A stretch of 35,505 nt of DNA, taken from the IMG/VR virus record IMGVR_UViG_3300035698_016763, positions 1 through 35,505 of that record. One strand, 5' to 3'. A model generated the notes under the pieces. The model did not search any database. It saw only the letters and a program-made list of their open reading frames with translations, and had not been told where the DNA came from. The translations under genes and the position numbers were made by a program. The DNA comes from a virus. Numbering within the stretch: the stretch's first letter is position 1; each line of letters begins with the position of its first letter. Below are positions 1-35,505 of this stretch, in pieces.

Positions 1-2314
1 ACTGGGCGACATCCGCGTACTTCAAATTGTACGCATCGATATACCCTTGTGCCTGTTCGGGCGTACAGGGAATACCACGTCGTTGAATCTCTCGAGCAAC
101 CGCGCGGGCTCCTCTTGAGTACGGAATACCGAACGTTAACGATTTTGCCGCCACGCGGAGCCCCTGGAAGAGCTCTTCTACCTCATCCACACTGCAGGGT
201 GCTCCAATCAGGTCAACAGCATTCTGAGAGTGAATGTTACCCTTCGAATCTTCCAGCAGCTGCTTATCGCCGGAAAGATGCGCCAGTGTAACAACCTCAG
301 CCGACTTGTAGTCAGCCTCAATTAGCACACATCCCTCTGGAGCAATAAAGCAAGAGCGCATCGTTGGAGCGTCAGGACCCATGATCTTCGCGAGATCATC
401 TTCCTTCGCCTTCGTGATGTTCTGCAGGTTGGGGTTAAACGAACGATACCTACCCGTCTCTGCCAGCTGGCTGAGGTTTGTACGTATGCGGCCATCGGGG
501 TCAATCGCTCCGATCAAGCCTCGGTCGTACTCTCCGTTCTCGTTGGGACCCTGTAGAAAGTTCTTTGTTACCTGATCCACCATGCGAATGTCACGAACCA
601 GCTCAGCGATAGGCGACTCCGCTGCAAGGATGCTGAGTGACTCGCTATCCGTTGAAGGCTGGGGCTGCGTCATTATCTCCCTAGCCTCAAATCTTTTGAC
701 GGCGATCGCCCACTCCATGTTATGCGTAGCAGCCGTACTCTTAACCGGCTGGAGACCAAGCCCTCTAGGAGGCTCCATAAAGAGAAGTTGCTGTACCTGT
801 TTGGGTGACCTGAAGTTGAAGTTAGGATCACCTACCGCCTGGCACAGTTCAATCTGGAGTTCACCCTTACGCTTCTCGTAAATATCCCGCATCAACAACA
901 GTCGTTCGCGATCAACAGCGATACCATTCATCTCCATATCGAGGAGGGGATACGTCGCGCGCATTACCACGTTGTAGAAGAGGTCCTTTAGAAGCGGCGC
1001 GTGCTCGATAGCCGAGTGAAATAGCTCGTAGAGCCTTCGGGTAGCGTCAGCGTCAGCTGCGGCATAAGGATGAAGAAGGTCATCGGGGATATCTCGATAA
1101 CCTTCCGCTTTGAGGTCTTTGCTCGACTTGTTCTCTGCAACCCACAGCCGGAGCTTCAGGTCATAACGACCTAACGTCGTATGCCGGACCGAACATGCCT
1201 CCAGGCTGTGGTCGTGTGACTCCCTCAGTAGGTGACTAGCCAAAATGGTGTCGAAGCAAACCTTTGACACCACGTCCAGCCCAAAGTCGTAAAGCCAAGG
1301 GAGGTCAGCACGGATGTAGTGTCCTACAATGCCTACACCTTCTTGATCAAACATACGTCGTATACGGTCAGACACTTGAAGCGCATTGGAACTCAGTACC
1401 TCTCGCCCATACTGGTCCCGCAAGATGATAACAGCCGATTCCCGTGGACGCGCTGAAATCTGGATAGAGCGTAAGTACCCGCTAGGATCCCATATGCTCT
1501 GGCCAGCCCACTCGCAGTCTACAGCAAAAATGCGATCACCACGTTTCTCGCACACAGAGCAAAAGGTGTCGACCTTCTCTACCGTGTCTAGATAGTAGTA
1601 GTTCAGCTTTTCTATCTCGTCTTGAGTCTTTGATGCGCCGCCAATCAACGCGCAGAAGTTACGAATGTCAGAGGTAAACCCGGCGGCAAGATCCGGATCT
1701 CTAAGCAACTGTGTCGGGCTGACTGTGGCTAACACCTTGGCGCCGTTCCAGTCCACTACAGCACTACGATAGCGCTTGAGTGTCGCCTTCTTTCCGAATA
1801 CAGCTTTGACAGCATCCGCACCCAGCAGCAGAATGTACTGAGGCTTAACCATTGCGATTTCCTGCATGAGGATGGGACGGTCAAAGTGCAAAAACGCTGC
1901 TGGAGCTGACTTCATGCTCTCAGGTAGCTGAAACTTCAAGACACCCGTAGCATACATGTACGAGCAGCTCATATCGCATTCCTCGAAAGCCTCCTTCAGC
2001 TTCTCTCCAGAAGGGCCAACAAAGAACTTACCCTCGGCGGTCTCGTCGCGACCTGGCATCTTACCGATGATCATTACCGCTGCCGGATGAGGTCCAGGCT
2101 TAGGTGCATCGATCAGATGTCCAGGCACGTGCGTCCTAACAGTTGTGTTGCCCGACTTGTCGTTGATGACAAGAGATATAGGCTCTACCATAAGGTGACG
2201 CATGTACACGTCGGGGGACAGGTTCAGATTCTCCGCCTGCAGTTTGAACTCCTCCGTAAAGGGATTCTCTTCCAGGATCTTTGGATCAAGTTCGATCTCG
2301 TGCCACTCAAGCAT
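1..2314 (-). CDS. DNA polymerase I (family A) with N-terminal UDG-like domain, partial
   Basis: Replicative DNA polymerase, truncated by the window edge after about 771 codons. Residues ~70-230 resemble the uracil-DNA glycosylase superfamily: a GKMPGRDETAEGKFFVGPSG segment, a KPQYILLLGADAV strand and a VSPTQLLRDP segment. A 3'-5' exonuclease domain follows, with FAVDCEW (DxE motif), GHYIRADLPWL (Exo II-like) and YAAADAD (Exo III). The family A palm starts with DYKSAEVVTLAHLSGD (motif A) and RVAAKSLTFGIPYSRGA (finger/motif B); the HDE motif C must lie beyond position 1. The start ATG at 2314 overlaps the upstream primase stop by 8 nt and has AGGAGG about 8 nt upstream. The UDG-like part lacks the usual catalytic HPS histidine (SPT instead) and the family 4 iron-sulfur cysteines, so it may be structural. 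Polymerase identity is secure; activity of the UDG domain is doubtful. Confidence 0.93.
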   Translation of the reverse strand, partial: MLEWHEIELDPKILEENPFTEEFKLQAENLNLSPDVYMRHLMVEPISLVINDKSGNTTVRTHVPGHLIDAPKPGPHPAAVMIIGKMPGRDETAEGKFFVGPSGEKLKEAFEECDMSCSYMYATGVLKFQLPESMKSAPAAFLHFDRPILMQEIAMVKPQYILLLGADAVKAVFGKKATLKRYRSAVVDWNGAKVLATVSPTQLLRDPDLAAGFTSDIRNFCALIGGASKTQDEIEKLNYYYLDTVEKVDTFCSVCEKRGDRIFAVDCEWAGQSIWDPSGYLRSIQISARPRESAVIILRDQYGREVLSSNALQVSDRIRRMFDQEGVGIVGHYIRADLPWLYDFGLDVVSKVCFDTILASHLLRESHDHSLEACSVRHTTLGRYDLKLRLWVAENKSSKDLKAEGYRDIPDDLLHPYAAADADATRRLYELFHSAIEHAPLLKDLFYNVVMRATYPLLDMEMNGIAVDRERLLLMRDIYEKRKGELQIELCQAVGDPNFNFRSPKQVQQLLFMEPPRGLGLQPVKSTAATHNMEWAIAVKRFEAREIMTQPQPSTDSESLSILAAESPIAELVRDIRMVDQVTKNFLQGPNENGEYDRGLIGAIDPDGRIRTNLSQLAETGRYRSFNPNLQNITKAKEDDLAKIMGPDAPTMRSCFIAPEGCVLIEADYKSAEVVTLAHLSGDKQLLEDSKGNIHSQNAVDLIGAPCSVDEVEELFQGLRVAAKSLTFGIPYSRGARAVAREIQRRGIPCTPEQAQGYIDAYNLKYADVAQ

Positions 2315-3386
2315 TGAAACCTGCCTCCTGTGCTTGGGACATAATGATCTTCCAGCTGTCCGACGTCGAGAAGTCTGCTGGATCTGTGTTCTCTGGATAC
2401 ATTACGCGATACTTCCCCTTACTAAACCGGCCATAGGGATCTTCCCAAGGATTGGCGTCTACGTACTTCGCTACGTACGACTTGTCCTCATAGACGTCTG
2501 GATCGAGTGCGATGATAAGTGTATCCCACGCCTCTTGCATCATTATACTGTGGGTGGCTGACACGTACTTACCCATTAACGCCACGGCGGGGGGTCCGAG
2601 TCGTATCACGGACGGAATACCCTCTACGAGCACGCCAAACTTATACGACTTAGCTGCATCGTATCCGTAAAGCCACCAATGCACTGGATACCCGGGCATG
2701 GTGTAGTACTTCGGCACCTTCTTGTCCGCTGTATCGCCTACCATCCGAGCCTGCCAGCCAATGCACATGCCCTCACGATAGATGGGAAAGATGATACGAT
2801 TCTCGACATAAACCGCCTTATAGTCAGGAGATTCTCCGCCCTTCCAGCAGTACTGAACAGCGTGGTACTGCCCTAGGTGATTAATATCGAACCCTCGACC
2901 TTCAAGGTACTGCACCGCCGGGTGAGACGCATCCAACGATGTAATGGGTACGCAAGCGCCGGGCAACTCTGCAGGTTTGAAGTCAACCTTCGCAGCCGCT
3001 GTTGCGGGTGGCACCCACAGCTTCTTGTTGCGCCTGTAGATATAGGCTTTGAGCTGGTCCTTCAGATCCGTGTAGACCTGTTTGCAATGCTCGTTGTAAC
3101 AAACAGCAAGCCAACCTCCAAACTCGATCTCGCCATGCTGGTCGTCCTGCCACGTCGTGTTCCACCTGTGATTGATGTACAAACGAAAGCGACGGTCTTT
3201 ACAGAACGGACAACACACGACATAGTACTCGCCGCCACCCCCAGGAGGGATGATGATACGATCTTTCCAGTCAAGAGACGGGTTTGCCAAGACATGATAC
3301 CGAAGAGACTTACCTCCTCCAACAATACGAACCTCCCCAAATCGACGCACGAGTGAGGAGTATAGTCCTACGTTGAGCACTCCCAT
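2307..3386 (-). CDS. DNA primase, zinc-ribbon plus TOPRIM (359 aa)
   Basis: DnaG/T7 gp4-type primase that would make RNA primers for the neighbouring polymerase. An N-terminal zinc ribbon is formed by CPFC (residues ~59-62) and CYNEHC (~96-101). The C-terminal half has a TOPRIM signature: FGVLVEGIPSV carries the acidic residue and LIIALDPDVYED carries the DxD. It lacks a helicase domain; the separate DnaB-like gene immediately upstream would supply that function. I chose ATG 3386 because AGGAGG sits just upstream and because the longer reading frame would overlap the helicase by about 130 nt. The stop overlaps the polymerase start, suggesting translational coupling. Confidence is high for a primase of the TOPRIM class, lower for exact subfamily. 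Confidence 0.88.
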   Translation of the reverse strand: MGVLNVGLYSSLVRRFGEVRIVGGGKSLRYHVLANPSLDWKDRIIIPPGGGGEYYVVCCPFCKDRRFRLYINHRWNTTWQDDQHGEIEFGGWLAVCYNEHCKQVYTDLKDQLKAYIYRRNKKLWVPPATAAAKVDFKPAELPGACVPITSLDASHPAVQYLEGRGFDINHLGQYHAVQYCWKGGESPDYKAVYVENRIIFPIYREGMCIGWQARMVGDTADKKVPKYYTMPGYPVHWWLYGYDAAKSYKFGVLVEGIPSVIRLGPPAVALMGKYVSATHSIMMQEAWDTLIIALDPDVYEDKSYVAKYVDANPWEDPYGRFSKGKYRVMYPENTDPADFSTSDSWKIIMSQAQEAGFNA

Positions 3387-3396
3387 CGTGAGCCTC

Positions 3397-4866
3397 CTAG
3401 TTTGGGTCGTCTCCCATTTCTCGGGCAAACGAATCGTCGCCATCCATTGGGACAGCGTCTGCTTCGTCGATAAGCATGACCTTACCAGATCTCTCATCAC
3501 GCTCACACTCGAGGTGACGATCGACAAAGCGGCTGAACTTACCTTGTAGCTCGATGAATCTGTGGGACGAACGCTGGTTTCTGACCTTTGACGCTGTAAT
3601 AGTCGTCAAAGGGAACTCCGCCGGGTTGCTGAGGTCAATCGGGGAAAGCGCAAGACACGTCGACACCATCCATGCGAAGTTCTTAGCCTCCGCTGACGCT
3701 GTCCAGTGTGTCATCTTTCCCGACTTGGCCTTCGCGCCTGGGGTATCCACCTGATGCGTGATCCAGATGTTGTTGCCGTGCTTCGTAGCCACCTGACAGA
3801 GTCTGTCGATGGCAAGAGTCACCATAGCCCTAGCCTCGTCAACCTTGTGGCCCCCGCCAACAACCCAACGAAGCATCATGGGCCACAGCCAATCAACGAT
3901 CACAAGCTCCGGTAGCCGCGTCTGCTTCTCCATTGTTTCGATGATCCCCTCAATCTCGTCGGGACCACCACAACCGGCACGATCACCAGAATCGGTTCTA
4001 CCGCTCATGTCAATGACGTGAATGTAATCGCCGCAGATTTCCTGACACGCGGCCAGACGCGCAATGATAGCGGGGTCAATCTTATCTCTCGTCTTCTCAA
4101 ACTCCCGGATATCCGTCTGCGTTGTACACGCGTAGATGCGGTCGTTGATGTCACCCTCTGCAGGAGACTCGTAGGTTAGCATCAAACAGTGTCGCTGATG
4201 CATTCCAAAAGCAACGAGCAGCTGGATAGCCAGCAACGTCTTACCGCCGCTAGACGGACCAAGTAGCCCGTAAACGGCGCCCGGCTTCATACCTCCACCC
4301 AGAAGGGCGTCGATGAAGACTACATTGCACGGGCGACGTGGAGACAGTCCGAACCTCTCGTTGCCCGCCTTCATAGGAGACAAGATCTCCGCACGCTGTA
4401 CACGAGTCGTCGCGTAGTTCTGCGTCAACGCTGACACAAGCAACGGTAGGTCTACCCCTGAAGATACGTTCTGCCTGATATGATCAAGGACTCGACGTTC
4501 ATCAAGGAACTTCTGCAAAAGATCCTTCCCATACGCGGGCACAAAGTTGTCAGGCTGTAAAAAACAGCTGTCGATAAATGCGTGAAGACTGGCTACTAGG
4601 CCGGGCATCTGATACTCCGGCTCCGTAGGCGCTACCACGTCCGCCTCAGTGTGAAGATACTGGGGGGTGATAAGCTCAGACTGACCCTTGTGAATGAAGT
4701 CCTGCATGATCGTCCACAGAAGCCGATAGTGGTACTCGTTGGGTCTGTTGAAGTCGTCAGGGGAAATACGTCCTATAGCTTCTGTACGCACTTCCTTACA
4801 ACGAAGAAGATGCATCACGAGAAGGAGGACACTGCTTTGCGGTAGTCCTTGTTGAAATTCACTCAC
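3397..4866 (-). CDS. DnaB-like replicative helicase (489 aa, GTG start)
   Basis: Hexameric RecA-fold helicase expected to unwind DNA at the fork with the downstream primase. The N-terminal ~110 residues look like a helical DnaB-N-type domain. The motor domain has Walker A GPSSGGKT (residues ~201-208), a Walker B LVIVDW near residue 320, and a WITHQVDTPG segment typical of the DnaB/RecA sensor region. An in-frame ATG exists at 4884, but GTG 4866 has AAGGAGG with 6-nt spacing and is preferred. The start overlaps the preceding gene's stop by 8 nt. The C-terminus is acidic (DEADAVPMDGDD), as in proteins that contact SSB or other basic partners, though that role is only inferred. Confidence 0.87.
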   Translation of the reverse strand: MSEFQQGLPQSSVLLLVMHLLRCKEVRTEAIGRISPDDFNRPNEYHYRLLWTIMQDFIHKGQSELITPQYLHTEADVVAPTEPEYQMPGLVASLHAFIDSCFLQPDNFVPAYGKDLLQKFLDERRVLDHIRQNVSSGVDLPLLVSALTQNYATTRVQRAEILSPMKAGNERFGLSPRRPCNVVFIDALLGGGMKPGAVYGLLGPSSGGKTLLAIQLLVAFGMHQRHCLMLTYESPAEGDINDRIYACTTQTDIREFEKTRDKIDPAIIARLAACQEICGDYIHVIDMSGRTDSGDRAGCGGPDEIEGIIETMEKQTRLPELVIVDWLWPMMLRWVVGGGHKVDEARAMVTLAIDRLCQVATKHGNNIWITHQVDTPGAKAKSGKMTHWTASAEAKNFAWMVSTCLALSPIDLSNPAEFPLTTITASKVRNQRSSHRFIELQGKFSRFVDRHLECERDERSGKVMLIDEADAVPMDGDDSFAREMGDDPN

Positions 4867-5434
4867 CCATAGCCTCCTTTTCAAACTCCCACATCGCCGC
4901 CCCGTAATCCGGCTCTCTTTTCAAAACTACCTTCGCATGCTCCGCGTAACACGCAGCAATGTCAGGGAGGTTCTCCATTTCAGCTATCCGATATCGAAGT
5001 ACAACAGGGATGCGAAGACTATCGTCCATCAGCACTTCTTCTAGCCCACGGCCGATCTTCATCTGAACAGCAATAACATCAGCGCCAGCCCTGAGGAATA
5101 TTCTACGCGTCAGCTTTTCGTTGTCTTTGTCACAACAAAACGACCGCCACGCAGTGTCACACAAAAACTGGTTTGGCCACAGCTGCCCAGATCTATTTCC
5201 GTAGAGCCGGTGCATGTAGCTCATGTAACTCCACGGGCTCTCCCCTGCTTTCAGAAGCAGAACCGCTAACCTGTGGAGCTTTGTGTCATACCGAGAACCC
5301 ATGCGGCGAGCGCCGGGGCGCCATAGCTGCATCAGCTCCCGGTACGCATCTTTCAACTCACCAACGATATCCCACGCGTCGTCTAGGTCGTTGACGCTCA
5401 CGTCCTCTGCTGGAGGTATTGGCCTTCCTGGCAT
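4859..5434 (-). CDS. Unknown protein in the replication block (191 aa)
   Basis: I do not recognise this protein. It sits between the SF2 helicase and the DnaB-like helicase and overlaps both neighbours (36 nt upstream, 8 nt downstream), so it is part of the replication operon. The sequence is soluble and helix-rich, with several aromatic pairs and no obvious metal site, P-loop or membrane segment. The ATG at 5434 follows GGGAG; a TTG five codons upstream is less likely. By position it could be a helicase loader or another replisome accessory, but no motif supports that directly. Confidence 0.72.
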   Translation of the reverse strand: MPGRPIPPAEDVSVNDLDDAWDIVGELKDAYRELMQLWRPGARRMGSRYDTKLHRLAVLLLKAGESPWSYMSYMHRLYGNRSGQLWPNQFLCDTAWRSFCCDKDNEKLTRRIFLRAGADVIAVQMKIGRGLEEVLMDDSLRIPVVLRYRIAEMENLPDIAACYAEHAKVVLKREPDYGAAMWEFEKEAMGE

Positions 5435-6906
5435 GCTATGATCTCCCAACCTCTACGCTTGTATGAGCGAAGCCGATCCTGCGCACGTCGCCTGAAGTAC
5501 GGGTCAAACTCGTCGCCAAAGTCCTCAAGAATCCCTCCTTGCTTACCATCAGCTATGCGAGACAAGCGGCCGGGGATCTGAATGTTACCGATCTCCCCGG
5601 AACCGGCGTCTCCTCGAATGAGTACCTGTAAACCTGTAAAGTCCACGCCCTGATTCCATACGGACGTAGCGATGACCTTCTTCAACTCGCCAGTTTCAAA
5701 GAGTTCCTGCATCTGCATACGATCATCCGCAGACAGCGGCTCGAAGTCAGGCGGAAGCATCCCGCGACTCACTAGAGCCTTTTTCGATTTGTCGTCAAGT
5801 GTCGCGTAACAAGCCTGGAACTCAGGAAGCTGCGCCCTGAGCGCAAAGGCATGCTGTACTGTCTCTACGATGATGAGCACCTGCGTGTCCTTATCGTAAC
5901 GACGAGCAGCTTCGGCAATACGTCTGTTACGTACAACGTTGTACCATACGCCATGACGCAGCCTAGCTGTGCGAGTCTTCTGGTCAATTACCCCTCCTGA
6001 CACGGAGTTGAAGTTGACATAAATCTGCGAGACGATACCCAGCTGTAACGCTCGCTGATAAGGCATGCTGTAGATGACAGGCCCGAAAAGCGACTCGATC
6101 ACCGGCTCGGCCATATCCGACCGGCCTTCCGGTGAAGCTGTAAACCCAAACATGCGGGCATTACAAAACTTGCCGACCATCTTTGCTGTCTCTTCTGCAG
6201 CCGCCTTATGCACCTCGTCGAAGAGGAACAGGCGACACTTCTCAACATCCGTCTTCAACAACGACCGGGTAGTCGACACTGTCACGCGCCGAGGATCCTT
6301 AGACTTCCCGCTCACCACGCCTATCTGCGACTCCGGAAGGAAATGGTGGAGCTGACGATAATGACTGTTAAGGATAGACAACCCCGGAACACAAATGACG
6401 ATGTTCACGTTGGGGTAGATGGCACAGATAAGCCGCATGAGGTGAGACTTACCGTACGCAGTAGGCGCTACAATCTGCCCGTGATCGTGGGAAATGACGG
6501 CGGCAATAGCCTCTGCCTGTCCGGGGCGTAGACCTGTCAGTCTCGACAGGTCATGCTTCATCGGCGGTAGGGTACGGAGGTCCTCGATAACGTAGGGGTA
6601 GTGAAACTTAGTCAGAAGCCCGCATATCTTCTCCGTCAGTCCCGCAGGACAAACGAGAGAACCTTGGGCGTCCAGCACGTAAAGCAAACGCGTCTCGGTT
6701 CGCTTCTTCTCGCCACCAGAGTCACTCGACTTAGAGAAGCGAGCCGTGTAATCAAAATCTTGAAACATGTGCGTGTACTGTAGCTCGGGTCCAAGCAATG
6801 GCTCAAGACTCGGCGTGACCTGAATCAGATTCCCCTGCCGACGAATCAGAATCGTTGGACTTTCCTCGAGCACGGGGTCTGACTTCAGAGACTCGGAATC
6901 GCCCAT
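5398..6906 (-). CDS. SF2 DEVH-box helicase, UvsW-like (502 aa)
   Basis: ATP-dependent superfamily 2 helicase or translocase. Visible motifs in order: LRPGQAEAIAAVI (Q-like motif), VAPTAYGKSHL (motif I, residues ~147-157), LFLFDEVHKAA (motif II DEVH, ~228), GFTASPEGR (motif III), and QIPGRLSRIADGKQGGILEDF (motif VI with its arginines, near the end). This arrangement matches UvsW/RAD25-like phage helicases involved in branch migration and recombination-dependent replication. The start at ATG 6906 is supported by GGAGAG; a TTG 48 nt upstream has no better signal. It overlaps the upstream 173-aa gene by about 100 nt, a long overlap even for this compact block. Confidence 0.88.
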   Translation of the reverse strand: MGDSESLKSDPVLEESPTILIRRQGNLIQVTPSLEPLLGPELQYTHMFQDFDYTARFSKSSDSGGEKKRTETRLLYVLDAQGSLVCPAGLTEKICGLLTKFHYPYVIEDLRTLPPMKHDLSRLTGLRPGQAEAIAAVISHDHGQIVAPTAYGKSHLMRLICAIYPNVNIVICVPGLSILNSHYRQLHHFLPESQIGVVSGKSKDPRRVTVSTTRSLLKTDVEKCRLFLFDEVHKAAAEETAKMVGKFCNARMFGFTASPEGRSDMAEPVIESLFGPVIYSMPYQRALQLGIVSQIYVNFNSVSGGVIDQKTRTARLRHGVWYNVVRNRRIAEAARRYDKDTQVLIIVETVQHAFALRAQLPEFQACYATLDDKSKKALVSRGMLPPDFEPLSADDRMQMQELFETGELKKVIATSVWNQGVDFTGLQVLIRGDAGSGEIGNIQIPGRLSRIADGKQGGILEDFGDEFDPYFRRRAQDRLRSYKRRGWEIIACQEGQYLQQRT

Positions 6907-7324
6907 AGTCTTCTCTCCATCCGTAGGGTGAAATACCAAGGTACTTCCCGCCAATCGTCAAGATCTCCGTGAAGTCTTGAACAGATACGTCTGAGGGAAG
7001 CATGAAGTTAACGGCAACAACGGAGCCTGCGGTGAATGCCTCATGAATCTGCATCCCTATCTTGCCGCTGTTTCGAAAATGACGAGTGAAGCGTCGGACA
7101 GGGCCGTCAACAAGTGTGTCTACCTGAATGTCTTTGATGTGATCTTGACACCTCGTCGCCGCCTTTGCCCCATAGTCCAAAACGCCCCGCCACCACGTCT
7201 GCATGAAAACGACCTGCCCCTGTGAGTCGCGGGGCATTCGCACCACACCTGTTCGGTTCTTGCGCTGACGCACGTTACCCAGACAAGGTGTGATGAATTC
7301 CAGTTTGGCTACTACTTCAATCAT
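6803..7324 (-). CDS. Unknown phage protein, possible replication accessory (173 aa)
   Basis: No confident family. The protein opens with a beta-strand-like EVVAKLEFITPCLG segment and contains YLGISPYGWREDYGRFRVSEV near residue 140, a layout that I associate from memory with uncharacterised phage proteins encoded next to replication genes. The C-terminal ~25 residues are a low-complexity Ser/Asp/Glu tail, which coincides with the region overlapping the next gene. It is the first gene of the replication block after a good promoter candidate at 7355-7383, so it is probably expressed early. ATG 7324 is used; only a weak GGAA precedes it. Confidence 0.7.
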   Translation of the reverse strand: MIEVVAKLEFITPCLGNVRQRKNRTGVVRMPRDSQGQVVFMQTWWRGVLDYGAKAATRCQDHIKDIQVDTLVDGPVRRFTRHFRNSGKIGMQIHEAFTAGSVVAVNFMLPSDVSVQDFTEILTIGGKYLGISPYGWREDYGRFRVSEVRPRARGKSNDSDSSAGESDSGHAES

Positions 7325-7354
7325 AGTTCCATTTCCAAGTTTAGGGGGGTTGTC

Positions 7355-7383
7355 ACTGTAACACCAAAGCCCATAGTTGTCAA
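7355..7383 (-). promoter_or_regulatory. Sigma70-like promoter for the replication block
   Basis: On the minus strand a perfect -35 TTGACA (7378-7383), an exact 17-bp spacer and a -10 TACAGT (7355-7360) lie in the intergenic region about 30 nt upstream of ATG 7324. A dyad TTGTC-AAC-GACAA at 7377-7389 overlaps the -35 and could be an operator. It would drive the 173-aa gene through the polymerase. Confidence 0.6.
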
Positions 7384-7432
7384 CGACAATATTGGCTCTG
7401 TGAGTAAAATAACCGAAGAACTACAACATGTA

Positions 7433-7460
7433 GGGTAGGTGCTCACACGAACACCTACCC
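7433..7460 (-). terminator. Hairpin just after sbcC, possible terminator
   Basis: A perfect 9-bp stem GGGTAGGTG / CACCTACCC with a 10-nt loop starts 6 nt past the sbcC stop codon. The stem is strong, but no T-run follows on the minus strand, so it is not a textbook intrinsic terminator; it may be an mRNA 3' stabiliser or factor-assisted terminator. Confidence 0.5.
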
Positions 7461-7466
7461 CTGGTG

Positions 7467-9578
7467 TTACCCGAGTATGATGCAATTGTCGCACGTAGGC
7501 TTTAGGTTTTCCTCGTGCGTGATAACCAGCACCTGCCACGCCCCGGAAGCCGTCAGCTTCTTGGTCTTCTCGAGGATGTTAATGACATGACTGATGTTCC
7601 CGTCGTCCAACCAAACTGTCGGCTCGTCAAGCGCCAGCAGACCTAGCTGCGACGCAAAGAGGTCATTGACGGCAAAGCGGAACGCGATCGCAAGGACCAC
7701 GCGCTCACCGCCAGACAGGCGCCCCGCGTCAGGCTGCCAGCCTCCAGGAAACGAACAGACGAACGAAAGATCCTGCTGAAGCGCACAGCTGAACGGAGCC
7801 TCGAAGAGCTGGAGATACTTGAAGAGACGGCTGTTGAGCGCGTCTCGGAACGACTGAGCCACAGCGTTCGGCAAGTGGTCACGATGAAGCACCACGCGTG
7901 AACGTGTGAGCAGATCATGATACGCACGCTTGGACTGAGACTCAGCCTCCTTCCTTCGCATATCTCCCAGCTTGGTCATCTGAGACCGCTGCTGCTGCGT
8001 CAACGCCTCGATTTTACCATGTGACTCGCCAACAATACGATGAAGCTCATCAGCACGGTAGAGGGCAGCGCGTACGCTCTCGTAAACAGCATCGTCCATC
8101 ACCTTCAGTTGAAGTTCGCTGATGTGCTTGTTCTTCTCTTCCAGCAGTACGATAGACGTCTTCAACGACGCCGCACGATCGCGAGAGGTATTAAGTAGCC
8201 TGCGGTGCCTCACGAGATCCTCATCGAGAAGCTGGTAGCGCTGCAGTGAGTCAGTAACGGCGTTCATTTGCACGTCAGATACGGGCTGTACATCTCCGAC
8301 AGCCTGTAGTTGCTCTTTTACCTGCGCACAGCGAGAGGTGTAATTGCGTGCCCACTCGCTGTACTCTGCGGACGCTTGATCGTACGCGCGCCATTCCCGC
8401 TCGATGTCGCGGGCCTTCGGCTGGCAATCCGCGTACTCTGCAGCGGCAACGTCCAGGGCCAGCTGGGCCTCAGCAACCCTATCCGGAGCGTTGTCTACAA
8501 CAGACGTACAAAACGCACAACGCCCATCACCGGCAATAGCCTCGATGAACCGGGTGCGAATCGCCATCTCCGTTGACAGCTCCTGAACGCGATTGTTGAT
8601 CTCGATAATCGTATCACGAGAGGTAATCGGGGGTGTAGGCAAGTCACGCCTATCCGCCGAGAGACTCTTTGCCTCCGCAACCAGACGCTCCAACTCTTGA
8701 CGCTTCTGACGCTGTATACACAAGGCCTGATAACGCTGCTGAAGCTGGGGTAGGTCCTTTGCGATGATGTCGCGCTTGGCCTCTATACCCGCTACAGCGT
8801 CCTCTGCCGTCTTCGTAAGGCCTTCGGATATAGCACGATCCGCGCGCGCCTGTACGAGCTCCATGTTCAACGTAGCCGACTTCTTTAGTTCAAGGTCGGC
8901 ATTGCTGTGTGCAGCCATCCTGTTACGAAGTACAGGTTCATCGATCGTCTCCAGCTCCTTCACCGCATCTTCTCTGGCCTTCTCTGCAGACGCCAGGTCG
9001 ATAGAGACAACTTCCTTGAGTTCCTTCTCAATCTCATCGATGCGTTCGCCGTAAGATACGATTGATACGCGCGACAGCTCTCCGTGTAGAAGCTCTCGGA
9101 TCTCTTCCGACCTGTAGGTACGGAACAGTCGCTGGAAGGCGACGTTACGTTCAGACGGCCGCTCAAAGATCACGCTGTCGAGCTGTTCCTGATGGACGAA
9201 GATCGTGCGCCCAAGAAGATCCTTGGTAACACCAAGTATGGGCCAGAGGTGTGTGTTGACCTCGCTGGCACTCCCATAACGCTGGTCGCCCAACTTGAGA
9301 ACGCAGGAGGATGTCCGTAGCTGCCGCCGGATGGACCCAACTTCACCGTTGACCTCAAACTCTACCTCGACAAAGCCCTTGTCCTGACCGTGCAAGATAT
9401 CGTCCTGCTTAGAGCCAACGTTAGGCGTCTCGCCGGTGAAGGCAAAATAGATTGCCCGCAACAGGTTGGACTTACCACAGCCGTTCGGCCCAAAGATGCC
9501 GTTGACACCAGGTGTGAACGCAACGGTAAGATCCGGATGCTGGCAGAAGTTGTGTAGCTTTGCTGTAAGCAGTCTCAT
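7467..9578 (-). CDS. sbcC: SbcC-like SMC-family nuclease ATPase subunit (703 aa)
   Basis: Subunit of an SbcCD/Rad50-Mre11-type complex (T4 gp46 equivalent) that processes DNA ends and hairpins. Residues ~28-37 form Walker A (FGPNGCGKSN). Two long coiled-coil arms flank a zinc hook CAFC near residue 352. The C-terminal ATPase lobe has the ABC signature LSGGERVVLA (~619) and Walker B LALDEPTVWLDD (~646). At about 700 aa it is shorter than bacterial SbcC (about 1,000 aa), as is usual for phage gp46-like proteins. The ATG overlaps the stop of the 60-aa gene as ATGA, implying coupling. The nuclease partner SbcD is encoded three genes upstream. Confidence 0.93.
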   Translation of the reverse strand: MRLLTAKLHNFCQHPDLTVAFTPGVNGIFGPNGCGKSNLLRAIYFAFTGETPNVGSKQDDILHGQDKGFVEVEFEVNGEVGSIRRQLRTSSCVLKLGDQRYGSASEVNTHLWPILGVTKDLLGRTIFVHQEQLDSVIFERPSERNVAFQRLFRTYRSEEIRELLHGELSRVSIVSYGERIDEIEKELKEVVSIDLASAEKAREDAVKELETIDEPVLRNRMAAHSNADLELKKSATLNMELVQARADRAISEGLTKTAEDAVAGIEAKRDIIAKDLPQLQQRYQALCIQRQKRQELERLVAEAKSLSADRRDLPTPPITSRDTIIEINNRVQELSTEMAIRTRFIEAIAGDGRCAFCTSVVDNAPDRVAEAQLALDVAAAEYADCQPKARDIEREWRAYDQASAEYSEWARNYTSRCAQVKEQLQAVGDVQPVSDVQMNAVTDSLQRYQLLDEDLVRHRRLLNTSRDRAASLKTSIVLLEEKNKHISELQLKVMDDAVYESVRAALYRADELHRIVGESHGKIEALTQQQRSQMTKLGDMRRKEAESQSKRAYHDLLTRSRVVLHRDHLPNAVAQSFRDALNSRLFKYLQLFEAPFSCALQQDLSFVCSFPGGWQPDAGRLSGGERVVLAIAFRFAVNDLFASQLGLLALDEPTVWLDDGNISHVINILEKTKKLTASGAWQVLVITHEENLKPTCDNCIILG

Positions 9579-9757
9579 TCAGGGATCCTCTCCTTGATAT
9601 CTTCAAGCGACCCAAAAACCTTTATAGTGTCTTCAGGGCCAAAGTATACGACGCTGAGCTGCGGGGTATCTATGGTGATACACTGAACCAGATCCAGATT
9701 GACGAGAACGTCCGAGTAGGTCCCTGCGCCTTCCATCCGCATGCTTATAAATCTCAT
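9575..9757 (-). CDS. Small unknown protein (60 aa)
   Basis: Not recognised. It is a short, soluble, mostly beta-like protein (VLVNLDLVQCITIDT, LSVVYFGPEDTIKVFG). The start ATG 9757 is chosen because a GAGAAAGGAATTC leader lies 4 nt upstream, exactly as for the next gene upstream; a longer frame reaching 9841 would run into that gene. Its stop overlaps the sbcC start (ATGA), so it may help set SbcC translation level. Confidence 0.72.
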   Translation of the reverse strand: MRFISMRMEGAGTYSDVLVNLDLVQCITIDTPQLSVVYFGPEDTIKVFGSLEDIKERIPE

Positions 9758-9780
9758 GGTTGAATTCCTTTCTCCGTGGG

Positions 9781-10236
9781 TTAAGTCTTTCGTTTTACCA
9801 ACTTGATCGCAAGAGACTCCCCTTTCCATCTGACCGCACACGTTTCAGATATAACGTACCAGCTTGAGTCAACACCAGCGCCGTGGTTAACGCCCAAACA
9901 GGAACACTCGCAATGAACGCCATGTGCACGCATACACGCAGGCGCGCACACCTCCCGCATGTTGTACGGGGAGATGACGTAAACCTGTTCATATCTCATC
10001 AGTATCTGCCTAATGAGCCTATCAAACCACCCGTGTGGAACAGACCAGTAGCTGTGTTTTACGTTAGAAACCCACTCGGGCTCCTTGTGCCTACTCGAAG
10101 GCTTCATCCAGCCACGGTTTCCCTTAGCGAAGGGCAGCCGAACTTTCAGATGCCCTTTTCGAGGACGGTGAACCACGGCTATGCGCGACTGTGTCCAAAT
10201 CCTTTCGAGATATCTACCGCCAACATCCGGAACCAT
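9781..10236 (-). CDS. Unknown protein with a Cys/His metal-binding cluster (151 aa)
   Basis: Family not identified. The clear feature is a cluster near residues 105-130, CAPACMRAHGVHCECSCLG followed by VNHG, with five cysteines and two histidines that look like a zinc or iron-sulfur site; a further Cys lies in SETCAVRW. The N-terminal half is basic (RKGHLKVRLPFAKGNRGWMK), compatible with nucleic-acid binding. ATG 10236 has GAGAAAGGAATTC 4 nt upstream; the longer frame starts with GTG inside that leader and is rejected. It lies in the sbcD-sbcC interval. Confidence 0.72.
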   Translation of the reverse strand: MVPDVGGRYLERIWTQSRIAVVHRPRKGHLKVRLPFAKGNRGWMKPSSRHKEPEWVSNVKHSYWSVPHGWFDRLIRQILMRYEQVYVISPYNMREVCAPACMRAHGVHCECSCLGVNHGAGVDSSWYVISETCAVRWKGESLAIKLVKRKT

Positions 10237-10259
10237 AGCCGAATTCCTTTCTCTTTCCA

Positions 10260-10958
10260 CTATTCCGCCCTCTTCAGCTCAGCCTCCAACGCCATAATCG
10301 AATCGTCGATCCAACCAAGTGCCATCTCACGCGTCGGCGTGTTCAGGTTGCGCGTGAAAACAGCGCAGTCGTAGAAACACCCACTGTTAAAGCGTTTGTT
10401 CCTGTTTAGAGGACACTGGTTCATGGTACGAAGCGGAGCAACCCGGCCTTTCTGGATGAATTCATACGGCCACGTGTGATCCTTTGGATCTGGCCACAGC
10501 TCCGCGAGGTTACTACAAAGGCCCCAAGCACATTCTGTATACTTGTCGCCTACTTGAACGCTGTCGCAAGAATCCAACTCTCGAGTCGTCACGATTGTAC
10601 GTAGGCGGTGCAAGGCAAGTAACAGACGTTCTCGCGGTAACACCCGCAGCACGTTCACCTGAATGTCCGGGTGAGCCCCGGTTCGTGTAATAAAGTCGTA
10701 CCTCTCGTTACGACCCTCACGGCAGGTGTCTGACTGCAACGCGTTACTAAGGCCATACCTCTTGCGGATATGGTGAACCTGTTCTGATTTCACGTTAAAC
10801 TTGTAGACGCCATCGGGAAGCGGGTCAAACTCAAACCAAGCTGACTGTTTGACAAGAAAGAGCGCCAAATCTGCAGCACTCTCATCGTCGTGAGCAAGTA
10901 CGTAATTAGCATGAAGCCCATCCGCCATGGCATATACACTTTCGAGTGTAATCTTCAA
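10260..10958 (-). CDS. Unknown protein between sbcD and sbcC (232 aa, TTG start)
   Basis: No family recognised. The C-terminal third is cysteine-containing (CDSVQVGDKYTECAWGLCSN, NQCPLNRNKRFNSGCFYDC), which might bind a metal. No membrane segment or P-loop is seen. The start is a TTG that overlaps the sbcD stop (TTGA), with GGAG about 10 nt upstream; an internal ATG at 10928 lacks a ribosome binding site. Tight coupling to sbcD suggests co-expression rather than a known shared function. Confidence 0.7.
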   Translation of the reverse strand: MKITLESVYAMADGLHANYVLAHDDESAADLALFLVKQSAWFEFDPLPDGVYKFNVKSEQVHHIRKRYGLSNALQSDTCREGRNERYDFITRTGAHPDIQVNVLRVLPRERLLLALHRLRTIVTTRELDSCDSVQVGDKYTECAWGLCSNLAELWPDPKDHTWPYEFIQKGRVAPLRTMNQCPLNRNKRFNSGCFYDCAVFTRNLNTPTREMALGWIDDSIMALEAELKRAE

Positions 10959-12061
10959 TCGAGTACCACTCCAAGTAGCTCCCGCTGTGCGGCTAGCACG
11001 GAACGCACTTCTTCAGTGTCCCGTGTGCGTAGCAGTCGAGATAGGAAGAGATGTAGTTCGGCCTCGTCAGCCTTGCTTACAAGCTCGTCAAGGCACTTCT
11101 CCAGCGATACGTCCTCTGGTGCTATGTTGGTGATCACAACGCCCTCAGAGATAAGCTCTGGACGTACAGGGACGAACCAGCGCTCACAACCTCTGTCGTC
11201 ACACGCGGCGCCCAGCTTCTCTACAGCTTCTGGTACATCCGACTGAAATATGACAACACAGTACGGCCGAGCAACCTCATCAGGGAAAGTCTTGAGTGTC
11301 TCCCTCGGGTCTGGAAGTTCCCGGATAATGGTACACGTTGCAGCAAGCGTCTCGGAGTTGACGACGGTGCCACTGTAGAAGGGGCGAGACTTGAGGTGTA
11401 CCAGCGATGTTTCTTGTGACGTAAACAGGATGACTGACTTCTCGGGCGGCTCATCAATCGCCTGCATATTTGTTGTACCGGTGTACTGAAACGTCCGACC
11501 GTCAAGCGTGAAGACATAGGGCGTATGAATGTCGCCCAAGAAGACACGCTTGATATTTGGAGGTATCTGTGTAGTTTCAAAGTCCCACACGGAGTCTCCG
11601 GCCGCGTTCTCGAAGGGAAGAGCTTGCTTGAGGGCTTGATGTAGACAGAGTACCTCAGCGTTCTCAGGTACCTTCTTGAGTTCCTCGTCCAGTGTCGCTG
11701 GATCCCGGTAGTCGAGGAAGTAAAAGGGGATACCATCAAAGGAGATGAGCTTCTTGTCTACGTGCTTGATATTCGAGTGCATCGTAACCCAGGGGGGTTC
11801 GGTTTGGTCGTGTTGACCCTGAATCGCGTAGACCTCAATACCCTTCTCGGCCAGTCTCTCTACTTGAGCCTGAAACTCAATGACTGTTCGACTATCCAGT
11901 TTCTTCGCGTCGAAGAGGTCCCCAAGAATAATCAGGGGTTCTGACAAATTTATACATGAATCGACTACTTGCTCGAAAGCGTAGTAGCTGTCACCTCTTA
12001 AAGCTGGGTGACGTGACCACGTATACAAAGACATATGAACGTCACCTGTGATGATTGGCAA
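10955..12061 (-). CDS. sbcD: SbcD-like metallophosphoesterase nuclease subunit (368 aa, TTG start)
   Basis: Mre11/SbcD-type nuclease (T4 gp47 equivalent), partner of the SbcC gene at 7467. The calcineurin-like metallophosphoesterase motifs appear in order: GDVH (residues ~6-9), GDLFD (~52-56), GQHD (~82-85), LCLHQ, and FLGDIH. I place the start at TTG 12061 because AGGAGG lies 7 nt upstream and the protein then begins four residues before the first motif, as usual. The ATG at 12148 would put the whole inverted-repeat region in the coding sequence and is unlikely. The C-terminal ~100 residues are presumably the DNA/SbcC-binding cap and coiled coil. Confidence 0.92.
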   Translation of the reverse strand: MPIITGDVHMSLYTWSRHPALRGDSYYAFEQVVDSCINLSEPLIILGDLFDAKKLDSRTVIEFQAQVERLAEKGIEVYAIQGQHDQTEPPWVTMHSNIKHVDKKLISFDGIPFYFLDYRDPATLDEELKKVPENAEVLCLHQALKQALPFENAAGDSVWDFETTQIPPNIKRVFLGDIHTPYVFTLDGRTFQYTGTTNMQAIDEPPEKSVILFTSQETSLVHLKSRPFYSGTVVNSETLAATCTIIRELPDPRETLKTFPDEVARPYCVVIFQSDVPEAVEKLGAACDDRGCERWFVPVRPELISEGVVITNIAPEDVSLEKCLDELVSKADEAELHLFLSRLLRTRDTEEVRSVLAAQRELLGVVLD

Positions 12062-12100
12062 AAATGTTCCTCCTGAGTCTGTTGTTTTGGAGTATGTGTA

Positions 12101-12169
12101 AACATCTACAACGTAGATGTTATGCACAACAGTCACTCTGTTGTGCATAACACTACTTACAGTAGTGTT
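12101..12169. promoter_or_regulatory. Chain of three overlapping inverted repeats with two DnaA-box matches
   Basis: Three perfect inverted repeats follow head to tail, each sharing three bases with the next: a 9-bp stem (12101-12109/12113-12121, 3-nt loop), a 14-bp stem GTTATGCACAACAG/CTGTTGTGCATAAC (12119-12132/12138-12151, 5-nt loop), and an 8-bp stem (12149-12156/12162-12169, 5-nt loop). The central arms contain TTATGCACA and its complement, both matching the DnaA box TTATNCACA. The last stem includes the stop codon of the upstream gene. It could be an origin element, an attenuator or an mRNA processing site. Confidence 0.6.
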
Positions 12170-13005
12170 TCCACACCTACGTTTATCTTCTTTTTGTGAA
12201 GGATCGTATAAGTTCTTAAGTCTTGAAGGTTCTCAATCATCATCGCTGTTCTCTTGGCCGTGAGATTGTCGCCTAAAAGAATTTCGATGTTTGCGTTGAT
12301 CTTCTGACCTGGGTGTTTTACTCGGACGTATTCACGTGTGAGCTTAAACTGATTCCCGCCAGAGGTGAATGTAGTCTCCGTTAAGTCGTCAGGATGCTCA
12401 CAAATATCCGAAATAGCCCGTATTTTTGCACACCAGATGTCTTCAAACGGCATCGGGAAGAACTGAAATAGCATCGGTGTGCGCATCAGTGCCCCAAAAC
12501 GTCGTGCAGCAGAGGCGCGCACTACTCGAAGATCAGATCGACTTGGCGTATGTTTCTTGAAGTAGACGTCTGAAGACAGAAAGAGTCGTTTACCATCAGC
12601 TCCCGGAGACACATGCTTCGAGAACTTGCGTATCGCACGCACATTACAAAATGGGCAAAGTCTTGACATACACGGACGTATATGCCTGTCCCTGTCATGA
12701 GGTACAATTATAGGGTCTGGAGGCGGGCAGTTGAACATGCGCCATGTTTTCTCGGGCGGCAGCAGGGTCAAATCATGCATCGGACCCACCACCGATCTCC
12801 ACTTACACACGGCACAGAGTATGCCTTTTGCGTAGAGCTCCGATGAACGTTTAAGCCCCCTAAAATTGACCTTATACAGGTATGGGGAGTCCTCGAACGC
12901 CCCCATGAGATCCTCCATATTCGGCTTGATCATTGTATTCCACAGCTGCCAGCGATCCGGCGTCATATAGAACAGCTTCTTGATCTTCCACCGAATAGGG
13001 TTCAT
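12157..13005 (-). CDS. Zinc-finger protein of unknown function (282 aa)
   Basis: Contains two Cys-pair clusters: CAVC near residue 64 and CMSRLCPFCNVRAIRK near residue 112. The second pattern resembles the SRxCPxCxxR zinc motif found in several plasmid replication initiators, but I find no HUH histidine motif or catalytic tyrosine, so I do not call it a Rep protein. The rest is basic and probably nucleic-acid binding. The ATG overlaps the upstream stop as ATGA. Its 3' end lies inside an inverted-repeat cluster with DnaA-box-like sequences, which makes a DNA-binding role at that site worth considering. Confidence 0.72.
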   Translation of the reverse strand: MNPIRWKIKKLFYMTPDRWQLWNTMIKPNMEDLMGAFEDSPYLYKVNFRGLKRSSELYAKGILCAVCKWRSVVGPMHDLTLLPPEKTWRMFNCPPPDPIIVPHDRDRHIRPCMSRLCPFCNVRAIRKFSKHVSPGADGKRLFLSSDVYFKKHTPSRSDLRVVRASAARRFGALMRTPMLFQFFPMPFEDIWCAKIRAISDICEHPDDLTETTFTSGGNQFKLTREYVRVKHPGQKINANIEILLGDNLTAKRTAMMIENLQDLRTYTILHKKKINVGVETLL

Positions 13006-13424
13006 TGTTCCGACATTTCGGGCAATTGGTCTCCCTCCTTAATGAGGCCAAGCTCTTCAGCCAGAAAGTTGATTGTACCAACTGGCGGAACACTGGCTCG
13101 ACCCCAAGGAGAGGATACCACATGGATCTGACAGGGGTGCTTATACAGTCGTGCAGTAACAAGTTCGGCTACTGCCACCCACTCCATCGATTCGAGGTTC
13201 ATCTGGACTGTAGCTAGGATCTGATCCGTATCCGGCAGACCGTTGTAGTACCAGATAGTACCGCGAAGTACGTCGCCGTCGTAATTACACCGAAGCTCTG
13301 CGTCGTCGTCGTTAGTGACGCGTTGCATAAGTGCCTGCACTAGCTCGTGTCCGTTCTTAAGGTCACCTGAATGCTTCAGGAACGTTAAGCTCGCAGTTGG
13401 CAATATTCTCGTCATGATCCACAT
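13002..13424 (-). CDS. Unknown protein (140 aa)
   Basis: Not recognised. Soluble, acidic, with beta-rich stretches (RGTIWYYNG, ILATVQMNLESMEWVAVAELV). It overlaps the VWA gene's end by about 60 nt and couples to the next gene by ATGA. The start is uncertain: ATG 13424 or ATG 13415, neither with a strong ribosome binding site, so coupling to VWA translation is likely. Located in the operon right after the MoxR/VWA pair, it may belong functionally with them. Confidence 0.62.
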   Translation of the reverse strand: MWIMTRILPTASLTFLKHSGDLKNGHELVQALMQRVTNDDDAELRCNYDGDVLRGTIWYYNGLPDTDQILATVQMNLESMEWVAVAELVTARLYKHPCQIHVVSSPWGRASVPPVGTINFLAEELGLIKEGDQLPEMSEQ

Positions 13425-14736
13425 CCAATGTTGTGATCTCGCCCCACCCGCAGATCTGCTTACGGAAGTTATCCGTCGACATACCGCTGGAGGTCAAAAC
13501 CCACAGCGTGTCGATCGGCTGTTCCTCCATGGCCTCTCCAGCTCCATCTGTAAAATAGACAACAAAGTCAGGGGGTGGAAAAAGCTCTGGGATTTTCTCA
13601 AATGCTGGAATGAAGTTGGTGCCCCCACGACCAGCAAACCGTTCTATTTTCATGCGACGCTGATAGGTCTCAACCTTCGCTACCCCTGCGTCGACGTGCA
13701 TGACGTACACCATCGCGCCACGCTCCGCTATACCTCGTACCTCTGGCTCCACACACCGAAGCTCTCTCGCGCCCATAGAGCCGCTTGTGTCGATTACAAA
13801 GAGTACTACCAGCCCACGCTTGCGAATGCGACCAAAGTGCTGTGGTGACCTTCTGGAGGGCCTACGTTTGCTTGGTACAGACTCCTTCCTGGTGTGATGA
13901 CCCTCGCGGCGCCGAAGATGGCTCTGCCAGGGTACCACGGGGTTCCGAATAAGCGACTTAATGTACTCTTCTGCGTCTGCAGACTGAAACCCGCGTCCCA
14001 CCTGCTCTGCGTCCGTCTTTTCGAGTACTAGTCGGACAACACTTATGATCGCCGCGTCACGTACGGCAGAGGGTACAGGCGTACCTCCTTTACCTTCTCC
14101 GTTCTCCTCATCGCCCTCCATAATGATTTCTAGCTCATATCCTTCACCATTCTTGGAGAGTTTAGCCTTAATCTTCTCCTTGACACGGTCCACTTGGCTA
14201 CTCAGCAGCTTGCAATACTGCTCTGTCGTCAGGTTGGGATCAAATCCAAAGACATCCGCCGTTATTGGGTTGAAGTTTGGTGTTTTAATTGCCTCAACGT
14301 CAACAAACTGGTTGACGACGATGTCGGCGGCATAGCCCTCGATCTCTTTGCCGTACTTCTTAGCAAGGACGGTGCCACGTGTGCCAACGTGTCCTTGGAT
14401 GAAATGCAGAACCTCATGCTTCAAGACCTCTCTGAAAGGGTCTATGGCAAGTAAGCCCCACGCCTCTAGCAGGGGGAAGCAGAGCCACATAACAAGGGTC
14501 CCGTCTCGACAAACACCTATAGCTGCCGGTGATGGCCTAGACGGGACGTCTTCTGCCCGTATCTCAATGTGATGAAGAAATAGCCCGTAGCCAATATCAC
14601 CATGGTCCTTGTGGCTCTTACCACGCAGGAGGGTGTAGATAGCTTTGCTAACGAGGGTCTGTTCTTCTGGTAGGAGCGGGCGACTACCCGACGGCTGCTT
14701 CTTGTTTTGTACGTTGCTGACGGTTGACCCACTCAT
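13363..14736 (-). CDS. Metallopeptidase-like plus VWA domain protein, DUF2201-like (457 aa)
   Basis: Two-part protein. The N-terminal half has a zinc-metallopeptidase-like HEVLH at residues ~107-111 in LKHEVLHFIQGHVGTRG, as in the putative metallopeptidase domain of DUF2201 proteins. The C-terminal half is a von Willebrand A-like domain with a MIDAS motif DTSGSMG near residue 313 and a threonine-containing GRGGTNFIPAF loop. An acidic and then basic linker joins them. In bacteria such proteins are encoded next to MoxR AAA+ ATPases, and here a MoxR gene lies directly upstream, overlapping by 53 nt. AGGAGA precedes ATG 14736. The pair probably works as a chaperone-like remodeller, with VWA as the metal-dependent adaptor; the substrate is unknown. 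Confidence 0.85.
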   Translation of the reverse strand: MSGSTVSNVQNKKQPSGSRPLLPEEQTLVSKAIYTLLRGKSHKDHGDIGYGLFLHHIEIRAEDVPSRPSPAAIGVCRDGTLVMWLCFPLLEAWGLLAIDPFREVLKHEVLHFIQGHVGTRGTVLAKKYGKEIEGYAADIVVNQFVDVEAIKTPNFNPITADVFGFDPNLTTEQYCKLLSSQVDRVKEKIKAKLSKNGEGYELEIIMEGDEENGEGKGGTPVPSAVRDAAIISVVRLVLEKTDAEQVGRGFQSADAEEYIKSLIRNPVVPWQSHLRRREGHHTRKESVPSKRRPSRRSPQHFGRIRKRGLVVLFVIDTSGSMGARELRCVEPEVRGIAERGAMVYVMHVDAGVAKVETYQRRMKIERFAGRGGTNFIPAFEKIPELFPPPDFVVYFTDGAGEAMEEQPIDTLWVLTSSGMSTDNFRKQICGWGEITTLDVDHDENIANCELNVPEAFR

Positions 14737-15952
14737 CGTATTCTCCTGATGCTGTAATCATCTTTTCATGAAGGGCGTCCCTATCTACGGCGAGTGATTC
14801 CAGCATGTCATTTTGGATGGGTCCGCTGGAGATGGAGTTCATGAGGTCATCAGCCATATCCATATGGGTATCGATGATGGTCTCCATGAAGTCAAAAACG
14901 TAGCCGATGGCTGTCTTGTTGATCGTACGTCTCAGATCCTCGATGGCCACCTTTCTCGATAGGATGGCTCGAAGCTCGAAGTTTGTGGCGCCAATCAGCG
15001 CAGTCTGTCCTCTTTTAGTCCACTTCTTGATCCTTCTTATGTGAACTCGGTGTTCACTGGCGTTTGCGCCCAGAAACTGTTCAGAGGAGATAGGGTAAGC
15101 GTCCGGGTCATTCCCCTTGGCGAGGAACGCGTTGAAAGAACTTGCGACGGCCGAGCTGACGTTGATCTCAAACATCTTGGTAATAAGACCCTGATCAAGT
15201 CCAGCCTGATGCCACTTGCTGAACGAGTGTCCAAGGTTCGCCCATGCTCGCGAGTCCGTCGCGCCGATGAGAGCTTGGTTCAGATAGAGAAACTGGAACA
15301 GTATTGTAGGCAGGGTGTTATTCTGTCTCCAATACGTAAGCTTCTCTTCAGCGGTAGGCTCAACGGGTAGGATGATGAAGCGAGACATCAGCGCCTCGTC
15401 CACAGCCTTGACTGTGATGTACTCGGCCGTCTCGGGGTTTGTTGCTGCGACCTGTACCCATCCAGCGTGCATCTCAAGTTCGCCAAGTCTGCCGCTGATG
15501 ATCGCGCGCAGCTGGTCTTGGTGTTCAATGCTGCCGGAGAATACCTCGTCGTGAAAGATGCACCCACGTCCAGATCTTGATTTAGGTATACGGCTAAACC
15601 CTGGGATACCTTCGGAAGACCTGTGTACTGTGCCCCTAACTATGTCCGTACCGCCGTCTGCGTTTGTGACTTCTTGGTTTATGATTTCCTGAAGCCCGAC
15701 GTTATCTTCAAAGACCGTTGCGCCGACATGCCAGGGTCCAAACTCAGCGCCAGCTGCCTCACAAGACTCTTCCACAACTCGGCTCTTGCCCACCCCGTGG
15801 CTGCCGAGAAGCAGTATGACTTTTGCAAGGTCGGGGTGGTGGTCGTCAATTCCTTGTGCCTCCAGGAGTTCCGCTACCAGGATCTTCTGGATTTCCTCCA
15901 GGCTGAACCGGGTCGCGCTCTCCCATGCCTGCGTCAGTTTGCTCTTGGCCAT
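14684..15952 (-). CDS. MoxR-type AAA+ ATPase (422 aa)
   Basis: AAA+ ATPase with Walker A GSHGVGKS (residues 50-57), Walker B CIFHDEVF (~130-137) and a sensor-1 QVAATNP segment. An N-terminal helical region precedes the P-loop. This matches the MoxR class, which partners with VWA proteins in protein complex assembly; the adjacent downstream gene encodes exactly such a VWA protein. I use ATG 15952, preceded by AAAAGGG, because the longer frame back to 16057 lies inside the upstream gene. It overlaps that gene by 107 nt. The role in a phage is unknown: it might help virion assembly, or remodel a host complex. Confidence 0.86.
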   Translation of the reverse strand: MAKSKLTQAWESATRFSLEEIQKILVAELLEAQGIDDHHPDLAKVILLLGSHGVGKSRVVEESCEAAGAEFGPWHVGATVFEDNVGLQEIINQEVTNADGGTDIVRGTVHRSSEGIPGFSRIPKSRSGRGCIFHDEVFSGSIEHQDQLRAIISGRLGELEMHAGWVQVAATNPETAEYITVKAVDEALMSRFIILPVEPTAEEKLTYWRQNNTLPTILFQFLYLNQALIGATDSRAWANLGHSFSKWHQAGLDQGLITKMFEINVSSAVASSFNAFLAKGNDPDAYPISSEQFLGANASEHRVHIRRIKKWTKRGQTALIGATNFELRAILSRKVAIEDLRRTINKTAIGYVFDFMETIIDTHMDMADDLMNSISSGPIQNDMLESLAVDRDALHEKMITASGEYDEWVNRQQRTKQEAAVG

Positions 15953-16304
15953 CGGTACCCTTTTCGAACTGAGGTGGCTGTTGCTGTTGCTTAAACATTG
16001 TTTCGCCGCGTTGGCAGAATCCTGTATGAAACTCAGCGATTTTGCCGGATACTGCAATCACGTCCAACGGCGAGAGTCTTTGAGGCTGGATGATCCATGC
16101 ACCGGAGGGCGGTATAATCGCCCCGGGCATTGAAGGAACTGCCCAGTCAACAATAAGCGCTACAGATCTGATGGCGGGTTGCGTATCGAGTACACCTTTA
16201 ACCACCAGCCGGAGTTGGGTCATGACCGCAGTGTAGGGGTTAACCTCCTCTGCTTGAGGTTCGTCTGTAGGTTTCGCGATGTGCAGGATAGGTGGTTCAG
16301 TCAC
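15846..16304 (-). CDS. Unknown protein with disordered tail (152 aa, GTG start)
   Basis: No family recognised. Residues 1-100 could form a small folded domain (VMTQLRLVVKGVLD, SVALIVDWAVPSMPGAI); the C-terminal ~45 residues are Gln-, Gly- and Pro-rich and look disordered, and this part overlaps the MoxR gene. GTG 16304 is preferred since AAGGAATT lies just upstream; an in-frame ATG at 16322 would start inside that ribosome binding site. Confidence 0.62.
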   Translation of the reverse strand: MTEPPILHIAKPTDEPQAEEVNPYTAVMTQLRLVVKGVLDTQPAIRSVALIVDWAVPSMPGAIIPPSGAWIIQPQRLSPLDVIAVSGKIAEFHTGFCQRGETMFKQQQQPPQFEKGTDGQEQTDAGMGERDPVQPGGNPEDPGSGTPGGTRN

Positions 16305-16318
16305 GTTAATTCCTTTCT

Positions 16319-16462
16319 TCATCCGGAGAGGGACTGGGCTTTAGCGAAGATATAGATACCCACTAGGCCAGCCACTACAGCCGTGATGCTTCCGTGATAT
16401 ATACCGACGCCGATGACGCCAAGGCATCCAAAGATTGCCCCTACTGTAAACGCCTCATTCAA
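16319..16462 (-). CDS. Small hydrophobic membrane protein (47 aa, TTG start)
   Basis: A short frame from TTG 16462 encodes a very hydrophobic protein with two probable membrane helices, residues ~5-22 (FTVGAIFGCLGVIGVGIY) and ~26-41, and a short polar tail. The start overlaps the preceding gene by 8 nt and has GAGGAG about 10 nt upstream, and the end abuts the leader of the next gene. Size and topology resemble small phage membrane or holin-like proteins, but no lysis gene is nearby in this window, so the role is open. Confidence 0.6.
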   Translation of the reverse strand: MNEAFTVGAIFGCLGVIGVGIYHGSITAVVAGLVGIYIFAKAQSLSG

Positions 16463-16652
16463 GTCTTACTCTCTCCTCGCTTTCCACGGTGATGGTTCTG
16501 TTCTCGACGGTATCTGGCTCAAATGCTGAGAGGTTCACTTGCACTGGTCTTTGATGGGAGTGGAGGAAGTTCATCGCGTAGGTTGGGCGGTTTTGCCGAG
16601 GATCTACACGGCCCATCCTTTCCATGAACGACCGGGATGATTTCGTTTTCAC
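16455..16652 (-). CDS. Small basic unknown protein (65 aa, GTG start)
   Basis: Not recognised. The N-terminal half is basic and hydrophilic (KTKSSRSFMERMGRVDPRQNRP), the C-terminal half acidic. GTG 16652 has AGGAG with an 8-nt spacer. It is coupled to the downstream 47-aa membrane protein by an 8-nt overlap. Confidence 0.6.
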   Translation of the reverse strand: MKTKSSRSFMERMGRVDPRQNRPTYAMNFLHSHQRPVQVNLSAFEPDTVENRTITVESEERVRLE

Positions 16653-16675
16653 TGGTTTAGCTCCTAAGTATGTCG

Positions 16676-16705
16676 TTGACTCAGCAGTAGAGCTGCTTGT
16701 ACAAT
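16676..16705 (+). promoter_or_regulatory. Sigma70-like promoter for terminase
   Basis: Plus-strand -35 TTGACT (16676-16681), 18-bp spacer and -10 TACAAT (16700-16705). A dyad AGCAG-TAGAG-CTGCT fills the spacer and could be an operator. Transcripts would have a leader of about 115 nt before the terminase ATG at 16826, running antisense to the 32-aa gene. Confidence 0.6.
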
Positions 16706-16724
16706 AAACAACAATGGTTCCAGC

Positions 16725-16823
16725 TTACAACCGGAACACGGCGCCGATGATTTCAAAGGCGGCTTTGACAAGTCCTTCCAACACTGCGGCAATCGCGGTG
16801 AAAGGATCGATAGGAGACGACAT
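16725..16823 (-). CDS. Very small hydrophobic protein (32 aa)
   Basis: A short frame with an excellent GGAGG ribosome binding site about 7 nt before ATG 16823. The product is mostly apolar with one possible amphipathic or membrane helix (PFTAIAAVLEGLVKAAFEII). Its start codon lies 2 bp from the oppositely oriented terminase start, and each gene's ribosome binding site lies in the other's coding sequence. Function unknown; the ribosome binding site is the main support for a real gene. Confidence 0.5.
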   Translation of the reverse strand: MSSPIDPFTAIAAVLEGLVKAAFEIIGAVFRL

Positions 16824-16825
16824 AG

Positions 16826-18613
16826 ATGTCCTCCCTGCTTGAAGAGACCCAAAAAGCCATTGGCTCTTGGGTCCGTGGCGAAAAAGAATATCGTCCACCT
16901 GTGGAAGATGTTCTCAACGCATTTGCCGAGCATCAAAAAACTCGACCCGTTAGGACTCTGCTACCCATTCTACCACTTCTGTCGTTAAAGGGTGAGCCCT
17001 ATACGCTGATGGATCACTTCCCGATGGAGCCGATGTTTAATCTGGATGTCCCACAGCAGCTGCTGCTGAAGTGTGGGCGCCAGATCTCGAAGTCGACTAG
17101 TCTGGCAGCACAGAACGTGCTCCAGTCATTGACCTTCCCGTACTTCCAGACGATGTTCGTAGCTCCTCGCTACGAGCAGATTCGAAAGTTCTCGGGCAAC
17201 TACGTACGTCCGTTCATTGAGCACTCACCCATCGCAAAGCTGATGATGAATAGTGGCTGCGAGAACTCTGTGTTGCAGAAAACGATGAAGAATGGCGCGA
17301 GGATGTTCTTTACCTTCGCGCTGCTTGACGTTGACCGTGCTCGCGGCATCTCAGCCGATAAGGCGGTCTATGATGAGGTGCAAGACTTAGATTACGACTT
17401 CATTCCTATCCTCCGTTCTTGTCTTGACGCGTCCAAATGGTCACTTCAACAGTACAGCGGAACACCAAAGACACTCGACAACACCATCCAAGCACTATGG
17501 GAAGACTGCTCCCAAGCTGAATGGGCTATCAAATGCTCTTGCGGTAAAATCAACATCCCCGCCGCCGACCACGACATCCTGAAGATGATCGGTAAGAAAG
17601 GGATCATTTGTGCAAAGTGTGGTAAGCTCGTCAACCCGCGCTACGGCCAATGGTGGCACCGTTTCCCCGATCGGCGCTGGCTCTTTGCTGGGTACCACGT
17701 CCCTCAGATCATTATGCCCATGCATTACGACGCCGAAGCTAAGTGGCAAAAGATCGTGTCAGCCATGAACGGGTTTCAGACAACACAGGCCGCGTTCACG
17801 AATGAGATCCTTGGCGAGAGCTGCGACGTTGGCGTTAAGCTGATCACGCTAACCGACTTGCAGAACGCGTGTTCCCTCGGGTGGAAGAATGATCGCAGGG
17901 AAGCACTCAGCCACGTCAAGGAATACACCATGCGTGTGATGGGTGTTGACTGGGGCGGCGGCGGTGCCGCCGAGATCTCCTTCACAACGATGTGCATCAT
18001 GGGGCTTACCCCACAAGGCAAACTCGATGTGATCTACTCCGAGCGTCTGTTTGCATCGCTAACGCATGACGAGGAAGCCGCGAAGATCCTCATGGATTTC
18101 AAGGCGTTCCAGTGCCAGTACATCGCCCACGATTACGGCGGTAGCGGCGAAATCAAGGAAGCCCTACTCATTCACGCGGGGCTACCCATGGACCGTATCG
18201 TACCTATGCTCTACGTCCGAGCCACGACGAAAAACGTACTGACGCACAACCCCCCGTCTAACAATTCATCACGACACTTCTGGAGCTTGGACAAGACTCG
18301 ATCTCTCGTGCTGACAACCGCAATGATTAAGACTGCGGGCATCAGGTTCCCAGAGTACAACTCCATGAAGGACCTGGTCAGTGACTTCCTCGCTCTCATT
18401 GAGGACAAGCACGAGATGGCCCGAGGCGCGGATGTCTTTCTGATTACACGTAACCCCAAGATGAAGGATGACCTTTGTCACTCCGTTAACTTCGCGGCCG
18501 TTACCATCTGGCACCAGACGCAGAAATGGCCCGATTTAGCCAAGCAGTTTGATATGAAGCTCACGCCAGAGCAGCGCGAGTTTATCGCCCCCAGACAGGC
18601 AACCTTCAACTAA
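16826..18613 (+). CDS. terL: Terminase large subunit (595 aa)
   Basis: DNA-packaging motor ATPase/nuclease. The ATPase domain shows a variant Walker A CGRQISKST (residues ~85-93), Walker B AVYDEVQDLD (~180) and a coupling motif YSGTP (~210). A zinc-binding insert, CSCG (~237) and CAKCG (~262), sits in the linker between ATPase and nuclease. The RNase H-fold nuclease begins at VMGVDWGGGG (~372) and continues with IAHDYGGSGE. It is a single plus-strand gene between minus-strand genes. AGGAG lies 9 nt before ATG 16826. No small terminase subunit, portal or capsid gene is recognisable in the window. Confidence 0.93.
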   Translation: MSSLLEETQKAIGSWVRGEKEYRPPVEDVLNAFAEHQKTRPVRTLLPILPLLSLKGEPYTLMDHFPMEPMFNLDVPQQLLLKCGRQISKSTSLAAQNVLQSLTFPYFQTMFVAPRYEQIRKFSGNYVRPFIEHSPIAKLMMNSGCENSVLQKTMKNGARMFFTFALLDVDRARGISADKAVYDEVQDLDYDFIPILRSCLDASKWSLQQYSGTPKTLDNTIQALWEDCSQAEWAIKCSCGKINIPAADHDILKMIGKKGIICAKCGKLVNPRYGQWWHRFPDRRWLFAGYHVPQIIMPMHYDAEAKWQKIVSAMNGFQTTQAAFTNEILGESCDVGVKLITLTDLQNACSLGWKNDRREALSHVKEYTMRVMGVDWGGGGAAEISFTTMCIMGLTPQGKLDVIYSERLFASLTHDEEAAKILMDFKAFQCQYIAHDYGGSGEIKEALLIHAGLPMDRIVPMLYVRATTKNVLTHNPPSNNSSRHFWSLDKTRSLVLTTAMIKTAGIRFPEYNSMKDLVSDFLALIEDKHEMARGADVFLITRNPKMKDDLCHSVNFAAVTIWHQTQKWPDLAKQFDMKLTPEQREFIAPRQATFN

Positions 18614-18616
18614 GTC

Positions 18617-21364
18617 CTAGCTGAGCTTCCACGCCTTAGAGACCCGCTCGAAGAACTCTCGACGGATTACCCATCCGGCGCCGCCGTCAGCGTCTTCAAT
18701 GTCTTCGACCAATGCCTTGCCACGAATGAGAGACTGTGCGATGTCAGCGAAATCTGGGTGAGGTAGCCCAACTTTCTGCAACGCGTGCATGAGTCGCTTA
18801 CGAGATACATAGATCATCTTGTGTTCATTGTCCACGACGACCGTCGCACCCTTCAATGACGGTAATGTTCCCTGCTTGTAGCTATCGTAGAACGGCATAT
18901 TGATCTTTTTGATGTCGTCGCGCCGGTACATCTCGCAGATAAGGAGAAGCATCCTCTCACTTAATGAGTACATTTCCGGCGCAACCGTCAGATACTTCAT
19001 CGCTGCACGCGCTTCGTCGAACACGCCCTCGAAGGAGAGCGTTGGGAACTCAAGCTCAATCCATTCTTGCATGCTGTTCAGCACGTCAACAGGGAAGATA
19101 CCCTCCACCTTGAGTTTGTAGTCTCTTTCTTGCAGCCATCCGATGTACCTCAAGATAGCGGGCATATTCAAGATGTTGTTGGCACGTTCAGCAATGCCCG
19201 GCGCATGAATGAACAGCCACGTACCGCAGGTCGATACCGCATACTGCTCAAGCAGGCTGAGCTGCGCGATGATTGGCCGGGTAACATCTTTGCCCCACAA
19301 CGCCAACCCCTTGTCGCCCAAGACGTCTTTATCAAAGAAGTAGGGGACGTCATGCTCCAACGTCTTTTCCATCAGTGCATCGCGTACCGATGCCCTTGAA
19401 CGGTTTGCCAGGATGCCGTAGCCAATCTTCACGAGATTCAGCGCATCAACCGTCATGCGCCCCACGTAGCTGCTGGCGTCGTTGTCTGTACCTACAAGCC
19501 CTATAGGTACATGCGGTTGGCTGAACACGGGCGCAAGCATGTTGGCGAGGATGCCCGCCGATGTTGCAAGGAACACAGCTGACGACTGCGTGTCCGCAGC
19601 CCATGACTTTGCGACGCCCGCGTTGAGTGTCAGCTGCGGTAGGTAGATGTTACGGAATGGGAGTTCCTCGTCTGGCTGAATGAGAAAGACTGACCGGCCC
19701 GCGATGATACGGCCATCCCGGTAAGAGAACGAGGGAAACACAAACCCCCCGTTATCCGGCTGCCATCCAATTTTCCCGTCAGAAGATTCGCTCGTTGGCG
19801 AATGAAACTGCTGCGCAACATTCATGAGGTTCTTCTCCCACCCTTGCCGCTTCAGGATGAACGGCATTGGACGCCCGTTGTCCAGCATGAACCTTGTCAA
19901 CCACCTGCCTGGGTCACGCTCAAACTCGTCGTATTCCGCCGTAAACTGTAAGTCAGGTTTGTTCTGCGTTTGGATGATACCCACGACGTAATGTTTGCCT
20001 GTCGGCTTGTGATGCACGGTCTTGCGAATCTCGAAGTGGAAGTCGGTGATCTTGAATGACTTTCTTCCCCTATACGTGCCATACCAGCCCTCAGGCTCAG
20101 CACGAATCTCCATCGTTGACCACTTGGCCCTTTTAACTTCGCGCGTGTAGCCGAGCCGCAGCTTCATCTCTCGCAGCTCGTGCTTTGAACAGTCGTGTAA
20201 GACCTGCTCTGTCTCTGCGGCCGTGAGCTCCAGTTGACTCAGCACCATAGGGCAGCTGTTCTCGGGCAGCTTCAAGAACCAGGCCTTGAACACTCGCTTC
20301 CATGGCGACGCGTACATATCCATCTGTCGTAGAAGTTCTGACGCCGGGCGTGCCGCCATGTATTCATCCATCGACCGTACATTCGGGCACGGCCGCATTG
20401 TAATCTGCGCGTTTGGCGCCATACGCGCGTGGATGAACGTGTCAACGGTTGGCGTTGGCGCCCAGAAGGTTACACGCTCAGCATTAATACCAAGCCATGC
20501 GCCTGCTGTCATCTTGTTGTAGGCTACGATCGGCAGCGGCATGCGCATCGAGTAGAAATGCTTGCGCTGTGTCTTCATCGCCATCCATGGATCGTCGAGA
20601 GCGTAGATGACCTTCTCTTTATCGCCCAGGTAGTTGATCCAGGCGAGGCCTGCACCAAGCCCTGTCTCTACGTTTGGCTCTTCTACCAGATAGCGATACT
20701 CATGATGCCTAGAAGAAAAGAGCAAGGATCTGATACGCCCCGGCAGATCGTAGTAGGGAACAACAATCGCGTTCTGCATACCCTTCTGCGGGATTGCCGC
20801 ATCCGGGATGTATTTCAGAATGTCGTCACGCGACATCATCCCAATGTACTTATCCATGCGTCCGCGCCACTGTCTTGCCCCTGCAGAACCCCACAGCCCT
20901 TTGTCCATCAACAGCTCAGCCCACTCCGGTTGGACGCCCTTTGAGTACTCTTGCCGCGCTTGCTCCCACAGGGCCATAGGCTGCACCCTATTGATCTTAT
21001 GCACGCGCTGGTAGTACGATATAGTATCAGGATCAAGAAGACCCGAGGATAAAGAGATTAGCCCCTCGGTCTGAAGGATCCCCATAAGTCGCACAATACC
21101 GTTTGTATCTCTGTACCGCTGGAAGAATCCGATGCCGTCCGAGGCGTAGTCGCATGCGCGGCAGAAGAGCCATGGCCCATGCTCAGTACCTGTTTCGTCG
21201 AGGGGATCTTGGAAGATTCGGAGGGATTTGGAACGATCTTCACAGAATGGACAATCCGCCGCATGCGGAAAACCTCCAACTGTGGTCTTGACCCGTTCAT
21301 TCAACGCCTGTAAGATGGACTTAGCTGAGATCAGTGAATTCAAGTTTTGAACTGAGGACTGCAT
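18617..21364 (-). CDS. Second primase-like protein with degenerate helicase region (915 aa)
   Basis: Large protein with an N-terminal DnaG-type zinc ribbon (Cys 38, 41, 68, 71: CPFC and CRAC). A central region near residue 255 has a weak TOPRIM-like strand (VIYALDDPWMAMK). Residues ~430-680 recall the DUF927/primase-helicase region (GWQPDNGGFVFPSFSYRDGR), but at the place where a GxxGxGKT P-loop would be expected it reads GLVGTDNDASSYVGR, so ATP hydrolysis is probably lost. The C-terminal part is unrecognised. It lies antisense between two plus-strand genes, 3 bp from the terminase stop at one end and 1 bp from the next start at the other. The domain assignment beyond the zinc ribbon is tentative. 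Confidence 0.72.
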   Translation of the reverse strand: MQSSVQNLNSLISAKSILQALNERVKTTVGGFPHAADCPFCEDRSKSLRIFQDPLDETGTEHGPWLFCRACDYASDGIGFFQRYRDTNGIVRLMGILQTEGLISLSSGLLDPDTISYYQRVHKINRVQPMALWEQARQEYSKGVQPEWAELLMDKGLWGSAGARQWRGRMDKYIGMMSRDDILKYIPDAAIPQKGMQNAIVVPYYDLPGRIRSLLFSSRHHEYRYLVEEPNVETGLGAGLAWINYLGDKEKVIYALDDPWMAMKTQRKHFYSMRMPLPIVAYNKMTAGAWLGINAERVTFWAPTPTVDTFIHARMAPNAQITMRPCPNVRSMDEYMAARPASELLRQMDMYASPWKRVFKAWFLKLPENSCPMVLSQLELTAAETEQVLHDCSKHELREMKLRLGYTREVKRAKWSTMEIRAEPEGWYGTYRGRKSFKITDFHFEIRKTVHHKPTGKHYVVGIIQTQNKPDLQFTAEYDEFERDPGRWLTRFMLDNGRPMPFILKRQGWEKNLMNVAQQFHSPTSESSDGKIGWQPDNGGFVFPSFSYRDGRIIAGRSVFLIQPDEELPFRNIYLPQLTLNAGVAKSWAADTQSSAVFLATSAGILANMLAPVFSQPHVPIGLVGTDNDASSYVGRMTVDALNLVKIGYGILANRSRASVRDALMEKTLEHDVPYFFDKDVLGDKGLALWGKDVTRPIIAQLSLLEQYAVSTCGTWLFIHAPGIAERANNILNMPAILRYIGWLQERDYKLKVEGIFPVDVLNSMQEWIELEFPTLSFEGVFDEARAAMKYLTVAPEMYSLSERMLLLICEMYRRDDIKKINMPFYDSYKQGTLPSLKGATVVVDNEHKMIYVSRKRLMHALQKVGLPHPDFADIAQSLIRGKALVEDIEDADGGAGWVIRREFFERVSKAWKLS
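21288..21316 (+). promoter_or_regulatory. Sigma70-like promoter inside the 915-aa gene
   Basis: TTGACC (21288-21293), 17-bp spacer, TAAGAT (21311-21316) on the plus strand, about 50 nt before ATG 21366. It lies within the 5' coding part of the divergent minus-strand gene, the only place such a promoter could be, as the two starts are 1 bp apart. Confidence 0.45.
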
Positions 21365-21365
21365 A

Positions 21366-22508
21366 ATGAATCCTGTTACCGACCAGTACGACGATCAGAA
21401 CGGACAAAGACGTCATCTACTCCTCAAGGTACACGAAGTTCCGACTTTCGTCAAGCAGGCAGTCGATAAACAGCTTGACAACCTTGAAGATATTGCCCCC
21501 ACCGTATTCGCATATCCGGTGAGGCGCAAGTTCCCCTGTCACACGAAGGTGGCTACGTGGCTCTCCACAGCCTTCTTCCTTGACGAGAAGCACAAGCTGC
21601 CTGACGAGGAAGTCACCTACGTCAGAGATCAGCTTGAAAAAGCGGCCAACTACCACAACATGGCCATTGAGTTCCATACTCTCTGCCTCGAGCATGAAAA
21701 GCGCTCGACGCCTCAGAACATCCCAGATGACCAGTTTGGTATCGTCTACGAGATCGAGGGCATCGGAACTCGTCGTCTATTCCCGGCCCACACGAAAGAA
21801 GCCTGCATGAAGTCTATGGAGCTTCTGTGTTCGCAAGCTCACAAGTTCCCCCTCGTTGCCCGCAAGCACGCGGCCCGGAATCTTCTGAAGCGCGCGGACG
21901 AGCTTGGCACCCAGGCCCCGGACAACGCCCATGCTGTACAGCCAGCCGACAAAGATCTTGCCGAATGGCTGGAGAAGGCCGCTGGATTTGGGATGGCGCA
22001 CCCACGGGACGTCGGTGAAGGATTTGCACAGCGCGTATGGGCGCTCGGAGAAACACACAGCGGTCTGCGTGAGAAGCTGGCTGAAATGGCCATTGAGCTT
22101 GGCGACGCCGAAAGTCTGACGCACGCGCAGCTTGAGAAGGCGTCGTTCATCCTCGACGCCGTGGACCGCGAGACGGGACTCTTCAACTCCTACCCCGACG
22201 GACTCGACATGCCTGAAGAGATTTGCTTTGGGGTCACAGAGGAGAAGGCTGCCTCACACGTGGCAAGTAATATCTGTCTGACCAATGGCCGCAGCATACC
22301 TCTTAGCGCTGACGGCCTCAGCAATCTCCCCCTCGACAAGATCGCCAAAGCAATGGGCGATGACTTCATGGATGCCGTGCTTGCAGAAGATGGCGCCACT
22401 GTTGATGCCGAGAAGTTTGCTGAGATCCTGCCTACGCTTCCGAGAGGTGACGCAGATCTCATCGAACGTGCGATTGACGAAGCTGTAGCAGCCGTTGCAA
22501 CCACGTAA
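21366..22508 (+). CDS. Unknown phage protein with internal duplication (380 aa)
   Basis: Family not named. Two segments align by eye: RRKFPCHTKVATWLSTAFFL (residues ~53-72) and TRRLFPAHTKEACMKSMELL (~138-157), each followed by a helix ending LxKAxxx, suggesting a duplicated helical domain. The C-terminal part is acidic and Ala-rich. Similar helical repeats of the type FPxxTxxxAxxxxxxF are, from memory, common in uncharacterised proteins near capsid genes of large phages, so a structural or scaffold role is possible. ATG 21366 has GAGG 8 nt upstream; the divergent start of the 915-aa gene is 1 bp away. Confidence 0.78.
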   Translation: MNPVTDQYDDQNGQRRHLLLKVHEVPTFVKQAVDKQLDNLEDIAPTVFAYPVRRKFPCHTKVATWLSTAFFLDEKHKLPDEEVTYVRDQLEKAANYHNMAIEFHTLCLEHEKRSTPQNIPDDQFGIVYEIEGIGTRRLFPAHTKEACMKSMELLCSQAHKFPLVARKHAARNLLKRADELGTQAPDNAHAVQPADKDLAEWLEKAAGFGMAHPRDVGEGFAQRVWALGETHSGLREKLAEMAIELGDAESLTHAQLEKASFILDAVDRETGLFNSYPDGLDMPEEICFGVTEEKAASHVASNICLTNGRSIPLSADGLSNLPLDKIAKAMGDDFMDAVLAEDGATVDAEKFAEILPTLPRGDADLIERAIDEAVAAVATT

Positions 22509-22522
22509 AGTTCCAGGAGGAT

Positions 22523-22596
22523 TCTGCGCGACGACAATCCTGGTGGTCTAACCCTACATACACTCTAAGACCCAACTTAGGATATCGTCGCGCAGA
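22523..22596. promoter_or_regulatory. Long-range inverted repeat between two plus-strand genes
   Basis: TCTGCGCGACGA (22523-22534) and its perfect complement TCGTCGCGCAGA (22585-22596) enclose a 50-nt loop. With a small internal bulge the pairing continues into ATCCT/AGGAT. The loop itself holds a CTAAG-ACCCAA-CTTAG hairpin. The structure ends 17 nt before the next start codon and occupies most of the 105-nt gap. It could act as a terminator/attenuator or translation control; no T-run follows. Confidence 0.5.
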
Positions 22597-22613
22597 TCTT
22601 TTGAGTGTGCCAA

Positions 22614-23315
22614 ATGCCTACACCTCTCGCCAGAGCGCAGCTTAAGAAAGTCCTCGAAAGCCCAGAGGCTACAGCTACCGCCCTCACAGTCATACTGATG
22701 GACAACTATGGTACTGAGTTTCTGGATTGGGAACCTGATACGCTGCGTATTCAAGTTGCTGAAGATTACGGGGCAGACCTTCCGGACAACAACTGGGACA
22801 AGGTGTGGGCAGTCGTTACCCTCATGACCACCGACCTTTTCTACAACTCTCTTGAAGCCTTCAACCACATCTGTAACTCGCTAGCAGGCACTGGCGCCGA
22901 CTTCGATAAGTGGGACATCGCAGAGCCTGAGGAGATCATGTGGGGGGTTGCCGAGGCTGTACTGCTCGACCCGCCAGACAAACAGGGCTACGACTTCTCG
23001 CATGAGATCAAGCAGTTCGTGGGGCTTGCACTGTCAGAGTATGGAATCTGGAGAACACCACGCTTACTCCGGGATGTTGTGGAAGAGCCCAATCTTCCAG
23101 AGGATCCTACTGACATTAACTTCTCGGATGACGCGACGATGCACGCAGCTTTCTTCGACCACCAGTCAGCTATTCTTGCGGGGTTAGAGGAGGTTGTTCT
23201 ACAGAGGCTGCGTCTGCTTCACGCCCAGCTGCTGTCTCTTCCGCTTGAGAATGGGTCTCCCGAAGCCGTCCAATCCTTCCAACTGCCCGGTATACCGCAA
23301 CAGGCAACCCAATAG
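22614..23315 (+). CDS. Unknown protein following the 380-aa gene (233 aa)
   Basis: No family recognised. Acidic, helix-rich, with TALTVILMDNYGTEFLDWEP near the N-terminus and a Gln/Pro-rich end. The ATG at 22614 lacks a clear Shine-Dalgarno sequence; a GTG at 22605 is an alternative. The 3' end overlaps the convergent 180-aa gene by 146 nt. It probably shares a transcript with the 380-aa gene and so may be a virion-related protein, an inference from position only. Confidence 0.7.
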   Translation: MPTPLARAQLKKVLESPEATATALTVILMDNYGTEFLDWEPDTLRIQVAEDYGADLPDNNWDKVWAVVTLMTTDLFYNSLEAFNHICNSLAGTGADFDKWDIAEPEEIMWGVAEAVLLDPPDKQGYDFSHEIKQFVGLALSEYGIWRTPRLLRDVVEEPNLPEDPTDINFSDDATMHAAFFDHQSAILAGLEEVVLQRLRLLHAQLLSLPLENGSPEAVQSFQLPGIPQQATQ

Positions 23316-23712
23316 CGATTGACGTTAACGGCGCTGAGGGCGGCGTCGACACCTCGTAGTCCACGAAGTTCCACCAGTTCCCGTCTAATACCGACCAGCG
23401 ATAATCAATGATCTGCAGCGTTGATGCTTGTGCGGGTATGCGGCTATTGTCGGATACCTGCTCCCCAATGTGCAGAAGCTGATCTTTGAAGTGCTCAATG
23501 ATCGAGCGTGTAGCTTGGTCGGGGAACCCCATACGGGATAGCAAGCGATTGAGAGACACGACAAGGATGTCACCCGCCGACAACTCGAGCTCCTCGCATC
23601 CCTGTTGGAACACAAGGTGGTCGTGGTTGAAGAGGATGGACATCCCCTGTCGTATATCCGGTAACGTGAACTCGTCAGCGGTGACGAGATCTTTGATCTT
23701 TACTGAGATCAC
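23170..23712 (-). CDS. Unknown protein (180 aa, GTG start)
   Basis: Not recognised. A compact N-terminal ~130 residues (VISVKIKDLVTADEFTLPDI) are followed by a Glu/Ala-rich low-complexity tail, which is the part overlapping the convergent plus-strand gene. The GTG start overlaps the upstream stop as GTGA, with GAGG about 8 nt upstream. Confidence 0.7.
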   Translation of the reverse strand: MISVKIKDLVTADEFTLPDIRQGMSILFNHDHLVFQQGCEELELSAGDILVVSLNRLLSRMGFPDQATRSIIEHFKDQLLHIGEQVSDNSRIPAQASTLQIIDYRWSVLDGNWWNFVDYEVSTPPSAPLTSIAIGLPVAVYRAVGRIGRLRETHSQAEETAAGREADAASVEQPPLTPQE

Positions 23713-23996
23713 ATTCGGCCTCGATTGAGTTTGAACTCTTGGCGGAACTTGAGCTTTTCCGGATCAACGGTCACGGTGCCCGCAACGCACTTACCGGTCT
23801 CGTCAACAGGGTATGGGCCACCCATGGCCTCGAGGCCAGCGGTCTCCATGCCCTTTTTCATACGTTCATCGTACGCGAGCTTTCGCGCTTCGGCCGATGA
23901 GGCCTCATCTGGACGATCACCCTCCACCACAACGATAAGACACCCGTGTTCAAGACGGGTTTCCACTTCGACAATTCGAAGGTTTTCCAAAGCCAT
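23709..23996 (-). CDS. Small unknown protein (95 aa)
   Basis: Family not recognised. The N-terminal part looks like a beta-rich fold (LRIVEVETRLEHGCLIVVVEG); the rest is charged. ATG 23996 has AAAGGAG upstream, and exactly 16 nt before it lies a near-palindrome also found before the 161-aa gene at 27382. The leader holds two further hairpins. It is coupled to the 180-aa gene by a GTGA overlap. Confidence 0.7.
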   Translation of the reverse strand: MALENLRIVEVETRLEHGCLIVVVEGDRPDEASSAEARKLAYDERMKKGMETAGLEAMGGPYPVDETGKCVAGTVTVDPEKLKFRQEFKLNRGRM

Positions 23997-24012
23997 CTTC
24001 GCCGCTCCTTTC

Positions 24013-24026
24013 AGTAACGTGTTACT
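24013..24026 (-). promoter_or_regulatory. Palindrome AGTAAC-N2-GTTACT, copy 1
   Basis: The minus strand reads AGTAACACGTTACT, ending exactly 16 nt before ATG 23996 and directly ahead of GAAAGGAG. The same element, also 16 nt before an ATG, occurs at 27399-27412. Candidate operator or leader hairpin. Confidence 0.5.
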
Positions 24027-24031
24027 ACCTC

Positions 24032-24055
24032 GCGCCCGCACACACGTGAGGGCGC
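24032..24055. promoter_or_regulatory. GC-rich hairpin in the leader of the 95-aa gene
   Basis: GCGCCC / GGGCGC arms around a 12-nt loop that can itself pair CAC with GTG. It lies between the palindrome at 24013 and the larger hairpin at 24076, giving three stem-loops in about 90 nt. Confidence 0.4.
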
Positions 24056-24075
24056 ATAGCTAAGAGTAAGGCCAA

Positions 24076-24105
24076 GTGCTGGGCCCCCTTCCGAGGGCCC
24101 AACAC
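24076..24105. terminator. Strong hairpin, possible terminator after the small membrane ORFs
   Basis: GTGCTGGGCCC and GGGCCCAACAC pair over 11 positions with one mismatch and an 8-nt loop. It lies 10 nt past the stop of the 67-aa ORF on the minus strand. No T-run follows on either strand, so intrinsic termination is uncertain. Confidence 0.45.
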
Positions 24106-24114
24106 CATTAAGTG

Positions 24115-24318
24115 TCAGCCCCCAAGACCTACACGCAACCGCGTAGGCCACTGAGAAGATACAGAATAAATAGAAGCCAACCACCAATAGCGATCAGCTT
24201 CCCAATTAGGAAGGGGGAGATTTGCGACATTCGAACACCTCCGTTGTAGGAGATGCACAGCTATGAGACTCCAACCTATAGTAACGCTCAAACAAAGGCT
24301 AATGAAGATGCCACTCAT
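24115..24318 (-). CDS. Small membrane protein candidate (67 aa)
   Basis: N-terminal hydrophobic segment (residues ~3-23, GIFISLCLSVTIGWSLIAVHL), then a basic stretch LLQRRC and a Trp-rich tail. The ATG overlaps the upstream stop (ATGA) and has GGAGAGG with an 8-nt spacer. A second hydrophobic ORF of 33 aa with its own consensus ribosome binding site lies in another frame inside it. One or both may be real; nested membrane ORFs occur in phage lysis genes, but I see no lipobox or lysis enzyme. Confidence 0.4.
   Translation of the reverse strand: MSGIFISLCLSVTIGWSLIAVHLLQRRCSNVANLPLPNWEADRYWWLASIYSVSSQWPTRLRVGLGG
24129..24230 (-). CDS. Nested small membrane protein (33 aa)
   Basis: Single hydrophobic helix (FLIGKLIAIGGWLLFILYLL, residues ~7-26) and a short RGCV end. 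A consensus GGAGGT lies about 6 nt before ATG 24230, the best ribosome binding site of this segment. It is nested in a different frame of the 67-aa ORF. Confidence 0.5.
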   Translation of the reverse strand: MSQISPFLIGKLIAIGGWLLFILYLLSGLRGCV

Positions 24319-24596
24319 ATCATGCGCCTCTCCACAACACCACTGGTGAGACTACAGGTTTCAATTTCCTTTACGCCCAGGATACTCTTGAGCTTGGCTA
24401 TCTTGGCTGCTGGCATCCCAACGATCAACTGCTTAGCGCGCTGCAGAGTCTTCGTACGACTCTTGCTCCTCTTGCACTTACAGGGCTTTGGGTGCCGTAG
24501 CTCGCGCCAGAGAGCCATAATTTCACCGAACTCATTACGTACACGAGGATCATTTAGGATCCCCGCGATAGACTGTTCGGATAGAAAGAGTGCCAT
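24315..24596 (-). CDS. Small basic unknown protein (93 aa)
   Basis: Not recognised. A CKCKRSKSRTK segment near residue 39 is strongly basic with two cysteines; the rest is helical. ATG 24596 sits 1 bp past the stop of the Ser-rich gene with AGGG just upstream. Possibly nucleic-acid binding, judged by charge only. Confidence 0.65.
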   Translation of the reverse strand: MALFLSEQSIAGILNDPRVRNEFGEIMALWRELRHPKPCKCKRSKSRTKTLQRAKQLIVGMPAAKIAKLKSILGVKEIETCSLTSGVVERRMI

Positions 24597-24599
24597 AGC

Positions 24600-25121
24600 C
24601 TACCCTGAGGGTGACGACGACCAGCTGGACGAGATAGATGGTTGCGACGAAGATGAACTGCTGTAAGACGAACTGGAGCTCGAGCTGCCGAGCAACACAT
24701 TGTCCTCTGTCTCAAGGTCATCCATGCGGTTAAGCCCCTCAACAAGGGACTCGACCTCATTCTGAATATCCGTCCAAGCCTGCACGGCGTCGGCCAGGTT
24801 ACGGAAGATAAGGTCAATCGAAGACTCGCGGAAGAAGGCTCGACCCGTCTCGTTTGGTGCGGCGACGGGGTACTCTTCCATATCCGCAGGTGAGGCGACG
24901 TTCGTGAACTCGTCGTAGACATTGGTATCTCCGGCGCCAGCGGAGAACCGCCGGAAGACGAAGATAGATGAACTCATAAGGTGAGCCTCTGTAACTTCCA
25001 CGAGGATACGGTACCCGTGGAGCGCGCCTTGATCCCATCGCGTAGGGCCGCTCTTTTGCAGCCGTATGTAACGGTAAGGCCACTGTGTTGACGATGACGA
25101 TGAGCTTGAAGATGAAGCCAT
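24600..25121 (-). CDS. Ser-rich flanked protein, putative virion component (173 aa)
   Basis: A central ~125-residue domain is flanked by poly-serine runs: nine consecutive serines after MA at the N-terminus and a Ser-rich C-terminal ~30 residues with Tyr, Gln and Pro. The middle contains WPYRYIRLQKSGPTRWDQG and FVFRRFSAGAGDTNVYDEF, possibly a beta-sandwich carbohydrate- or surface-binding fold. Ser-rich linkers are common in phage structural and adhesion proteins, hence the guess. AAAGGAAAC precedes ATG 25121, and a TATAAT promoter lies just upstream. The homopolymer codons (agc/tcg/tca mixtures) invite length variation. Confidence 0.75.
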   Translation of the reverse strand: MASSSSSSSSSTQWPYRYIRLQKSGPTRWDQGALHGYRILVEVTEAHLMSSSIFVFRRFSAGAGDTNVYDEFTNVASPADMEEYPVAAPNETGRAFFRESSIDLIFRNLADAVQAWTDIQNEVESLVEGLNRMDDLETEDNVLLGSSSSSSSYSSSSSSQPSISSSWSSSPSG

Positions 25122-25150
25122 TATGTTTCCTTTCCAGAGCCGCTTTATTG

Positions 25151-25159
25151 ATTATAGCA
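25151..25159 (-). promoter_or_regulatory. Extended -10 promoter of the Ser-rich gene
   Basis: The minus strand reads TGCTATAAT, a perfect TATAAT with an upstream TGn extension; the -35 position (TGCACC) is weak. The ATG is about 30 nt downstream, giving a short leader. It is the only perfect -10 I found between genes. Confidence 0.5.
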
Positions 25160-25163
25160 CGGC

Positions 25164-26474
25164 TTACGTAGTTGGTGCAGCCTCTGGATATTCCTCATGC
25201 GTGCCTCTGCGGTTGCCCCGACCCTCGGCATCGGGCCGAATACCATCAAAGTACCAGTCAATCCGATATCCGTTTTGGCGTAGAGCTTCGCCAAGCGCGG
25301 CATCACCGCCGTTGTGGTTGAGGCGTGGATCAGGCCAGCCAAGTTCGTGAATGATCTGTCGTTCCATTGCGAACCATGCGCCAAGGACGAAGTCAACCTT
25401 CTTGTAACCCCTATCCCGCATCTTCGCGTCAGGGTGCTCAGCGAACGGCAGGCCCTTGTACCATGAGGCTTGCCTCATCCACTCCTGGTAGCCTGGACTG
25501 ATATGTACGTAGAGAGGCTTGCCGTAGCAGGCGTAACCCTGAGGGCGCCGGTTAGCTACACGCAGCGCCAGCTTCTGCAGCCAATCTCCCTCAGTCACGT
25601 AGGTGTCGTCATCGAACCAGACCACCCATGGTGACTGGATGTTGGCGAACATCTTCTGCATGAGCGGGTACTTGTTGATGTTCTTTGGCTCAATGAAGAG
25701 CTGGACATCGTCCACCTGCGACTTGATGGTACCTTCTAACCACGTCATGGTCTCCTGACACACCTCGTTGCAGCCAATGCGTAACGAGAAGGATCCTGGA
25801 GGTGTGTGCGCGATAATGCTGTTGATGCAGCGAAAGTGCAGATCCGTGTAGTTGCCGTAGATGAGTACGTGAATCTCAACCGGCAGCGACAGATGCTTCA
25901 ACTCAGGGTAAGTCTGCATCAGCGTCGCAACGTCAGGGCCGCCGTCGCGCTGAATGATCTGTGTCGTCGGCGTGGTTGGGACGGGCGCTACGGCAGGCTG
26001 TAGCTGCTGGATAGCCGCTTCACCTTGCTGGCGCATAATATCTTCTTCGTCCTTACGTGCGGTAACAACCTGACTCCAGCCAGCCCCCTTCGGTTTCCCG
26101 TCTTCGTCGACAGGCCTCTTGGTAAGCACTACACCGGACTCAAGGCGTACTTGGTCAGGGTACTCGGTTGAAGAACAGGTAGCACAAAGGATTCTACGCC
26201 TACCGACATCCCACATAGCCTCTTGGCTCTGCAGAGGCCTGCCACACTTGTCGCAGGGCTTGGCGCCCGGACCGACAGGCTGGTTTATAGGTAGAGCGTC
26301 CACGATCTTTGGCGTAGGCTCGACGGGTGCGTTGTACTTCTTATCCGCACAGCTGATACACGCAATCGTCTTGTCTTCAGCATCACGAAAAGCCTTACCA
26401 CGTACGTCACTACGACAAAGTGCGCAAATGGCCGTATCATCTGGAGCTACGGTGAAGGGTAGCAAGTCACCCAT
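25164..26474 (-). CDS. Glycosyltransferase, GT-A fold, with N-terminal zinc ribbons (436 aa)
   Basis: The C-terminal ~270 residues look like a family 2-type GT-A glycosyltransferase: VEIHVLIYGNYTDLHFRCI start, a metal-binding WFDDDTYV (DxD) and an acceptor region GLPFAEHPDAKMRDRGYKKVDFVLGAWF. The N-terminal ~110 residues hold four CxxC pairs (CALC, CISC, CDKC, CATC) forming two probable zinc ribbons, an unusual addition for a glycosyltransferase. A Gln/Pro/Thr-rich linker joins the parts. ATG 26474 has GGAGAGGAGAG upstream; the longer frame lies in the preceding gene. Sugar donor and acceptor are unknown. Confidence 0.83.
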   Translation of the reverse strand: MGDLLPFTVAPDDTAICALCRSDVRGKAFRDAEDKTIACISCADKKYNAPVEPTPKIVDALPINQPVGPGAKPCDKCGRPLQSQEAMWDVGRRRILCATCSSTEYPDQVRLESGVVLTKRPVDEDGKPKGAGWSQVVTARKDEEDIMRQQGEAAIQQLQPAVAPVPTTPTTQIIQRDGGPDVATLMQTYPELKHLSLPVEIHVLIYGNYTDLHFRCINSIIAHTPPGSFSLRIGCNEVCQETMTWLEGTIKSQVDDVQLFIEPKNINKYPLMQKMFANIQSPWVVWFDDDTYVTEGDWLQKLALRVANRRPQGYACYGKPLYVHISPGYQEWMRQASWYKGLPFAEHPDAKMRDRGYKKVDFVLGAWFAMERQIIHELGWPDPRLNHNGGDAALGEALRQNGYRIDWYFDGIRPDAEGRGNRRGTHEEYPEAAPTT

Positions 26475-26868
26475 CGGTACTCTCCTCTCCTTCTTTAAGG
26501 GGGAACGGGAGATTCCATAACTGCGAATCCAACTCGCCACTCCTGATCTTCTGTTCCGTGTGGATTGCACATAGGGCATTCCACGCCGCCGCCGCGAGAT
26601 GGTCCTCGCTGCCATCGCCCTCCAAGAACGTAAACAGGTGTCGGATAGCTGAGTCGACGTACGAAGACACCGGCTGTCCCTTTTCCCAGTTACGATCTCC
26701 GTACTTGACCGCACCATTCTCAAAGTGTTGCGCCAGTCGCTTCAACGCGATGGGTGGGATCAGGTCATACCGACCCTTCCCAGTGCGTCGATCTCTTACG
26801 CTACCTGTACCGAAGTCTGTACGATCACCCGAGTCCTGCACCGTATCAAACTTCTTGTCGTCTGCCAT
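26467..26868 (-). CDS. dATP/dGTP diphosphohydrolase-like protein, MazZ/DUF5664-like (133 aa)
   Basis: The segment FGTGSVRDRRTGKGRYDLIP, then LAQHFENGAVKYGDRNWEKG, then a helical SAIRHLFTFLEGDGSEDHLA and AAAWNALCAIHTEQ match the phage dATP/dGTP diphosphohydrolase N-terminal family (MazG-like, DUF5664), which hydrolyses purine dNTPs to dNMPs. The acidic ExxED residues would bind metal. In 2-aminoadenine phages the homologue MazZ supplies dGMP, but no purZ is seen here. AGGAG precedes ATG 26868; the stop overlaps the glycosyltransferase start by 8 nt. Confidence 0.8.
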   Translation of the reverse strand: MADDKKFDTVQDSGDRTDFGTGSVRDRRTGKGRYDLIPPIALKRLAQHFENGAVKYGDRNWEKGQPVSSYVDSAIRHLFTFLEGDGSEDHLAAAAWNALCAIHTEQKIRSGELDSQLWNLPFPLKEGEESTDG

Positions 26869-26896
26869 CAGCCTACTCCTCGCTGTCTGTACTCGA

Positions 26897-27382
26897 TCAA
26901 TCACCAAGATACTCACGCGTATGGCCCTTTATGAATCCAAGCTCCAATGCTGTGTGTGCGAACTGAGCCCACTGATGTTCGTCATACTTGAACCTCGCAG
27001 CGTTCTGAACTATAGATTTGGAGATGTCGCCGTCCTTGTGTCTACGGGTAGCCGCTTTCCAATCACAGATCATCTCTATCAGAGCCAGAAGAGACGCGGA
27101 GCCCATCTCCCAGCCAGGACCATGGTGTTCCGGATGGTGGTCGTTGTGCTTGTAGTGATGGTCGAGCGCGGGCTGCATCTCAGCCAAGCACTGCTTGTAC
27201 TCGTCACTACCGTAGGTCATACCCTTCAGCCTCTTCGTGTACCTCGAGAAGATGGGCCACTCGCTACGGGTGAGCTTCGAGCCATCGTGAACGATCGCCC
27301 GCCTCATCAGGCACAGGCAGGCTCTGAAGATGTACCATGCAACCCAGAGCTTATGTATCCATGTTGCAATATATGCGCTCAT
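26897..27382 (-). CDS. DUF5662-like metal-binding phage protein (161 aa)
   Basis: Recognisable by HDGSKLTRSEW (residues ~32-42) and YKHNDHHPEHHGPGW, then LLALIEMICDWKAATRRHKDG, which match a family of uncharacterised phage proteins (DUF5662). The many His and Asp residues resemble an HD-type metal site, so a phosphohydrolase activity is plausible but unproven. An N-terminal hydrophobic stretch (IHKLWVAWYIFRACLCL) may be an amphipathic helix. ATG 27382 has GAGAAAGG upstream and a palindrome 16 nt away. Confidence 0.8.
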   Translation of the reverse strand: MSAYIATWIHKLWVAWYIFRACLCLMRRAIVHDGSKLTRSEWPIFSRYTKRLKGMTYGSDEYKQCLAEMQPALDHHYKHNDHHPEHHGPGWEMGSASLLALIEMICDWKAATRRHKDGDISKSIVQNAARFKYDEHQWAQFAHTALELGFIKGHTREYLGD

Positions 27383-27398
27383 GCTTACCGCCTTTCTC

Positions 27399-27412
27399 AG
27401 TAACACGTTACT
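27399..27412 (-). promoter_or_regulatory. Palindrome AGTAAC-N2-GTTACT, copy 2
   Basis: The minus strand reads AGTAACGTGTTACT, ending exactly 16 nt before ATG 27382 and directly followed by GAGAAAGG. The first copy is at 24013-24026 with identical spacing. Confidence 0.5.
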
Positions 27413-27432
27413 AATCCAGAAGGGTCAGTGTG

Positions 27433-28185
27433 CTATGCAACAGTACTTTCCAAAATCCGATTGTTCTTTCTAAGATTGCAGCGCGGACAAGAGACAGCTA
27501 CATTTTGTGCCGAGTGCTCACCTTCCTTCGACAATGGAGTTATGTGGTCCATGTGCCATTTATTTTTTGGGACATGTTCACCGCAGATATGACAAACGCC
27601 GTCGTCACGTTCATAGATTGAAGCACGGGTAAAGGAGGGGCCGATGAACGCGCCCCGCTCCCGCGCACGGCGAAGAGCGCGAGCGTTACGGCCTTTCTCG
27701 CGCGATTGCTCAATATTTGCATTATACCTAACTTTATTATATTCACATATACGATCTGGGTTTGCTGCATATCGATCTCTGGCAAGCTCGCGTACCCGCT
27801 CGATATTCGCCGTGCGCCAAACTTTGCCGGATTCGTGCGCTTGTTCGCGATGTGATTCGTAATACGCCTTAGCCTGTTCGCGCATCCGTTCGGAGTTCGC
27901 CTCACGCCAGACTTTATCCTTTTCACGCGCTCGAGCAGGATTTGCCGCACGCCAGGCTTTAGCGCGTTCACGCGCCCGCCCGGGGTTCTTCTTATTCCAA
28001 GCTTCAACGCGTTCACGCGCCCGCCGAGCTTGTTCAGGGTTTGCCTGACGATAAGCTTTAGCGTAAGCCATTTCGCACTTTCGGCACTGGCAACGCCTCC
28101 CATCGCGCGATCTTTTCCTTCGGAAAAACTCTTCCAACGATTTTACTTCACCACATTTTGTACATCGTTTTGTGGGGCTAGTCAT
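27433..28185 (-). CDS. HNH endonuclease with N-terminal zinc finger and 15-aa repeats (250 aa)
   Basis: Free-standing HNH endonuclease of the phage homing type. The N-terminus has CTKCGEVKSLEEFF and CQCRKC, a zinc finger often found with HNH domains. Residues ~45-185 are about eight copies of a 15-residue unit (for example AKAWRAANPARAREK) predicted as a long charged helix. The C-terminus holds the HNH core CHICGEHVPKNKWHMDHI and SCPRCNLRKNN. No RuvC domain is present, so it is not IscB. ATG 28185 has AGGA upstream. Its leader contains two interleaved inverted repeats and a strong promoter. Nearby AT-rich stretches suggest a recent insertion into the glycosyltransferase island. Confidence 0.88.
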   Translation of the reverse strand: MTSPTKRCTKCGEVKSLEEFFRRKRSRDGRRCQCRKCEMAYAKAYRQANPEQARRARERVEAWNKKNPGRARERAKAWRAANPARAREKDKVWREANSERMREQAKAYYESHREQAHESGKVWRTANIERVRELARDRYAANPDRICEYNKVRYNANIEQSREKGRNARALRRARERGAFIGPSFTRASIYERDDGVCHICGEHVPKNKWHMDHITPLSKEGEHSAQNVAVSCPRCNLRKNNRILESTVA

Positions 28186-28206
28186 CTCGTATTCCTGAAG
28201 ATAATT

Positions 28207-28305
28207 CACGAACGTCGCAGCCTGAAATGAGACCTCACTAGGGGTGGGGGCGCAACTGCGACGTTCGTGGGATCAAGTAATGTCATAACATGAAGTCTCA
28301 TTTCA
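28207..28305 (-). ncRNA. Interleaved inverted repeats (pseudoknot-like leader) of the HNH gene
   Basis: Arm A CACGAACGTCGCAG (28207-28220) pairs perfectly with 28256-28269 (14 bp), and arm B TGAAATGAGAC (28223-28233) pairs perfectly with 28295-28305 (11 bp). The order A-B-A'-B' is that of an H-type pseudoknot, with connectors of 2, 22 and 25 nt. The predicted transcript begins at about the B' arm and the structure ends about 21 nt before ATG 28185. It may be a structured leader RNA, a regulatory element or overlapping DNA-binding sites. Confidence 0.6.
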
Positions 28306-28310
28306 CATTC

Positions 28311-28339
28311 AATGTATCATTACAAGATATCTATGTCAA
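28311..28339 (-). promoter_or_regulatory. Sigma70-like promoter of the HNH gene
   Basis: TTGACA (28334-28339), exact 17-bp spacer, TACATT (28311-28316) on the minus strand, just past the stop of the upstream glycosyltransferase. Predicted start of transcription is near 28304. Confidence 0.65.
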
Positions 28340-28346
28340 GGTAAGA

Positions 28347-29351
28347 TTATGGTAAGATCAGCGTCCCGTCGGAATAGTAAGACATGACACATTGAACGAC
28401 AAGTTCAGAACTGATCATCGCCAAGCACTGCGGTATCATAGCGCCGTCGTCCATGAATGGAGCTTTACACTTCTCCCCCTCTTTGTCTGAAACGATCTTG
28501 CTCTTCCAGCAACCACCGACCTTACAGCATTCGAGCTGGCCGCAGGTGTGGATGAATCTGTGGGGCACAAACAGGTTGGGTTCTGGCGCCGTCCATCCCG
28601 TGATGCCACGACGCATGTTGATCTCGCGGTTCTCCTCGGTGTAGGCTTCCCACCACCATGGCTCGCGCCCGCCGCTGACAACGACGCAGGGGCGATTGAA
28701 CGCCGCCGCGATGTGCATGAGACAGGTGACGACGCACATGACGCCGTCAGCGTGATAGATCAGCTTCATCAGGTCACGGAAGCGTGTCTTACCAACAAGA
28801 TCAATCGTGCCCTTCATGCGCGGGTGGTAGTGACCCTTGTCACCAACCTGTACGCACATGATGTGCTGTTTGGCCAACGCGTCGACTACCTTCTGCCAGC
28901 GCGCGGGGTTCCACCACTTGGCCGTGAAGTCATACTTGCCGCCGCTGGCGATCACCCAGTAGCGCTCTTGGAACGGCCGCTCCGCTTTCTCTTCGTCCGT
29001 CAGATGGAGGTCGGGCCGGAACTCGCTGAGTACGGCCCTCTCGTTGCCCGCCCTACCATCAAGGTGCAGCTTCTTGTTCATGTCCTCTATGAAGCCCCAG
29101 AGGAAGTGTACACGCTCCTGGTTGGACTTGTGGACAAGCGGGTAGCCAAGACTGACGACCTCGGGCTTAGGCGTAACGGGCAACGGCTCATGCTCGATGT
29201 AGGGGTTCCCGCGCCAGATGTCCTTCGTGACTGTCTTGATGCCAATCTTGTACCTACCGGGGTGCCTGCGCGCGAGGTCTCGGATCGCTGCAGACATGAC
29301 GATGAAGTCGCCGGGGGACTGTCGATTTATCATAAGTATAGGCTCAGCCAA
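28347..29351 (-). CDS. Heptosyltransferase-like glycosyltransferase, GT9 family (334 aa, TTG start)
   Basis: GT-B glycosyltransferase resembling ADP-heptose:LPS transferases. It opens with ILMINRQSPGDFIVMSAAIRDL, the usual N-terminal GD(f/i) motif, and has YWVIASGGKYDFTAKWW with the Lys/Trp acceptor region and GVMCVVTCLMHIAAAFNRPCVVVSGG, equivalent to the GT9 DTGxxHxAAAL donor-binding loop, though with VT in place of DT/DS. A Cys-rich C-terminal part (CGQLECCKVGGCW) matches bacterial GT9-like proteins with FIHTCGxLxCC. The start is TTG 29351 with AAAGGAG 8 nt upstream. Sugar and acceptor are unknown. Confidence 0.85.
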   Translation of the reverse strand: MAEPILMINRQSPGDFIVMSAAIRDLARRHPGRYKIGIKTVTKDIWRGNPYIEHEPLPVTPKPEVVSLGYPLVHKSNQERVHFLWGFIEDMNKKLHLDGRAGNERAVLSEFRPDLHLTDEEKAERPFQERYWVIASGGKYDFTAKWWNPARWQKVVDALAKQHIMCVQVGDKGHYHPRMKGTIDLVGKTRFRDLMKLIYHADGVMCVVTCLMHIAAAFNRPCVVVSGGREPWWWEAYTEENREINMRRGITGWTAPEPNLFVPHRFIHTCGQLECCKVGGCWKSKIVSDKEGEKCKAPFMDDGAMIPQCLAMISSELVVQCVMSYYSDGTLILP

Positions 29352-29436
29352 GACTTAGCTCCTTTATCTTTTGGTTTGCTTGAGCGAGTTGTGTTTCCAG
29401 CGTGGCGATTCTTGTCGTAAGTTTAATCTGTGCCAT
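29344..29436 (-). CDS. Possible short coiled-coil peptide (30 aa)
   Basis: A frame from ATG 29436 encodes a short amphipathic helix (IATLETQLAQANQKIKELSL) and ends overlapping the TTG start of the GT9 gene. No Shine-Dalgarno sequence precedes it; an in-frame TTG at 29475 would add 13 residues. Regular heptad-like spacing and coupling are the only support. Confidence 0.33.
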   Translation of the reverse strand: MAQIKLTTRIATLETQLAQANQKIKELSLG

Positions 29437-29495
29437 TTGATGCGCTGCAATGTGCTCGGAGCTGTTTCTGAACAACTGTAAGTTATGTTGTCTCG

Positions 29496-29524
29496 AGTTT
29501 AGCGATGAGACCGCTAGATGTCAA
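29496..29524 (-). promoter_or_regulatory. Sigma70-like promoter upstream of the GT9 gene
   Basis: TTGACA (29519-29524), 17-bp spacer, TAAACT (29496-29501) on the minus strand in the 190-nt gap between two glycosyltransferase genes. A dyad TAGCG-N7-CGCTA lies within the promoter, a possible operator. Confidence 0.6.
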
Positions 29525-29544
29525 GTATCTTTTACGCTAATGAC

Positions 29545-30888
29545 TTACCGCAGGGAGTCGAAGTCAACGTAGTCGAATGTTGTGAGGCTGCTGCTCTTCG
29601 TTGTGTTTTGTATCACAAAGCCGCGCTCTCTCGCGTACCTACCAACAACCTCGAAGGCTTCTGTGGCCTTGCGATACGTGTCTCTGTCTCGTTCCTTAGC
29701 CCCACCTACTTCCCTGACGTGAGGCTCTAACGTGTGGTCACAACCAACGAGGTATATTGGGTTGCAGCCGAGGTACATAGGCAGCGTTAGGCCGAGGTCC
29801 ACGGTTACGAGCCCACCACACAGCACGTTCCTCGGCGAAGACCCAAGGTCGTGGTCAAAATAGTCAGTCTCCTCGCGTTGCAGCACCGGGGCAAAGTCTA
29901 CAGTCATTTCAAGGTTAGGTGGAGTATACTTCCACCCATTTACGATGTAGTTGGAAAGCACGAGCTTAGATGTTTTCAGCTTGGCCCACCGTGGTAGCTG
30001 TATCTTTGCCGAGCGTCTGCTGGCGTCAGACGACGTCACATAGGTAGGCTCGAACCCTTGCTCCTTGCATACGATGTCAGCCGTCGAAAGTGCGACGGTA
30101 ATCTCGTCCTTCAGCCAGGAGATGTCATGATCCAGCAACGATGGACCTGGCACCAGAACGAAGCAACGTTTCCCCCTGTGCTTATTTTCCAACGGATGTC
30201 GGTCTTGGCGTATTACATCCAGCTGCGTGCGTAGGCTAGAGAGGCTGACGCGCGGAAAGGCGTGTAGCGCCCCACCAACACCTGCGTTGAGTATCGCAAC
30301 GCCCTGACTCAGCGCGTAATCCCTGACCTTGGGGTAGGCCTTTAGCGCCTGGCTCATAAAGTCTGCGTGCCTGCGCCTTGCCCTGTTACCCAGGTGTACG
30401 GCGCCGCCGTAAGCCCGCCACGGCTCACCATCAGGCACCGAGTTGCAGTCACAGCCCAGTAGGTAGATTGTCGTTACGCCCATGTGCATTGCCAACGGTA
30501 TAGCCATGTCGATAACAACGGTACCCCCGCTCAAAACGTTACGCGTAACGTCCAGGTCATGGTGAAACTTGTTGGCGTCCCTGCGTCGAGCAAAGGTCAC
30601 TACCTTCAGCAGGTTCTCGGCGGTGTAATTGTACTTCCTCTTTGCGTTCGAGGCGATAACAACGCCGGTGTCCAGCTTAGCGTAGTCGTCATAGATGTCC
30701 CTGGCCTCCGTACTCGCGTCATGCGCACAGTGGTAGGTGCACACGAAACCCTGCGGCTCGGTAATCATGTACGCCCGGTTGACCCCAATCGTCAGCTCGT
30801 CTTTTAGCCAGCGTAAGTCGACGCCTATTAGCGACGGCCCTGATGCGACGATGTAACAGACCTTGTTCTTATACTTGTTCTTCAGCAT
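29545..30888 (-). CDS. Tandem DUF115/GT42-like glycosyltransferase (447 aa, two domains)
   Basis: Two similar domains in one chain. Domain 1 (residues ~1-210) has YIVASGPSLIGVDLRWLKDE, LSGGTVVIDMAIPLAM and IYLLGCDCN; domain 2 (~230-447) has FVLVPGPSLLDHDISWLKDE, LCGGLVTVDLGLTLPMYLG and IYLVGCDHT. The GPSL, SGG/CGG and GCD motifs resemble MptE-like DUF115 proteins and family 42 sialyltransferases, both Rossmann-type enzymes handling activated sugars or nucleotides. The upstream 262-aa gene is a third copy. ATG 30888 has AGGCGGG upstream, 1 nt past the preceding stop. Enzyme chemistry is not determined by sequence alone. Confidence 0.78.
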   Translation of the reverse strand: MLKNKYKNKVCYIVASGPSLIGVDLRWLKDELTIGVNRAYMITEPQGFVCTYHCAHDASTEARDIYDDYAKLDTGVVIASNAKRKYNYTAENLLKVVTFARRRDANKFHHDLDVTRNVLSGGTVVIDMAIPLAMHMGVTTIYLLGCDCNSVPDGEPWRAYGGAVHLGNRARRRHADFMSQALKAYPKVRDYALSQGVAILNAGVGGALHAFPRVSLSSLRTQLDVIRQDRHPLENKHRGKRCFVLVPGPSLLDHDISWLKDEITVALSTADIVCKEQGFEPTYVTSSDASRRSAKIQLPRWAKLKTSKLVLSNYIVNGWKYTPPNLEMTVDFAPVLQREETDYFDHDLGSSPRNVLCGGLVTVDLGLTLPMYLGCNPIYLVGCDHTLEPHVREVGGAKERDRDTYRKATEAFEVVGRYARERGFVIQNTTKSSSLTTFDYVDFDSLR

Positions 30889-30889
30889 G

Positions 30890-31678
30890 TTACCCGCCTG
30901 CAAAGATGGAGCCGAAGTCTACTCGGGGGAATACGTCGAGCGTCCCCCCTGGGCCAGCGTTGAGAACAGTTTTGCCCGCGCTACGGGTGTGTCGCTGTAC
31001 GACTTTCCACGCCCGCGCAAGCTGCACCATCAACACCTTTGAGTGTCTCCTTGTCCCTTTAGGCGCTCCAACCGACACCGTACGAGTACAGTCACACCCA
31101 ATGAGATAGACTGGGTTGCAGCCCAGGTAGAACGCAGACGTCAAGCACAAGTCGATAAGTACAGACCCGGACACAGAAAGGAAGGGTTTTTTATCCAAGT
31201 CACACTGGAAGATGTCTCGGTACATTCCACGCCGTTGTGGGTAGTACACTACGCGCGCCAGATTCTCGCCCGTGTACCCAAACGCTTTGAATACTCGCCC
31301 TGAGAGTACGATCTTACTATTCACGAGCTTGGGGAATTCTTCACGCACCAGCTGCTTACAGTACCCGCGCTGGTCGCCCATGCATATGACACTCGGCGTG
31401 ACTCCGTGCTCCCTGAGAAGCCTGAAGCCGCTGCTGGCCGAGATAACAATTTCACCCTTCAGCTTTGACAGGTCAACTTTCAGAAGCGACGGCCCGTTGC
31501 CAAGAACAAAAGCCCTGTTGTTACGCTGGCAGCCCTTTTGAAACTCGATCCTGCTGTTTACCGGCTTGGGCAGCGCTGCCACGGCTTGAGGCTGGGGTTC
31601 CTCTTCCGCCGATCTTGTTCTACTTAGCCGTAGATAGTAGTCCCCTGCCTCTTGTATACGCCGCGTAAACTTACTCAT
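30890..31678 (-). CDS. Single-domain DUF115/GT42-like glycosyltransferase (262 aa)
   Basis: Same fold as the two domains of the next gene: FVLGNGPSLLKVDLSKLKGE near residue 56, SVSGSVLIDLCLTSAFYLG near 170 and VYLIGCDCT near 195, ending with TVLNAGPGGTLDVFPRV, which parallels AILNAGVGGALHAFPRV in domain 1 of the neighbour. It therefore appears to be a gene-duplication product. The N-terminal ~45 residues are basic and unrelated. GGAGG lies 8 nt before ATG 31678 inside the end of the upstream gene. Confidence 0.78.
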   Translation of the reverse strand: MSKFTRRIQEAGDYYLRLSRTRSAEEEPQPQAVAALPKPVNSRIEFQKGCQRNNRAFVLGNGPSLLKVDLSKLKGEIVISASSGFRLLREHGVTPSVICMGDQRGYCKQLVREEFPKLVNSKIVLSGRVFKAFGYTGENLARVVYYPQRRGMYRDIFQCDLDKKPFLSVSGSVLIDLCLTSAFYLGCNPVYLIGCDCTRTVSVGAPKGTRRHSKVLMVQLARAWKVVQRHTRSAGKTVLNAGPGGTLDVFPRVDFGSIFAGG

Positions 31679-31681
31679 CTC

Positions 31682-33874
31682 CTACCCCTCCACGATATCT
31701 GTGGGCATCTTAATAGGTTTCCACCCAATCTCGATGAGGCTGGGCAGACAGCTATAGAGCGCCTCCCGCCTACCTGGCTTGAGAGCTAGTGAGCTCGAGT
31801 TATCAACCTTCTTCCCAAGTCCGCTATATCCCTTGCCCTTACCAGCAACAACTGCGGGGCGCCCATACGTTGTCTGCGAGAGACCAATGCAAATTGGGAG
31901 GTCCTCAAAAGTGTAGTCAGGGAAGAGGTTATGCGCACGCTGCCAGATCTGGACCTTGCCATACGCCGCATGAATAGCCCACTTCGGGGCAATCATCCCG
32001 GATGGGTGTAAATGATCCACGTACATCGCGTCGTGGTCTTGCAGTGTGTGGCTGTAGAACTCTTCTCGTTTACGGTAGTGATCGAACGGAGGCTCGAATG
32101 CCCACCCCCAGATACCAAGCACGTTGTTCGGAAACTTCTTGACACCGTTCAGCAGGGTTGTTACACCATCGTCTGTGATGCGAATGTCATCGTCGCAATA
32201 CATGACGTATGGTGTACGCACCATGCTCGCAAGGGCAAAGCGCTGCCAGAGTCCCATATTCATGGAGCACGTAAAAGATACCTCCACGTTGTTTGGGACT
32301 GGGGCGTTTTCGTTACACCACACCCATATATGCTTGAAGCCCTGCTTGTGGAACGAGTCTACGGTGTCTTGTACCGTCGGCCGCTTCCACGCGAGGATGA
32401 ATACGGTCACGTCATCCATCGGTGTGGAGACGACGGATACTGGCGTAGGCATAATGATCTTGGCTGCGGGCGTAGAGATAGCTAGCTCCGCAGGCTTCTC
32501 TGTTGGGGTCTCAACAGGTACAGGTTCTGGCTCGTCAGGCGCTGTAGACGACGAAGTTTTGAAGAGGTCGGGAAGCAGGATGTCCAGCATCTTACGGACT
32601 TCTTCTGGGTTGTTGCAGTCATCAACCGTGAGTTGACGACTATACATAAAGGCGAAGAATTCCCGCTCCCTATCGGCATCTACGTTGTTGCTGCTGATGA
32701 CAGCGGAGCGAATCGTATTACACTCGTTGACCACATTGTTACCGGTAAACCAACCACGCCCTAGAGTGAATACAGGCTTACCAAGAAGCTGAGCCGTGAA
32801 GATTGTTGTAGAGTTCACGGTAATCATACGCTCACAGTTACTCAGTAGGTACGCAAGAACCGCGTCATTCTTGTCACCCATAGAGATGTTCTTTACAAGG
32901 CGATGATGCGCACTCGCGTCGTCTACACCCTCAAGCTCTTTGGAAAACGGGTGGGCTTTGACGACGACGAACTTACCTGCTAGCCTTGCTTCAGCGATTA
33001 TGTCCCGCGCAACGCGGCTCTGGTCTTGTCGCGTCTTGATGGCGTCACGAATGAGTACCTGATCCCCCGGGCGCTGTAGAAGCAGTAGCTCGAAGTTGTC
33101 GGGCAGGTCAAATAAGTTTGCCTCTTCCAAGTACCCCTTACCACTCTCTGCGTTAGCTTCAAGTGTGGCAACCATTGCCGGGAGTTGCTCCATAGCCGCT
33201 GCCGCTGCAGCCTTCTGCGCCGGTAGCTCCATCAGCTTGTCGTAGTTTCGCACCACAGCTGACTCCGCGTTATCTCCTACGGGGTCACAGATAGCCGACC
33301 GGTAGTGCTCCCACACGCCGAAGTCAAGAATTAACTTCTTGATGCCCCGCTCCTGAATGATCTTGTCGACCTCTTCGCACCACCCGAGCTTATAGAGCCG
33401 TTGCCATGTCACAACGAGGTCAAAATGCTCGTTCTTCAAGCGTTCAATGACCTCGTCTTTCCAGTTACCCTCGCCCCTGCGAAGTACTGAAACATCAAAA
33501 TTCATCTTATCCAACGCTTGGATCAGATTGCGTACAGAGCCCTTGTCACCCCACGGCATCACGAGCACACGTTTAGTGTCCGCTGTAACCTTCGTTCGTT
33601 CAGCCTTACGAAGTATGCAGCCCTGGCAGATTATGGACCAAGACTCTCCATCTTTGATTCCGGGGTGACTACACTTGAAAAGAATGTCACGCGTCACTTT
33701 ACCCCCGCAACACGGACGCTCCCTAGCTTCCTTCTCTGCCCCTCGATAGATGCAGGGTGCGACTACTCGAGTCTTAACCCCTTTTACGAGTTCTTCAAAT
33801 CTGCCAGGTTTGATGGGACCTGTTTTGTTGAACTCATCCGCCGCCGTATTGAGCTTGTCAAAAATACTTGCCAT
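31682..33874 (-). CDS. Two-part glycosyltransferase: capsule-synthesis-like plus GT2-like domain (730 aa)
   Basis: The N-terminal ~440 residues begin with a Cys-rich zinc-like region (CIY...CCGG...CSH...CQGC) and continue as a GT-B capsule polysaccharide transferase-like domain, with FVVVKAHPFSKELEG and ITVNSTTIFTAQLLGKPVFTLG, the typical donor-side motif of KpsS/capsule-synthesis proteins. A Pro/Thr/Glu linker (~445-490) leads to a GT-A domain: VTVFILAWKRPTVQDTV, then CSMNMGLWQRF and the DxD motif YVMYCDDDIRITDDG, then GKGYSGLGKKV. It could add two sugars in sequence. AAGGAGG precedes ATG 33874. Confidence 0.82.
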   Translation of the reverse strand: MASIFDKLNTAADEFNKTGPIKPGRFEELVKGVKTRVVAPCIYRGAEKEARERPCCGGKVTRDILFKCSHPGIKDGESWSIICQGCILRKAERTKVTADTKRVLVMPWGDKGSVRNLIQALDKMNFDVSVLRRGEGNWKDEVIERLKNEHFDLVVTWQRLYKLGWCEEVDKIIQERGIKKLILDFGVWEHYRSAICDPVGDNAESAVVRNYDKLMELPAQKAAAAAAMEQLPAMVATLEANAESGKGYLEEANLFDLPDNFELLLLQRPGDQVLIRDAIKTRQDQSRVARDIIAEARLAGKFVVVKAHPFSKELEGVDDASAHHRLVKNISMGDKNDAVLAYLLSNCERMITVNSTTIFTAQLLGKPVFTLGRGWFTGNNVVNECNTIRSAVISSNNVDADREREFFAFMYSRQLTVDDCNNPEEVRKMLDILLPDLFKTSSSTAPDEPEPVPVETPTEKPAELAISTPAAKIIMPTPVSVVSTPMDDVTVFILAWKRPTVQDTVDSFHKQGFKHIWVWCNENAPVPNNVEVSFTCSMNMGLWQRFALASMVRTPYVMYCDDDIRITDDGVTTLLNGVKKFPNNVLGIWGWAFEPPFDHYRKREEFYSHTLQDHDAMYVDHLHPSGMIAPKWAIHAAYGKVQIWQRAHNLFPDYTFEDLPICIGLSQTTYGRPAVVAGKGKGYSGLGKKVDNSSSLALKPGRREALYSCLPSLIEIGWKPIKMPTDIVEG

Positions 33875-33930
33875 CGGTAATGGCCTCCTTATACGTACCT
33901 CGCCGCGACTAAAGTACCATCATCTCCAGG

Positions 33931-34380
33931 TTACAACAACTCTGGAAGTTCCCGCGCCACCACCCGTGTCGCCACTTTGACCGGAAAACCTTCTCGCGCC
34001 AATTGAACCAAAACGTCTCCAGCTTTCGAGGAATCCCCGAACTCCTTCACTACACGAATACGCCGCGATATCTCTGTAACCAACTCTTTGGGGTCTATCT
34101 GTTTCCATATTCGGAATATGATACCTACCATATTTCGAACAATCAACTCCTGTACTCTTGGGCTTTCCAGCGTGAAAGGCGGGGAGAACTTCGCGCAGGA
34201 TAGACAAACGGACCCACCCAGATAGACAGGCGACCCACACGCAGCATTGATCAGTTTGCAGCTTAGTAACGGCTTACCCTTTTTGTTAATCATCTGCGGG
34301 CAGCCTAAGGCCAACGCAAGCTTCTTACGCTTTTCAACTTCAGCGAGTATTTCTTCTTTGCCTGGTTTTTCTACGGCCAT
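33931..34380 (-). CDS. Unknown Cys-containing protein (149 aa)
   Basis: Not recognised. Four cysteines (CPQMI, CKLINAAC, CLSC) in residues ~27-65 suggest a metal site. The C-terminal half is basic and helical (ELVTEISRRIRVVKEFG). ATG 34380 has AGGA 9 nt upstream; an ATG at 34416 has no clear ribosome binding site. Located between the surface-protein gene and the glycosyltransferases. Confidence 0.7.
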   Translation of the reverse strand: MAVEKPGKEEILAEVEKRKKLALALGCPQMINKKGKPLLSCKLINAACGSPVYLGGSVCLSCAKFSPPFTLESPRVQELIVRNMVGIIFRIWKQIDPKELVTEISRRIRVVKEFGDSSKAGDVLVQLAREGFPVKVATRVVARELPELL

Positions 34381-34425
34381 CGGTTTCTTCCTAAAGCCTC
34401 TGAGATAGCAAGTCACTGCTTACAA

Positions 34426-35505
34426 TTAAAAGGTATTGCATTTATCCATAGCACCCGATAGTAGCGTATATGGCCCCCAATAACGCAGTATATACGAACA
34501 GTATGCTTCTGTGCATTCGCACGCATATATGTCGGGTGTTTCAAGATAGAACTCAGTGTGGTAAGCTAACCCTGAGTCTGGACCCTCGCACGGCTCCGTC
34601 CACTCCTCCCCGAGCTCAAAGTTCTGACGCTCAACACAATACCAACCAGTGGGATCAAAACCGGGCGAGTCTGAGACACTGTCAGGACTGGTCGAATCGG
34701 CTGAGGCACTGTCAGGGCTGGTCGAATCTGAGGCGCTGTCTGAATCTGAAATGCTATCAGGACTGGTAGAGTCTGAAATACTATCAGGACTTGGCGACGA
34801 GACGCTGGGTGAGATGCTGGGCGAAATACCACATGTATCATGGCACTCTTGCAGGTCGTCGTACTGCGCGCCATGTGAGAAGATTACTGAACCACCCAGC
34901 TGGTCTATAAACACATCCAGTGGGATAAGTCCCCACGGCCACGCGTCGTAATGCAGGCAGGAGTACCCGTGCTCCTCCAGGGTCCCGCCACCGTCAGGCT
35001 CGCTAAAGAAGCCACGCTCAACGCAAATGTAATTAGGTGAAGCCGATTCTAGTGACGGATCTCCAATACTGATGCTGCTTGACGCGACACAGCTAAGATC
35101 GCACATACCTTGAGTAGCATACGATCCCAACGCGTCAAATCTGGAGCTAGTACCATCGCCACCATCTTCGCAAACATATGACCACATATCGGCTATTTCA
35201 GCAGGCATACAAGCTTGTGCAGCTTCACTAGCTCCAGAACAATCCGCAGTCGCATACGTTGTAAGCCTTACGCAACGGTATGCACCTTCAGGACTGCCAC
35301 CACCGCCATCCGACCCGCTATCAGGGCTGGTCGAATCAGCTGAAGCGCTGTCAGGGCTGGTCGAATCAGCTGAAGCGCTGTCAGGGGTACCAATTGACGC
35401 GCTGTCAGGGGTAGGTACGCCGATTGATGTGCTGTCCGGAGTAGGTACGCCGATTGATGTGCTGTCCGGAGTAGGTACGCCGATTGATGTGCTGTCCGGA
35501 GTAGG
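34426..35505 (-). CDS. Repeat-rich, Cys-rich putative surface protein, N-terminus off the window
   Basis: Open at its 5' end: the frame continues through position 35505 with no stop. Three Cys-rich modules, each opening with a (Y/W)xCV motif (YRCVRL, YICVERGFF, WYCVERQNF), are separated by Ser/Asp/Pro repeats: PTPDSTSIGV and TSPDSASADS decapeptides upstream and SPDSISDS variants downstream. The C-terminal ~60 residues are Cys/Tyr-rich (ACECTEAYCSYIL). Such repeat linkers are typical of phage tail-fibre or adhesin proteins and often vary in copy number. The putative glycan-active neighbours may modify these Ser-rich linkers, an inference only. Confidence 0.8.
   Translation of the reverse strand, partial: PTPDSTSIGVPTPDSTSIGVPTPDSTSIGVPTPDSASIGTPDSASADSTSPDSASADSTSPDSGSDGGGGSPEGAYRCVRLTTYATADCSGASEAAQACMPAEIADMWSYVCEDGGDGTSSRFDALGSYATQGMCDLSCVASSSISIGDPSLESASPNYICVERGFFSEPDGGGTLEEHGYSCLHYDAWPWGLIPLDVFIDQLGGSVIFSHGAQYDDLQECHDTCGISPSISPSVSSPSPDSISDSTSPDSISDSDSASDSTSPDSASADSTSPDSVSDSPGFDPTGWYCVERQNFELGEEWTEPCEGPDSGLAYHTEFYLETPDIYACECTEAYCSYILRYWGPYTLLSGAMDKCNTF
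34673..34796 (-). repeat. Degenerate SPDS-coding repeats
   Basis: Imperfect units of about 18-30 nt sharing a (G/A)CTNTCAGGNCTGG(T/G) core, each encoding Ser-Asp-Pro-rich linker between the second and third Cys modules. Confidence 0.6.
35317..35505 (-). repeat. 30-bp tandem coding repeats
   Basis: Two 30-bp units at 35317-35376, a 24-bp variant at 35377-35400, then 30-bp units at 35401-35430, 35431-35460, 35461-35490 and a partial one at 35491. The last two complete units are identical. All are multiples of 3 and encode Ser/Asp/Pro decapeptides, so unit gain or loss would stay in frame. The array continues past the window. Confidence 0.85.

Follow-up and report, generated by a model that had tools for sequence, protein, structure and literature searches.

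The stretch of viral DNA that we analyzed (the window, 35,505 nucleotides) covers part of a tailed phage genome, with genes for a terminase, SbcCD and glycosyltransferases, and several related phages are ~160-211 kb in size. Within it, a gene for an HNH endonuclease is flanked by a GT9 and a DUF5662 gene and is preceded by a leader; read on the minus strand, the order is promoter, arm A, 21 nt, arm B, 18 nt, arm A', GG, arm B', 21 nt and the ATG. The two nearest relatives used for comparison, G001 and G002, have GT9 proteins about 79 and 77% identical to that of the window. The features of the locus are the following:

27412..28360, minus strand: probable extent of the inserted module (promoter, leader and HNH gene), at the GT9 3' end; ends approximate, placed by comparison with G001 and G002
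27433..28185, minus strand: HNH endonuclease open reading frame, 250 aa, with a Cys ribbon, 15-aa repeats and a C-terminal HNH domain
28193..28196, minus strand: Shine-Dalgarno AGGA, within the 21 nt between arm B' and the ATG
28207..28220, minus strand: arm B' (CTGCGACGTTCGTG), 3' arm of stem B
28223..28237, minus strand: arm A' (TGAGGTCTCATTTCA), 3' arm of stem A
28256..28269, minus strand: arm B (CACGAACGTCGCAG), 5' arm of stem B
28291..28305, minus strand: arm A (TGAAATGAGACTTCA), 5' arm of stem A
28311..28316, minus strand: -10 hexamer TACATT with extended TG and a 17-nt spacer; the start is predicted from the spacing
28334..28339, minus strand: -35 hexamer TTGACA, 6/6 match

The HNH domain is matched by PF01844 (E 1.7e-11) and by phrog_1035 (E 1e-26), and no RuvC, REC or known guide-RNA domain was found in the protein. 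The NCBIfam IscB model covers the HNH part only, and its score of 33 bits lies below the cut-off, which is 175. HEARO RNA and IscB resemble the present case in that an RNA structure is tied to an HNH-containing gene, but the window protein is only 250 aa long and lacks RuvC, and there is no Rfam HEARO match; we therefore rejected IscB/HEARO, as the initial annotation had done because of the missing RuvC domain. That annotation also knew of no named leader or intron structure of this form, which is consistent with the Rfam search, where no family scored above threshold on the leader and HNH region and no intron was matched; Gut-1 was rejected at E 0.079 and 23 bits against a gathering threshold of 50. 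The GT9 open reading frame is complete upstream, and the HNH gene lies outside any group I or II intron or intein. It is probably a free-standing phage homing endonuclease gene with putative activity. Between the Cys ribbon and the HNH domain (27433-28103) there is a degenerate run of 15-aa (45-nt) repeats, visible in the DNA as a 45-nt tandem similarity. Elsewhere in the window, a 457-aa open reading frame at 13363-14736 matches phrog_1314, 'HNH endonuclease' (E 8e-39), and may be a second HNH-annotated gene.

The initial annotation described two perfect inverted repeats in A-B-A'-B' order, and the arm coordinates on the minus strand confirm this arrangement. Stem B (28207-28220 with 28256-28269) has 14 bp and is perfect, and so is the 11-bp core of stem A (28223-28233 with 28295-28305). 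The lengths given earlier, 14 and 11 bp, are thus correct for perfect pairing, but the shorter pair extends to 15 nt (28223-28237 with 28291-28305) with a single mismatch in the DNA, and this mismatch becomes a U·G wobble in the minus-strand RNA to give a stem of 15 bp. The gap from the end of arm B' to the HNH ATG at 28185 is about 21-22 nt, in line with the 21 nt reported before. The TTGACA-17-TACATT promoter proposed in that annotation is also supported; the usual promoter spacing predicts a start at ~28304, where arm A (the arm formerly called B') has its first base, so that the mRNA would begin directly inside a stem. A search for an intrinsic terminator at the leader found none, as there is no T run, and this candidate was rejected. 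The longest tight hairpin of the window lies at 12118-12152 between two minus-strand genes; its 15-bp inverted repeat is perfect, and 5 nt separate the arms.

The arm arrangement is real and far above chance. An interleaved perfect pair of at least 11 and at least 14 bp was found in 0/300 first-order Markov windows of 35.5 kb, and among 20,000 Markov-generated 180-nt leaders no summed arm length exceeded 19, where the observed sum is 25. The 269 kb of related phage records G001 and G002 contain no interleaved pair with a sum of at least 20 and arms of at least 9 each. Together with a wobble that pairs in RNA and not in DNA and a predicted promoter start that coincides with arm A, these results led us to read the arms as those of an RNA leader.

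Comparison with the relatives indicates how the leader arrived. No HNH gene follows GT9 in G001 or G002, and no match to the HNH protein occurs anywhere in these two records, which may themselves be fragments. The sequence AACGTGTTAC stands directly after the GT9 stop in G002 and after the HNH stop in the window, which argues that promoter, leader and HNH gene came in as one insertion of ~930 bp near the 3' end of GT9. Such an anatomy is that of a free-standing homing endonuclease, with cutting and homing as putative activities. Two further observations concern the surroundings of the insert. A direct repeat, ATCTTACC-ATA-ATCTTACC, lies at the GT9 stop (28340-28362), close to the likely left end of the insertion; and the DUF5662 gene (26897-27406), present in the window and in G001 and missing from the same place in G002, is a presence/absence gene beside the HNH insert.

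No close homolog of the HNH gene or of the leader was found in IMG/VR, GTDB or INPHARED. The best HNH identity in the first IMG/VR search was 34%, a GTDB scan for HNH relatives found none, the best INPHARED match reached at most about 46% identity and covered the HNH domain only, and BLASTN of the 1.1 kb region against INPHARED gave no match. Scanning IMG/VR with the 14-nt arm alone returned 119 stretches, roughly the number expected by chance. The distant HNH relatives are ~25-40% identical, and many of them overlap or abut the upstream gene, often with no intergenic leader. Upstream of 94 distant HNH open reading frames we found one weak (9,9) interleaved pair, against four loci in the downstream controls, and a ribbon-plus-HNH search, in which many of the 45 open reading frames matched across part of the protein only, gave one 9+7 pair, on two identical contigs (chance about 9%). 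Interleaved arms comparable to those of the window are therefore absent in ~139 distant HNH relatives, and the leader is a single instance. The initial annotation had held that HNH homologs lacking the arms would speak against its proposal; such homologs do exist in the formal sense, but all that follows from them is that the leader is no common trait of the HNH family. As a separate observation, a distant Cys-ribbon relative (locus L313, 1798-1978) has a 9-bp stem immediately upstream of its ATG (chance about 9%), with a possible Shine-Dalgarno in the loop that is able to pair with the coding region.

That no homolog keeps the arms would also be expected of a neutral relic, i.e. of inverted repeats that arose through template switching or repair during insertion of the module and have no selected function. 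Perfect arms suit a recent origin as well as they suit selection, and short fragments matching a neighboring gene, described below, could be copied debris. However, a single inverted duplication gives nested and not interleaved arms, so a relic would need two events, and the alignment of the arms with the promoter start and the Shine-Dalgarno would be a coincidence. We regard this origin as rather unlikely.

The pairing potential of the leader was examined with a home-made Dirks-Pierce-like energy model, which is crude and ignores detailed loop entropies. In this rough model the pseudoknot (-39.9 kcal/mol) is preferred to the best nested fold (-34.6), and in 500 dinucleotide shuffles the pseudoknot won in 0/500 and -39.9 kcal/mol was never reached. 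Stem B alone, however, almost equals the pseudoknot in the same model, and the nested minimum free energy of the 141-nt stretch (-41.2 kcal/mol, z -3.3) keeps stem B and drops stem A. When the growing transcript was folded stepwise, stem A appeared earliest, at a length of 84-92 nt (-17.7 kcal/mol), and stem B formed once B' had been made. The leader has the H-type topology, with stems of 15 and 14 bp in A-B-A'-B' order and linkers of 21, 18 and 2 nt. Judged from lengths alone, the 18- and 21-nt linkers make the knot sterically possible, while the 2-nt linker between A' and B' is unusual in H-type knots and counts against it; the A'-GG-B' strand would carry both helices near-coaxially, with the 21-nt linker spanning the stack, an arrangement that may be possible and would be taut unless bent. 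What stands of the pseudoknot in the initial annotation is thus the interleaved topology and an energetic preference in a rough model, but not the fold itself. In all modelled states the AGGA is mostly open (unpaired probability about 0.6-1), and the modelled accessibility of the AUG rises from ~0.3 to ~0.7 once the four arms are occupied. Since the Shine-Dalgarno is mostly unpaired across these states, a hairpin that sequesters the ribosome binding site (RBS), of the I-TevI or mobE type, was rejected; this is not ordinary RBS sequestration.

The leader DNA was also compared with 24 related phage records, and the sole match was a serine-rich gene. The 27 nt around the HNH RBS (28192-28218), composed of GCGACGTTCGTGAA and TTATCTTCAGGAA, match the serine-rich gene of G002 (locus L170, 3051-3160) at two sites 97 nt apart, the first (14 nt) inverted and the second (13 nt) direct. 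The 14-mer is present as well in the window's own serine-rich gene (24895-24908). A Markov control gave the joint 14+13-nt match a frequency of 1 in 20,000; comparable paired matches in real DNA of the same phage set, however, occur at two per 305 kb, and this rate corresponds to ~0.001 for the leader before correction for the search. The match is suggestive only, and too thin as evidence to build on.

It does bear on the idea that the dyads downstream of the promoter are a DNA operator, bound by the HNH protein or a phage regulator, with the RNA structure incidental. I-TevI acts as a repressor of its own promoter by way of a homing-site-like sequence, and the operators of I-TevI, I-TevII and I-TevIII all resemble their homing sites (PMC2988022), a situation which the match of these 14 + 13 adjacent nt to a gene, with the 14-mer also in the phage's own copy, resembles. 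The dyads, moreover, start at the transcript start. Set against this are the rate of such paired matches in real phage DNA, the inversion of one matching piece, which is unlike a known operator, arms that are 35-53 nt apart and interleaved, atypical for a dyad operator, and the wobble in stem A, which favors RNA. A repeated operator motif was rejected, as the B motif (GCGACGTTCGT) recurs exactly only within the coding gene at 24895 and the A motif has no exact copy elsewhere in the phage. We consider an operator improbable, to about the same degree as a relic.

Far less probable is an action of the leader RNA in trans, as antisense to the serine-rich gene or as a guide for it, through pairing of A'-B' with the gene. 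Extended by two nt, arm B' is a perfect antisense match to 14 nt of the serine-rich gene in both the window and G002, and GTCTCATT of A' is antisense to AATGAGAC in the G002 gene, in the correct order; but the joint match is only marginally significant, its 8-mer part is expected by chance, and the HNH protein has none of the RuvC, REC or guide-RNA domains mentioned above. Equally remote is a version aimed at competing phages, in which leader segments that match the target (B'-A' as antisense, and TTATCTTCAGGAA next to it) would guide the HNH enzyme to their serine-rich gene or act on that gene in trans; this, if true, would make a homing endonuclease leader a target mimic or guide.

The explanation we lean toward, with a little more confidence for it than against it, is a cis-acting 5'-terminal pseudoknot or hairpin leader that forms the 5' UTR of the inserted free-standing HNH gene and controls its expression, a role that we infer together with its sign. 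It draws on the pseudoknot energy and the shuffles, the open Shine-Dalgarno, the rise in AUG accessibility and the travel of the leader with the HNH insert. As the RNA emerges, A would pair with A' and B with B' to give a 5'-terminal pseudoknot of 15 + 14 bp or, minimally, the 14-bp B hairpin. The folded structure would reach only as far as the expected ribosome footprint, at its upstream edge, with the Shine-Dalgarno left open. Such a 5'-terminal stem could protect the HNH mRNA, the structure could prevent mispairing between the start region and RNA further upstream, and the leader could possibly be bound by the HNH protein or another factor, leading to autoregulation. The interpretation in the initial annotation is, overall, plausible but unproven.

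Phage homing endonucleases are restrained by leader structures and by self-repression. That structured leaders are established on their mRNAs, and that T4 gene 32 has a leader pseudoknot, supports the cis-acting reading. RBS-sequestering hairpins are known for I-TevI, I-TevII, I-TevIII, segB and mobE (PMC2988022); these genes share with ours a structured leader and an own promoter, but their RBS is hidden and a late start excludes the 5' arm, whereas here both stems would be transcribed and the Shine-Dalgarno is free. In seg43 of Aeromonas phage 25, a very stable hairpin lies immediately upstream of the RBS and leaves it uncovered (PMC2988022). In both cases a very stable RNA structure, predicted in ours, sits immediately upstream of the RBS without covering it, and the gene is that of a free-standing phage homing endonuclease, probably so in ours, although seg43 has a single hairpin and a segD-like (seg-type) enzyme in place of two interleaved stems and an HNH enzyme. 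By analogy, the window leader would work most like the seg43 case plus a second, interleaved stem. The mRNA of T4 gene 32 offers a phage leader pseudoknot (PMC3014915). The T4/T2 pseudoknot, also in a 5' leader upstream of the start codon, is likened to ours by architecture, not sequence, and serves autoregulation by gp32, while any protein ligand of our leader would be putative. Its stems are much shorter than those of the window leader.

On the best reading, the leader belongs with the known structured leaders of phage homing endonuclease genes, as a variant of them. If this is correct, a long-armed pseudoknot running from the first transcribed base with an open RBS would be a different control architecture, and because the gene 32 pseudoknot was described in a 2010 review as possibly the sole viral example in translational autoregulation (PMC3014915), a second kind would be notable.
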